In this document: one piece after another, positions 1 to 64,000 of the stretch
Layout of the letters: each line of letters begins with the position of its first letter
Numbering within the stretch: position 1 is the first letter of the stretch
Source: Polytrichum commune
Taxonomy: Eukaryota > Streptophyta > Polytrichopsida > Polytrichales > Polytrichaceae
Assembly (NCBI GenBank): GCA_950295325.1
Contig: OX485806.1
Location: forward strand, 13,516,001-13,580,000
Length of the DNA: 64,000 nucleotides
Direction: 5' to 3'
Program-made: the position numbers and the translations under genes
The notes under the pieces: model-generated
Databases searched by the model: none
The model's input: only the letters and a program-made list of their open reading frames with translations
What the model was told of the DNA's origin: nothing

Positions 1-3000
1 TAAAACATGCCCCCTATTTTTTTAATTGGGTGGGGCCTTACTTGATCTCATAGGGGGCTTCCTAGAGTAATTTGGGGCCGCATGACCCAAATTTAGCCAA
101 AAAAAACCAAAAAAAGTCCCCAAGGGACCAAAACGGGGAGGGCCAGAAAAATGAACCCCACCAAACCTGGCCTCCGAGCCACGCTTGATGGGGGTATTTA
201 GACCCACCCCTCGATTTGGATGTGCTAACCATCTCGTACTAATCGCACATTTCATGTCCTAAGAGAAAGTGGGCTAGTTGGAAGGACCTTGTTGTGGCGC
301 TTTTGGAAGTTTTGCATGTAATCGAGCTCGGCAACTTCATTTCCATCGTCATCCACCGCATATGTGGCCCACCGGAACGTTTCATTTGGCGCCAAAGGCT
401 CCGCACTCGTCTTCACCGTGACGTCGATGGGAATATGCATTTGCATGCTTAGCCTTAAGTTCGGGGACTTTGGTTCCATGTGCCCGGCCGTTGGCTCCCC
501 ACATACAACATCCTCCAATAACTCATCTGCGTGTATCCCATGTATTTTACCTGCATCCGATTCAATTCAATAAAAGAAAAAAATATATAAGTTTCAAGTT
601 ACACTAATGCCGCCCCCGACCTCTAGAATAAAAAATGTAACACTATGCTTGATGCTAAAATACTCATTTGTACATGTTCTCACCAACCAAAGAAATGATA
701 TGTGATCACTTTCTTTGTTTCTCTTTGAAGCTATTACATAGTTTTGTGGGTGGAGCTTGCAACAAGTCACATTAAGCGTCATGCCCCTTATATCATCCAA
801 CAAAATGTTGTCAAAGAGTATGTACTTTGGGTAAGTAACTTTTGATAACAAAATTCAAATGAGACACACCTTGGTGTGTAGGGATCCCCTGTCAAATGCT
901 AACAATAATCCTTGAATATTTTTGTTGAAATAATAGTTTGCATGCTCAATGTTTAAAGTGACAGTTTTATTTTAGGATCCTCTACGTTAATGTTTCGCAA
1001 TTTCATCATGTGCTATGGAGGACAAATTTGAGAGCTTACATTTTTCTTGCTCGGCCGCCATTGACATCTCCAAGTCGAGGCTCGCCAAGGGCGCCATTGG
1101 AACCGATGCTGTGTACAATGGGTTGAATGGGAAGATTTGTTCGTGCTCTGTTTCCAGCTGCAAAATACAAATCCATCACTAGCACATCTACATAACCAAC
1201 ATGCTATGCCCTTCATACAATTCAATAATAATGCTTACATGTTCGAAAATTCACAGTACATAACAAATTACGGTGCAAAAATATGGTGAACCTTGTTCCA
1301 TTTTGGGCACATTAGTTTAGGGAACCCCAAAATCGTCTAGAAATGAAATAGCAACACTCGATGAGCTAGGGATGGGGTTATTGAGTGACAAGATTCATTC
1401 ATGCCTCATTTGTTCTTGTTTTATTTCCTAAACCCTTAACCCTAAATCACAAATCCATCAATAGCACATCAACATAAATGACCCATTGTGCATAAGACGT
1501 GCTTCACAAGATTTAGCTGGCATGAATCCAAGAACAAGAAGAAACAACGCACCTTTCTACAGAGTGCTGCCAATTTTTGAAGAACTTGGACTCTGTCGAG
1601 GTACTTTTGGAGTGTTTTCGTGGCGTCCCCTACATCCTTTGAAATTACCTGCTTAAAACATTTCTCGTGGATCTCAAAACCTAAACTTTGCACTGCTAAC
1701 ATAGAATTCCTAGGCAATCGTCATGCATTGGTGAAAGAACAATATAAATCTACCACTCTGATAGACTTGCAAATTTTCTTGTGATAGAGGACAAGTTTCC
1801 AGTTTCACAGGGACAGTTACCCAAGACTCATATGCTTGTAGTTTTGGATACAAAAAATTGTTTCTCATTTGATGCATGAGTTATTTAAAACACTCACTAA
1901 TCATGATTTTTGGTCTTCTCAGTTCAATTCCACAGGTGGTTAATTGTCCAAAGTTCCATGTGTGGGTGCTTGAGCCTCATAGTTCTCAATGTTAAAAGTT
2001 TTTGTATAGGGAAAGAGGAAATAAATAAATATATATATATATATATATATAAAAAGATAAATCAAGCAACAAATTCCAGGTTTCTCACCTTCAGCTTGGC
2101 ATGCTCCAATTTCTGTGTTCTATCAAGGCCACGTTTGAGTGTCAGGTAATAATTGTTGAGCCGCTCCTTTTCATCTCGCAATCTTTTGTTGCGGGCCTCC
2201 CATTCCTTGCTGTCTTTCCAACATGCAGAAGACTTTGAGTGCATAACATCACTCAGCTAATGAGCTATGTTCAGTTGTCCTAACTTCAGATTTAGTATGC
2301 TTGCAGTGGGATTTTAGTACCTGGAATCTTTATTCTCAAATCTACTACCGGATCCACGAACGGGGCAGAGGCCCTAAGAAATGTTATGTGAATCCTACTT
2401 ACTTACCTCTAGTTCATTTAAAAAGTTCACCTTCTACGACAATTGGAATCAATGATAGTCATAACGTTGCTATCCTTCACAGTCCCTCACCTTGGGCATG
2501 AGAATTATATAGCCAAGGATCGGGAATAAACATGTTGTGATTCTCAAAATAAGACAACCTAAGATCCGCTTTACATGAGGGGTCGAGGCCTTCAAAAATT
2601 TGAAGCCAATGCGCACGAAATGTTGATTTGGGCCAAGAAGAGAGGAAGCTCTGACATCGCCCAAGGAAGCAGAATTGGGTTTCCATTTTGGTCCAACCCG
2701 ATTCTCTTCCCTCGGGCCCTGTCAAATTGTGTCTTTAGCACATTAAAATTTAATTTCACCCCAACATAGTATGAATTTTAGGGAACGACCTTGACTCTAG
2801 TCTCCAACGTGTAAAGGTCCTTGGGGTCGGCATAGTGGATTAGACCCATCATGTACAAAGGATTTACGCACGAGTCAAAACTTTCCACAATAGAATACAT
2901 ATTAGTTGTAAGAATGTCCACCATGTTAACATCAGGCTTCCCTATTGATCTTGGGTAAGCTACCAATAAAACTTTGTATCGTTATAACTTTGACATTAGA

Positions 3001-6000
3001 AATTCAAATAACATGTACTTTTGTGCTTCCAAATCCCTTGTCAATCGCTAACAAGAACCCGGTTTAAAAAATTAAAATCCAATTCAATAGTGTTTAATAA
3101 TGTCAAGTGTTAAAAGTGACATGTTTAGGACCATCTACGTTACGCCACTATATATTGAACTTGTGGAGAATTATTAGTGTACCACCTTTTCGTGATCCAT
3201 GAGGCCTTCGTGCTCGTCAAAGACTCATGCAAATGAACTAACGTGTGCATCCGTTGTTCAATAACTTTTGAGGTAACTGCGTCCTTGGCCACCAACTCCT
3301 TGAAAGACTGCACGGTCTTCTCGGTGCTTGCAATGTATTTCTGCAATATGAATGCATTGAGCCCATGAGTTGCTAGAAACTACACTAAACATAGTGTTAT
3401 TTTGTGTCATATAATGGTATCTTATGTCACCATAGTAACTTTTGTAATGACACTTCTTATCAAAAATAAGTTTACAAATACTGTCATCCCAACTTATTTT
3501 GGTTCGTCCACTTGTGCCATATTCTGCATTTTGATTTCTATAATGAATACATTATCATGAATGATTGCAATTTGGATGAAAAATCACTTAGTAAGTGACA
3601 AAAATTGCACCATCGTAAATCTATAATGTCCAATTTTGTTAACAAAGGATGACAAACAATGTTGGGTTGACATTTGGTATTGTTGGTGGCATTACACATG
3701 TCACTAGTAGAAAACTATGCCCAAAAGAACCGTAGTCGAAATCAGCTGCAGTTCTATTGACCAGCCTAATATGCAGTCATTAAACGATTACAAATTGTTG
3801 TTTCTCGGTTTGCGACTACAATTTTGAACATTTTGGGACTTGTAGTATATCGTTGGAAAGGTGTTTTTGAGATCTTTCCAACGGTATATTACATGTCCCA
3901 CAAAAAATCCTAAACATTCATTTGCTAAACCAAAAAAACAAATTTGCAGTTGTTTAGTGACAACAAATCAGGCTGGTCAAAAGAACCACAACCGATTTCG
4001 GCTGCGGATTTTTTTTTGGCATAGTTTTCTACTGATGTGTGGCTTACAATTAGTCTCGGGGAGGTGACTATCGGAATTTTAGAAACCACGTGAGATAAAA
4101 AAACAAGATCAATTTAATTCGTTGAGGGTAAAAATTATAAAGTCGTTAGATCTACCATAGCATTGGAAATATGTCCCCTACATGATTATTTGTAAAATAG
4201 GGTGGTGAATAATTCCTTCATTTTAGTAATCAGTAGAAAAAATAAGGTTATAGATATTGGATCCCCCTAAAAGTGTGTTGTAGGATCAATACAATAATTA
4301 TGGCTTTTGTATTTAGCTTTCTTGTATTTGAATGCAATTTTTTTTTGGAGTAGGTAGTTGTTCAAAATTCTATGTCTTGTCACAACAGATTGTAATTCTT
4401 GTTTTGTTCTATCTGTGTTTACAACTTGTCTATGTTAGCTTGTACTTATTGTTATCTCCATGTTTATTGGTAACACTTTAACTAGTACCACATAGTTGAT
4501 TTTGCAACGCTATAGTATTCCATCCACTATTTGGTACTTGTACAATTTATAAAAAAAAATTGGTGCCAAAAATTAGCCTCTCTAAATAATTACAAATAAA
4601 TATAGGGTGCTAAAAAATATGTCAAAGTAGATTTATATCTACAAATAGGGCAAGAAAAAATATTGAGAGGTGCATAAATATCCCCCCATTAAATACCCCA
4701 TTATCGCACGTGGTTACAAAGCGTTAGGGGGTGTGATCGCCCTATGCAATTAGTATTGAGCAAGACAAATAGAATTGGTGAAAATGAATACAATATTTAG
4801 TGTACTAAACAAATGTAAACTCAAAAGTCAAGCATTGGTTCCCTTGGATTAGTTTGGCATTATTAGAAGCTCCATCTACCACGAGTAGGCATTAAGCCAT
4901 TCCCCCACCCTCTACTTCCATGTATCAACTCATCAACTCTTCTAACAACCCCAAAATCTTTGACAACCTGCGGGTATTTTTACAACTATAAAGAAAATAC
5001 ATTGAAAATTTGATGTGATGTTAATTTTTAAGCCTATGACTAGGTGAGTGACTCATGTATTATTAGAGAAGGTCTTGTTGTGTTGTTCACCGCATGTGTG
5101 ATCTCCATTTGGCGCTCTTGCTCCTCTATTTTTGCTTCCAATTGGATCCGAAGGATGTTATACTCCTCAATGTTATTATTCTACAAAGAATGAGGAAAAA
5201 ACAAGAAGTTGAGAATGTATGTGACAAGCTTATGTGGAAAGCTTCAACCCTTAAATGACTAACTTGGGTTTCTTTATAGCGTATAGATGAAGTGCAATAC
5301 TGCACTTGAAAAGAGAGAGGGGACAAATTGACCTAAGAATGATCCCAATACCTTGATCTCTTCTCGATTAGACTCATATTCTTGTCGTTTTTCATCCAAG
5401 GCTTCGTCAAAATCGGCCTTCATTATTGCCATCATATCCCTCATTTCCTGGACTCATCCACTATGCATATGTTTAGAAATGTTTCTAGCCACATTACACT
5501 TTGATTCATTATTTGCATCATTATTTACAACATGTCAACACACAATTAGCTAAAACTCTCTTAATTTAAGGCACGTATGTAATAAACATGGACATTGATA
5601 TGTTATTCAGGCAAATTGAATGCCCCGTCCAATAGTGTCAATATCTTTGTTTTTGACTTGCGCATCCAAAACCATTGCCACTTTTACCATGCCATTTGAT
5701 TGTTATAACGTGGCACTCATCAAACCTACTTAACAAACAACCTAGAAACCAATACTACTTAAGCAAGGTATGTGGCTATCATACCCCCATTAAAGCTTGT
5801 AGAAAAAAATGGCATCTTTGATAGAGAAAATATGTCAAGGAGGGTTGACAATACGAGCACCCAACTCGTTATTGCGTACAATGATATATTTTTCTATGAT
5901 TTGTGAAAGGTAAAGCTAGAGATGGTAGTCTTTATGGAAAGAGCATGACACTCCAACAAATAAGTCCTAATGATAATGCCCTGAAGCAAGTGGACTATAA

Positions 6001-9000
6001 AAGACCATACCTCCATATTGGAGGCAATAGCCTTCAAATTGCCACTAAAGCATGATGGACACCGCATGGAGCGGATCCAAAGCCTAGCTGCACAATCCAT
6101 GCAATAAGGCTTCATTTTGGAATGTTTCCGCAAGCTACTTAGTTGTGATAAGTTTTTTCATGCTTTAAGGAAAAGTTAGACAAAAAACTTCAAAAATCCT
6201 AAATTCATATCAAATTTCAATGTCGTAACATTGGACTCTATAATCTCACAAAACTTCATGATGATCATTAAATCTCTTACAAGAACATTGCAACATTACA
6301 GTTGGTGATAAGCATGTTCATCACAAATCAATACAATGTGCAATTTTCTATAAACATTAGCATTTGAACACTCCGATTGCAGAAACTTTGACTTATAGAA
6401 AATTATTAGCAAGAGTCTAAATGTTGGAGTGTCACCTCAAGAAATTAGGATCTCGGCACCAATTTAGTGCTAGGCTTGTTTATCACCTATGGGATTGTCC
6501 CTTACATTATGAACTCTAAAAGAAGAAATGTCTAAGAGTTCAAGTCCTCATTTCTAATACATGTATGGTGCCAAACATAAGCTAAGGTAAACGTGCTCAT
6601 TTTAGTTACTTAATTAATTGGACACTTATATTAGGAAAGGTTTGTGGTTAGTTGTGGATCTAAAAATGCATGTTCCCAAAATGGATTATACTAAGTGCTC
6701 AAATCTTGTTTATTGTTTTGGAAAAATACTCAACATAATTGGGGGGACCTATATGATAATTTACCAAGAAAACAAATCTTCACTTTGATAATGAACAAAA
6801 TATTCATATGAGCTTTAGAATTTATGAGAATAGCTACAACCTCGAATCAAAAATGCTATTCATCTTGAACTAATTGAATGTTCAATATCTTTGATGAAAT
6901 GCACCAATAGAGAAAACTAAATAAAATAACCATTCAAGACTCATCTACCTTGCTCAATAACGTTATGGAAGAGGAGCGTGGTGGGTAGATTATATTGATG
7001 ATAACATGAAGACATCCAATCAACGACCATGCGTTAAAAGCACACAACTGAACTTGAATATGAGGAGGATTGATTGAAGTTTTGTGTAAGTTACCGTTTT
7101 TTGTTCATCGTGCTTCCTATTCAATTGGTCTCGTTCATTCATAAAACTATCATTCAAATTCTTGAGGTGCTCCTGGAAAGTGTCCTCCATTGTCTGCAAA
7201 ACCCCACCTTTTGAGTCCAAAATTTGAGTTAAGTGGGCTTAATATGGAATTGAACATTTGAACATTTGAAAATTGGTTTTTAATGTAGAGTACGTATTTC
7301 TTGAAAAAAATATGCTATCTTCTAAATGCTAAAATTGCTCAAGATGCAACCCTCTATAGTAGGTTCGTCTACCTTACTCTTAGGCACCCCCTTCCACGTG
7401 TGACTCCAGGTATGGAGATGTTGCTGTTGTTGTAATTTAACATCTTGGCAATGATAACAGTGTTCAGTCGAAAAAAGGAAGAAAAAGCAGAGAAGCAGTA
7501 TTGAATCCTAAAGCATTCTTCAAAGCCATGTGAGTGTGCTCTGTTCATTAATATTTAGGAATGTTTGGAATTATCCTACCACATAAATTTCTGTTAACTC
7601 AAAAAGCGACCCAGTAATTGAGATGCTTCTCTAGATTAAAAAGGTATATATATATATATCCCAAGGCCACTGTTGATACCAGATTCAGGTGAAGTCCATG
7701 CACAAAAACGATCCCTCCTAGCAAATACTATTGGAGGATGCAAGTCCGGGGAAAGAACGAGTAAGTATTTCAACATCCAAGAATGTTTAAATAAATGTCT
7801 CCTTCAACACTGCCCACCCAGAGAGTCCAACGCCTACACTAAATATTGTATTTAGTGTCACTAATTCTACTTGTCTTGATCAATACTAATTGTAAACTGC
7901 CCGTGTAGTGTCACTAACACTAAATGTGAACCTAACATTATTTGTCACTCCTCGTAAAAAAAACCTTGGGAAATATAGATTTACAATGTTGCATTTACTG
8001 TCACTTACTGAGCGGTTTTTCAATCGAAATCTTAATCATCCATGACAATATTTCAACACAAAAAATGTTACAAAGTAGATTATACCAAACTTTGTTGAAC
8101 AATAATTGACATAGATTCCATCCAGGTTTCAATCATCCATGACAGTACTTGTAAATTAATTCATAAGAAGCGTCATTAGAAAAGTTATCACAATGACATA
8201 AAAAATTGTATGACACTAAATGCAATATTTAGTGTAGTACACTCTAATCCATTGACTAGTTATGTGAGTCTGCCTTTGGGCTCACATATGAGAGAAACAA
8301 TATGGATCCATGGTCAAAGAGTTTGTCTTATGTCTTTGTCTCCCCCAACCATGCTAGACAAATCAAGAGAGAGAAAATCTCAGGGGGGGGGCAGTGTGTT
8401 AAAAAGTGAAGGATATAGGTGCGAACAACCACTATTTTATAGGGGGGTATTACTTTCAATTCTCTTCTTTTTTTCACATGCTATCATTATGTAAATTTCT
8501 ACTTTGGGTCAATAGAAAAATGGCTTGCATTACTTATAATTTCAAATTACCTATTATTCCATACCCTATAGTACTTTAAAGATGTCCAGTGCCATTTTTG
8601 ATACCCTATATTACTCTTAAGCCCAATTATAATTTTTTGCTCCCATGTTTTAAAAATACCCTATCATTTGTTCGCACATATATTGCTACTCCAACCAATG
8701 ACTACCCCCCCCCCCCCGAGGAGAAAATTATCATATATGAGCGTGCCTCTCATCCATTCAACATAAAGACTTGGCCCCCTTGTAGGGTTGTTGCCAATCC
8801 ATCTCAACTACCGTCAAGGTCTTTAAAGATAATCTTGGTGTCAAATCAACTTAAAAAAGAAACCTCTGGAATGCATATTATTTCACGGCTTTTATGTTGG
8901 ATGAATGAGAGGCTATTATGTTCCCTCTCTCCAACAAATCATCGTGCATTCTACACAACATTCTATACCAGTGAGCAGGAGTTTTGTGGACTTAGGTTTT

Positions 9001-12000
9001 AGTGGGACATAATCTCCCACAAGGTTCTCTAGATGCACCAAATTCATACCCAATTTGGTCACAATTCTTGTGGCACTTGTTCAAGTATTTTGATTTAGAA
9101 GAAGAAAAAACGCTCATTGTGGGCTGAACAATGTTATGGACTCGGAGGTATCAAGTGTTGTGAACATTCCCTCAATTACACATGACACAATAGAGTTATT
9201 CATGAAGTCCTTCAAAGAGGGATGAAACCTCCAAGCTGCATATTATTTTAGGGTTTTATGTTGGATGGATGAGAGGTACGTGCTCATATACGACAATCCC
9301 CTCTCTACGTGGGCTTGATCCTTCTTTGAGAAAGTTTTCTATTAAGAGTTCATTAGCTCGTAATGTATTGGAGACTATTTTGAAACTTGGGTGAAGTTTT
9401 TGGAACCTCCTTTTTTTACCTCACAAACTTTGAGAGGATTTTAAGATCTAAAACAAGGTATGCGCATGAAATTCGCTACCCTAATCCCCACATCAACCTA
9501 CGCAAGGCTAGCTTGGCCCACGCATCCTAGTAAGACAAGCTAGAAAGCCAAGCTTTAATAGCTAGCCCTGGCACCACTCTTTGTATATGGTGATTTAAGC
9601 ATAAAGAAGACTTCAGTGACTTTGTGTTAAATTCTCATAAACTCCGGGTACCCATGGTTTCACCTGCTTTACTTTACAAATAACTCCTACTCTCACGAAT
9701 GACAATATAATAACTTGATTCAGAGTACGCACCTTCATTCGAACAAAATGAAGGTCCAACAATCCATCCATAGAGCTCAAGTGCTTGCTCATTGTCGACC
9801 GGTGTTGCTGTTCAGACTCGGCCAATGTGTGCCGCCACCATTCAATGTTCCGGTCTTTTCTACTCACCTGTGCACACACAACACAACACAATGAAATTTT
9901 TCATGCTCCTATTTCAATGAAAATTTCTGCTGTCACAGCATCATTTTCATGCTGTAAGTCAACTAAACAGATTGTGTGGGGGTGCAAGGATTTGAACCCA
10001 TGCTCTTCCATCCCAAAGGTTATCCTCATCATGTTAGTCTTGAGCTATGAAGGGAGATAATGAGAACTTTGATTTTAATTTTGAGTTGTGAAAAATAAAA
10101 ACAAGGTTCACTGTGTTCAAAAACTTGGTGAGAACATTTTAGACCACCCATGTATCATGCATCACATCTTTGCATGGTTACAATACGTAGCAATTTCAGA
10201 GTTATGCATACGAAGCCTGGAAACTTGTGTGTCAGATACCTTGCAAGAGGAATGCCATTTGATGTTCCCATAGCAACTTGCATGGCCATGCACTAACATT
10301 GCTAAAATAGGCGATAAATAAAGGCCTATTATGGCAAACTATCCTTGGGAGGTAAAGACATGATATCTAGGAATCTTCAATGTAAGATGGGCATTAGAAA
10401 AGAATGGTGAGAATATGATCTAAGGAAAAAAATTTACAAATTAAACATTTTAAATAAAATCTCGGACTAGTTGTTGGTTTATTTAAACCACATGAAGTAC
10501 ATGAAGGAAGCACCACATGTGAATAATTGCATGTAGCAAGTAGGGATGATGATTATTACCTTGCAAGCAAGTTTGTCATCGCAACCCTTCAAAACTGGAG
10601 AGATGGATTGCAATTGTGTACACACATATAAGAGAGGGGGCCTTATTCAAAAGGACCTAATCCTTTGCACTTGGACAACTATCACATCTTTGAACTTGAG
10701 TCATGTGACCTAAGAATACATATATTCTCTCATGACGTGGATACCTTGATTTCTTCCTTTGGCAAGAATGAGGGGTACTAAATTACTAAGTTGACGTCAT
10801 TTGATTACTTATATAATCAAACACCTATATTTGATTGATGTGTGAATAGGTGTGGATCTACAAAGCGTCAATGAGATGTCATGCACGTTCAAAAGAGATT
10901 GGACTACTTGCTTGAAATTGTTACCTATTCTAGGCACCATAATCTATACAATTTGGGGAACTTCTATGACTATCTCAGAAGAACAACAATCTTCACTCTA
11001 ATAATAATAAGGCACTCATACAATAAGAGCTCCAAAAACTAAGAAAATGGCTTCAACCTCAATTTTGGATGTACTAATCATCTCGTACTACTTAATCACT
11101 TGTTTAAAACCCTAGAAAAAGTGAGCTAATTGAGAAAGTAAGCATTTAAGATTTGTCTACTTTACGGTATGTGACCCCATTGTTGGCACTTCCAACTCTA
11201 CAAACAATATTGACTATGGATCCAATTTGTGTCTCATTGGATTAGCAATTACAATGATTATCAATTCAAATTTCATACTCGGAGTTAAGATTCTATAGTT
11301 ATAAGAGATCAAAGTGGAGATCCCTTTATACAAATACATAGGATCCTCCAACTATGATAAACCTAGAATGGTGCATGCTCTTTGAGGGTATAGTCCAGTC
11401 TCATCACAACATATGTCTTTTTGTTGGTGTGTGTTGTTAACTACGAGCCTCACTGTGTACCACTCAAATATAAGTGTCTCATCAAGAAAAGTGACCACAA
11501 AAGGCACAACATATCTTAGTGCTAAGGAATCAAGTTTTCTTGTTTTAGAAAGAGAGAGAGATTGATGTGATTGGGGCAGAGATTAGCAAATGGGAGAGAG
11601 ATCAAAACCTCACGAATGTGTTCCTGCGACAACCATTGGATGTCCGCCCTAAGTTCTTTCAGAGAAGCTAGCCGCATCATTTTCCTCCATTCCTTGTGAA
11701 TTTCAAGCATGCTCGATTTGCTTAGTTGCTCTTCCTCAACCTGCAGAAAGTTTTGGCAGCCAGAAAGAGAAAGTGCTTACTTTTGTTTTTGTTTTTTCTT
11801 GGAAAAGATTGTAAAGAACAGCCACATCAAGAATTTCCAAGTACCGAAGAATCACCCTGGCTGGAAGGAACTAGGCCCGTATAAGCAAATAAACAAATAC
11901 GAGCTGTCGTTATGTGAGAAAGTGCAATTTACCATGTGTTTCTTGATTGCCGTCCTCCAGTCGCGAATCTTCTTTTTCCTCATCTCTTCAGCCTGCGGAG

Positions 12001-12654
12001 ATGTGACAAAATCCTCGCAGATGTGAAGCTAATTACAAGTTTGGGGAAGCATTACAGTGAGGCCACATCCCGTGGTCGAACGTAATGCAAATGTTGAGCA
12101 CAAGATGCAAGAAGATTTAACTTCTACTAACAACGGATTTAGGATGTGACGTGCCTCGGATGGAGGAGTGATCATCATCACATTAGTGAAGAATCACAGT
12201 CAGGCCACTTCCAGCGGTCGTACGCGGTGCAAATTTGGAGCACAATACAAGAAGATTTGGTTAATTGCTACAGCGAAAAAATCAGCATATGACTTACCTA
12301 GGATGGAGGAGTCCGTACTGGATTCTTGCTAAGCTAGCCTAAAACTCTGCAATTCTTATAGTAACATTATGTACCTGCAAAGCTGCCAATTCTGCCTTGG
12401 CCTTTTTCTCTTCCTCGGTGAGAGGCTTCTTGACCTGGATTAATGGAAGGGAGAACTGAATCAACACGAAAAATGCTTCTCGTGTGGAAGAAATAACGCC
12501 AGAACAATGTACTTTAAATTTGAGGGAGTGAGAGGATTACAAATCTTCGAAGTAACATTTATATAAGAATGCTGAGACTTTGGCTCGGACGAAGTCTCAG
12601 AGACGTAATTACCTTCTTGATCTCCGGCGGGGGTTCTTCAGGTTTTGGCGCCAT
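1..12654 (-). CDS. DRC2: Dynein regulatory complex subunit 2 (CCDC65/DRC2), 3' end beyond window
   Basis: Structural coiled-coil subunit of the nexin-dynein regulatory complex, which links outer doublets of motile flagella and controls dynein. Thirteen exons on the minus strand join in one frame with GT/AG sites: 12654-12613, 12434-12375, 11992-11933, 11740-11609, 9867-9733, 7193-7095, 5447-5352, 5180-5091, 3340-3186, 2209-2089, 1648-1553, 1157-1040, 550-288. They give about 489 residues. Human CCDC65 has 484, and about 50 C-terminal residues should lie left of position 1. From memory the product aligns along its length with CCDC65: PLTEEEKKAK near residue 18, the MLEIHKEWRKMMRLASLKEL block (cf. 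NKINTQWRTVL in human), LAALCRK (cf. LAEMCRK), LETEHEQIFPF (cf. LETEEEKVLPF) and YMQNFQKRHNK near the end. Heptad-rich Glu/Lys sequence predicts continuous coiled coil. The ATG at 12654 is the first of MAPKPEEPPPEIKK and fits the family's basic start. Most introns are phase 0; exon 9/10 is phase 2 and exon 12/13 phase 1. Exon limits are my reading and not confirmed by transcripts. Confidence 0.9.
594..3143. repeat. Diverged repeat pair in two DRC2 introns
   Basis: About 820-990 (intron 12) and about 2950-3143 (intron 9) share a diverged stretch. Both contain ttgggtaag, then aattcaaat, a 'ccctgtcaa-gctaac' block, an aagtgacag/aagtgacat block and 'ctacgtta'. Each lies just downstream, in the sense of transcription, of a DRC2 exon. 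The flanking minus-strand readings (594-851 and 2778-2966) are open but add nothing to the DRC2 alignment, so I treat them as repeat relics and not exons. Confidence 0.4.
2029..2053. repeat. (AT)n microsatellite
   Basis: Pure AT run in DRC2 intron 10, close to the donor site of exon 10. A shorter TA run lies at about 7645-7660 in intron 5. Confidence 0.9.
3377..3701. mobile_element. MITE remnant, CACTAAATATT family
   Basis: Begins CACTAAACATAGTG and shares interior words (agtaagtgaca, taaatctata, tgacaaa-aatgtt) in inverse orientation with the better copy at 7837-8234. Its far end abuts the CACTA-type MITE at 3702, which probably inserted beside or into it. It lies in DRC2 intron 8. Confidence 0.45.
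3702..4037. mobile_element. CACTA-type MITE, copy A
   Basis: Ends are CACTAGTAGAAAACTATGCC and, read inward from the other side, CATCAGTAGAAAACTATGCC. The element is flanked by the 3-bp duplication TGT (3699-3701 and 4038-4040), as expected for CACTA/EnSpm elements. It is 336 bp with no coding capacity and lies in DRC2 intron 8. A second copy is at 41298-41618. Confidence 0.85.
4041..7094. other. DRC2 introns 6-8: mostly unassigned AT-rich sequence
   Basis: Apart from exons 7 and 8 (5352-5447, 5091-5180) I see no gene here. Positions about 6560-6960 resemble 10800-11160 in the same orientation and 18180-18400 in inverse orientation (shared words ctgtggatctaaa/gtgtggatctacaa and caatcttcact), so they form an old dispersed repeat family. 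A piece at about 195-285 resembles the end of that family (gatgtactaatcatctcgtac). Confidence 0.4.
7837..8234. mobile_element. TA-flanked MITE, CACTAAATATTG ends
   Basis: Inverted ends CACTAAATATTGTATTTAGT and, from the other side, CACTAAATATTGCATTTAGT, each followed by GTCA. TA lies immediately outside both ends. It is 398 bp, non-coding, in DRC2 intron 5. Related copies are at 35406-35622 and, decayed, at 3377-3701. The TA flank suggests a mariner-like or atypical CACTA parent; which one is undecided. Confidence 0.65.
8379..8720 (+). mobile_element. G-run/C-run MITE, copy 1
   Basis: 342 bp starting CTCA followed by nine G and ending with thirteen C then GAG. Perfect 8-bp duplication GAGAAAAT at 8371-8378 and 8721-8728. 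The interior (gtgtgttaaaaagtgaag ... tgctactccaaccaatgac) is nearly identical to 28356-28718 (inverse) and 39815-40168. No coding capacity. It lies in DRC2 intron 5. Confidence 0.92.
8729..9290. repeat. Inverted-repeat element in DRC2 intron 5
   Basis: The left arm near 8730-8770 (gagcgtgcctctcatcc, then ttcaacataaag) is inverted at about 9250-9290 (tttatgttggatgga, tgagaggtacgtgctc) and again at 8888-8912. Fragments recur at about 19105-19170 and 25905-25965. It looks like an old MITE; no clean target duplication was found. Confidence 0.45.
9985..10056 (-). repeat. tRNA-like SINE head or tRNA relic
   Basis: On the minus strand there is an A-box-like TAGCTCAAGACTA (10047-10035) and a perfect B-box GGTTCAAATCC (9998-9988) at about tRNA spacing. 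The acceptor arms do not pair well, so this is a tRNA-derived SINE head or tRNA pseudogene and not a working tRNA. It lies in DRC2 intron 4. Confidence 0.4.
10800..11160 (+). repeat. Dispersed old repeat (copy in DRC2 intron 4)
   Basis: Shares diverged blocks with 6560-6960 (same orientation) and 18180-18400 (inverse), including gtgtggatctaca, caatcttcactctaataat and aatcatctcgtac. No ends or coding sequence were recognised. A following block at about 11445-11490 (accactcaaatataagtgtc) recurs at 18495 and, weaker, at 34082. Confidence 0.4.
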
Positions 12655-13601
12655 GCTGGCAAACCAGAGTGTCGAGCTTTCCTGTGCTTCTTCGGTACTT
12701 CTTTACTGAGAAATACACAACTCCTTCCCGCTCGAGAGAATACGGGAGGAGATCACATAAATCTAATACAAGCCTTCTTTGACCTTCGCAACAAATTAAT
12801 ATTCAGAGCCAGAAAAGTGCGGCTCTGATTCTTGAAGGCTGTAATTCCAGAATGATTATTGTGTCCCTTTGTATCTGCACCATGATGTGTCTTGCTTCAT
12901 ATCTCTTCATCTGCGATTTGTGTTGCTTCACCTTCACTCTTGGCGTCCACGGCCACGTCATCCATGGCCTGCAAGCGTTTGTAACATTATCATCCCGTGG
13001 AGCAACCTCGATCACGCTCAAATAGTTTAACACAACAATGCGGCACTGAAGTAATAATCTCTTTCACTCTCACACACAGACAACATGCATGAAGCGATCT
13101 CCTCATATAATTAACGTGTCAAAGTAACCTACAACAATTCCTTTGAAAGTCATTCAACGCATGACTGCCTGCTTTGATTCAATTCAAATCAAATCAAATT
13201 CAATTTACGAAACAAGAGTCGACCGATCAATCTATCACATCGTTATATCATCACCATCGATATCAGCAGTGCAGGAGATATATATATTCGATGAACTCAT
13301 TGTACCAATCGAACTGGACGAAACATCAGCAGTATCCGGTATCTTTCTTACCGTGTGAGGATTTCTGTTGAAGTCTTAAGTTCAACCAAATTTGGAGTGC
13401 AATACGAGCAGAATTGAAGCTAGTTTGGAATGTAATAACGCAATTATAGGTAGAGTGCGGCAGATGTGAAGGGGGAGTGAGAGAGACTGGAAGGGACAGC
13501 AGCAGCTGCTGCAAAACTTGCTTGAAGCTCCAGTAAGGTCTGTTAATCTTGTTAAGTTGTGGACATCTCGTTAGTTACTACGCTACTTCTCGGAGGAAAC
13601 T
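12655..13601. promoter_or_regulatory. DRC2 upstream region (leader and promoter, undefined)
   Basis: Holds the 5' leader and presumably the promoter of DRC2, which reads leftward from 12654. I see no clear TATA box in a convincing position and no other gene. Open readings on both strands here have no recognisable similarity. Confidence 0.3.
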
Positions 13602-13935
13602 ACGCTAAATAGTCCCAGTCCTATTCGTGTGGGTGGGAAAATTAGTGTGGCCACACTAATTTTCTAGTCAAGGTGGGACTACGATGGGTCCAAGACCCCG
13701 GGTCTTCATGAAGACTTCCGACCAATACATTGAATAGTAGTTATTGTAGGACAAAAGTAGCACAAATTTAAATAATCAACCACATTGATTTTTTGGACAA
13801 CAATTAATGTGGCTTACACTAATTTTCTACTAAAAACTTAGTGTGGGTTGGAAATTAATGTGGCACGCATTATGAAAATTAGCATGGGCTCTAAGAAATT
13901 TTTTGTGGCCCACAGTAATGGGATTGATTAGGGTA
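13602..13935. mobile_element. TA-flanked MITE, copy 1 of the 'AAATAGTCC' family
   Basis: Starts CGCTAAATAGTCCCAGTCC and ends with a diverged inverse (gggattgattaggg), with TA outside both ends. The inverse orientation of its interior matches 57737-58118 (gtgggccacaa, gcccatgctaatttt, gtgctacttttg). It also contains the palindrome AAAATTAGTGTGGCCACACT. It sits about 1 kb upstream of the DRC2 start. Confidence 0.6.
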
Positions 13936-15393
13936 CCTATGGAGATAATTGGAAACTTTGTGCAATTATTTCCTCTTATTCTTCTTCTTTTTATTATTTA
14001 TTATTTTTAACAAACGAGGCGCATGGCCATCTTGCTAGTTTTTCCGTCAAGTAAAGAGAAGGTTTCATGGCCGGGAATCAAACCGCAAACCACTCCATTC
14101 AATTTTGGGTACCTCTCCAGTGTCATCCAGTAGTTTAGGGTCACCTCAGACCTTGCATGATTGTTTTCAAAAAATGAATTCCATCAATTAAGTCATGTAA
14201 TTATGTTATTAGTGCAATAGTATATGCTTCAAGGAATATTCATTTCCTAATTATAATTACATTTTTGGATTCCTTGTTAGAAGAGCTACAAGAGTTTCGT
14301 ACATAAAAACAAATTATATCATTTGATACTGGACTAAAATGCATTATAATCAAGGCCATATAATACGGGAGTTGTGTACCTGGGTATGATGGACGAGAGT
14401 TGATGGATGGCTCGTTGCTATTGTAGCTCGTTGGCCATCTCCTTTCACCCATTGTGTAGTTTATAATTGGTTGCTCATCCAAGAACAAATAGAATTTGTC
14501 ACACGTTTTCACCTTTGGGTACATGGTTTTTTCCATAATTCCCAAAGTTTGTCCATGAGTTGCTCGATTATGACTGAAACCATACTTACTTTTAAGAATT
14601 GGGATTGAACATGTATTGATTAGGTTCCATATACATAGAGATATGTTGGACATTTTGGATCTAGGTGCTTTGGACTAGATAACCAATGAGAGGAGAGTTG
14701 ATGACCAACTGTGGGAGTTGCTTGTCATCCACCTACTCAAGCTGGTTTTTAGTAATTACCAATCAACTCATGGACAAAATATGGAAATTACGGATGATAT
14801 CATGCCTCTTTGAAATTATGTAAGATTATGGCAAGTTCTAATAACCTTTTTTGCTTTTGGGATGACCAATCAATTATGTGAATCATCCAAGAAGGCGTTC
14901 ACCTTGAGGATTTGTTTGTTGGACATTCTAGAGGGAAGGAGCCTCTTTCCTAGACAAAGTAAATTTGGAGCTCCCACAAATGTATGAACCAATGTTGGAC
15001 AAAAATATAGGTGTATGCATGGTATCAATAATCAATATCAATGACGGTATCAAAGAACCAACCCAAGTGTCAAAATTTGATATTTGGTGGGTATCCCAAG
15101 GTGAGAGAAGCTTTATACTCAAGTTATTATTTGGGTTGATACCATTCTCAAAAGTGAACCATATTGATACTAGGGTGATCATGCATGGTATTGAAGTTTT
15201 AGCATAGTATATAGGCCCAAATGATATCGGAAACAAAAATACCCTTAAATATCTATACCCTACTAATATTAATAAAATGTAAAATCCTTGTAATAGATAC
15301 CCAAAAGGTGTCACAAAAAGACAATACCAATCCAACACTGGTACAAACGCCCAACCATAGTTACAAACGTTGAAAATTTTGCAATCTGCCAAA
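13936..15393. other. No gene recognised; old repeat debris
   Basis: A tRNA-like B-box (inverse of gggaatcaaacc, near 14075) and a block at about 14115-14160 that recurs near 31320 (agtagtttaaggtca) suggest SINE debris. Long readings at 14240-14653 and 14928-15536 on the minus strand show no family resemblance. The latter runs through a simple repeat, so I do not call it a gene. Confidence 0.35.
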
Positions 15394-15450
15394 AAAAACA
15401 AACAAACAAACAAACAAACAAACAAACACACACACACACACACACACACT
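15393..15450. repeat. (AAAC)n(AC)n compound microsatellite
   Basis: About seven AAAC units run directly into about thirteen AC units. Confidence 0.95.
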
Positions 15451-15711
15451 TGTGGGGACAAAAACATCAAACAACAACAACATAAGCAACAACATAACAA
15501 CCACAACTTCAAATATTTGTATCCCATGTTCACCAACCAATATCATATTTGTGTGGTATTACGATTTAGTGTATGTCATATTGGAAGTTGGAATGGCTCA
15601 AAATTAATGCACGAATCCAAATATACTTGAATCCTAGTTAAAAGTATTGGGTAGCACAGGTTATTATCATAAGGACAATCCGTTTTTAAAGTTAATTACA
15701 TTTCGAGGAGT

Positions 15712-15866
15712 ACCATAGAGGGCCCCCAATTCCATCTTTACATGTGGTGCAATGTGATTGCCACGTGGGGTATAAGTGGGTCATACAAATGTGAGCATGA
15801 CACATGGCAAATTTTGAGGGGCAAATAATTCTTTTGTTTCGGAAATATGGGAGAGCCCTCTATGGT
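15712..15866. mobile_element. Short MITE, ACCATAGAGGGC ends
   Basis: 155 bp bounded by ACCATAGAGGGCCCCC and its imperfect inverse gagagccctctatggt. No coding sequence and no clear target duplication, so the superfamily is open. Confidence 0.5.
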
Positions 15867-16021
15867 TTATACCCAAGCTAGTCTATTTGGACATAGATAC
15901 CAACAGCTTCTAGCTTCATAAATTTCCAATCTGTATTCTTAAATGGAGCTGGAAATTTCTTGTTTTCCAAGGTAATGACAAACATTGTTTGATAACGTCA
16001 AATTATTTTATTCCCGGTCAT

Positions 16022-16413
16022 CAGTGTTCAAGATTGAAGTCTTCAATACCCTTCAAACGCGATTTGGCCCTTCAAAATACACCACTCTCAAAACAACCCT
16101 TCAAAATGCAACCCCAAACTGAAAATGAAGACGTCACTTGAAGTCTTCAATATAATCTACCCTCCACAAGAACTAACAAGTGTAGGGCATTGTCACTACA
16201 AGAAGTACAGTTAGATGGTTGGTTCTTAATTCTTCACATCGTACTCAACACATGTACCTTATAATTCATGCACAAGTTTAATATGAGTTTTGTATTTCAT
16301 TTTTATAGTCTTGAATTGACGTCTTGGATTTGAACCAGCCCTTCAACTGAAGAGCTGAAATTTGAGAGCCCTTCAAAATGAAATTCATATGGGGGCTTCA
16401 ATCTTGAACACTG
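16022..16413. mobile_element. hAT-type MITE
   Basis: 392 bp. Both ends are CAGTGTTCAAGATTGAAG in inverted orientation. Flanked by CCGGTCAT (16014-16021) and CCAGTCAT (16414-16421), an 8-bp duplication with one difference. CAGTG termini plus an 8-bp duplication are classic for hAT. The interior repeats cccttcaaaa several times and does not code. Confidence 0.85.
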
Positions 16414-16421
16414 CCAGTCAT

Positions 16422-17640
16422 ACATGTGAAACTGCAATCTGATTACCTCAAAAGAAACTGTATCTATTAGGAATCATAATCTTGTAGGACGAGTTTTTGT
16501 GGAATGACACATAAAACTGCAGCGCTCTACAATAAATAACGTGTGGATTACCGGTTTTAGTATCTCTTTAATGATTTGTTGCAAACTTTTGGAGCTCATT
16601 GTATGTGCATGCTTTTCAAAATGAAAGAGACTTCTGTTTGCAGGAGGTCTTTCTAGTTTGTGAATGAATGGATGAATGCTCAACTCTTAGGTTTCCAAAA
16701 TAACAACACGACATCACTTCGATTTTTGTAAGGATTTTTGTGCATCGAGGTCGCTTTTATAGCTTGCAAACTGCTGATCAATCACAGTGGGAGTACACGA
16801 AGCGCATCTGCGTGTAATTTTTTCCAAAGTTTTTGCAAGTTTTTTGACATTTGACACGCAAAAGATTGCACCGAAAAAAAATGGTTGTCAATTGACACGC
16901 GCAATTTAGAATTTGACTAGTGTGACTTGAGAGAAGGAAGAAATCGCAGACCAAATGACACATTAGAAATTGAAATAGCACATACTACCATGTAACTTGA
17001 AATCGAGGTGATGTTTTGAACTCAAATGTAGATATATCAGTTGACATTCATTTTTGTTTTTGAAAACATCAAGTGACTCTTCGGAATTGACGTCGAACAT
17101 CGAATGAAATTTATCAAACATACACACAGATGTAATCACGTTGAATAGTGTGCCTGTAGAATCCTACACAGATGCTCTCAGAAGGCGTTTGTGCATGTTG
17201 TATCTGACATTAATTAGGGCATATGTATGACGCTAAGGAAATTGGTTGTAAACGATATTTGTTTAAATGAGTGCTTTGTTTTGAAACATGGTGTTGGCGC
17301 AAATGCTCATAAATTGTAAGAGATCTTGATGGCAAATTTGTTTTTGTCTTCAAGGCGCTCTATCCGTGTGGTATTGGTGGAGTGCTTGCATTGGTATATA
17401 TGCAAGTTTAGGGTTTAGGCTTGCATTTGAAGGCCGATTGCCCATTGAATTATGAAAGTTCTATGCCATCTACAAAGGCAAGCTTCTAACTTCCTCACCG
17501 ATGGATCGGACTTTCAAAATTTTTTGGTTAGTTGATTACTTAACTCATTTTGTGGGTCGAGCTTAGTGGAGATCTTAATGGTGTTATTACATTATTATTG
17601 AGTCATAGTGCATAAAGCTCATTGTCTTTATGTTCCAATA
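16422..17640. other. No gene or repeat recognised
   Basis: AT-rich intergenic sequence on both strands, without recognisable protein similarity, inverted ends or RNA genes. Confidence 0.4.
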
Positions 17641-17644
17641 AGTT

Positions 17645-18014
17645 AGAGTCAATCCACCCACGAGTCAAGGATCATGACCATGTCGTGGCTCTTGACTCTC
17701 ATCTGAAGGTCGTACTATGAGAAATGGGAAAGCTAGAATTGTAGAAACTAACATGGTCTATTGGACTATACGTTAGGCATGTCTCTTGGAGGTGGGCTTG
17801 ACAGGAATTTGGGACAGACCGTGAAACATTATTTGCAACACTCTATCATGTAGGAATCCATGTAGACTTGACTCTCATCCATGATAATTTTTTTGGGCAG
17901 TGAGGCCTTCATCTTCTAGTGTGAAGTGAACTTGGATGGTCTCGACCTTTTTGAGCAATGAGAGGTCTTAGGATACACCGGTCACATGCCTTTAGTCTCG
18001 TGTGTGAAGTGGCC
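17645..18014. mobile_element. MITE remnant, GGCCACTTCACACACGAG family
   Basis: The right end reads ctcgtgtgtgaagtggccc, the same as the right end of 45714-46202. Both share an interior catgtaggaatccatgtag block. The left end is decayed (ccacgagtcaagg). Non-coding. Confidence 0.5.
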
Positions 18015-18179
18015 CTTTAGCTTCAAATAACAATGGTATTTTAAATCCATAGCTCAAAAGTGCAAAAAGTTGTGTTTTGAAAGTTTTGGAGATGAGGACA
18101 TTTTGACCCAGTGTACGAATGAGTCATGTTGAAATTTGAATGCCCCAATCCGTAGAAAAGCATCTCTCTAAGGTAGATT

Positions 18180-18560
18180 GGTCTTCAATAGTAACTTTTT
18201 CCGACTAGGCCACTTCTTCTAGGATATGAAACACGTGATTAGTTCAAGATTGTTAGCAAATCCGAACCGAGGCCATAGCCGCTTTCTTCATTATTTTTGG
18301 AGCTTACATGAAATATCTTGTTCTACTACCAAAGTGAAGATTCTCATTCATGCTCATTAAATGGTCATATAGGGCCCCCTTAACTCTAATGACTATGGAG
18401 CCTATAATGGGTATCACATTTTGAGCACATAATCCAATTTTCTTTCAAACACATGATGTCTTTTTGATACCCATTCTTGGAGCCACACCAAACCACATAC
18501 CACTCAAATGTAGGTGTCTCAATGAGAAAAGTAACCAATTAAGGGTGGGATGTCTACCTT
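18180..18560 (-). repeat. Dispersed old repeat, inverse copy
   Basis: The inverse complement of about 18180-18400 matches 6560-6960 and 10800-11160 (gagaatcttcactttggtag, cggatttgctaacaatctt). The segment 18490-18560 carries the accactcaaatgtaggtgtc block seen at 11450. Confidence 0.4.
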
Positions 18561-18569
18561 GTTTGTAAA

Positions 18570-18910
18570 ATTGTGTGTCTCAAGAGCTATCTACATTAAA
18601 GACCACATATATAAGGTAGCAGCACCTTAAACCAAGAAGTTAGGGTATTTGGCACACATGTGGTAGTTGTATGAATCAGATTTTTTTTTATTCCTAGGTA
18701 GGTAAAAAGAAACCAGATGTACTGCAAACCCCCCCCCCCCCAAATATCGAAATAAATACAATTTTTTGTAGTGAAAATTTTGTTGTCACCCAAAACCGTA
18801 TTTTTTTTAGGGGGGGGGTGTTTACATGATGATCATTCTCATAATCAATATGTACTTATTATGCAAGATTTCAAAGTGTTGGTTATAGCACCCTCTACCT
18901 TATTGTTGAC
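18570..18910 (-). repeat. Arm of inverted repeat pair with poly-C/poly-G tracts
   Basis: The inverse complement matches 21270-21625 along most of its length: gcataataagtacat, a C run, acggttttgggtg, ccaaatacc(c/t)taacttc, ttggtt-aaggtgc. It contains a 14-C run (about 18729-18742) and a 9-G run near 18811. Two copies in inverted orientation lie about 2.4 kb apart. Confidence 0.6.
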
Positions 18911-21269
18911 ACTGTTTATTTTTTGTGATCAACTTTAGTGAAAGGTGGAGGTGGTTGCAAAATGTGAGATGCAATAAATTATAAGTACACGGTTTCTAGC
19001 TTATAGTTAGCTCTCTATTCTTTGGAGTGAAAATATTAAATAATATGATGTTGGTGATTCAAATTTATCCATTTTCACATGTCCGAGGTTCTATTATACG
19101 GAGAGAAGAAAAATCATACATGAGCATACCTCTCATCCATCCAACATTAAAACACTTGACCTCCTCTAAGTCATGTTTGGGTTGTTCTCTGTAAGATTTG
19201 AGTTTAGTCTAATGAACGGGAAGAACTGGCTACTAGTTACAAATCAACCGGTTCATTTTCCCAAACTACCAATTCAAAACCCTAAACTCTAGGAAATGAA
19301 CCAAATCATATTATGCAATTTATCTATTTTTAGTTGAAATATAGGGAATAATAAAAGCATTCCAATGACTAATCAGTTGATGATAAAGAAGTAAGGATAG
19401 CGACCAAGTTGGCTCAAAATTTATTTTTTTAATATCAATGACATCTGAGTGAAGACCAGATGCCCAAGAGAGGTTACCAAAGTGTCTTATGTTCCCCGTT
19501 GACAACAATCTTATCCCCATGATCTTTCCAAGGTTTGAAAATTGGGTTCAGAGGAGTTCTTTGGACTTGGACTAGCACGGTGTTTTATATATGTTTTGAG
19601 ATGTCAAAAATTATTAATAATAATAATAATAATATGTTGACATTGGGATTATTACCAATGCGAATTTGTATGTTGGCCCAATGGTGTTCAAAAGTCCCCT
19701 TGGTACATGATAGGGTTTACTACCTACATTGTTGTAAGCGGTTACATGCCAGGATTGGTTTTTGGTGTGGGATGTTATTGACGACCCAGACATTGAATAT
19801 GGAACATGGGAGAACCTATGAAGATGGGGCTTCAACTATTATTTCACCAATCATTGTGTTGGCACATAAGAATGGGTGTACACTAGGGTCCAAGACCAAA
19901 GAAATTAAAAAAATTGAGCAATCTTATTGGTCGAGAGCGAAATCTTGAACCCAAGGAGTTCATAATAGGGTCTAGGTCCAAGGTATATAAAAATGAAGTG
20001 GTGCTATTAATGTGAAATCATTGTATTCCTCTTAGTTTAAGAAACCAATCTTCAAGCTTGAGTCCAAAAGTAAGGCCCATTTATAGGTTGTTTTGAACCT
20101 CCAGTTTTTGGACCCCAACTTTCATGTAAACCCCCAACATAAGCACATGATTTAGTGTGGCATTCATAACATTACTCAACCCCTTTGATGAGTTTTGGTA
20201 TTGCAGGAATGAGGAGATGTATCCCTTTTATTCTGGAAATGCCTTCAATTCCACCTCATTCATGCTATGTATTGTAGTTAATTTCCAGCCGACTCTAATA
20301 TCATCAAGCGGACCCCACTTCAAACTATTTTCTTTTTGGTAGTCTCCTTTTGGAAACGGTACAATGGAGAGTTTCTTAGTAATGTTATGTTAAAATTGAT
20401 ATGCCATGTTGATCACATTGGCCTTCATGATTTTTCACGCCACCATTCTAGTTGCCACTTAAAGATTTTGAAATCATGTAACGTAGGTCGATGATGAATC
20501 ATGTAGACCACAATAAATCAGATTTTTAGTGTAGTCATGATTACGTAGGTGCGCTTGATATTGCAACAAATTAACAGTGGTCATTCTTTAGGGGTTAAGT
20601 AACACTCGATTCACATAGTTGCCGCCAACGACATTTGAAAGTTAATGAAAGTTGCCGGAACTTTCATATCAAGGACATGGAAGTTGCTAGAAGTTTATGG
20701 GAGGCATAACCGGTCTTCTTATGCACGGATTCCAAAGGTTATTGAATGATATGCTTTCATCGAGGATAGTATAACAAATAGGAGTTGTTAAAAGTGACTC
20801 TTCACTTGGACACGTGACTAGTTATAAAATTTGGTTAGACCATTTGACATTGGACCAACGATTAAATCACAACATAATCTCAAGCATCCTTTATCAACTA
20901 GAAGCTCTTAATTCCATTGATGAGCCCAATTCTAGCACCTATGTTTTTTGCCTTGAAGTGGGCAGCTACATATATCAAAACGAGTATTGATGATATTGTT
21001 CTAAAGATTGAGAATGCAACTTGTTGATTAGCATAGAGAGAAAGCAAAAAACGACTAAATAAATAACCACTAATCACTTTGGGAGGTGGCTTTAGATCAC
21101 AAATAAATCCTAACGTTCAATAATCATTTAAACCACAAATTGTTGAGAAACCATGAACTCATTTGCATTAAGCTCCTTTTGAAGGATTTCCAAGTTTTAT
21201 GAAAATTATGAAACACATTTAGCATCCCAAGTACCCAATGTGTTCATTATGGAAGCCTCTATCCCTAAA
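18911..21269. other. No gene recognised; (TAA)n at 19613-19634
   Basis: One microsatellite and AT-rich sequence. A 137-codon open reading at 19535-19948 begins next to the TAA repeat and has no recognisable family, so I do not call it. About 19105-19170 repeats the ctctcatccatccaacatt block of 8750. Confidence 0.35.
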
Positions 21270-21625
21270 CCAAAATTTGTTGTAAGGTAGGAACACCCTA
21301 AACCAAGACATCATCCAAAACCAACACCCCCAAATTCTTGCATAATAAGTACATGTTGACATTGAGAATGTTCATGATGTGAAAATCAACCCCCCCCCCC
21401 TCCAACGGTTTTGGGTGCCATCACAATTTTTATTTCAAAATTTTGTACTTATTTAAAAGTTGGGGATTAAAATAAATAAAAAAGGCAGTTCACATGGCCT
21501 CTTTTCCCTTATATATATTTTTCAGTTCATATGGCTACCACATGTATGCCAAATACCTTAACTTCTTGGTTCAAGGTGCCCCTACCTCAACACATTGAAG
21601 ACCATGTGTATGCAAATCACCACCC
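21270..21625 (+). repeat. Partner arm of the inverted repeat pair
   Basis: Partner of 18570-18910. It holds an 11-C run followed by tccaacggttttgggtg. Homopolymer lengths differ between the arms, as expected from slippage after duplication. Confidence 0.6.
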
Positions 21626-21703
21626 ACATGTACCAATAAATTAACCCTTAGGTGAAGAGATTTTCCACATATGTTTGCATCTCGAGAGAAAAGCGATTCT
21701 ACC

Positions 21704-22062
21704 ATAGCTCTCTAGTAGCTTGGGCATAAAATAATTAATTTACAGGTGCCCAAATTTTTGGGAAATTCATTTCGTTGAGTTTCCAAAAATGAAGAAATAA
21801 CATTCAAAGAGTGCCTAGAATCACAATAATGCAAGTGACATTCATTGAAATCCAACAAAGTAGCATCAAATGACTTCAACAAGTGACATACAAGTAAAAG
21901 ACAAACTTTGGGGTAAGGAATGTTGGTTAAGAGAAGTGTTTAGGTTAATCGTAGTCGCCATAGATGAAATTAGGAATACCATCTATGAATTATAGAAATG
22001 ACTTGGATGAATATGTAACTTATTTTAGATTAATTTTTTTATCTACACAATTATAGAATATT
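21704..22062 (-). mobile_element. MITE, TAGCTCTCTAG family, one end lost
   Basis: Starts atagctctctagtagcttgg and matches 31761-32224 in inverse orientation (gtgacattcattg, ccaacaaagtagcatcaaa, cttaaccaacattcc inverse, cataaattcatag-like stretch). Similarity stops at about 22062, before the second terminal repeat, so the copy is truncated or internally rearranged. Confidence 0.55.
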
Positions 22063-23234
22063 ACAACATTTATCTACCTAGACCATGTGTTGGCATACTC
22101 ACTATAAGTTATTAAGAAATTTTCTCCATGTGCCCATGAACTTTCTTAAGCTATCCTCATCTCAATTTCTTCAAAGTTTGTCATATGATGTGTGCATACG
22201 TGTGTTATCCATACCTCCTCACATTGGTTTGGTTTGTTTGTTTATATGGTCTTGTGGCTCAAAGTTGAATTTCATCAAGTCAAGGGAGAAGAAATTTCCA
22301 TGAAGTTTCCTATGCAATGTTGTTCTTTATTTCTTCATGACATTCGTCATATGCGTGTGTTACCCATATTTTCTCACATCTTTTTATTTATTTATTAGTT
22401 TTTTTGTTTTTTAATTTATGTAGTCTTGTGGCGGAAATTTGATATTCATCAGTCAAGGAACAAAGTTTTGATGCCCCGTTCCATGAGGTTTGGATATGTT
22501 AGTCAACTTGGACATGTGGTGTTCCAAGAATAGATTGGTCAAGGAAGTGAACCCAAGGAAGGGAGGAGGGAAAACAATGAAGAGGGAGAACTAAGCCACC
22601 ACTAGTTATAGATGAACCGGGGCGTTTGAGAAATAACCGGTTGAAGTTCAAGACTTTGGGAAAATTACCGAGTGTTTTAGAGGAATCTATGGAATATATT
22701 TCAAGTCAATAAAGAAACACCCGAAAGATCACAACATGTAACCAATTGGACTTGGAAACATTAGGATTTTGACCAATTATGCTCAAAAATTTCCCCGACC
22801 ACTGGAGGGATATGACACTTAAAAACAATGCGGAAATTGAGTCAAGTGCTACCCTGATTATCCCCTTTAGTGCGTGTGGTACTAATTCCTTAATCACACA
22901 CTATTTCGTCAAATCTTGAAATCAGTGTGGGCACAATTTTTTTATACGAAATGTTACTAAATTTACGATTACATGCTCATTTACTATACGATTTAAGAAA
23001 ACCAATGCATGTTCTTAGGTGCTATGAAGAGTGCATAACTTGATTTTGGCGAGCTCGAAAAGGCTTCTTCTTCTTCTTCTTCTCAACTGCTACCACACAC
23101 TCATTAGGCATCTCCTGACACAAAGAAACTGACGAGTTGAGCTTGTGTTAAGAGTTTTTAGCCCTTTGACACTTCAAAATCCCAAAACCCTAGACCTTCC
23201 GGTGACACTAATTTCATAGTATAAAGAAGTTTAA
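22063..23234. other. No gene recognised; one CCGGTT-type repeat fragment
   Basis: About 22600-22800 (gtttgagaaataaccggttg, ccaattggacttgg) is the inverse of 33407-33600 and related to 25537-25605 and 36640-36990. A (TTC)n tract lies at about 23065-23081. The remainder is unassigned. Confidence 0.4.
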
Positions 23235-24164
23235 GGCCGATTTACATGGAAGATGGCCTTTTCCATGGTCCGACTTGATGGTCCAACTTCCATGGTCCGA
23301 TTTCTTAAAAAGTCAATTTACAAAGCCTTTGGGCCCCACACTAGGTGTAGACCGAATGTGGACCAAGAAGAATGATCATGCACCAAAAAGTGGATGTGCT
23401 GATTTTTTTTTTAATATATGCCCAAAAAGGGCGGTTTTGAGATAAATTCAAGTTTGACCTTTCTCTTGTCTTCTCTTGGGCTTCACTTGTCTTCATTCCT
23501 TGTTAAATGTGTCGAAGATGTGGCTTGCAAATCTTCTCAAAACAATTTTTACAAAAAAAAATTGTACATGTTCAATGTAATTTGCATGTGGCATGTACCT
23601 TGTGTTGTACATTGAGCATTATTTGCAACCCCCTTCACCATGTGTACTCAAATTGTTGAGTTCTAGATGTCCCACGTTGTTTGGTGAAACATGTGGGAAT
23701 TGTTTTAAGGGGTAGGGCATGGAAGAAATGGTATGTCTCATGGGCTATGATATGATCTAGGCACATAGAGGGTAAATCTTGCTTCTCGACATTCATTGCA
23801 ACACATAGATGTTGAAAAGTGTGCCTTGTGAGCCTAACCTGGTAGGAAGAGTTGTACATAAAGCCCCCCAAAAGACAAACTCATTCACATTTTATTATAA
23901 GAGCATTTCTCTACCATGGACCCCTGCCTTTATTTCTACTAGACCACCTCTTTTGCTTCTCTCACCGCAAAACCCGTTGGACCATGCCCAATGGATTATG
24001 CAGGCCTTAAAACGTGTCTTTTGGAAACCTCAACCCCCATGGGCACTCTAACATTTTTTTCCTTGCTGTAAACCGAAGCGGTCCCAGGACGAGTTCAACA
24101 ACCAATCAACACTCTCTTACGTGACCCCTGGGACGACTTCATGGTCCATGGTGTAAACAACCCC
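23235..24164 (-). mobile_element. PIF/Harbinger-like MITE, ACCATGGACCATGAAGTCG family
   Basis: Begins GGCCGATTTACA and ends tggtccatggtgtaaaca, then acccc. It is flanked by TAA and TTA, close to the TWA target duplication of PIF/Harbinger. The interior is the inverse of 34147-34690 (aggtgta-accgaatgtgg, tggaccaag). About 930 bp and non-coding; the extra length over the other copy suggests a further insertion. Confidence 0.6.
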
Positions 24165-24515
24165 TTAGTGTCACCTTCGCTAATTCAACCCACACATGCA
24201 CTATGCATTAGCCCACCCTCACTAACTAACTAACTGAATGGGATAATGAGTGTTAGTGTATTCATTTGCCACGTCAGCATACGTTTCAACTTGTGGCACA
24301 AGTTATTAGTAGGAGATCAGATTTGTGAGGGTCCATGTGAACTTTTCCATGGTTCCCTGCAATTTGTTTTAGTATATTCTCCAGTCACAAAGAGGAGCCT
24401 AAATTAAGAAGGCGCAAGTGAGATGAGTTTGAATTTAAAACCCCCCCTGACTTCAAAGTTGCATGCTGACGTGGCAGCCCGATCTGCTGATTTGTTCCCG
24501 AGGTGAGGTGATTCA

Positions 24516-25529
24516 GGGCCGATTCACACTATGATATGGCCATTGAAGTCGAGAGGCCGTGGGATTGAGTGGCCACACTTTGTTGGCTCTGTCTGTAGGG
24601 CAGAGACTATGCATCAACTTCTTCGTTTCAAGAGCAAATTTCCTAACCACTTTGTGTTCACACTTGGACGTTACTTGTTCTTGTTATTTTTGGTCCACTT
24701 TATGTAATGTGGATGTTAACTATAGTTTATATATATATGTATATACAAGTGCTCCCTAAAGTGCATTGAAAGAAATCTAGTTAACTATAGTTATTTCGGC
24801 AGTTCTTGATTATTTATTTTTTTAAATTCGGGTGAAAAATGAGTAGCTTCAATCCTTGACCCGTATTTGAGAAGAAGGTGCACAAAATCCAAGAAAGGTT
24901 TGGTATAGTGAATAGCCATGAATTGGCATGAGCAAAGTAATCATCTACAATTGTAGTCTTTCATAGCAAAGGACAAAGCCTCACGGTTCTACCGTTTTCT
25001 TGTTGAGAGTCCAAAGGAATGGACTGGAAGAATACAATAGCCAATCAAATACAGTAATTGGAGCCTTCGGCCAGGCATAGTGTGAAGCCTCCAAAGGCCA
25101 AGCTCAAAGTCCAAACCTTTGGCCATGGACTCCCATGGACTCCCACGGCCTCTCAACTTGGATGACCATAGTGTGAAGCGCCTCCAAAGGCCAAAGGCCA
25201 AACTCCAAACTCAAAGGAGCATCCCACTTTATTTCTTGCCCTAAACAACCCCTCCAATCTAATGGTGAAGATCTTGTCAATGATTGATTTTTTTATGAAA
25301 AAAAAACCAACAGCCTCTTGGCCATAGTTTGGGTTCCCATACCTGTCCGACCCAAGCTTCCTTCGAGAGTCCGTTGTCTACGTCAAAAAGTAAGCATTTT
25401 CAATTGCGACGGCCTTTGGACTTTGGCCTTAGTGTGAAGGGTCGAGAGGCCGGACTCTTGGTTTCTTGCAATTTGATTGGTGGTAATCAACGGCCTCTCA
25501 ACCTTCGGCCATAGTGTGAAGCCCCCAGA
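24516..25529. mobile_element. Composite of GGGCCG-ATTCACACTATG MITE pieces
   Basis: Starts GGGCCGATTCACACTATG, like the clean Tourist-type MITE at 41871, and ends ggccatagtgtgaagcccc. Further internal ends (catagtgtgaagc at about 25078 and 25170, ttagtgtgaagg at 25432) and repeated 'cctccaaaggcc' words show several copies or partial duplications piled together. No coding sequence. Confidence 0.5.
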
Positions 25530-25691
25530 CCCAATGTCCGGGGAGATTTTGGGGCACCACTGGTACAAATCCTAGTATGTCCAAGTCCCAACCAGTTACA
25601 CATAACGATATTAAGGAGTGTGTGTTTGTTTGTTCATTCATGTGGGTCCTGAGAATATAACCATGGGATTTCCCAACATATTGTAAGGAGA

Positions 25692-25855
25692 CTCAAGGCC
25701 AGTTTACACACACCATGGACCATGAAGTCGGACCATGAAAGATGGCCTTTTTCCATGGTCCGACTTGATGATCCATGGTCCGATTTCTTAAAAAAAACAA
25801 TTCGCAAAGTCTTTGGCCCCCTCACTAGGTGTAAAGCGAATGTGGACCAAGAGGA
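25692..25855 (+). mobile_element. Fragment of the ACCATGGACCATGAAGTCG MITE
   Basis: Begins ggccagtttacacac, then accatggaccatgaagtcgg, and continues with ccatggtccgacttgatg and aggtgtaaagcgaatgtgg as in 23235-24164. The right end is missing. Confidence 0.55.
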
Positions 25856-26133
25856 AGAATGACCTCAAGAGGAAGAGGGAGATGGGCATGCAAGAGGGAA
25901 TGATTGTATACAAGTGCACGTCTCATAAAAACTTGTATTGTATCCGTCCAACATAAAAACTTAACCCCTATAGGTTTGTTGCTTATTCATCTAAAATGAC
26001 TTCAAGTAAATGAATTCAGGGTTTTTCTAAACTACTCTTAATGTCTAGTCAACTAATTCAAGTGATTTGAATAATGTGACACTCTAAATAATTTGGTACA
26101 TTTGAGGTGGTGGTGTAAAATGATAAACCCTCA

Positions 26134-26175
<42 letters not shown>
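26134..26175. repeat. (TG)n(AG)n microsatellite
   Basis: A tract of TG units followed by AG units. Confidence 0.95.
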
Positions 26176-26801
26176 TCCTTGATCATAGTTGTGAGCTCAT
26201 GTGTGAACTTGAGTCGCATTTACTAAGCAAGGCTATGGGACAAATGCTATTGCTTCATGTTGGAGGTTGTCCCTATGGGTAACCAAAGACGGGGGAAAGA
26301 GAGTGGAGAGGTGCATTGGTTGAGTTTGGGAGTTGTTTTAGTGGGCCCGTGGGGGTAGGGCGTCCGGGCTTGTGATAAGCTATGTTGGGTTAAACCATGA
26401 GGTTGATATGTCATTTGACCTAGGTGGTATCATGTTGGAAATTCATTCTTGGGTTTTTGGTGGTTTTGGTGGTGTTTTAGGTGGGATTGACTAGTTGTTG
26501 GTGATTTTCTATTTCTCATTTGTTGATCATGAGTGAGTTAAGGTATTTGATGGCCATTAAATGAATTTGTTGCATGCATGTGTGCATGGGCATTACGGGG
26601 ATAAGAAAAGAAAAGAAAAAAACGTCAAAGTCTTTTACCACGACATGAGATGTTTATTCATCCATTCCTTGCCTCCCTCTCATGTATGCATGAGCTTGAG
26701 AGTGGGGGCGGCATAGTGCCTATTTTCATAGGTGGCCGTGTGATTAGTGTCAGGGCTATGTGTTATATCTTACTTTTAGGTTTTAGTGTTACCAAGTGTG
26801 T

Positions 26802-29800
26802 TTAGTCGAGTGCAACCAGGGCTTGTTTCTTTTCTAATTTCCTTTTGTTTAGGGTTATGGGTGTTAGGTATCTTATAGCAATTTGGGAGAAGGATTCCAT
26901 TAGTTTATGGATTTTGGAGTTGGGGATTTCTAGGTCTTGGAGGAGTTTAACAAATTTTCTATGTATAGTGCCCCTTATTCCTACTATCATTATAAGGGAT
27001 GGTAATACTATCCACCCTAGTTAGGATAGGAGAGGGTGGAGAATGGCATATTGATCAAGTTTTTGGTCGGTGGCCACTATGAGGAATCTATCATTGCAGT
27101 AAGTGAATTCAAATGCTTGTACTTTGAGGTTTGAGTTGGGTGTGAAGGGTGGTTTATATGTAGGTGGGGCTCCTAGTATGCATAATGTATTGGGTCTAAG
27201 TCAAGCTGGGCATTTACATCTTGGTAGATAGCATGTGTATGGGAATAGCCATGTTGGTATGGTGTTGTCAAGTGTGCGGTCGCTAATGTTGCCAGTATTT
27301 ATTAGGGTAAAGTATGGGTTGTGGGGTGGGCTAGTAGTGTGTTCATTAGTGTGTCGGTTTGTCCTTAGATTGTTTATGTGTTTATTTGTGCAACATGATA
27401 GTAGGTGGAGGCATGTGTCAGTATGGTGGGACGTGCCTAGGTTACATGTTGGGGATATATCTTGTTTGAGGATGTGTGTTTTTTTTGGTAGTTCCCTAAA
27501 TATCTTTCCGTATCTAAATTTGAAGGTTTGTGTTATTTGTGCATCAGTAATCCAAGGGCATCCCATCATAGATTTTATCATTTTATGTGTGTGTTTGTGT
27601 TGGAGAGTCATTTGTCTATATAGGGTATTGTATTTTTTGCAGGGGATACGAGTGCACTTATGTACTTTTTTTAGTGTGGTTTTTAGGTTGCAGACTAAGC
27701 CATCGTGTTGTGTGGATGTTGGGGGGATAGACAGTTGGAAAGGTGTTTCTAGAATATAATGCATCGTTGTTATGCTCTTTGTTTGACCAATTTATCAACC
27801 TTATCATTTGCAACAATGTTTGTGGGCTCTAACTTTGCAGATGGTGATATTGTGGTGGGAGGTTTTTAGTGTATATATTATTCGGATTATGAAGAGCTTA
27901 TCTAGGTTGTTGTATTGGGAGGATGGTTTCTTATGTTGTTGAGGCTATTTGTGAATATGAATGTATTTATTGGGAGCATTTTGGTGTGCTCAACAATGAT
28001 CATGAGTGCTTATAATTATGCTTTGAGAATATTGGGGTATCTAGGTAGGCGAGGAACAATTTGACTTGTAGTGGCCCATTGAAAACTCCAGCTCTTGCAA
28101 TATTGCCTTTTCTTTCTTCATGTGCTGGTGTGAATGAGCCATCCATATAGTAGGCTTGGGCGGGTGGGAAGCATAGGGGGAGGATTGATGGTACAGTTGG
28201 TGGGAGAGGGGGGGTTGGTGGGGGGGGGGGGGTTGAGCTATGTGCCATGCTTTAGGGATTTTGATGTATGTTCTATTGGTATGGATGGTGGGTGGAGGAG
28301 TGTTGTAGGGAGTTGTTGGAGGAAGGTGCATGTGTGGGAGAGTATTAGAATGGAGCTCAGGGGGGGAGGGGGGGGGGGTAGTCATTGGTTGGAGTAGCAA
28401 TATACGTGCGAACAAATGATAGGGTATTTTAAAAACATGGGGGCAAAAAATTATAATTGGACTTAAGAGTAATATAGGGTATCAAAAATGGCATTGGACA
28501 TCTTTAAAGTACTATATGGTATGGAATAATAGGTAATTTGGAATTATAAGTAATGCAAGCCATTTTTCTATTAACCCAAAGTAGAAATTTACATAATGAT
28601 AGCATGTGAAAAAAAGAAGAGAATTGAAAGTAATACCCCCCTATAAAATAGTGGTTGTTCGCACCTATATCCTTCACTTTTTAACACACTGCCCCCCCCC
28701 CCCCCCCCCCCGCCCGAGGAATGGAGATGAGTGGGGGTTCTTTGTTGTTGTAGTATGCGGGAAGGACAATGTTTATCTATATTCTAAAGTGAGGGGTGGG
28801 TTAGTAAGTATAGGAGTTACATCTCTTTCATATGGGAAGTGATAATGTGATAATTGCATGGGACATGTGAGTGAATTGGAGAAATATGAGTGTCTAATTT
28901 GGAAGGTTTGTATGAGGTTGTCTAGATTGATGATGGGAGTGTGTGGTGCTTATGGATGAGGGGGTTGGTGGGTGGTTCACGTCTTGGGAGTGATTTGATG
29001 TATTGGTTAATGAGGAGGAGGATTTCCATGGTAGAGTCTTGTATAGGTGGGGAGAAGGTGTGGTTCTCGATGGTTTTATAGAGTGAGTAACTTTCCCATA
29101 GCCATGTTGAACTTCCAAGTGGTATAGCGGTTTGGTAGCTCTCCATGTCGTCGTGTATTTGGGCCACGGGGTGCGTATTTGTACTGTAGGTGATCATGTG
29201 GCGATGATGTCTTTGTATGGGTTACATTTTTTTAGGTTGGAAGGTGCGGTGAGGGATGTCAAGGTCGGGGCAAACATTTTTCTGTCGTGTTTTTGTTGGG
29301 GTTTTAGGATGTTGAGTGATTTTATTGATTATTTTTTAAAAAAAAAAATATTTATGTTTTGTTGTTTTATTTGTGTGTGAGTTTTGTGACAAGTTATAGA
29401 TTGTGTTCGTAGAGGATGGTGTTGGGGTTTGATAATAATGTTTGTGTGATCCATTTGGAGTGGTTGGTGTGTGGTGTTTGCAATGGCAGTGAAATTTATG
29501 TGTATGTTGCTTGGCTCCCATTTTTTTTTCAAGCGTGGATTTAAAGCCAGAGATGTATGAAATGGGGGTACGTAGGGGTTGCAGGGTTGTGTTATATCTT
29601 GGATGTGAAGTAGAGTTTGGGTTCGTGGGAGGGGGTGGGGGTGGGGGTGATGGTGTGCATTGTGTGTGGGGTGGTGTGTAGTATGTGTTTGGTGGGAAGA
29701 CCATAGTGGCTTGTAAAAGTGCATTTTTCAATATTATGGATTTGGTTTGGTATTTATCTTGGAATTCTTTAATGATGAGTATGCGTGTGTTGGTGCAATT

Positions 29801-30950
29801 TTGGAATTGGGTAGGGCGGTAATGTTGGAGGAGGAGAGTTTTTTAAGGAATTTCTTTGTGTTGGATTTTTGTGGGGTTAGAGCGGGGTGAAATAGGATTT
29901 TGTACCATTCTTTCGATAGCGGGGGGTTGTTGAGAGGAAAGGTGGTGTCTGTTGAGACTGCATGGATGATGAGGAGTTTTTTAGTATGTATAGGGATCTA
30001 ATGGTTGGTGACCTAGAGCACGCTTGATATTTTAATTGTAGGAGGTGTTCAACTCCACCATAAATTTCACTATTCCCGAGTATATATGTCCTAATGGCCC
30101 TGGGTCATCGAGTGTATGTCTGAGTTGTTTGCAAAGTGTAGTGGCATATATTGGGAGCAAAGAGATTGCTTTGATGTCGCATGTATTGCAAGGTAGCTAG
30201 GCAAGGATATTAAGGGAGTCTTTGGGGACATAACACATGGATTTTGTGAGTTTGATGAGGAGTTCATCGTGTTTCTTGATGTCTAGCACAAAAAGAATGG
30301 GCGGCATAAAAGGCATATTCGATATCCAGGCGAATGACTGTGTTCACAATCTTAATCTTTTGTTGTAGTAATGCGGGCGATAGTGGTAAGGCCGTGCTTT
30401 GTTTTTTTATTTTTGATATAGTGATTTCTTTATGTGTGACTTAATTTACGAATGTGATTGGTCATATTCATAGGTATGTATATAGTTCATTCTGTAAGAG
30501 GATGGGGAGTTGTTGTTATATATAGTTGATATTTAAAAAAAATTGAGGATATAGCATTGTTCGAATAAATTGGTGATAATGTGTTGTGTGGATGCCTCCT
30601 CAGGATGCACGTTGTGAGGATAGTGAGTGTGACACACCAATCAACGTCTTCTAGAATTTCCATCAATATATGAGTTTTTTTTTGGGGTTGGATTGTAATG
30701 GTGAAGTCATGATATTGGCAAAATATGAATTGAATGAATTGTAACCTCAAGTTTTGGGTGGTATAGTGTGTATTTTTCTATGGGAAGGTATTGGTGATGA
30801 TTAGGACGCTAAGTTTGAGTCTAGCGAGGCATTCACATGCTCTTGTAATGTAGATGCATGTGTATAGCCATGTAGGTATTGTATTCTTTGTGTGTGTGTG
30901 AGGGGGTGTCCTTAACCCCTAATACCATGGGGTCATTTATGACCCCAAAA
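26802..30950 (-). mobile_element. Decayed LINE with RNase H and endonuclease-like C-terminus
   Basis: Non-LTR retrotransposon remnant on the minus strand. About 28170-27780 holds an RNase H domain: YYMDGSFTPAHEE with the first catalytic Asp, then HIFTNSLNN and NDKVDKLVKQRA in shifted frames. About 27764-26802 continues with a Cys/His cluster (CNLG...HTDTCLHLLSCC), HINNLRTNRH, RLRPNTLC and FEFTYCNDRF, then MIVGIRGTIHRKF. I recall similar C-terminal blocks in algal and plant retroelement proteins. The PN/PD...EFTYCND pattern could be a restriction-like endonuclease. Upstream to about 30950 the sense strand is A/C-rich and proline/threonine/histidine-rich, as decayed reverse transcriptase would be, but no YxDD box was found. 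RT, then RNase H, then endonuclease is the order of Dualen/RandI-type LINEs (inference). The copy is broken by several frame changes and by a MITE at 28356-28718. Confidence 0.6.
28356..28718 (-). mobile_element. G-run/C-run MITE, copy 2 (inside LINE)
   Basis: 363 bp starting CTCA plus a G run and ending with a 20-C run, GCCC and GAG. Perfect 8-bp duplication GAATGGAG at 28348-28355 and 28719-28726. The interior is the inverse of copies 1 and 3. It lies within the LINE remnant, so it inserted later. Confidence 0.92.
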
Positions 30951-31760
30951 TGAGCAAAAACACTCACTTATGCGACCTGGTTTGCTCCAAATCCATTATG
31001 TGCTTGAAGAAATAAAGATGCACCATTGATAGAGTCATCGGGCTTGGAATTCTTGAATTTAACAAAATTTACCGCCTTAAAATTCTCTATTGCACACATT
31101 AGTGGCATGTTGGGCATTACTATGCAGATGAGCTCAAAAGGTGTTGAATTTAGGTTGCAGATTCTCCCTAGCAATTGAGCTCCCAATTTTCTAATATAAG
31201 TTTATGGACTATCTCATGCGTCGTGTGGAGAAAATATCCTTTGATGGCATTATAGTGGTTTGGAATACTACTTGATAGGAGAAGATTCAACCATGTTTTT
31301 TTTTACCCTAAACCATTATCACCTAGTAGTTTAAGGTCATCTTGGACCAAAGTCCATGATACATATGCTTTTATGTACTAATCGTCTACACATTGACGGC
31401 TCAAACAAATTGTGGAATCATCTTATTCCATGTTTTGTCACGTCCACATGTTTGGATTTCCCAAAACTAATCACAACATTCATGTATAAAAGTTCCCAAC
31501 ATGGTCTTCCAAGATGATTCCTATATTCTTCAAAACCTTCTAGCACCGTTTAGGAGTTAAACTATCCACACTTCTATGTGCAATTAAGCTCCCCAACACT
31601 AATTTATTGACATTCCACACTATTTTGAATAATGTTTTTACCATAATGACAAATTGCATCAATTTTTACTATGGTTGCTTTTCAATTTGTAATGAAGATG
31701 ATAATTTTGTGTGATATGAATTTTTTTAACCCAAGGTAGTTTGCAGGGTAAAGAGGCACC
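30951..31760. other. No gene recognised
   Basis: AT-rich sequence. A block near 31310-31360 (agtagtttaaggtcatcttg) recurs near 14125 and may be SINE debris. Nothing else could be assigned. Confidence 0.35.
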
Positions 31761-32224
31761 GTAGCTCTCTAGCAACTTGAGCACCTTTCTACCTAATAAT
31801 AAGTTAAAGTGTGAAAGCAAGTTAGGCAACCCAAAAAATAATTAATTTTCTAAAATTGGGTAGATTAAAAAAGTAATCTAAAAAAAGTTAGACATTCATT
31901 CAAGTCATTTCTATAATTCACGGATGGTTTTCCTAATTTCATATATGGCGGCTACGATCAACCTAAACACTTCCCTTAACCAACATTCCTTACCCTAAAG
32001 TTTGTATTTTACTTGTATGTCAAGGTTTTGCTTGACAACATATTTTGCTTTGATTTGATGCTACTTTGTTGGATTCCAATGAATGTCACTTGCATTATTA
32101 AGACTTTAGGTACTCTTTGAATTTATTTTTATTTTTATTTTTTGACACTCAACGAGATTAATTTCCCAAAAATTTAGGCACCTTTAAAATTAATTATTTT
32201 CAGCCCAAGCTGCTAGTGAGCTAC
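31761..32224 (+). mobile_element. MITE, GTAGCTCTCTAGCAACTTG ends
   Basis: 464 bp with imperfect inverted ends: GTAGCTCTCTAGCAACTTG on the left and, read inward from the right, GTAGCTCACTAGCAGCTTG. The interior is shared with 21704-22062 in inverse orientation. No clear target duplication; non-coding. Confidence 0.65.
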
Positions 32225-32677
32225 ACTAACCTATTCACGAAGGCAACTTAATTAATTACACATATCAACGTAGATATATAAGAGGCAAGTTTTCGGAGCT
32301 TATGAGTGGACCCATAAGGACGACACTTTGATTCTCCAGCATTGACCAATTGTCTTCAATCATTCACTCACTTGTCTAGGTAATGAAAGCTTGTTATTTA
32401 ATATTCTTAAAGAAAACATATTATGCAGGCGTTGCCCTTGGAAGTTGGAACCACATCCCAAGATTATAATGTTAACCTTCATTGTTGCTTGTTGTGCCGA
32501 AAAAAAAAAACAAAAACAAGTACAAAAAATGTTGAGAGATTCTTTGCACTTCTTTTTCCCCAATTGTGGTGTCTATGTGATCATTAATTTTGGTTGCATG
32601 TTGTTGACATTTTGGTTCGTGGTATGATAGTGTGGAGTGAATATTGTGTGATGCAAGCAACGCATAATGAGTACTAA

Positions 32678-33402
32678 GGGCCGATTCACATTGGGTCTTT
32701 AAGTCCCAAGTTCCACTCATGGAGGGGAAGTCCCAACATGGAGACAAAGTCCCAACTTTTGAGCTTCAAAGAAACCATTGAAATATGATTAATTATCATT
32801 AAAATTGAATGTTGATTATTTTATATAGAAACATTCGCAAGACTTGTGTTGAGAGTTGGGTCTAAGCTTAGCTTTTTGCTCGACCCAACTCCCAACACAA
32901 GTCCTAAGCCTTGCCTTCATAAAGTGTTGCCAAGTAGGCATCCATGTCATAGTTGGGACTTAGGACTTGGGACCTGTGTGAAGTGGTAAGTCCCAACTTC
33001 CATGCTCTCAACAATTCATATTGCACAGATTGACCCGAGCTCCACTCATGGAGGGGAAGCCCCAACATGGAGGCAAAGTCCCAACTTTTGAGCTTCAAGA
33101 AATCATTAAAATATGATTAATTATCATTGAAATTGGATCTTGATTATTTTATACAGAAGTATTCTCAAGACTTGTGTTGAGGGTTGGGTCTAGCTTTTTG
33201 CTCGACCCAACCCTCAACACAAGTCCCAAGCCTTGCCTCCAAAAAGCGTTGCCAAGTAGGCATCCATGTCATACTCGAGACTTAGGACTCGGGACCTCCG
33301 TGAAGTGGCATGTCCCAACTTCCATGCTCCCAACGGTTCACATTGCACGGATTGACCTCAAGTGACTCAGGATCTAGGACTTGGGGGTCCTTGTAAACCG
33401 GT
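32678..33402. mobile_element. Tourist-like MITE with internal tandem duplication
   Basis: Begins GGGCCGATTCACATTGG after TAA and ends in a decayed inverse (tgtaaaccggtt). Two tandem units of 329 bp (from 32713 and from 33042) are very similar. Each carries a hairpin. In unit 2 the stem is a perfect 22 bp (33169-33190 with 33204-33225) around a 13-base loop; in unit 1 (32839-32904) it has one mismatch and a longer loop. No coding sequence. Confidence 0.65.
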
Positions 33403-34146
33403 TATTGGGGAGATTTTTGGGCATAATCAGTTGACATCCTAGTGTTTGCAAGTCCAACCAGTTACATGTTGACATCCTCCAGTTTTCTTTTATTAAATTG
33501 GGGTATATTCCTCTATAAATTCCTTTAAAATGATCGGTAATTCTCCTAAAGTCTTGAACTTCAACCGGTTATTTCTCAAACTCAACTGCTGGTTCTCCCC
33601 AATCATAGTTGGGAACTGGTCTTTATTTATCATATACTTTTATATGGTAGACTTGGCTACTGAAAGGTCCTTTCAAAGAGATTGCCACTGCCAAGTCAAT
33701 CCTACCTCTGCAGTTAAAGGGGGGGTTTCACTGTGTGTGTGTGATTATATTTATATGTGGGTGTTATTTAGTTCATTTTATCAGACATGTGTTCCAACTC
33801 TCTACCAATTAGATTTACGCAATGAATTTTGTATTGCATTAGTAAATCCATGATGAAGCATTGACAAGAATTGGATTGAAAATCCGTTTGTTTTGATTCA
33901 ATTAAGAATATCGAAAGTGCATGTGTGTTGACTTTTGTAAATGAATATATACGTCCCACGACTCCCACCCGTTGTGTTGTGTTGAATAATGAATCTAGAG
34001 AGGTTCACAAAGTTTGACCACGTAGACCAATTTCTTTTGAACATGTATATTCTTGGGTTCTAATTTTAGGTCTAACATTACCACACGTTTCTCAAATATA
34101 GGTGTCCGATTAAGATAAGTAGCCGAATAAGGCCCGCCTACCTTAA
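33403..34146. other. CCGGTT-type repeat fragment, otherwise unassigned
   Basis: About 33407-33610 (attggggagatttttgggc, ccaaccagttacatg, cttcaaccggttatttctca) is the inverse of about 22600-22800. The remainder to 34146 shows no gene; an open reading around 33530-33850 has no recognisable family. Confidence 0.4.
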
Positions 34147-34690
34147 GGGGTTGTTTACACCATGGACCATGAAGTCGTCCCAAGGCCCTGTAAAATTTGT
34201 GATTGGTTGTTGAACTCGTCCTAGGACTACTTTGGTTTACACCAAGGAAAAATGTCAAAGGGACCATGGAGTTCGAGGTCCCCAAAAGACATGTTTTAAG
34301 GCCTACATTATCCAGTGGCATGGTTCAACGGGTTCAACGGTGGAAGAGGCAAAAGAGGCTATCTAGTAGAAAAAAACAAGGGCACATGGTAGAGAAATAA
34401 TCTTATAATATTTTATACATGATTTTTTTGGGGGGGAAAGGAGATGAAGAAAAGAGAAGACAAAATAATGGTCAAATTTCTTTTATTTTCAAAATTTCTT
34501 TTTAGGACATATATTTTTAAAAAATCAACACATTCATGTTTTGGTGCATGGTCATTCCTCTTGGTCCACATTCGGTTTACACCTAGTGAAGGGGCCAAAG
34601 GCTTTGTAAATTGATATTTTGAAATATTGCACCATAGAAAATGGCCATCTTGCATGGTCCGACTTCATGGCCCATGGTGTAAACCATCCC
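34147..34690 (+). mobile_element. PIF/Harbinger-like MITE, ACCATGGACCATGAAGTCG family
   Basis: 544 bp. The ends are inverted: GGGGTTGTTTACACCATGGA and, read inward from the right, GGGATGGTTTACACCATGGG, both followed by CCATGAAGTCG. Flanked by TAA (34144-34146) and TGA (34691-34693), a TWA-type duplication with one difference. Copies are at 23235-24164 (inverse) and 25692-25855. Confidence 0.75.
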
Positions 34691-34693
34691 TGA

Positions 34694-35405
34694 GTAACAC
34701 GGTCTAATCCATAATTTTGACATGTTGGATCGTATGAAAAAATTCTTCCAATAAAATATTAAATAAAATAGAGTTATCCAAAAAAATAGATAGAAATTTT
34801 ATGAACCTCTGTAGATTGTGTTATGATGATGTTTATTTATTTATTTTATTTCCATTATCCACCAATTGATTGTTATACTGTAAAAAGTTGTTTACTAAAT
34901 TTTCTGTCATATTCAACATCATAGTAGTCAATTATTGATCGAGAATTCACAAATCTCTTAAAGAATAAGTTCAACATATTGACATCATATTGACGAATAA
35001 ACCCATAAAATTGAGTTATCCAAAATGTCATGATTTTGAGAATCCACATGTGTAGTTTGTTCAAATTTGGAATACTAAATCTATAGAGGCTCAATAAACT
35101 TGAGCACAAAATTTGGAAGGAACAGATTACAAACTTATAAGGGATGAATCCTTACCATATCTTTTCTAGCTACAATAAACAAGTGTTCATAGATTATACT
35201 ATAAACACAAAGTTGACAATGAGGGGCTGATCACATTAGCCACTTCTAGCATCACCCGTCAACATCTCCAGCTGTAATAGTGTGGAAAGTGGCGGGCCAA
35301 CATCTATTTCTCAACATAATCCCCAGCAGTTTCACATTTGGAACCGGACGGCAAGTTTGGTGTGATCGGGGCATGAGACACTTTGTCATGTAAGATTGGT
35401 GGTTG
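34694..35405. other. No gene or repeat recognised
   Basis: AT-rich spacer, with nothing recognisable on either strand. Confidence 0.4.
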
Positions 35406-35622
35406 CACTAAATATTGTATCTAGTGTCACTTACTATTTCAAATTACACAATACTATAAATATTTATTGTATATCTCATTTCTGGCCAACAAAAAGTTAA
35501 ATTGGTTGTTCAGACATTATAGCACACTAGCATCTATACTTGGTAAATAAATACATTAATTGTAAAATATATAGCACTGTGTAACTCCAAATAGCAAGTG
35601 ACACTAAAAATAATATTAAGTG
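35406..35622. mobile_element. MITE, CACTAAATATTG family
   Basis: 217 bp. Ends CACTAAATATTGTATCTAG and, from the other side, CACTTAATATTATTTTTAG, both followed by TGTCACTT. TA follows the right end; the left flank is TG. A shorter relative of 7837-8234. Confidence 0.6.
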
Positions 35623-36424
35623 TAGTTGTAGATAGATGAAACCCAATTGCTAAATTAAACTAGGTTGCCTTAGGATAGTTGACCCCGGGTAGTTGCATTG
35701 CAACCTAACCAACTTCGAAGGTGTTAGTACATTATTGGCCATCATGAGGTATTTGAACATCACATGTTGTTGGCCATCCTTACAATCACATTGTGATGTG
35801 TGTTAAGATATCCCACCCTTGAAAGGGACACATTAACCATCAAGATACATGATCTTGTGCTTTGTGAAGGACGGCGTACTAATATTAGGAGACCTCAAGT
35901 TTAATCTTGTAATTTATGCAATTCATCAATATTTTTGCTTGTACATCCCATCATGGGGAATGTCATCATATGAGCAGTGAGCGATGAGCAGTAACATATG
36001 AGCAAGGATTGAATTTTTTTAAATTATATTAGGGTTGCATGTTTCCTATAACCATATAGTATTTGCCATGTGAAGATGGACCATGTTTATGGGTATGGAA
36101 TAATGTATATGGTCACTCCATTCACCAATCAAATTCATATGCAGTTTAGATTGTATTAGCATGATCAATGGAGTGTTACACAATGGGATTGAATAACACT
36201 TGCCAACACATGTATATCTGATTGAATGTGTGGAGGAAGCAAAATCAAGTTGGGAGGTGATTATAATTGGCTCGTGATTATGCTCACACAATATAGAAAT
36301 ATAAGACACTTGAAAATCACTCATATGCAATACAACAAAAGTACATATCAAATGACTTACTAGTGCAAGATCGCTTTGCAACGTTTGAACATGTTCGTCT
36401 TCATTTGTGAGAGATGTAGTGTTA
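35623..36424. other. No gene recognised
   Basis: Nothing identifiable beyond simple AT-rich sequence. A 156-codon reading on the minus strand (36046-36516) runs into the adjacent repeat and has no family resemblance. Confidence 0.35.
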
Positions 36425-37126
36425 GGGCGAGCCCAGTGACTTCGCACCTGCATCTGCATTTGCGCTTTCTCATCCGCAATGCGGATGCAGATGCAGGATA
36501 CTGGCCCATTCACCATGCTTTACCCTAAAATCGGATGTAAAGTAATACACGAAGTACACAACTCCCTGCATTTCGGCGAGATATGCAGGGAGTCTGCTAT
36601 CAGCTAAAGGACAAAGAGCTTTGTTGATGGAACATTTGAGTTTGAGAAATTACGTACACATGAATTGCTTGGGTTTGAGAAATTACCGGCTCAGGTTAAG
36701 TAACACGTACACATGAACTGCTTGGGTTTGAGAAATTATTGGTTGAGGTTTGGGGATTCGGGAAAATTACCCTTTACAAATGAACTGGTTGAAGATGACT
36801 TCGGAAAAATCACATATCGCAGATGAGCCGGTTGAGTTTATGAAATAATTGGTTGGGTTTGAGAAATTACCGGTTCAAGTTAAGTAACCGGCTGAGTTTG
36901 AGAAGCAACCGGTTGATGCTTAGGGTGCACAATAACACATATCTACAAATGATCCGGTTGAGTTTGAGAAGTAACCAGTTCATGTTTACTCTTTGCCGGA
37001 AATCCAAAAGTAAAGAATGCAGGATGAGTGGCAGTTTTGCCTGGGTCTGCATCTGCATCCTGGAGGGAGGGCACTTTTCATTCCTGGATGCAGATGCAGA
37101 TCCAAGAATGATTGGACTTGCTCTGA
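36425..37126. mobile_element. Inverted-end element with two hairpins and a CCGGTT minisatellite
   Basis: Diverged inverted ends (gggcgagcccagtgacttcg and, from the right, agagcaagtccaatcattct) each sit next to a hairpin built on ctgcatctgcat / atgcagatgcag (36449-36496 and 37048-37100). Between them, about 36640-36990 holds roughly seven imperfect copies of gagtttgagaaattaccgg. No coding sequence or target duplication was recognised. Confidence 0.5.
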
Positions 37127-38754
37127 GGCACACTTCCACATGTTAAGAGAGGAGTCTTTGTACATAGTGAAGACAAAATGGCACGAATATGGCCATATTG
37201 CCCTCCAAGGCCACAAGGTGGCAACGGCTTCTTTGGCATGCATGAATAAAAACACCTTGACACAGTATAGAAAAAAAAAATTAACACAAAAAATCACCTT
37301 TATCATTAAACACTACCTCCATCCGATTTTCCGTCCTTAATCCATCATGTGTACTTACCACATCCGGTAACCTAGCCACCTCCATAACCTATAGTTGAGA
37401 AAATGGATATGGGTTCATGAAAGTACCAACAAGAAGTATGTGGTTTGTGTGTGATGCCACAACCATTGTGTCTGTAAATTAGGGATTCATGTTGCAAAGC
37501 TCACCACTATAGATATAAAATCTGTATAAGTTGCATATGTAGAGGCAATCCATAAATCTTCATAACTAAAATTTATCCAAATTGCAACAATAATGGAGAA
37601 GGAATCTATTTTATGGGGATGCAAATGATCATGCATGAATTACTTGCCTCCTTGGAAATCTCCTCTTGTCCTCCACTTTTGGATGAATCTTGGGTAGTGT
37701 CACTAACCACGAGCACGCTATCATCTACTAAAACTATTGGTTGTTGAACATCAATGCCACTTCACAAAGGCTCCATTTCCACTACTTTGGTCATCATTCT
37801 TTCCATTATGGATCTCTCTAGTCGTTTCCATTGTGGATCATTTAGGCCACTTCCCTGTCTCCATCTCTTGGGGGAGGTTTTGTGGTTCTCACCTTGTGCA
37901 TTGCAATTCTTGCTCAACATTGTTTCACTTTCCATTTGTTCAGACCTTTGTGCATTGGGTGAAATTCACGCATCATCTATTGCATGTCTCTGATATTAAA
38001 ACTAAGATGAGTTTTCCTTTCAATGATATAAGATATATTTATGTTGGGGTTAACGGTTAAGTAACCACGTTTGATAATTATGTTAAATTATTTCTTCCAA
38101 TGTAGGCTGCCGTCAAAATGAATATGGTCATACTTTAATATTTAATCATAAACTCACATATTAATGCATTATTTGACATATTCCTTCCTGCTACTTCATC
38201 CTAGTTAAAATGTTTTTTCATTGGAGGTCCCCCTTTTCCCAAATTCATATTGGCTTCCATGAAGGCCGCATGATCTTTGGTGTTTTTCACATTGCCCTTG
38301 GTAGATGATGGATGTGTTTTGGTTTTAGAGGATTTTTTGGGATTGAGATCCATATTGGTATGATGTACGTAGAACAATTTTTTTTTATGATGAAAGATAA
38401 AATGTTTCGGAAACAATATTGGTGCATAGAACAAGGAGTAATAATGGTTTGACATGGACATTGGAGCCATGTTGCTTCAAACTCATTGGTCTTTCGGAAT
38501 CTCAAATGCAAGCAGTTACAATGATGTTGACAAACAAATCATGTACATTCATAGTTCATATTCCAATTATTTCAACTTTGAAATTGGAACCCCATGACGA
38601 CAATGTTTTTAAGTTGTTTCATTATGATGAGGACTTATGTCCCACGTTGGATTTGTCTAACACCTTCCATGAAGCCTTCGTTGTCACTGATCCACGCCCA
38701 CCAAGCTCTATCAATATAGGAATCCATCTCAAGACGAACCCCAATACATGAAAT
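37127..38754. other. No gene called; possible upstream part of the SWIM-domain relic
   Basis: Open plus-strand readings at about 37737-38060 and 38419-38751 are adjacent to, and oriented like, the transposon-type pseudogene that follows. They may be its decayed N-terminal part, but I recognise no domain. Confidence 0.3.
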
Positions 38755-39814
38755 GTGGTTTGTGTTCTTCATCTTCATAACGTCCCTCTTTGCATTGTCT
38801 TTGTCTTCATCATTTGTTTTGCAAATTGTAGATGCATTGAAATGAACCAAATCAAAAAAATGGTCAAAGTCAGATCTTGTCTCTATAGATTTTGGAAATA
38901 TCAAATTGTGCAATGTGAAGTACTTGCCTTCATCTTTTGATGGTGATGTTATATTTGTGTGGCCACCACTGCCAGATCCAATACCTCGATCATATAGACG
39001 GGAGATGGATGGGATGGACAAGTTTTATGATGGCCATGCATGGTGCACCACAAATGCCACAATTATTCAAAATGATATTGGCTTAGCATTTTGTCATTCT
39101 ATATGTGCCGGGCATTTTGAATACTTGAAAGGCTTTTGTGACTATCTACATCGTAATGTTGGTGTCCATAATTTTAGCTAGTGGGTCAAATCCAATGTTG
39201 TACTATTTGTTGTGGGGAGTAAGGTATCCAAACAAATCTAAATTGGAAAATAAGGTATGTCCTTCCACACTGATCTGTATTGTTGTATGCAATGCTTATG
39301 TCCTTTCCACAAGTCATGGGATGTCTAGGGCATGTATTCATCTAGGGGTGTATGATCACGTCGTGAGTCTTTGGACATTACATACCAATGTGTGGCCAAT
39401 GAAGTGATAACAACACCAACTGCAACCAAAACTCAACTATTATGATGGCAACGAGTAATCAATTTTTTGGCATACTACCTTCTAAAATCTTCATCCTGGG
39501 GTGAGTACCTTCGTATAGAAGGGGCTTCATTAGAAGTCATTATGGACACTTTCACAACACTAGCTTTGCCTAATTGTTGTAGATTTGTATATGGAGTAAA
39601 GTATATTTGTGCGAAGTGGAATGGGTACTATGGACAATATCATGACGCTCAAGAACCACTATGGTTTCAAGTTTGTCCATGGGAGTCGGTTCCCTAGGCA
39701 ATCCAAAGACAAAGTGTTTGTTTTCAAGATGTCAATAGACCTTCCTAGGAGTGGAGTGGATTTGGTGAAGTGTATGCAAGTTGGAGGGTATATGGAGAAT
39801 TTGTGGATCATGTT

Positions 39815-40168
39815 CTCGGGGGGGGGGGGGGGCAGTGTGTTAAAAAGTTAAGGATATAGGTGCGAACAACCACTATTTTATAGGGGGATATTACTTTCAA
39901 TTCTCTTCTTTTTTTCACATGCTATCATTATGTAAATTTCTACTTTGGGTTAATAGAAAAATGGCTTGCATTACTTATAATTCCAAATTACCTATTATTC
40001 CATACCCTATGGTACTTTAAAGATGTCCAGTGCCATTTTTGATACCCTATATTACTCTTAAGTCCATTTATAATTTTTAGCCCCCATGTTTTTAAAATAC
40101 CCTATCATTTGTTCGCACATATATTGCTACTCCAACCAATGACTACCCCCCCCCCCCCCCCCCCCGAG
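39815..40168 (+). mobile_element. G-run/C-run MITE, copy 3
   Basis: 354 bp from CTC plus a 15-G run to a 20-C run plus GAG. Perfect 8-bp duplication ATCATGTT at 39807-39814 and 40169-40176. Same orientation and nearly the same interior as copy 1. It splits the SWIM-type pseudogene. Confidence 0.93.
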
Positions 40169-41297
40169 ATCATGTTTGACCACATGAAGCGGCTAAAAGA
40201 TTGGACAACGGTGGTGTGTTGTGTGTATGATTGAAATATTGTAAGGTGCTTAAATTGCATGTTGTGATATACAATTAGAGGATGGAGTAGCTCAAATTTG
40301 TTTTGGGAGAACTTGAACATTGTTATGATAGAGGATGACGGACCAGATGAAATTTTAAGGGGTTCATGGTAGACAATGCACAAGCCAATTGCAATGATGT
40401 GAGAAAAAATTATGAGGATGGAGATCCAAGGCTCTTCATGATTGGTTGGGAGAGCACATGTCTTTCCACTTGTTTGCCACCTTGGATAAGGTGACACAAA
40501 AGTATATCAAGCCATCATTGCAATTTAAAACACAAACGATTTAACAAAGGCTACAAGGACGCCAAAACAATGGATGATGCATATACAAAATATCATGCAA
40601 ATCATTCTTGGTGGTTGTCATCTGATGCTGCCACAAAGAGGGGTTGCTTGGATTTTTGGAGTGGTTGGAATTTTGGCATTTATGATATAAACAATAGAGA
40701 GGTCACATGTTGTTGGTAAGTAGTTGTTCATTTTTGTGTTTGGTTATTGAAATGTATTCATTGTTTGTTGTTGATAGGTTGTATCCTACGTGGTGTTTTG
40801 TGTTGGGCATGTAATCCTAACAAGAATCATGTATTCAAGATATGACCATAGACAAACATTCAGAGATACCAACTTGCAACCTTGCCAAAATGTTGCATAA
40901 CAAATGGTTGCAACAATTGGGGAACAAGATAACTTGCCTATACGAAGTCATAGTGGATGATTTGATTTGGGCATTCATGCAAATTGCAAATGTTAGGGCG
41001 TGTCTTAAAAGATTTCTAGTGAAATTAAAGGTTGCCACCATAAGTGAAATCCAAGGCTACTAGCAGATGCCATGAGGTCTTATCCAAGGGCAAAAGATCT
41101 CAACACCCAAGATTGTGCATTGGAGGGGTCATACTTGTTTGGTTCTACCAAATGGAAACTAGATTTGCCACCTGGTGCTAAATGTAACTCCCATCGACTT
41201 GATAAAGATTTCTATTCCATTCCTTGCCCTACCACTCAAACAACTTGTCAACACATAAAGGAATCATTGAATGCAATAGAGCATGGTGTGGTGCATA

Positions 41298-41618
41298 CAG
41301 TAGTAGAAGATTATGCCCAAAAAAACGGCAGCCAAATTTGGCTCTAGTTGTTTTGACCAACTTGATATGCAATCACTAAACGACAACAATATTTTTTGTT
41401 TTGCGACTGCAATTTTTTTTTTTTTGGGTGTGTAATATACCATTAGGAAGGTCTTGATAATACCTTTTTGAGAATATATTACATGCCCCTAATTTCCTAA
41501 AATTTTAGTCACTAAACCAAAAAAAATCTACAATCATTTAGCAATTGCATATCAAGTTGATCAAAAGAACCACAACCAGTTTTGGGTGCAGTCTTTTTGG
41601 AATAGTTTTCTACTAGTG
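41298..41618. mobile_element. CACTA-type MITE, copy B
   Basis: 321 bp. Ends CAGTAGTAGAAGATTATGCC and, from the other side, CACTAGTAGAAAACTATTCC. Flanked by the 3-bp duplication ATA (41295-41297 and 41619-41621). Interior related to 3702-4037. It interrupts the SWIM-type pseudogene. Confidence 0.85.
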
Positions 41619-41870
41619 ATACCACATTGGTGCTTGAGATGGACCACCTTCCTTCACAATGGCATATTGCATGATTGCCACCCAACTCTACCACAAGGTA
41701 TTGGGCAATGCATGCCAACAAATGGATTTTGTGCGATGCGAAAGTTGGAACATGCAAATATGTCATCCCTGCACCAATGTACAAAGGTTGAAGAAAAAAT
41801 TCCACTCTACCAACAATGCGGAGTATGAATTTTGGTTATGCCCTAATGACATCATATGTTGCAACAATAA

Positions 41871-42252
41871 GGGCCGGTTCACACTATGGCCAAACTTCAA
41901 GAGGAGAAGCATTTGGACCTATGAAAATGCAGAAATGTCCAAAGTCCGTTCTCTCGGCCTTCACACTAGAGGTCGAAGTCCAAAGGACGTCGCCTCCAAA
42001 AGAGCCTAGGTGGCAACACTTTTAGGAAGTTATGGTGCCAAGAGTTCGGCCTCTCGAGCAAAGTTTGGGTCAAGCAAAATGCTCGACCCAAACTTCCGTC
42101 GAGAGGACAAACTTTTTTTTTCATTAAAATATTCAAAATCTGATATCTGATTATTATTATTTTTTTCAGCCCAAAGGCTTCTCCTCTCGACATAGTTTGG
42201 TCCAGAAAAGTGACGCTTCTCCTCTCGACTTGGGCATAGTGTGAACCGGCCC
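41871..42252. mobile_element. Tourist-type (PIF/Harbinger) MITE
   Basis: 382 bp. Near-perfect inverted ends GGGCCGGTTCACACTATG, flanked by TAA on both sides (41868-41870 and 42253-42255). A central hairpin pairs aagtttgggtc (from 42062) with gacccaaactt (to 42096). Same end type as 24516 and 32678. It interrupts the SWIM-type pseudogene just upstream of its PNTRLVK block. Confidence 0.92.
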
Positions 42253-42872
42253 TAAGAAGTATGTTTTGGATTGGCCTATGGTACCCAACACTCGGCTTGT
42301 GAAGATAAGTACGAATCTCTCTATGGAGGAGGTGTTGGCACTTAAAGACGCTGGATTCCAATTCCAACAGAAGGGAGCACGTTCACCTCTTCGTAGGCTA
42401 TTAGCAATTGTGACACTCCCCATCCCTTGGTCACATTTTTTTGTGCCTCCAAACCTATACTTCCATCCAACTTTAAGATTTTCCAAGACAATTCAACGGA
42501 ATCCAACAACACCAACGGCCGATCGCAAAAACATGGAAGAGTGCCAAACTCATGGACGGATACTATGTTGTTGGAGTGATGGCCATTCCTTACCCAAGTT
42601 TTGGAGTTATCATCAACATTGTCTCAAGGGAGGATAATGCCTATCATGTAACAATTGGCGGCATCCCACAATGCACTTGCTTGAACTTTACGAAGACGTT
42701 CTCTATGGCTTTGGGAAAGAAAGGGAAATGGGTGTACTTCAAACACCTTTACTATGTGTTCAAACTTTTATGCAAGGTGGATTATGACAATGAAAAAATC
42801 ATTTTTGTTGCAATGTACACCTACAAAGAGGTCATGCGATTACTCGAGTTAATTGGCATTGTCATGTGCTAA

Positions 42873-43738
42873 TGTGGATGCTATTGTAGTATTCACTATA
42901 TGGTTTATGACAAAATATGTTTGGAAACATATGTGGTTGTACAAATAAATGTTTTGGATTGTTATAATAAGTAATTAGCAAGAAACTAATTTTTTTCCAA
43001 TTTTATATGGTAATAAAGCTCCCACCATTTGTGATCACCATAATGTTTACTATATACAATTCAAACAAATATTAAATAATTGAGCCAAATTTGTAATGTG
43101 AACCTAAACCCATGCAAAATTTCCCAAAATTGGACTTATTTCTTACATGTCATTGCTCACCACTCATGTGTTATTGCTCATGTGTTACCACTCAACACTC
43201 ATCGCTCATGTCCTAGCTTCCCTCTCCCACCGTTTATTCTTTTGCTTCATCAAATATTGAAATAATATATCCCTAGCAAGGATCTAAACCTACTTGAGCC
43301 GTTCCCCATTTTAAAAGGAACATAGCATGATAATTACATAAAATCCCATGTTGGCTAAGCCCAAAATTTCCTTCTTGTTGGTTCAATGTGGCATAGTAAA
43401 CAATATTGTTGAGTGAATTTCCCACATGTTGGTTCCATAGGTTGGGAATTGTTCATTTCGTTAAAGGAGCCCTAACATAAAAGGGTCAATATGCCAAATT
43501 GTTTTTGGCCCCACGGTGCAAGAGCCTATTGTTAAGTAGAAGAATAATAAGAACTCTGGTCTATGGGGGAGGCCAGAGTGAATAGAGTGTATATTCATTA
43601 AACATTTGTGGGCATGTCCTGAAGGACGATGATGTTGGATGTATAACTACTTCACCCATTGTAGGGTGTAGACACTACAATAACGTTGAGTAATGTTAGG
43701 GCAAATGAGTGCATAGAATTTCAACATCGTGTGAGCTA
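42873..43738. other. No gene or repeat recognised
   Basis: AT-rich spacer between the SWIM-type relic and the Tc1 element. Confidence 0.4.
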
Positions 43739-45386
43739 CAATGACTTCCAAAAGTAATGCAACATCCTTTACAAAAATACAAAATTGACATCTTTTGGAT
43801 ATAGGAAAACCTTACATCACGTGGTGCCAATATGATTTAAATAAAGCCTCACATCGATTTTCATGGTGATCGGACGCATAGGCCAACAATAAATGATAAA
43901 ATCGTAAATTTGGGATGTTGCATTACTTTTGCTACTTTTTGATAGATTATGTTCCATGACACATGAATCCCATCGGATGACATTGAAGATATTGCAAAAC
44001 ATATAGAGAAATGCAATTTATTTGTTGTTCGTTTTGTATCAATGTTATGCTACTTGGCTAGTATTTGGTACATCCTCCTTTCACCTTTAGCAATGATGCA
44101 CTTTATTGGGCATTGATTTCACTAGCTTTCGTACGACTTCCACCTCAATGTTGTTCCATTCCTCTTGCAACTTCTTTCCAAAGGTCATCCTTGCTAGTGG
44201 GGAGGTCTTTATAGAGTCAGAGGCACCGGTCCACTACGTTCCAGAGGTGTTCGATAGGATTCATGTCGGGGGATTGTGGACTCCATGACAATAATGTGAT
44301 TGTGTGATCGTTGAACCATTTGATTGTTGACTTGTTGGTATGCTTTGGGTCATTATCCTCTTGGAACACCCACGCTTCCATTTCTTTTTCGAACTTCACA
44401 ACTGACATGCTCAGGTTGTCATGTAAGATATTATGATAATGCTCGTTATTAATTTTTTTTTTCAATTTTGGTCAACTCCCCAACACCCTCCCAACTCATG
44501 CAACCCCAAATCACGATGCTCCCTCCTCTGTGCTTCACAATCTTACTAACCACATGATTGCTTATGGGGTTCCCCATGCCTCTTCCAAGACTACTCTAAA
44601 CCATCACACCCCACAATGTTGAGTTTACTTTCATCTAAGAATACGACTTTCCTCCATTGCTCCTCTGTCCAATCCTTATGTTCTTTTGTCATTCACATTT
44701 TAATTGTTTGTGATGATCCGAAAGGAGAGGTTTTTTCCTTCTTAATTGCATACTATAGTCCTTAGCGCTTTAATGCTTTTTCTTAATGTGTTAAGGGAAG
44801 CTGTAGTATTTGAAACCTCTCAAAAAAACCCTTTGACATTGTATTACAATACTATGTTTTTTTATTTCTACCAATCGTGCCAAGTAAAGATCATCTCTCT
44901 CATTAAGAATGTGTGGATGCCCTAACCTTCTCTTATCCTCTAGCTTCCATGTAGCTCCGTAACATTTAATGATGTGACTAATTATTGATGTTGTTGTTCC
45001 TAGTTTATTGGCTATTATATGACAACTTTGTTGTTTAGTGTGGAGGGCAATAGCATGTGCATGCATTTCTAAAGGAGTTTTGGACATGGTGGAAGGGGGT
45101 TTTGAACCAAGGACCTCATGAATGAAAAGCAAAAATGTTATCCAATGCGCATATAAGAACGTGGATTACTCTTGTAATTCAACAAATTTGAAGAGTCCCA
45201 AAAATATTACAACACCCCAAATCCACATTTTTACCAATTATTATTGGTATATGATTATGATCACCATGGAGACTGACGTGGTGCTGGCTACATAATTGAT
45301 GTAGATTGTGTTGGCACCACGTGACGTACTCAAAAATGCCAATTTTGCAAGTTTGTAAAGGGTGTTGCTTAACTTTGGAAGTCACT
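43739..45386 (-). mobile_element. Tc1/mariner element with long fold-back arms, broken
   Basis: About 1.65 kb. Terminal inverted repeats of about 190 bp (43739-43930 and 45201-45386) share tgacttccaaa, gcaaca-cctttacaaa, tcacgtggtgccaa, catggtgatc and a gggtgttg/gggatgttg block. TA lies at 43737-43738; the right flank is decayed. The transposase reads leftward from about 45087 (MSKTPLEMHAHAIAL): helix-turn-helix part with CHIIANKLGTTTSIISHI and KRRLGHP, then EHKDWTEEQWRKVVFLDESK with the first catalytic Asp (about 44635). Next come SIVIWGCMSWEGVGEL, VFQEDNDPKH with the second Asp, and SPQSPDMNPIEHLWN with the catalytic Glu. I count 34 residues between them, so D34E, the Tc1 signature. Frame changes and stops (for example after about 44790, between 44640 and 44470, and after about 44220) make it non-functional. 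Each arm also folds on itself: GTAATGCAACATCC at 43754-43767 is inverted at 43913-43926. Confidence 0.88.
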
Positions 45387-45713
45387 TAAATATGACTCGG
45401 TTATATAGTTTTCCCTCCTCGCCCCCCTCCATTCTGCATGTTGGATTCTTAAACATTTTGGATTTAAAACATCAAATATTTACTTTTTTTGGGTCTCTCT
45501 CTCGCAAGTGACAAGTTGTGTGTTTCGATCCTCAACTCATTAGCATGATTTTGAAGAACGCAAATGCCTGATTTGAATCAGATACTTTGGTATTGAAATA
45601 AGGTCGCCCATGAAATTGGAAACTTCTACCTTAGCATATTCAAAACCAAAATAGAAAGCAAAAACTTTTCAGTCACACCCCTCCCAAAACTCGCCGAACC
45701 ACACCTAGCTCAA
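45387..45713. other. No gene recognised
   Basis: Spacer. A tRNA-like B-box (tttcgatcctc) near 45514-45524 hints at SINE debris; no A-box or tRNA fold could be made. Confidence 0.3.
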
Positions 45714-46202
45714 GGCCACTTCACACACGAGCCAAGAGCCGTGACCATGGAATTGTGAGAGCCCAAAAGGAAGTGTCCAAAGGCCGTCCCAACACACCTC
45801 CAAAATCAGGTTGTGTGGTCATGGATCCTCAAGTGTAGTGTGAAGTCATACGGGACCGAACCCTCAACCAAATGCTATTTCAATGAGTTTTTATTCCTTC
45901 GGGTCCTCATATATGATAAAATAAATTATATCAATGATGGTGAGTGGCATGGTCTCCTGGTTTTGTGTTAGGCCTACCTCCAAGAGATGGTTTTGGGAAA
46001 TAGTCCAAGTGACCATGAAACATGTTCCATTGGATGCCATGTAGGAATCCATGTAGACTTTACATCCATCTTGCATTCACATACTCCGTCGGTCCCTCAA
46101 GCATAGTGTGAACCAAACTTGGTCCAGCTCCGTCTTTTCCACCAATGAGAGTGCTTGAAGTGTAATGGTCATGGTCTCTCAGTCTCGTGTGTGAAGTGGC
46201 CC
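45714..46202. mobile_element. MITE, GGCCACTTCACACACGAG ends
   Basis: 489 bp with inverted ends GGCCACTTCACACACGAG and the exact inverse ctcgtgtgtgaagtggcc. Flanks are CAA and CTTA, close to a PIF-type TAA/TTA duplication. A second, decayed copy is at 17645-18014. Non-coding. Confidence 0.7.
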
Positions 46203-48119
46203 TTAGGTCAACACTCAAGCCTTGGAGCATTATTTGAGACCATGCACTTCAATGCTCATACATTATACCGGTTTTGGGCATTCTACCTTCCATGAATGGG
46301 GTCCATGCTTGAAGGACACAAAGGGTGGAAAAGTGTTTGCATGTCATTGTCACTTGCACGTCACATAGCTAGGTACCTATATAAGTAAAATGTCCCACTG
46401 GCAAGGGTTGGGAACTTGAAATGGCCCTTCCTCAAATGTTTCAAATACAAAAAAAAAATGTAAAGGAATAACCTGGATACCTAATGCAATTTGGTGAGTT
46501 GTATAATTGTCCTATGTTGATGGATTTTGTTTCTCAACACTTACCATTGACGTGCATTCAAAATTTGTCCCTACATATACCTGTCATTTCATGTGAAACT
46601 GCACATGAGTAGACTAATTTGGGATCATTGACTTAAATTTAGATGTTTCATTTGGTTTTAAATAATGAAAGCCGGTCTCTATGTAGGAATTGTTGCTTTC
46701 ACCCCCCCCCTCCCGAATAAATAAAAAATAAAAAATGATAGGTGTTTGTGAACATGTACCCTCTGTTGATGTACAATTAATGTTGACAAAATGTTTGTAC
46801 ATAGGAACCAATTAGGGTACATTAGTGATAAACCTTTCACCTGCAAGGTAGCCCAAAGAGTTAAGGTTTCTTTCCTTTGCTCAAATAACATGAAACAATT
46901 TGTAGCATATGTTTTCTAAAAGAATTTGGGAGCTTTCCATGATGTTTTTTTTAGAGGAAGTGTAAGACCCAACATCAATTTTTTTGGGGTTAGATTACAA
47001 AACAAAAGAGAGTAACATTGTTTAACTTCTTATGGGAGGGACCCACCAAATAAATATACAGTCATGAACACAAGAATAATGGGCTACCCTAGTTATTATT
47101 GGGGCTAAATACAGTAAACAATGGGGAGCAACTTTACTTGATCGTACTATGGTATTTTTCTTCTTTGAATAATAATGTTAGCTTGGATAACAATTATACT
47201 TTTGAGAGAAGGTCACAATCACACTCTCTTAGGAAGGTTATTACGGGGGCTTGAACATGAATGTATTATACATGTACATATACAAACTTATTTCATAATG
47301 CTGCTCTAAACCTTTCATACTTATTGGAGCTATTCATATAACAAGGATGAAATCATGGGTTTATTCCCAAACCTTGAGTTTATGAAGATTAACACAAAGT
47401 CACCTATGTTTCCTAATGCTTAAATTATCATACACAAAGAGTGGTGTCGGGCTATTACAAAAAACATTGTCCTACTAGGATGGATGGGCCAAGCTAGTCT
47501 TGTATAGGCCAATTCAAGATTCAGGTCAATGAGTCCCATGTGCAAACCTTATTGTAGGTCTTAAAATTCTCTCAAAGTTTAGGAGGTGGAAAGAAGAGGT
47601 CCCAAAAGTTTCACCCCCATAGAGAAGGTCATAGATTATAGCCCAAAGTCTTTTGGAAGGCACAAACCCTTAGTTTAAACCCAAATTCATGTTGCAATTT
47701 CCGTCATGCCGACCTTCAAGAGCCGTTGCAAACAAATTCTTTACAATCCATTCCAGCATTATCCATACTTGCCATGTGGGATTCCATGCAAATTTTTCAT
47801 CCATTGAAAATGTTATAGACTGTGATCCAAAACTGTCCTTATGTAAACCTAAAGTGAGGGCTCATGACACATTCAACCAAAGGATTCTTAAGAGCCATGG
47901 CCTAATGACTTTCGTGTAAACATGCCCATACTGCAACCATTATGAATTTTTGGGGAGGGATCACCTGGAAATTTGTAGCTCTCATTGGTACACGTGTACT
48001 TAAACCTAATAATTGTATTGCTAAGCCTAGGGTGGGCCCTTTTCAAGCCTAGAGAATCACTCAGGCCATCAAAAGCTAATCTAATCGTGGTTACATTGAC
48101 CTGTGGTTAACCTCAGGTT
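46203..48119. other. No gene or repeat recognised
   Basis: Spacer before the BTB gene, with a C-rich tract near 46698-46712 and otherwise unassigned AT-rich sequence. Open readings here have no recognisable family. Confidence 0.35.
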
Positions 48120-48200
48120 AAGGTTTACTGAGCCATATGCCCTCTTGGTCTTATATATCGTTGCGTTAATCGAACCAGAAAGCTCGTGTGGATCTTTCCT
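48120..48200 (+). promoter_or_regulatory. Possible core promoter of the BTB gene
   Basis: A ttatatat box at 48151-48158 is followed by a change from AT-rich to GC-richer, CT-rich leader-like sequence that continues to the coding start. Position and composition fit a TATA promoter with initiation near 48185. There is no transcript evidence, and the leader would be over 2 kb or contain an intron. Confidence 0.35.
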
Positions 48201-48828
48201 CCGCTTTAGCGATCGTACTATTTAGAATTCCAAACTCACATTCCTTCCATCGGATTAGGCACCGTTTTCTCCACACTTAGAGACAAATCTCACAGCGTAC
48301 GGTGCAGGGACGCAAAAGTTGTCCACTGTGGGGAAAAAGTGCTCCTTGGTAGTCCGCTCGTAAATAATTAGTTCTTCCCAGATTCCTGCAGATTTCCGTG
48401 GAATTGGTTAAGTACAGACTCGCCGAGATCCGAGTCAGTGAGCTGAGAGGCGAGAAGTTTGTTTTTAGTTACTCGAGCGGTATGGTGAAAAAATTGAGGA
48501 GATTTGAGCATTTGTGGTGGCAAGAAATTGGCTCTTGCGACGGTGTTCGCGGCCACGTGGTTGTTGCAAGGGACTCGGAGATTTTTAGTTGTGTGGATCG
48601 GTCACTGCGCGAAGTAAGAAATTCATACGGGGGTTGGATTTTGTTATGAAGTAAGTTATTTACCGTGCGCGGGGACCGGAATTTGTGGTTTCTTGACGCG
48701 GTTCCGCTAATTAGGGAGATGATCGTGTTAGGGAGACGTTTGTTGGATCTAAGACTAGGGAGAGTAAGTAATCTGTTCCACAGATCGATTGCTTGCACTG
48801 TGAGATGTTCATCCGTTGTCATCGACGG

Positions 48829-49607
48829 CGCGTAATCTCAGTTCTTGTGATTTGTCTCTCGTTCGGGATTGATGATTCTGGCCAACTCTTAGTAGGTCTT
48901 CCTCTCCCGGCCCGCCATTACGAAATCCTTCTAGGTTTTTGCACCGTCTAAGTTACTACTGTAGGTGGTGCTACCGCATTCCCATTCCGCGGGCGCTCTG
49001 AATCGTTGGAGCTTGACGATCTTGTTCTTGTTCTTGTTTCCTCCTTCGGTCGCTGAGATTGTTCTTCTTGTGAGTTCCATTCCCCCTGTTCCAAGAACAT
49101 TTCGTCGGATTCCTTTGCTTTCTGCTAAACGGAGACTTTTCGTTAATTGTAGTCGGTCCGAAATTTTCCACGATTGTCGGCTTCTTCTCTGCAAATCCAT
49201 TATTGTGTAGGTGGAGAGCTCTTTCTCCTGAACCGAGGGCGTGTAATCTCAGTTCTTGTGATTTCTCTCTCCTTCCGAATTGATGATTCTGGCCGACTCT
49301 AGGTCTTTTTCTCTCAGCCTGCCATTCCGAAATCCTTCTAGGTTTTTGCACCAGCTAAGTTAACTTACTGTAGGTGCTACTACCGCATAACCATTCAGAG
49401 GGGCGCTCCTGAATCGTGGAGCTTGATGTTCTTGTTATCTTCTTTGGTCGTTGAATTCGTCCTTCTTGTGAGTTTCCAATGTCGTTTGATTCCTTCGCTT
49501 TCTGCTGAACAGGGCCTTTCCTTGAATAGTGTCGGTCCGGATCCTCCACGTTTATCGGCTTCTTCCCTGCAAATCAATTAGTGTATAGTTGGAGAGCTCT
49601 TTCTCCT
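48829..49607. repeat. Tandem duplication (period about 410 bp) in BTB gene leader
   Basis: Unit 1 starts gcgcgtaatctcagttcttg at about 48828, and unit 2 starts gcgtgtaatctcagttcttg at 49239. Both then carry gatgattctggcc, cgaaatccttctaggttttt, actgtaggtg, gagcttga-g-tcttgtt, tccttt/cgctttctgct and ggagagctctttctcctgaa. Small insertions and substitutions separate them, so the duplication is not recent. It lies upstream of the BTB start in probable leader or leader-intron sequence. Confidence 0.8.
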
Positions 49608-50428
49608 GAATCCGGATTTAGATTCTTATCCGCTCGCGTCTAACGAGAAAATCTCTTTTACACGCTTCAGGTTCCTGGTTGTGTCGATGATTTGAGTGAC
49701 CGGTGTCTGCTACCTTGTCCTGTCCTGCCTTGTCAACCGAATTCTCACCTTTTCGTATCTCAGCCCTCCGCCTTCTTCACAATTTTTTACTTCTAGTCAA
49801 TGCACAACCAACATCAGTGTTGTTTGTAATTAATTCCTGTTTCTCTCGGGCATGCTCCTTCCCCTTCTCCTCCTTGATATTAATTTTCTGAGAACTTCTT
49901 TGCCCCATTTCCTGGCCCTTGCACCATAAATCATTGATTCTGCTCTGTCTGGCTGATAACAAGGTTTTCTCGTACTTCGGGAGCAATCAGTCCGTTTGTT
50001 CGATAGCTAATTCTTGAGGAAGGAATCTGCTGGGTCTGTTTGCCGATTTGAAGAATCTTGATTTGATGATGCTTGACATTATTGCTGAAGAACTACGGAA
50101 TCTGGTCTTGTGCTGCCTACCTCTTACCCTCCACAGTGATTTGGTAGGCATGTGAACTCGGCGAGTTGTAAATCGAGGTGTTGGTAGATTTGGCCATTAT
50201 TGTGAACATTATTTCTGGAGGCGTCTGCAGCTGCCTTCCTCTGTTCCAGAACCTATCTCTCTGTCACTGGAGCTGCCGAGATGGGATAGCTCTTGAAATT
50301 TGAAATTGGAATAGGTGCCGGATTATTTACAGCAATGAAGAGCAAATAAAAAACCAAGGATCTAAAGCAGGTTTTCTGAAGCAGACATCCACGGAGCATA
50401 GAGTTTCGAGGAGCATAGCAGGATTCTC

Positions 50429-52990
50429 ATGGCACACGATAGGGTTAAATTGAATGTAGGGGGCAAGTACTTTGTGACTTCGCGAACGACCCTTGCAAAT
50501 GCTGGGAGGGGATCTATGTTAGCAGCTGTAATTGATGAGAATTGGCAGCTCGTGCCCGACGTGGTGTCAACTGAGCTCTTTATAGACAGAAATCCGGCAT
50601 ACTTTTCAGTTCTTTTGGATCTTCTGCGGACCGGTGAACTTCATATACCTCCAGGTAAGATTAATTTGTCGAAGAAGGCTTCCTGTAACAGTTTTTATTG
50701 ATTGGATAATAGAACGGTTGATTGCTGCTGATATGCTTGCTCTTTCTAGCAGTGCAACTGACGGATGCAGGGTTTGGTGCAGCTTGTCATTCTTTGTTCC
50801 ATGTGACATTTCTTCATTTCATCATGCCAATTTGAAGCGGATTTTAGTTTGACACACCTCCATTCTTAGGTCACAATTTGTTTCAACATGTTAAATCATT
50901 GTAGGATGTCACAGAAACCTCACTTTAAGTGTGATCTACCAGGTATGTCGGAGAAACCTCTATACCGAGAAGCAGAGTACTATGGCATACTGGATCATGT
51001 AAAGGCAGCCCGGAAAGGTCCTTTGAATGGAAACCGTCTTGATTGCATTGCATCTATAAGTGGGCGAGCAACTGGAGATGGAACTGCCATTCGAGCATCC
51101 CCAGATGGTGGATGCTGTGTTGCCCATGGGAGCATGGTACATGTTTATGATTGGTTAATGGAGGAACAAGTACCTCTCACGTTGGACTATGTAAATGTGA
51201 ACGACGTAGGGTTTCTCAGTCCAAACCGTGTTGTAATATGCACTTGTGAGCGAGGAGACCGTGCTGGTGGAATGGCATCATTCAACATCAAGACTGGAAA
51301 AATTGAACATAAGTTTCAGGTACAGCAGATGTATATCCTTGCTCGATACAGCATAGGCTGCTCTTTGGTTGTGCTACAATTTGTGATTGTTGCAGCCATA
51401 AGTCCTTCTCTATGGTGCTTCGGAATGGTATTATTGTTTTGAATTCTGTAGTATGCTAACAGCTGTGTTACGAGTAGTGAAACAGGTCTCTATTGCTGTT
51501 GTTACATTCTTAAGTTAGTTTTACATGTCCTGTATCTTATTTTTCAGATCTTTATACCTCACTTGCTTATTGTGCATCATTCTCTTTAGAGTTTTAAAAC
51601 AACTGCCTCGACCTTGGGCCCAAGAATTTCTTTTCTGGGCATCATGTAGCATTCTCTTAGGACTAGTATCTATCCCTTGTGTACAATCTTCATGTTTCTG
51701 AACAGACTAAACTTCTGGGCAGTACAAAATATCTAACACTGATGCCTTTAGCAGAGGTTTCTTCGTAAGCTGCTGGTATGCCATATATTACTTCATGTTG
51801 ACAGTGATTCTTTGCTTCTTGAAGGTTGTCCACGATGGAGAGTCAAAGAATTTCACAGCAGGGGCGCTCGCAAGCAGCGATAAACATGTGTATGCTAGCT
51901 GTAGAGGTAGGAGTTATGAATATGGCATTGGAACGTGGGATCAAAATACAGGGCAACAAGCCAACTTTCTCTATGAGGGTCCTGGGCGACCATTAGGTGA
52001 TGCATGCAAACTTCAGTGGCTACCTCGTACAAATCTTCTGCTTGTGGCCAACCTATTTCCCAGCAGCGACCACAGTTTCATAAGCCTTCTAGATTTTCGA
52101 ACGAAAGGAAAGGTAAATCCATGCTCATATTGCAGTTATTCTCTTTAGACCACATGTTTTAATTTTAGGCAACTGAATAGTGAGTAGAACCAGTCGAGCA
52201 TTGGGTGGCCACGAGGCAGGTTCATCCAATGGCCATTATCTAACGTGTGAATGGTAGAAAGCACATATGATTTTATACACATCATTGATAAACTTTGGAT
52301 ACAATCTGTTGGACTATATGACATTTCCCTGAATGAGGTGGATTTGAAAGAATGTGTGGTTCACCCTAAAATTCTTCTGTGGAGGGCATGATCTCTTGCT
52401 GATGGAAAGGGCATGTATAGGTCTGCACAACAGTCAGACTCTGGAGTTATTTTTCGTTTCAATTTAAAAGTTTTTATAAATAATTTTTAGGATTGAGCTG
52501 TGCATACTGAATATTTGTTGTTTTTCGAATTTTATAGGTGTGGTCATGGACAGATGCAGCCCAACGAGTTGTGGGCGACGAGAAAATCGTAATGGATGCA
52601 GTGGCAATGGAAGAGTGCTCTACAGTGTGTGTTGTCAACCAATTTGACTATCTTGGGTTTATAGACATGAGAGCCAGCAACCAAGGTGTAAGGTGGAGTC
52701 ACAAATACCAACCCAGCAAGATCTGTGAGTCGGAGGAACGATGCTACTCAAAGCTCGCCTGTAGTGGCTCCCAGCTCTTCTCCAGCAAAAATGACAGCGT
52801 GTATGTCTTCTGTAGTCCTGACTGGGATGCTGCCCGGGGCGTTCAAACTGCGAGGTTACGGCAAAAAGAGGGTGGTGCCATCAGTGATATCTCAGTGGGT
52901 GGGGACCGCCTTTTCGTGCTTCACAATGAGGAGGATGTGTTTGATGTATGGGAAACCCCAGGGCCCTCAAACATCATAGAGAATTACTAG
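50429..52990 (+). CDS. BTB/POZ domain protein with WD40/YVTN-like propeller (plant KCTD-like)
   Basis: Likely substrate adaptor of Cullin-3 ubiquitin ligases, as proposed for plant BTB proteins. Four exons join with GT/AG sites in one frame: 50429-50654, 50943-51319, 51825-52112, 52538-52990, giving 447 residues. The N-terminal T1-type BTB domain (residues about 5-76) has VKLNVGGKYF, TTLANAGR, FIDRNPAYFSVLLDLLRTGE; it ends across intron 1, and exon 2 resumes with MSEKPLYREAEYYGILDHV. The rest matches the Arabidopsis At2g24240/At4g30940 type as I remember it: GDGTAIRASPDGGCCVAHGS, YDWLMEEQVPLTLDYVNVND, YASCRGRSYEYGIGTWDQ, KLQWLPRTNLLLVANLFPSS, FISLLDFR, VWSWTDAAQ, CVVNQFDYLGFIDMR and the C-terminal GGDRLFVLHNEEDVFDVWET. 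Length fits the family (about 440). The ATG at 50429 has a good context (ctcATGG) and is the first of the BTB domain. A long leader with a tandem duplication precedes it. Confidence 0.93.
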
Positions 52991-54474
52991 TTCATCACTG
53001 GGGCCAGATGCAGGGATCCCAAGTTTCAGATATATATTTATTGTCCAGTAAATTGGAAATGGGGTTGTTGTGTAAAGGGCATTGGATATTTGGACAGCCA
53101 ACAGCAACACTTGCCTTCAGCAGGTTGTCCGACATTGGGGGACTTCAGCATTTGGGGATTTTTTATTCAGATTGTCAGGCACATTCTTGGGCTTTTGCGT
53201 ACAGATTGCATCACGCTTTTCATCTGCCAACAATGATTCGGGAGAATGAGGGCAATACAAAATCTCTCCCTTTTTGAAAGGTCGCGATTGCCTGCTGCCT
53301 CCGAAAACAAGAAAGGAGTACAGCTCTAGCAAGGGGCTTCTCAAGTTGGAGTTTGGAGTTGGGCGTTTCAGTAAGCGTTCATATCAAGCATGGTTAATTA
53401 TTATGCCTGCTAATCCTTGGAGATTTTGATGTTATAGCTGTTCAAATCTCATGCATCTATCTCCTGGAAACAAGTTTTGCAGATGTAGCAGTTAGTCTTT
53501 AGAAGATGCTCCCCTCTCTACGTTATATTAGGGAATCAATTTCCACATACACCTGTTTACGTCACGTCTCTGAGATTTCAATCCTCTCAAATGGAGGTTT
53601 GGGACTTTGTTAGTTCTAGGAATATGTACTCCAGTTTCCTCGCAGCTTGCAATCTTTGAACCTCAAGGGGTGTGAAGAAGACATAATATGTGTCTCTCCC
53701 TTCACGGAGGTCATTATATCGTGGTGTCATGAACACCACCGGAGCTTCAACCAAACTCCTGATTGTGAATCCTACTTCTGTCGGTCATGGAAGTAGGTAC
53801 TTCAGTTCCACCATTCAATACATATCTTGAAATTTACATTCTTGAGCAACACTTCAAGAACTGTGTAGGTAGTCTGAGCAGTTGGGTTGCAATTGCGAGG
53901 ATGAATACATCCTTGCAAGTCACTTCACTTTGAGTTCAGTTTCAGAGCTCGAGGTTGTGACGGTGTTGCATGGTGAATAAGCAGCAGAATCGAGTCCTCA
54001 TGAGGTGAGTGCACCTGTTATAGACCCTTTCTGGATTTCAGCATATGTAGAGGTTTGATTACAATCAAAGTCACATGAGCATATTACGAAATCCAAATGA
54101 GGAACGCAAGACTTGAGCATGCTAGATTTGGCGTTGAGTATCCAGATGTTGTGAATATCTTGTGATTTCTTGAAGTGAAACTCATAGTTGACCTAAAAAT
54201 GGTTTTTTTATTTTTTTATTTTCTCCAAGGAGAGGTTTTTTTATTTACATAATCTGTGGACAAAGAGATTGTTTGGTTATAAATGGGAGGGACCATGCCG
54301 GCATATCTTATAAAGCCTATATAGCTGATGGTAGCAGGAAAATTTACTGTCAGAACAACCGTACTTGGTGAACCGATGAGCTTGTAGACACAAAGTCTCT
54401 TGGATGTTGCACAATTAAATGCATTGTAAAAGTATTGTGTAGCTCATACATATGCCATTACAAAGTTCCAAGTC
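52991..54474. other. 3' flank of BTB gene; no further gene
   Basis: Contains the 3' untranslated part of the BTB transcript, whose end I cannot place. No recognisable protein, inverted-end element or RNA gene. Confidence 0.35.
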
Positions 54475-54770
54475 TGCAACGCATGTAGGAACGGAATATG
54501 ATTGTTTCTGTAAGCACTTACGAACCCAGACTTTTGCAACAGAGTTTAGTTGCCATTGAAATATATGAAGCCCAGAATGACAATTTGGTAGATAATATAT
54601 CGGAAGTGTTGCATAAATTTAGTTTGCAATGCATTTGAGAATAGAGTACGATTGATTCTGGAAGCATGCATGATCTCACTTTTGCAACAGAATTCTGGTC
54701 GCCATTGGACCATGTCAAGGCCAAAGTAGCGATTTGATGTACACATAAAATAAACTGAGAGCGTTGCAAA
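54475..54770. repeat. Tandem duplication (period 148 bp)
   Basis: Two diverged units with tttgcaacaga at 54533 and 54681. The words gaac/gagaatag-gta-gattg, tctg-aagca, cgccattg(a/g)a and atttgatgta/atttggtaga occur in the same order in both. Confidence 0.6.
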
Positions 54771-56389
54771 AACGTCTGAGTTCTGCACTTGCTACGTTGG
54801 TATGTATTGAGGTGTAGTAGAGATGGAAAGGCTGGATGCCAAGAGGCAAAGATGTATCTGGAGACAAGGAAAATGGAGGGTATGATTAAAAAAGGATTTC
54901 ATGGTCTCACATTTCTTTGAGGTCCATATGCGTGTGCAGCCTTCAATACACATTTTCTCACAAATGTTTCTCTTCCTTTGCGCTTCTGCTTAGTGTTGCA
55001 AATGAGGCATACTCAATGTATCGATTCCCACATTGGCGATGTTTAATAAATTCACACGTACTACAAGCGTTAGCTTCACCAACATCAAGCATTCTGTGAC
55101 CAGAAGATGGCACATGGTAACAGGCATGTAAGGTTGCCTTCACCGGAAGCAGAGTAGGTCCGCCGTCTCTCTACACTCACCCTTGACGTTCACAGTGCAA
55201 ATCGTACTGACAGAAATTGCCTTACTCGGACACGTTTCACATAGCCCAAGACAACTTGTAAATTGAAGAGGCCTCATCTGAAACCAGATTAGGTTTGTCA
55301 GTGATCAGCGGTCCAAACTCTGCAATAGTGGTATGAAATTAACCGTCTTTCATGGACAAACATGAACATGAATGTTTTCCCGATTAATGAGATTGAGAAG
55401 CTTGGAAGTTCTGAGAATCCTCGGACAATGAAGTTGATGAAGATCTACCCAACCAATCCTAATTGGCACAGAATGAATGTTAGCCGAGTCTGACTTGTAT
55501 TACTTGGGAGCTCCCTCGCTGGACCGTATCTCTGCACGTACATCAGAACCATATGAGAAACTGTCGTTACATCAAGAGAACATTTTGTAAGTCAAAGTAA
55601 GCCAAGAACACGCACGGCAATTTTGAACTGACGCTGACAGAGCGAAATGAAATTTGGCACGTAATGACAACTTTAAACCAAACCGTCGAACATAGACAGG
55701 TACAGTTCTTTCAAGCAATCGTTCCTGGAAAGTTATCTCGCAATGGTGGATTGATTGTGTCCAACTGTGACGCGGGGTCGGTGGATCAATGGTTGTATCC
55801 TGAATACCGCTTTATATAAGCTACAGAGGAGATTTGAAATTGAACACGTTCCTCTTATTTGAGTGAAAACAAGAAATCCATCCTCCGCAGACCTAATGGA
55901 CGATTGTTGACATTATAAGTCATGAGGGTACTGTAACTTTGGAGCCTATCTGCAAGAGAGATTGTACGATTGGTGACATATAATTACATAGCACGATCAT
56001 CGCATCATAGTTACAGAGTATATAAACCATTCCCCCACTACAACACGGGGCCACCGTCTCTACAATTTAGTGCCAAGAACGAGGCAAAGAACTCATCGCC
56101 ATGGAACTTTTGAGATTTCTTCATACTAAGGTTCATTCTGAAGCCAAGCAGATTGACACCTTAGACATTCAGTACAATGCCTATAAACATGTACATCAAC
56201 AAGGCAGCATCCATCTTATAAGCTATATTGACTTGCAGGAATACTTTCCGACAAAAAGTCTTGTTCAATTTGCATAAGAGAAATTGACCGCACCCTGGCA
56301 CATAAAACGGCATCGACCTTCATTGCTAAGAACGAATTACAAAACTACCAACGGCACCGTGTGACTACAACTAGAGCCACTCTCGCCAA
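54771..56389. other. No gene recognised
   Basis: Spacer between the BTB and epsilon-subunit genes, with no supported coding sequence or RNA gene. Confidence 0.35.
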
Positions 56390-56838
56390 TGTTTGCTTCC
56401 GAACCTGGTCTTTGAGTGGTACCGCGGAAGTTTTCAATTGCACCTGCGAGTGCAAGATCTCTTGATTGCATCTCGCTAATTACATAATCGAGAAAACTCA
56501 AAAGTGAGAAGAGAAAAAAAAAACAAAAAAAAACACGGAGATCGTGTTCTCACAGACCGCCTCTCTGTTGCACGCCATCAGTTCACAGTGATTTCTTGTG
56601 ATGCACTGCTTCCCCGGGTTAGCTTACGATATACGGAAGTTCTCAGTTGCACTGCGAGAGCAACAGCTCTCGATTTCATCTCGCTTATTGTATAATCAAG
56701 AAAGTTAGTAAGTGAGGAAAAAATGAACAGAAAGAAAGGAAGGAAGAAGCTCATGTGGCCGCAGACCGCCTTTCTGTTGCACGCCATCCGTCCACGGTGC
56801 GACCTTAAAATGCACTTGCTCCCGGCTTAAGCTCTGCG
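56390..56838. repeat. Tandem copies (period 209 bp) of the 3' part of the epsilon gene
   Basis: cagaccgcc-tctgttgcacgcc occurs at 56553 and 56762, gaagtt(t/c)tca at 56427 and 56636, and the ctcgc(t/-)aattacataatc / ctcgcttattgtataatc block in both. A third partial start (gctcccggcttaagctct, 56815) lies in the coding exon itself and matches gcttccccgggttagctt at 56609 and gcttccgaacctggtcttt at about 56395. The copies at lower coordinates are downstream of the gene and no longer code. Confidence 0.7.
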
Positions 56839-56950
56839 TCTTGAACGGCTCTTTCTGGCACTTGCGCACAAAGACGGCGCATCTGTTTGCGTAGCCGAGG
56901 TATGTCATCCCCGCCGCCCGCCAGAATGGCTGCGCCCCCGCTGCCGACAT
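56705..56950 (-). CDS. ATP15: Mitochondrial F1F0-ATP synthase subunit epsilon
   Basis: Small central-stalk subunit of the mitochondrial F1 ATPase (epsilon, yeast ATP15; not the chloroplast atpE type), which sits with gamma and delta at the foot of the rotor. The single-frame product is 81 residues. PFWRAAGMTY at residues 8-17, CAVFVRKCQKEPFKTQ at 24-39, SLSREQVHF at 40-48 and a W-x-DG (53-56) match the plant subunit, which is about 70 residues (Arabidopsis At1g51650, from memory). There is no cleavable presequence, as usual for this protein. The start at 56950 is the only Met giving the family N-terminus. The last 25 residues (from VQQKGG to FFLTY) do not resemble the usual acidic end (SDTPEE-like), so either the tail is lineage-specific or a downstream exon was missed. 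The 3' part is present in degenerate tandem copies just beyond the gene. Confidence 0.88.
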   Translation of the reverse strand: MSAAGAQPFWRAAGMTYLGYANRCAVFVRKCQKEPFKTQSLSREQVHFKVAPWTDGVQQKGGLRPHELLPSFLSVHFFLTY

Positions 56951-57029
56951 GGTGTAATTTCTCTCCCTCCGTCGCTCTCATACTCTTGCGCGCCGCTCCA
57001 ACTACTTACCCCCGCTTGCACACAGACGG

Positions 57030-57358
57030 CGCAATCAACGTGCTCAATTCCTCCAGGGGGAAACCGGAAAGACTGCTGCAAACGTGCATAACATCAAATT
57101 ACTTGGCCGATCGAGCACAGAATAAAACCTGGTGATCAGTCGGTCCCTGTAATTTCTTGATTCTTTTTCTTACAGAGCACAAAGAAATGAAGGTTAGAAC
57201 CTGCTTCAACTCCTCCAAAGGGAAATCGGAAAGACTGCTACAAACTTGCATAGAATCAAACTGACTCAGCCGATCGAGCACAGAAGAAAACCTGGTGATC
57301 TGTCGGTCCCTGTAACTTCTTGATTCTTTTTCCTACAGAGCACAAAGGAATCAAGGTC
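57030..57358. repeat. Tandem duplication (period 163 bp) upstream of the epsilon gene
   Basis: Two close units share cctcca--gggaaa-cgga, aagactgct-caaac-tgca, ccgatcgagcacagaa, aaaacctggtgatc and gtcggtccctgtaa-ttct. They lie in the probable leader or promoter of the epsilon gene, which reads leftward from 56950. Confidence 0.8.
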
Positions 57359-57736
57359 CGAGCATGCTTCAAACTTTACAACCTCCTTGTTGTCACAAGA
57401 CACATCAATCGACTCATACTACTGCTTCCGAAACCACAGCCTTAGCCGACCGCTTAACCGTTACGTACAGACGGACCTTACATATGAATCATACCTGTGA
57501 GTGCCTGCGTAGGAGAAATGTGATCGTTGGATCCTCAATCGGACGGCAGAGATTTACCACCGATTCCTGGTGCTCGGTCGGCTCAGGTTTCTATATGGGA
57601 GGAGGTGGCTGAAGAGGACGTTCGCGCAACAGAAGGTTTAGCTGAACTACACTAAACTAAACACTACACTAAACACTCCACTAAACACTGATGTTATTGT
57701 GGCCCTTTTATTTTGCCCCAACTGCTTTTATTAATT
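57359..57736. other. Upstream flank of the epsilon gene; no gene
   Basis: Contains short repeats of actaaacact near 57646-57690, just before the next MITE. No coding sequence recognised. Confidence 0.35.
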
Positions 57737-58118
57737 ACACTGAATACTCCTATTATTGTGGGCCACACCGAATCATTGTGTGCCCATGCTAATTCTCATA
57801 ATGAGAATCAATGTGGACTGCATTAATTTTCAACCCTTTGGAGCTAATTTTTTTAGTAGAAAATTTTGCAAGGACCACATTAATTGTTTTTTTCGAAAAA
57901 TTAACGTGGGTAATTTTATTTTTTTGTGCTACTTTTGAATCGTGGTGGTTTTTTTTTTTTTTTTTTAAATTTTTTATTGTAAGATGTTGGTTGAAAGTCT
58001 TAAGGAAGAATGAGGTGAAGCTTAAGGGTCTTAGACCGTTGTTAATTCCACTCCCACTAGAGATTTTAGAGTGGCCTATGCTAATTTTCTACCCACAGTA
58101 TGAGGACTATTTGGTGTA
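57737..58118. mobile_element. TA-flanked MITE, copy 2 of the 'AAATAGTCC' family
   Basis: Starts CACTGAATACTCC after TA and ends ggactatttggtg before TA. The interior is the inverse of 13602-13935. It contains a long T run (about 57951-57966). It lies about 0.8 kb upstream of the epsilon start. Confidence 0.65.
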
Positions 58119-58879
58119 CTCATGATAATTTCCCAGGGGTGGACTCTTCATTGGAAACCTAAAAGCTAGCTTAATTTCAATTCCACACAACCCCACGAAG
58201 TAAACGTCATCCATTCCAGTTAGCATGACGTGCGTGGGTCACTATGATATTAAACCCCTTATGTACAAGAAATTTATAGAAAAAAAAACAAATGTATATG
58301 TATTGGCGATAGGCTAGAACATGGACTTAGGTATTTATACTAAGATTTTTGATCAAATGTGATAAATGCCGAGTCCATTACATATACAAAACGTAAATCA
58401 TGAAATAAATGAGCCTTTATCACATATACAATCCATGCCACCTTCACTTTCCAATGAGAAAATTATTGAACTTTTTTTCATTTGTAGGATGTAACTTAAT
58501 GATTGCTTCTAACAAACAAACACAAGAGCACAATAACTCAACCACATTCCAAATAGCAAAACTCAAGGGAGCCGACAAGTGCCCCAGGAACCTCCAGTTT
58601 GTGAAAACCTAGAACCCGAATGCAAACCCTAATAATGGTGGATAGGGTAGTTAATGGGGACTATTACCATATGACAATATTGCATGAGAATGTAAATTTG
58701 TCATTTTTTTGTCTACACCTTGGGGCTTCCTTTTGTAAATCTACCTATACTTCAAAATTCTTAATAACCTTTTTAAATGTACACATTAGAGAAAAATAAT
58801 ACATGTCCCGTAAGTATATTGTGCACACTAATGCTTCAAATGATACCCCTTTCTACACTCACATTAGATCGGATGTGGC
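58119..58879. other. No gene or repeat recognised
   Basis: AT-rich spacer with no recognisable features. Confidence 0.35.
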
Positions 58880-61270
58880 ATGAAGAGTCCACCCCCCAAG
58901 AATAATTGTCTTGCAATTATCTTTTGTTGAGAATCGAGGGTGTCACATGACTCTGGTGCTATATGACAAGAGAGACCACTTTAAAATAATGTGACACACC
59001 TTATGGCACATATGGTCTTCTCATGCATGTGGAAAGGTCATTTTTACCATTGTAGAGAATTTTGTATTTTGGGAATTTTGTGTCTATGTATTCACTGGGT
59101 TTTTTTCTTTTTCTTTTCTTTTGTAATTTTGTTTCTTGTATGTGGATAATTTTCGGGGGGGAGTGGTATGTTTGTATTATGTCGATAGCTCCCAATAGGC
59201 TTCAGCTAATGTGTCTTGCATTCTATGTGATTATGGAGACTGAGGTGAGTGTAGGGTTTGGTAGGTTATGCGTTTGTGGTAGTGTTGTTATGGATTGTGA
59301 GATTGTGTGTTGGTGGGTGTATCCTTGGATAGTTTGTGTGTATTTAAACAATTCGTTGATGAGATTTTTGGGGATGAATGGTAATTATTGAGTGAGTGTG
59401 GTATGATTGATGATTTCTTCTTTGGTTATCTTTTTGTTGATGAGGTTGTAGGCAATTTGGGAGGGTGGGAGTTGTGAGTGGTAGTGTGATTTGTGTGTGA
59501 GGGGGATATTGGGCGGTTGTGAGCCTAGATATTGGTGTGGCTGATTATTAAGCAGGTTGTGTAATCGTCTTAGGATTGTGAGACATCTAGAGTTCAATCT
59601 AGTGGTTATTTTGTCATTGTTTTTTTGGGGGTAGTGAGCTTATTGATGTAATAAATGCAAATAATATGTGATGTGGGGGGTAGGTATTGAGGAGGACATT
59701 GTGTTTTAATAGGTATTGGTGTGAATATGGTTAGTGGGTGTGAATGGTTTGTGATTTATGTATGGTTCAAAGAGGTTGGCTAAGGGTGTACAATGGGGTT
59801 TGAGCCTGAGTGTGTTTGTTATGAAATATTGTTTTTTCCTTGGTTGGTATTATGTTGGGAATCCTCGTAAATTTTTTGTGATTGGTCTCAGATTTGGTTG
59901 GATGTCTCCACCTTTTAGGAGGAGATGAGATAAGTCCATTATATAGATAGTACTCTATATATATGTGGGATGTTTGTAGTGGTTGATTAATGTATAGAAG
60001 TCTAGAGTTGTAGTGAATGCTATGATTGGAAAGATTTTGTTTGGAGTGAATTTTGTCCAATTTGTTTGAATTGTGCTTCTAAGGTTAGGGGCGGTATTTT
60101 GGGCCTCTGTAAGGGTTGTGTATAAATGAGGTAGGTGTGGACATGAGAGATTGTGGCATGTTGTTTATGTAGGTGGAGGTGGTTACTGATATGTATGGGT
60201 TTTTTTTTAAATATTGGAGGACTTTTGCAGGTCTATTGAAAAGATGCCAAGTAATAGTGCTAAAAAAAGTATGATTTTGAGAATGTGATGGTGTTCTTGT
60301 ACTTTAGTAATGTAATTTTTTGGTTAGTTTGGTGACAACATTGGTGGGACCTAGGTAAATTCCCCTCCGATATAAAGGAGGAACTTATGGTTTATGTGAG
60401 AGACGATTTTACAGGGGTTTGTAGTGTGGTGGTTTTTTGTAGGGAGTTGTATTGGTTGGTATGTATATTGGTTGTATGTGTGTTTATTTTATAAGAAATA
60501 TTTGATGATTATTCTAATGTTAGATAGGTACTTTGAAGGAAGGGGGTGTAGAGGCTTGACTTGGATTTGTATATATGTGTGTTTTGGATTGAAGTGATAT
60601 TTCTTGGATGAATTAGTTGTATAGTTTGATAGTGTTGGTAATATTGTTAGTGTGTGTTTAATTAAATATAGTTAGGTATTTGTATTTGTTAGGGTATGAT
60701 GAGATTAAATGGAGGTGGTTTTGAATGTATTAGACCAATGTGTGTTTTCATGTGCAGGTTAGTTTGGGGTGTGAAATCAATATTAGATGAAGGGAGGATG
60801 TATGGTATCAACATGCCATAAAATATTAAGGTGTGATATATTTTATAAGCGAATGTTAGGGGATTTGGTAAAGAATGTAGTTGTGAATAGAGTGTTGAAG
60901 GTAAGAATTTGATGAGTAAGAATGTGTTTTGTATTTTTATTGGAAGTATGTATAATGTGAAAGTGACATGAATTGTAAAAGTATGAGGTGGTATTTTTTC
61001 CAAACATTCATATATATTGAAAGGATGCAAAGCTTCGAATGTGAAAGAATATGAGAGCAAACAACCGAAGCAAGTAAATAGGTGTTAAAGTGGTAGGGTA
61101 ATGATTGCAAGGTAGCGCAAATATAATGAATATAAGTCCATGTGAATGCAAAAGATAAGAATGTCAAGGATGGAAGGATAAGAATGTTAATGTTGAAAAA
61201 ATGTTTGGCAATAGTTTTATCAATGAGCACATGTTTAAATAAATAAAATATAGGTTTAAAGTGGTGATCC
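58880..61270 (-). mobile_element. Decayed LINE block with AP-endonuclease motif
   Basis: The minus-strand reading at 59195-59001 has PKIIHIQETKL, the QETK motif of apurinic endonuclease domains of LINEs, followed by FPKYKILYNGKNDL and MRRPYVP, which fit the block that follows in such elements. From about 59200 to 61270 the sense strand keeps the same A/C-rich, proline/threonine/histidine-rich style as the LINE at 26802-30950, and I take it as the 5' part of a second copy of a related element. Reverse transcriptase and later domains are missing to the left of 58880. Decayed by multiple frame breaks; the outer limits are soft. Confidence 0.5.
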
Positions 61271-62330
61271 TTGTTGTGATGTCATTTCATGACGTCGATT
61301 AGAGTGAGGGTGGTGTCCTCGTTGTTGAATGCTTCCTAAAAAATGGGGTTGTCCTTAATGAGTAAAGTCTTTCATTCGTTGATGAGTGAAGATACTTGAA
61401 TGGCGAGGTTGTTGGCGTATTTTGAATAAAGTTTGTCCAAAATGTGTAGACACCTTCTTCATTACCATGGTAGTGATTTTCTCCTCCAATCTTTCCTTTT
61501 GAGAATCCATCTTATTTTCTATATATCTTATCATCTAGTGCCTTGAGCTTCGCCTGTCAAGTTGTAAGCGTCATATTGAAGGTGGATGAAGCAACTGGGG
61601 GTGGAGGGCTGAAGATATTTATGGATTCTAGGGTGTTGACAAGTATTTTGTGGATGTCCCCAATGCTGAGCTTGTTGAGGATGTCCATGGACATCTTCAT
61701 TCTCCTCTCAATGCTCATACGGTGAGCATTGGGGTCCACAAAACTCCGTCTACATGCTACATTGCTTTTATATACCACCGCATTCAAGCATACAAAAAGA
61801 GTTTTTCCGGTATGGGTGGTTTTCCCCACTTCTTAGCTCCAACAAAATGGAGCGTTTTAAGACAAGGTTTATACACAACTCTAATGAAGGCTTTGGAGAA
61901 CTCATCTTGAGTGTCTCTACGAGAGATTTTGAGAAACCGTTAGATTGGGAGCGAAATCCATATTGGATTGTTCTTGCTCTTGTGCTCTAATCATAAATTT
62001 CTGCTCCTCTAATAGAAAGAATTTAAAATAATTGCCACCATGGTCGTGAGAGTATATATCCATACAGTCTAAGGGTGAGTTTCCATCTAGGCCGCACACC
62101 CACCATATTCTAGTGTAAATAAAGGGCAAACCCATCCAAATGTAGAGGAAATATGATGGGGTAGGGTTCGTATGTGCCAACTAGCTACTCCCATCTTCTC
62201 AAATATGGGTCCACCTATCAACCTCCTCCTCCCAGTTACCAAGACTGAAAGTTTTAGATCAATATCGGTTCTCTTGAGTCTTCAACCGGTCTTGATCCTT
62301 TGGTGACCAACACTTGTCGGGCAAAGGTTC
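61271..62330. other. No gene called; open readings of unknown origin
   Basis: Minus-strand readings (61557-61829; 61917-62180) and plus-strand readings (61650-61990) overlap and show no family I recognise. They could be transposon relics. Confidence 0.3.
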
Positions 62331-62340
62331 AAGAGGTTGG

Positions 62341-62640
62341 TGTGTCCATGGCCCATATTGTTTGAGTGGACAGGCAAGTGAAGGAATAAAATGCAGACTA
62401 TTTGCAAGATACACCAGGCAGTGATGTGATCAAGGCATTCAACAAGAGCAGACCTGCTCCTCACCATCTGACTATATAGAGATGATGAACTTGCCTCATG
62501 AGCCTATAATTAACTAAGAAAATTGAAACCTCTATTGGGAAATCGTATGGCAATGATATAACTTGAGGTGTCCAGTATTGGAGCTGACCTGCTCTTCCAA
62601 TCTGAAACATTGATGTAATGGAAACACCATATGAGCCATC
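62341..62640. repeat. Direct repeat, copy 1
   Basis: Matches 63701-64000 at a constant offset of 1360 bases without indels and with about eight differences in 300 bases. Starts tgtgtccatggcccatattg. No product recognised in either strand. Confidence 0.9.
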
Positions 62641-63000
62641 CCTTTTTATTTATATGCTTATAAACGTAGAAAATTGTTCAATAAACTAATGAAATGAGTT
62701 GAAATGGGACTCAAAGTACATCGTGATGGTTTTAAACCAGCGTGGCGGAGTGGCGGAGTGCAATAGCCTTTGTGAGATAGAGGCGAATGTCAACTCGGTC
62801 CTTCAATTGAAAGAAAGACTTGAGGCCCCGTAAGGCTACATTCTCAAATAGTGATGCAAACCTATCTCTCTCATGGACTTATATACAAAATGTGCCTCAT
62901 TTTCAACTAATGACTTTCACGATGTGTTCATGTACATGTGCTTTTGAAGGTAGTTACCCACCTTAGTTATGCTTAATTGCCATTGTATTGGTAAAGAGAG
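62641..63000. other. Spacer between direct repeat and LTR-like segment
   Basis: No gene recognised. The last bases (ggtaaagagag) are purine-rich and abut the LTR-like start. Confidence 0.3.
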
Positions 63001-63492
63001 TGTTGGGATTTCAAACATAAAATGGCTCATGTGAAGTTCCCATCATGTCTATGTCAAATTGAAGGATGAGGTTAAGTTCTGATTTTAAACACTTGCACTA
63101 TAATTCGACCCATTACTATCACTACATCTCCATGCATATCTTAAACACTCTAGGAAAGGCTCATGAGCCATGTTTGCTATTTGTACAAGCAACCTAGCCA
63201 TCCATGTTGGTAGCAAAACATGTTAGCTAGCAACAAGTACCTAGGGTTTCATCCAATGTACATAAAAAATTGTTACATCCAGCTCCTACATGTCTTCACC
63301 CATCAACTTGAGATTCAACCCCTCACTTCCAGCCAAAGATTTCCAATCGTAAGATCCACTTAGGTTTAAGTATCATGTATATATATATATATTGATAATG
63401 ATGAGAGTTTTGTCTCTCTCTCTCACACACACACACACACTCTCTTAATACCAAAAGGTTCTATAGAGCACTAAGCTCTTCCAATACCAACA
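63001..63492 (+). mobile_element. LTR-type retroelement fossil (single LTR-like segment)
   Basis: A 492-bp segment starts tgttggg and ends ccaaca, the TG...CA inverted ends of plant LTRs. It is followed at once by tggtatcaaag, which resembles the methionine-tRNA primer-binding site of copia-type elements. A purine-rich tract precedes it. No gag or pol coding sequence is visible in the window. It is a broken, incomplete fossil, possibly a TRIM-like short element together with the flanking direct repeats. A TC/AC microsatellite lies inside at about 63412-63440. Confidence 0.45.
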
Positions 63493-63700
63493 TGGTATCA
63501 AAGTTGAGCAGTGTTTTTGAGCACTTGGGTTAGAGCAAATGTAGCAGATAATTGCAGAAGCTCTTATACGTCTACCTAGAACCAGATCCCATATGAAAGG
63601 AAGTTCCTGAGTCCATGAAACTACAAGGCCCTAGGAGTTTTGTTTCTTTCTTTTTTCTCACTGGCAGCAAAGTGCAGTGTACAATATTCGAAGAGATTTG

Positions 63701-64000
63701 TGTGTCCATGGCCCATATTGTTTGAGTGGACAGGCAAGTGAAGGATTAAAATGCAGACTATTTGCAAGATACACCAGGCAGTGATGTGATCAAGGCAATC
63801 AACAAGAGCAGACCTGCTCCTCACCATCTGACTATATAGAGATGATGAACTTGCCTCATGAGCCTATAATTAACTAAGAAAATTGAAACCTCTATTGGGA
63901 AATCATATGGCAATGATATAGCTTGAGGTGTCCAGAATTGGAGCTGACCTGCTCTTTCAATCTGAAATATTAATGTAATGGAAACACCATATGAGCCATC
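63701..64000. repeat. Direct repeat, copy 2 (runs off window)
   Basis: Second copy of 62341-62640, starting about 210 bases after the LTR-like segment and still matching at the window edge. Confidence 0.9.

Follow-up and report, generated by a model that had tools for sequence, protein, structure and literature searches.

Results and discussion

Family-1 elements in the window

The window analysed is a 64,000-nucleotide stretch of the Polytrichum commune genome (C4:13516001-13580000 of 407.8 Mb; contigs C1-C7 span 42-78 Mb). It contains three copies of a MITE family, here termed family 1, each with its flanking target duplications (Table 1). Frames within 50870-52990 match PF25279, a family of plant proteins that takes its name from an Arabidopsis gene. 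Positions 41638-42869 are a fragment of a very abundant element encoding a SWIM-like protein (150 scored matches of 1844 candidates). A 455-aa open frame is present in many of the scored matches of this element, and a further frame, of 742 aa, is common to the copies L100 and L101; at E 0.01 Pfam gives no match for either.

A first-pass annotation described the three copies as starting with CTC(A/G) and a G-run, ending with a C-run and GAG, and flanked by perfect 8-bp duplications, and this holds for all three. It also took the G- and C-runs for the termini, which needs correction. The element terminates in CTC/GAG, with the runs further in; the G-run of family 1 is located between CTC and the body. 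The remaining 62.9 kb of the window contain five further G/C runs of at least 8, where about one is expected under a first-order model. Long runs (9-13) outside the family-1 elements are found at 18729, 21390, 28220 and 46702.

Table 1. Family-1 elements, their parts and a related stretch, in window positions
Feature	Positions	Strand	Remarks
Degenerate 42-bp stretch	4701..4742	-	83-86% identity to one end of a related family
Left target duplication	8371..8378	.	GAGAAAAT; flank of copy 8379-8720
Family-1 MITE copy	8379..8720	+	CTCA + G9 ... C13 + GAG
Right target duplication	8721..8728	.	GAGAAAAT; flank of copy 8379-8720
Left target duplication	28348..28355	.	GAATGGAG; flank of copy 28356-28718
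Family-1 MITE copy	28356..28718	-	Opposite orientation; one interrupting base per run
Right target duplication	28719..28726	.	GAATGGAG; flank of copy 28356-28718
Left target duplication	39807..39814	.	ATCATGTT; flank of copy 39815-40168
Family-1 MITE copy	39815..40168	+	CTC 39815-39817, G15 39818-39832, body 39833-40145, C20 40146-40165, GAG 40166-40168
Inner motif	39860..39869	+	GTGCGAACAA, a putative transposase site; 27 bp inward from the G-run
Inner motif, inverted copy	40109..40118	-	GTGCGAACAA; 27 bp inside the C-run
Right target duplication	40169..40176	.	ATCATGTT; flank of copy 39815-40168

Copy number, target duplications and age

Family 1 is a genuine, abundant and fairly young family of non-autonomous DNA elements. 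A genome-wide search with copy 39815 as the query yielded 1609 first-look candidates, and the 40 scored matches among them have 97-100% identity. The exact 5' end, G8 followed by CAGTGTGTTAAAAAGT, occurs 843 times in the genome and its reversed control does not occur. A sample of 40 copies (the C1 sample) was drawn from the 100 listed of these 843 matches, all of them on contig C1, by taking alternate places among the first 40 and 20 hand-picked places further along. A common 313-bp body is present in all 40 except L118 with its nested element, L115 with an insertion nested close to the 3' end and L121 with an internal deletion; 37 of the 40 are therefore full length. Another 18 places on C1 were read in part, and 17 of them run on into the MITE body, the exception being L127. 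The mean divergence of the 37 full-length copies from their consensus is 2.2%, which bears out the earlier proposal of fairly recent movement. The assignment to an abundant MITE family is likewise upheld by the body without a transposase frame, the number of exact 5' ends and the homogeneity of the copies. L115 and L126 together show an insertion, about 1.56 kb long, within a family-1 copy; its ends are GTGAGCCC / GTCAGCCC, and ATACCCT stands on either side.

The first-pass annotation named a majority of copies without 8-bp duplications, or with other endpoints, as evidence against the family. When the boundaries were free to move by a few bases, 34 of the 40 C1 copies have a perfect 8-bp duplication, three have one mismatch and three have no duplication (best 2, 3 and 4 mismatches), and the family stands. 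Both ends are unchanged CTC(A)/(T)GAG in 27 of the 34 copies with a perfect duplication and one is changed in the other 7. A fixed boundary expression was also applied to every row with a body of at least 200 bp (70 rows); this gave 54 perfect duplications, 4 with one mismatch, 1 with five mismatches and 11 rows unmatched by the expression. By chance, a perfect 8-mer would arise with a probability of 1.5e-5 when the boundaries are fixed and of about 0.5% per copy when shifts are allowed (hand estimate). The CTCA/TGAG variants are consistent with CpG decay of CTCG/CGAG.

The joined flanks of 58 of the 70 rows were compared with all sequence collected in the analysis, and uninterrupted related (paralogous) sites were found for 8 copies. 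The best of these is L127, a related repeat that serves as the empty site of L007. It matches the joined L007 flanks at 95.6% identity and contains GATTGTCT once; in L007, GATTGTCT is present on both sides of the element, the right one with a single base changed. The empty site of window copy 39815 is found in L100 at 76% identity; therefore, this copy appears to be inserted in an old copy of the abundant SWIM element. The remaining six empty sites have identities of 74-86%.

Related families with the same end

The element nested in L118 is inserted into a family-1 body, is flanked by an 8-bp repeat with one mismatch and was the entry point to a set of related families. The pattern CTCGGGG-N24..40-CGTGCGATAAAA has 500 genomic matches and its control has none. 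As in family 1, the related families have ends composed of CTC, a spacer and GTGCGATAAAA, and they make 8-bp duplications. The inner motif GTGCGA(AC/TA)AA lies 24-27 bp beyond the spacer across these families. Ten relatives were fetched at 700 bp. Both ends were located in five of them (L145, L146, L151, L152 and L153, with two changes in one end of L152), all with a perfect 8-bp duplication. Three more relatives, L155, L156 and L076 (one end changed to CCC), also have perfect 8-bp duplications.

Relative b (L155, L156) is about 1.3 kb long and has a conserved 120-aa exon, of which the genome contains hundreds of copies. The exon has no stop in the matched stretch in 118 of the 150 listed copies (hand count; 991 candidates). 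It has no Pfam match, and its best PDB match has an E value of 0.093. In L148 the ends of family b enclose another interior, which is richer in GC and resembles a gene fragment.

Spacer length and the origin of the G-run

Spacers were tallied in the 100 listed of the 500 CTCGGGG-type matches, a pattern that covers family-b spacers up to 20 nt. Four families have interrupted spacers: family a, mostly GGGGGGTT (53 listed copies), family c, GGGGAGGT (4 copies), family d, GGGGGGTG (4 copies), and family e, GGGGCAAT or GGGGCGAT (2 copies). The spacer is exactly 8 nt in 62 of these 63 listed copies, whereas in the G-only family b it is 8 nt in 11 of 35 listed copies (8 of them pure G8) and ranges from 7 to 20. 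Two odd elements among the listed matches have spacers of 11 (pure) and 12 (interrupted).

Run statistics of family 1 were taken from the C1 sample, since the best 40 copies are biased toward the G15/C20 of the query. Because the C1 sample was selected for 8 G at the 5' end, the lower edge was taken from the 3' runs and from a search permitting spacers of 5-8. The search gave 158 matches; among the 100 listed, 82 have a spacer of 8 and 18 a spacer of 7 (hand count), and none has 5 or 6 nt. The unselected 3' run is at least 8 in 35 of the 37 full-length C1 copies. The lengths of the 5' and 3' runs are uncorrelated (rho 0.13, p 0.44), and in the same sample run length has no relation to divergence and nearest neighbours are not seen to share it (fraction 0.27). 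Among the 69 copies of a mixed sample, nearest neighbours do share the 5' run length (fraction 0.013); since this is absent in the C1 sample, it is attributed to the selection of best-scoring copies.

Family 1 is one of several related families, and its G-run is probably the 8-nt spacer turned pure G and drifting by slippage. The terminal repeat of these families consists of CTC and an 8-nt G-rich spacer, with the inner motif further in, and the spacer consists solely of G in family 1 and relative b. Pure G8 would be long enough for replication slippage, and the two runs of each copy would drift separately, up to about 22 G. Independent variation of the runs and a floor at 7-8 would be expected because a pure G octamer would exceed the slippage threshold. 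Slippage would also account for the length contrast between G-only and interrupted spacers.

Some observations count against this reading. The interrupted spacer of L153 measures 12 nt, and interruptions are also present in two long spacers of family b. In addition, slippage after insertion would predict that younger copies are nearer to G8, but no relation to divergence is seen; therefore, slippage after insertion fits only if it is fast. Since run length is unrelated to divergence, the long runs may already have been present when the copies jumped.

The first-pass annotation suggested that the G-runs could form G-quadruplexes and pair with the C-runs, and that this may matter for transposition. 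A role of this kind is improbable. As a single strand, the window copy has a better fold than its shuffles (z -4.7), with the runs paired, but such a fold is expected from any inverted repeat. Runs of at least 8 are present at both ends in nearly all sampled copies; however, the relatives with interrupted 8-nt spacers make equal 8-bp duplications. A single-run quadruplex needs a minimum of about 15 G, and at least 15 G are present at the 5' end in only 9 of the 37 full-length C1 copies. Since the relatives with interrupted spacers insert in the same way, a G-quadruplex role is unsupported. It is likewise improbable that run lengths vary mainly because of homopolymer errors in sequencing or assembly. 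Such runs are hardest to call when pure, and the lengths come from the assembly rather than the underlying reads, but the spread from 8 to 22 far exceeds a miscall of one or two bases, the lower limit at 7-8 is sharp and further G/C runs of 9-13 are present in the window.

The transposase

In the most likely mechanism, the transposase of a related autonomous element would act in trans, bind the inner motif GTGCGA as its putative site, cut at CTC/GAG and insert at 8-bp-staggered cuts. The first-pass annotation proposed to look for an autonomous element that shares the family-1 ends; an end search, subsets of the hAT loci and a boundary of the weaker PF10551 elements revealed none. The search for the same ends with another interior gave four matches, all of them indel variants of the 3' end of the MITE itself; this is a weak search, as its filter passes only about one third of unrelated interiors. 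The KDZ transposase domain PF18758 has no match in the genome, and the control genomes likewise gave none.

Several elements were rejected as partners. The SWIM-protein element (L100/L101) has a 3' boundary, the only one seen, that reads ...CTTCCCTC. The weak PF10551 elements L096 and L099 have one visible boundary, which is not CTC-G. In L081 the CCCGAG is no terminus, as the sequence runs on beyond it in a second copy.

A low-copy Mutator-like element (MULE) with the same ends is a tentative candidate for moving the clade, which comprises family 1 and its relatives; relative b and the variants would then be derivatives carrying gene-like pieces. Four PF10551 matches (C1:49788781, C2:56927885, C4:26000873 and C7:35309582) score 79-89 bits, and the next scores 56 bits. 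A diverged copy (81%) of the relative b exon lies 1.55 kb from a MULE match (C2:56927885 versus C2:56929710). The chance of such adjacency is about 0.6% for the 150 listed exon copies and about 4% for the 991 candidates (hand estimate). The Mutator-like transposase beside this exon copy (C2:56927885-56930033) is a circumstantial lead on the partner. The exchanged interior of L148 also fits a MULE, which is able to capture genes and makes duplications of 7-12 bp (PMC9168764).

The 8 bp of the clade fall within this range, and its relatives resemble Mutator-like MITEs and Pack-MULEs in their exon-like or swapped interiors. However, the clade has 8 bp in every located pair, while the published MULE has 9-bp duplications in 267 of 278 cases and 8 bp in 10 (PMC9168764). 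The termini of the clade are CTC...GAG, compared with GGG...CCC for the published MULE and GGG...CCC or GAG... for Mutator-like MITEs and Pack-MULEs. There is also no clade end within 10 kb of the MULE match on C1 among the CTCGGGG-type matches listed; the nearest listed one (C1:49773820) is about 15 kb off and faces away.

A hAT partner is rather unlikely. The 8-bp duplication suggests hAT, as the first-pass annotation recognised, and the resident hATs make 8-bp duplications, are numerous (150 scored of 1060 candidates) and include one that is intact (L103). Family 1 resembles plant hAT-type MITEs in being short, non-coding, present in high copy number and flanked by 8-bp duplications. The start consensus of hATs is YARNG, however, and the family-1 terminus CTCGG does not fit it. 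Family 1 also differs in having no nTnnnnAn target preference: the resident hATs agree with it at 22 of 26 positions (13 duplications) compared with 42 of 108 for family 1 (Fisher p 2.4e-5, with the two positions per site treated as independent). In 30 hAT loci (about 1.5 kb on each side) and 15 downstream flanks, of 150 listed, there are no CTC-G ends belonging to the hATs. A plain hAT assignment is therefore unsupported, since the termini and target preference differ from those of hATs in the same genome.

Two hATs were rejected individually as partners: the 420-aa hAT has the ends CAGTGTTGG, that of L103 has the ends CAGAGCCC, and neither has CTC-G ends of its own. The L103 element (L103:410-5456) is 5047 bp long with the target duplication GCATGTAG and a 698-aa open frame, and short relatives with its type of ends are found at other loci. 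L094 and L095 are two copies, 99.2% identical, of a 5.8-kb hAT with the ends CAGTGTTGGACTGTTAT and 8-bp duplications. L102 has a 1084-aa frame with a hAT dimerisation match, flanked by two similar C-rich repeat-like stretches. The 3.2-kb hAT loci L067 and L068 (C4:54396348 and C4:54437896) are identical, lie about 41 kb from each other in opposite orientation and may represent an inverted duplication.

Cut-and-paste transposases are usually assumed to need fixed end spacing. It is conceivable, if doubtful, that the transposase of the clade tolerates a distance from CTC to GTGCGA that varies by more than 10 bases, with a drifting microsatellite between its two contact points.

Implications

The family-1 tract resembles poly-G mononucleotide microsatellites in being an uninterrupted tract of about 8 units whose length varies between copies. 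It differs from them in its place within the terminal repeat, three bases from the cut site and at both ends. No description of such ends was found in the top-ranked papers of the open-licence literature.

Terminal homopolymers alone are unfit for defining a transposon superfamily. If copies with long runs still jump, they would show flexibility in the recognition of ends by the transposase. The clade is a natural experiment in which the same position of the terminal repeat is G-only or interrupted within one genome, and it measures the length and purity at which poly-G turns unstable in vivo.
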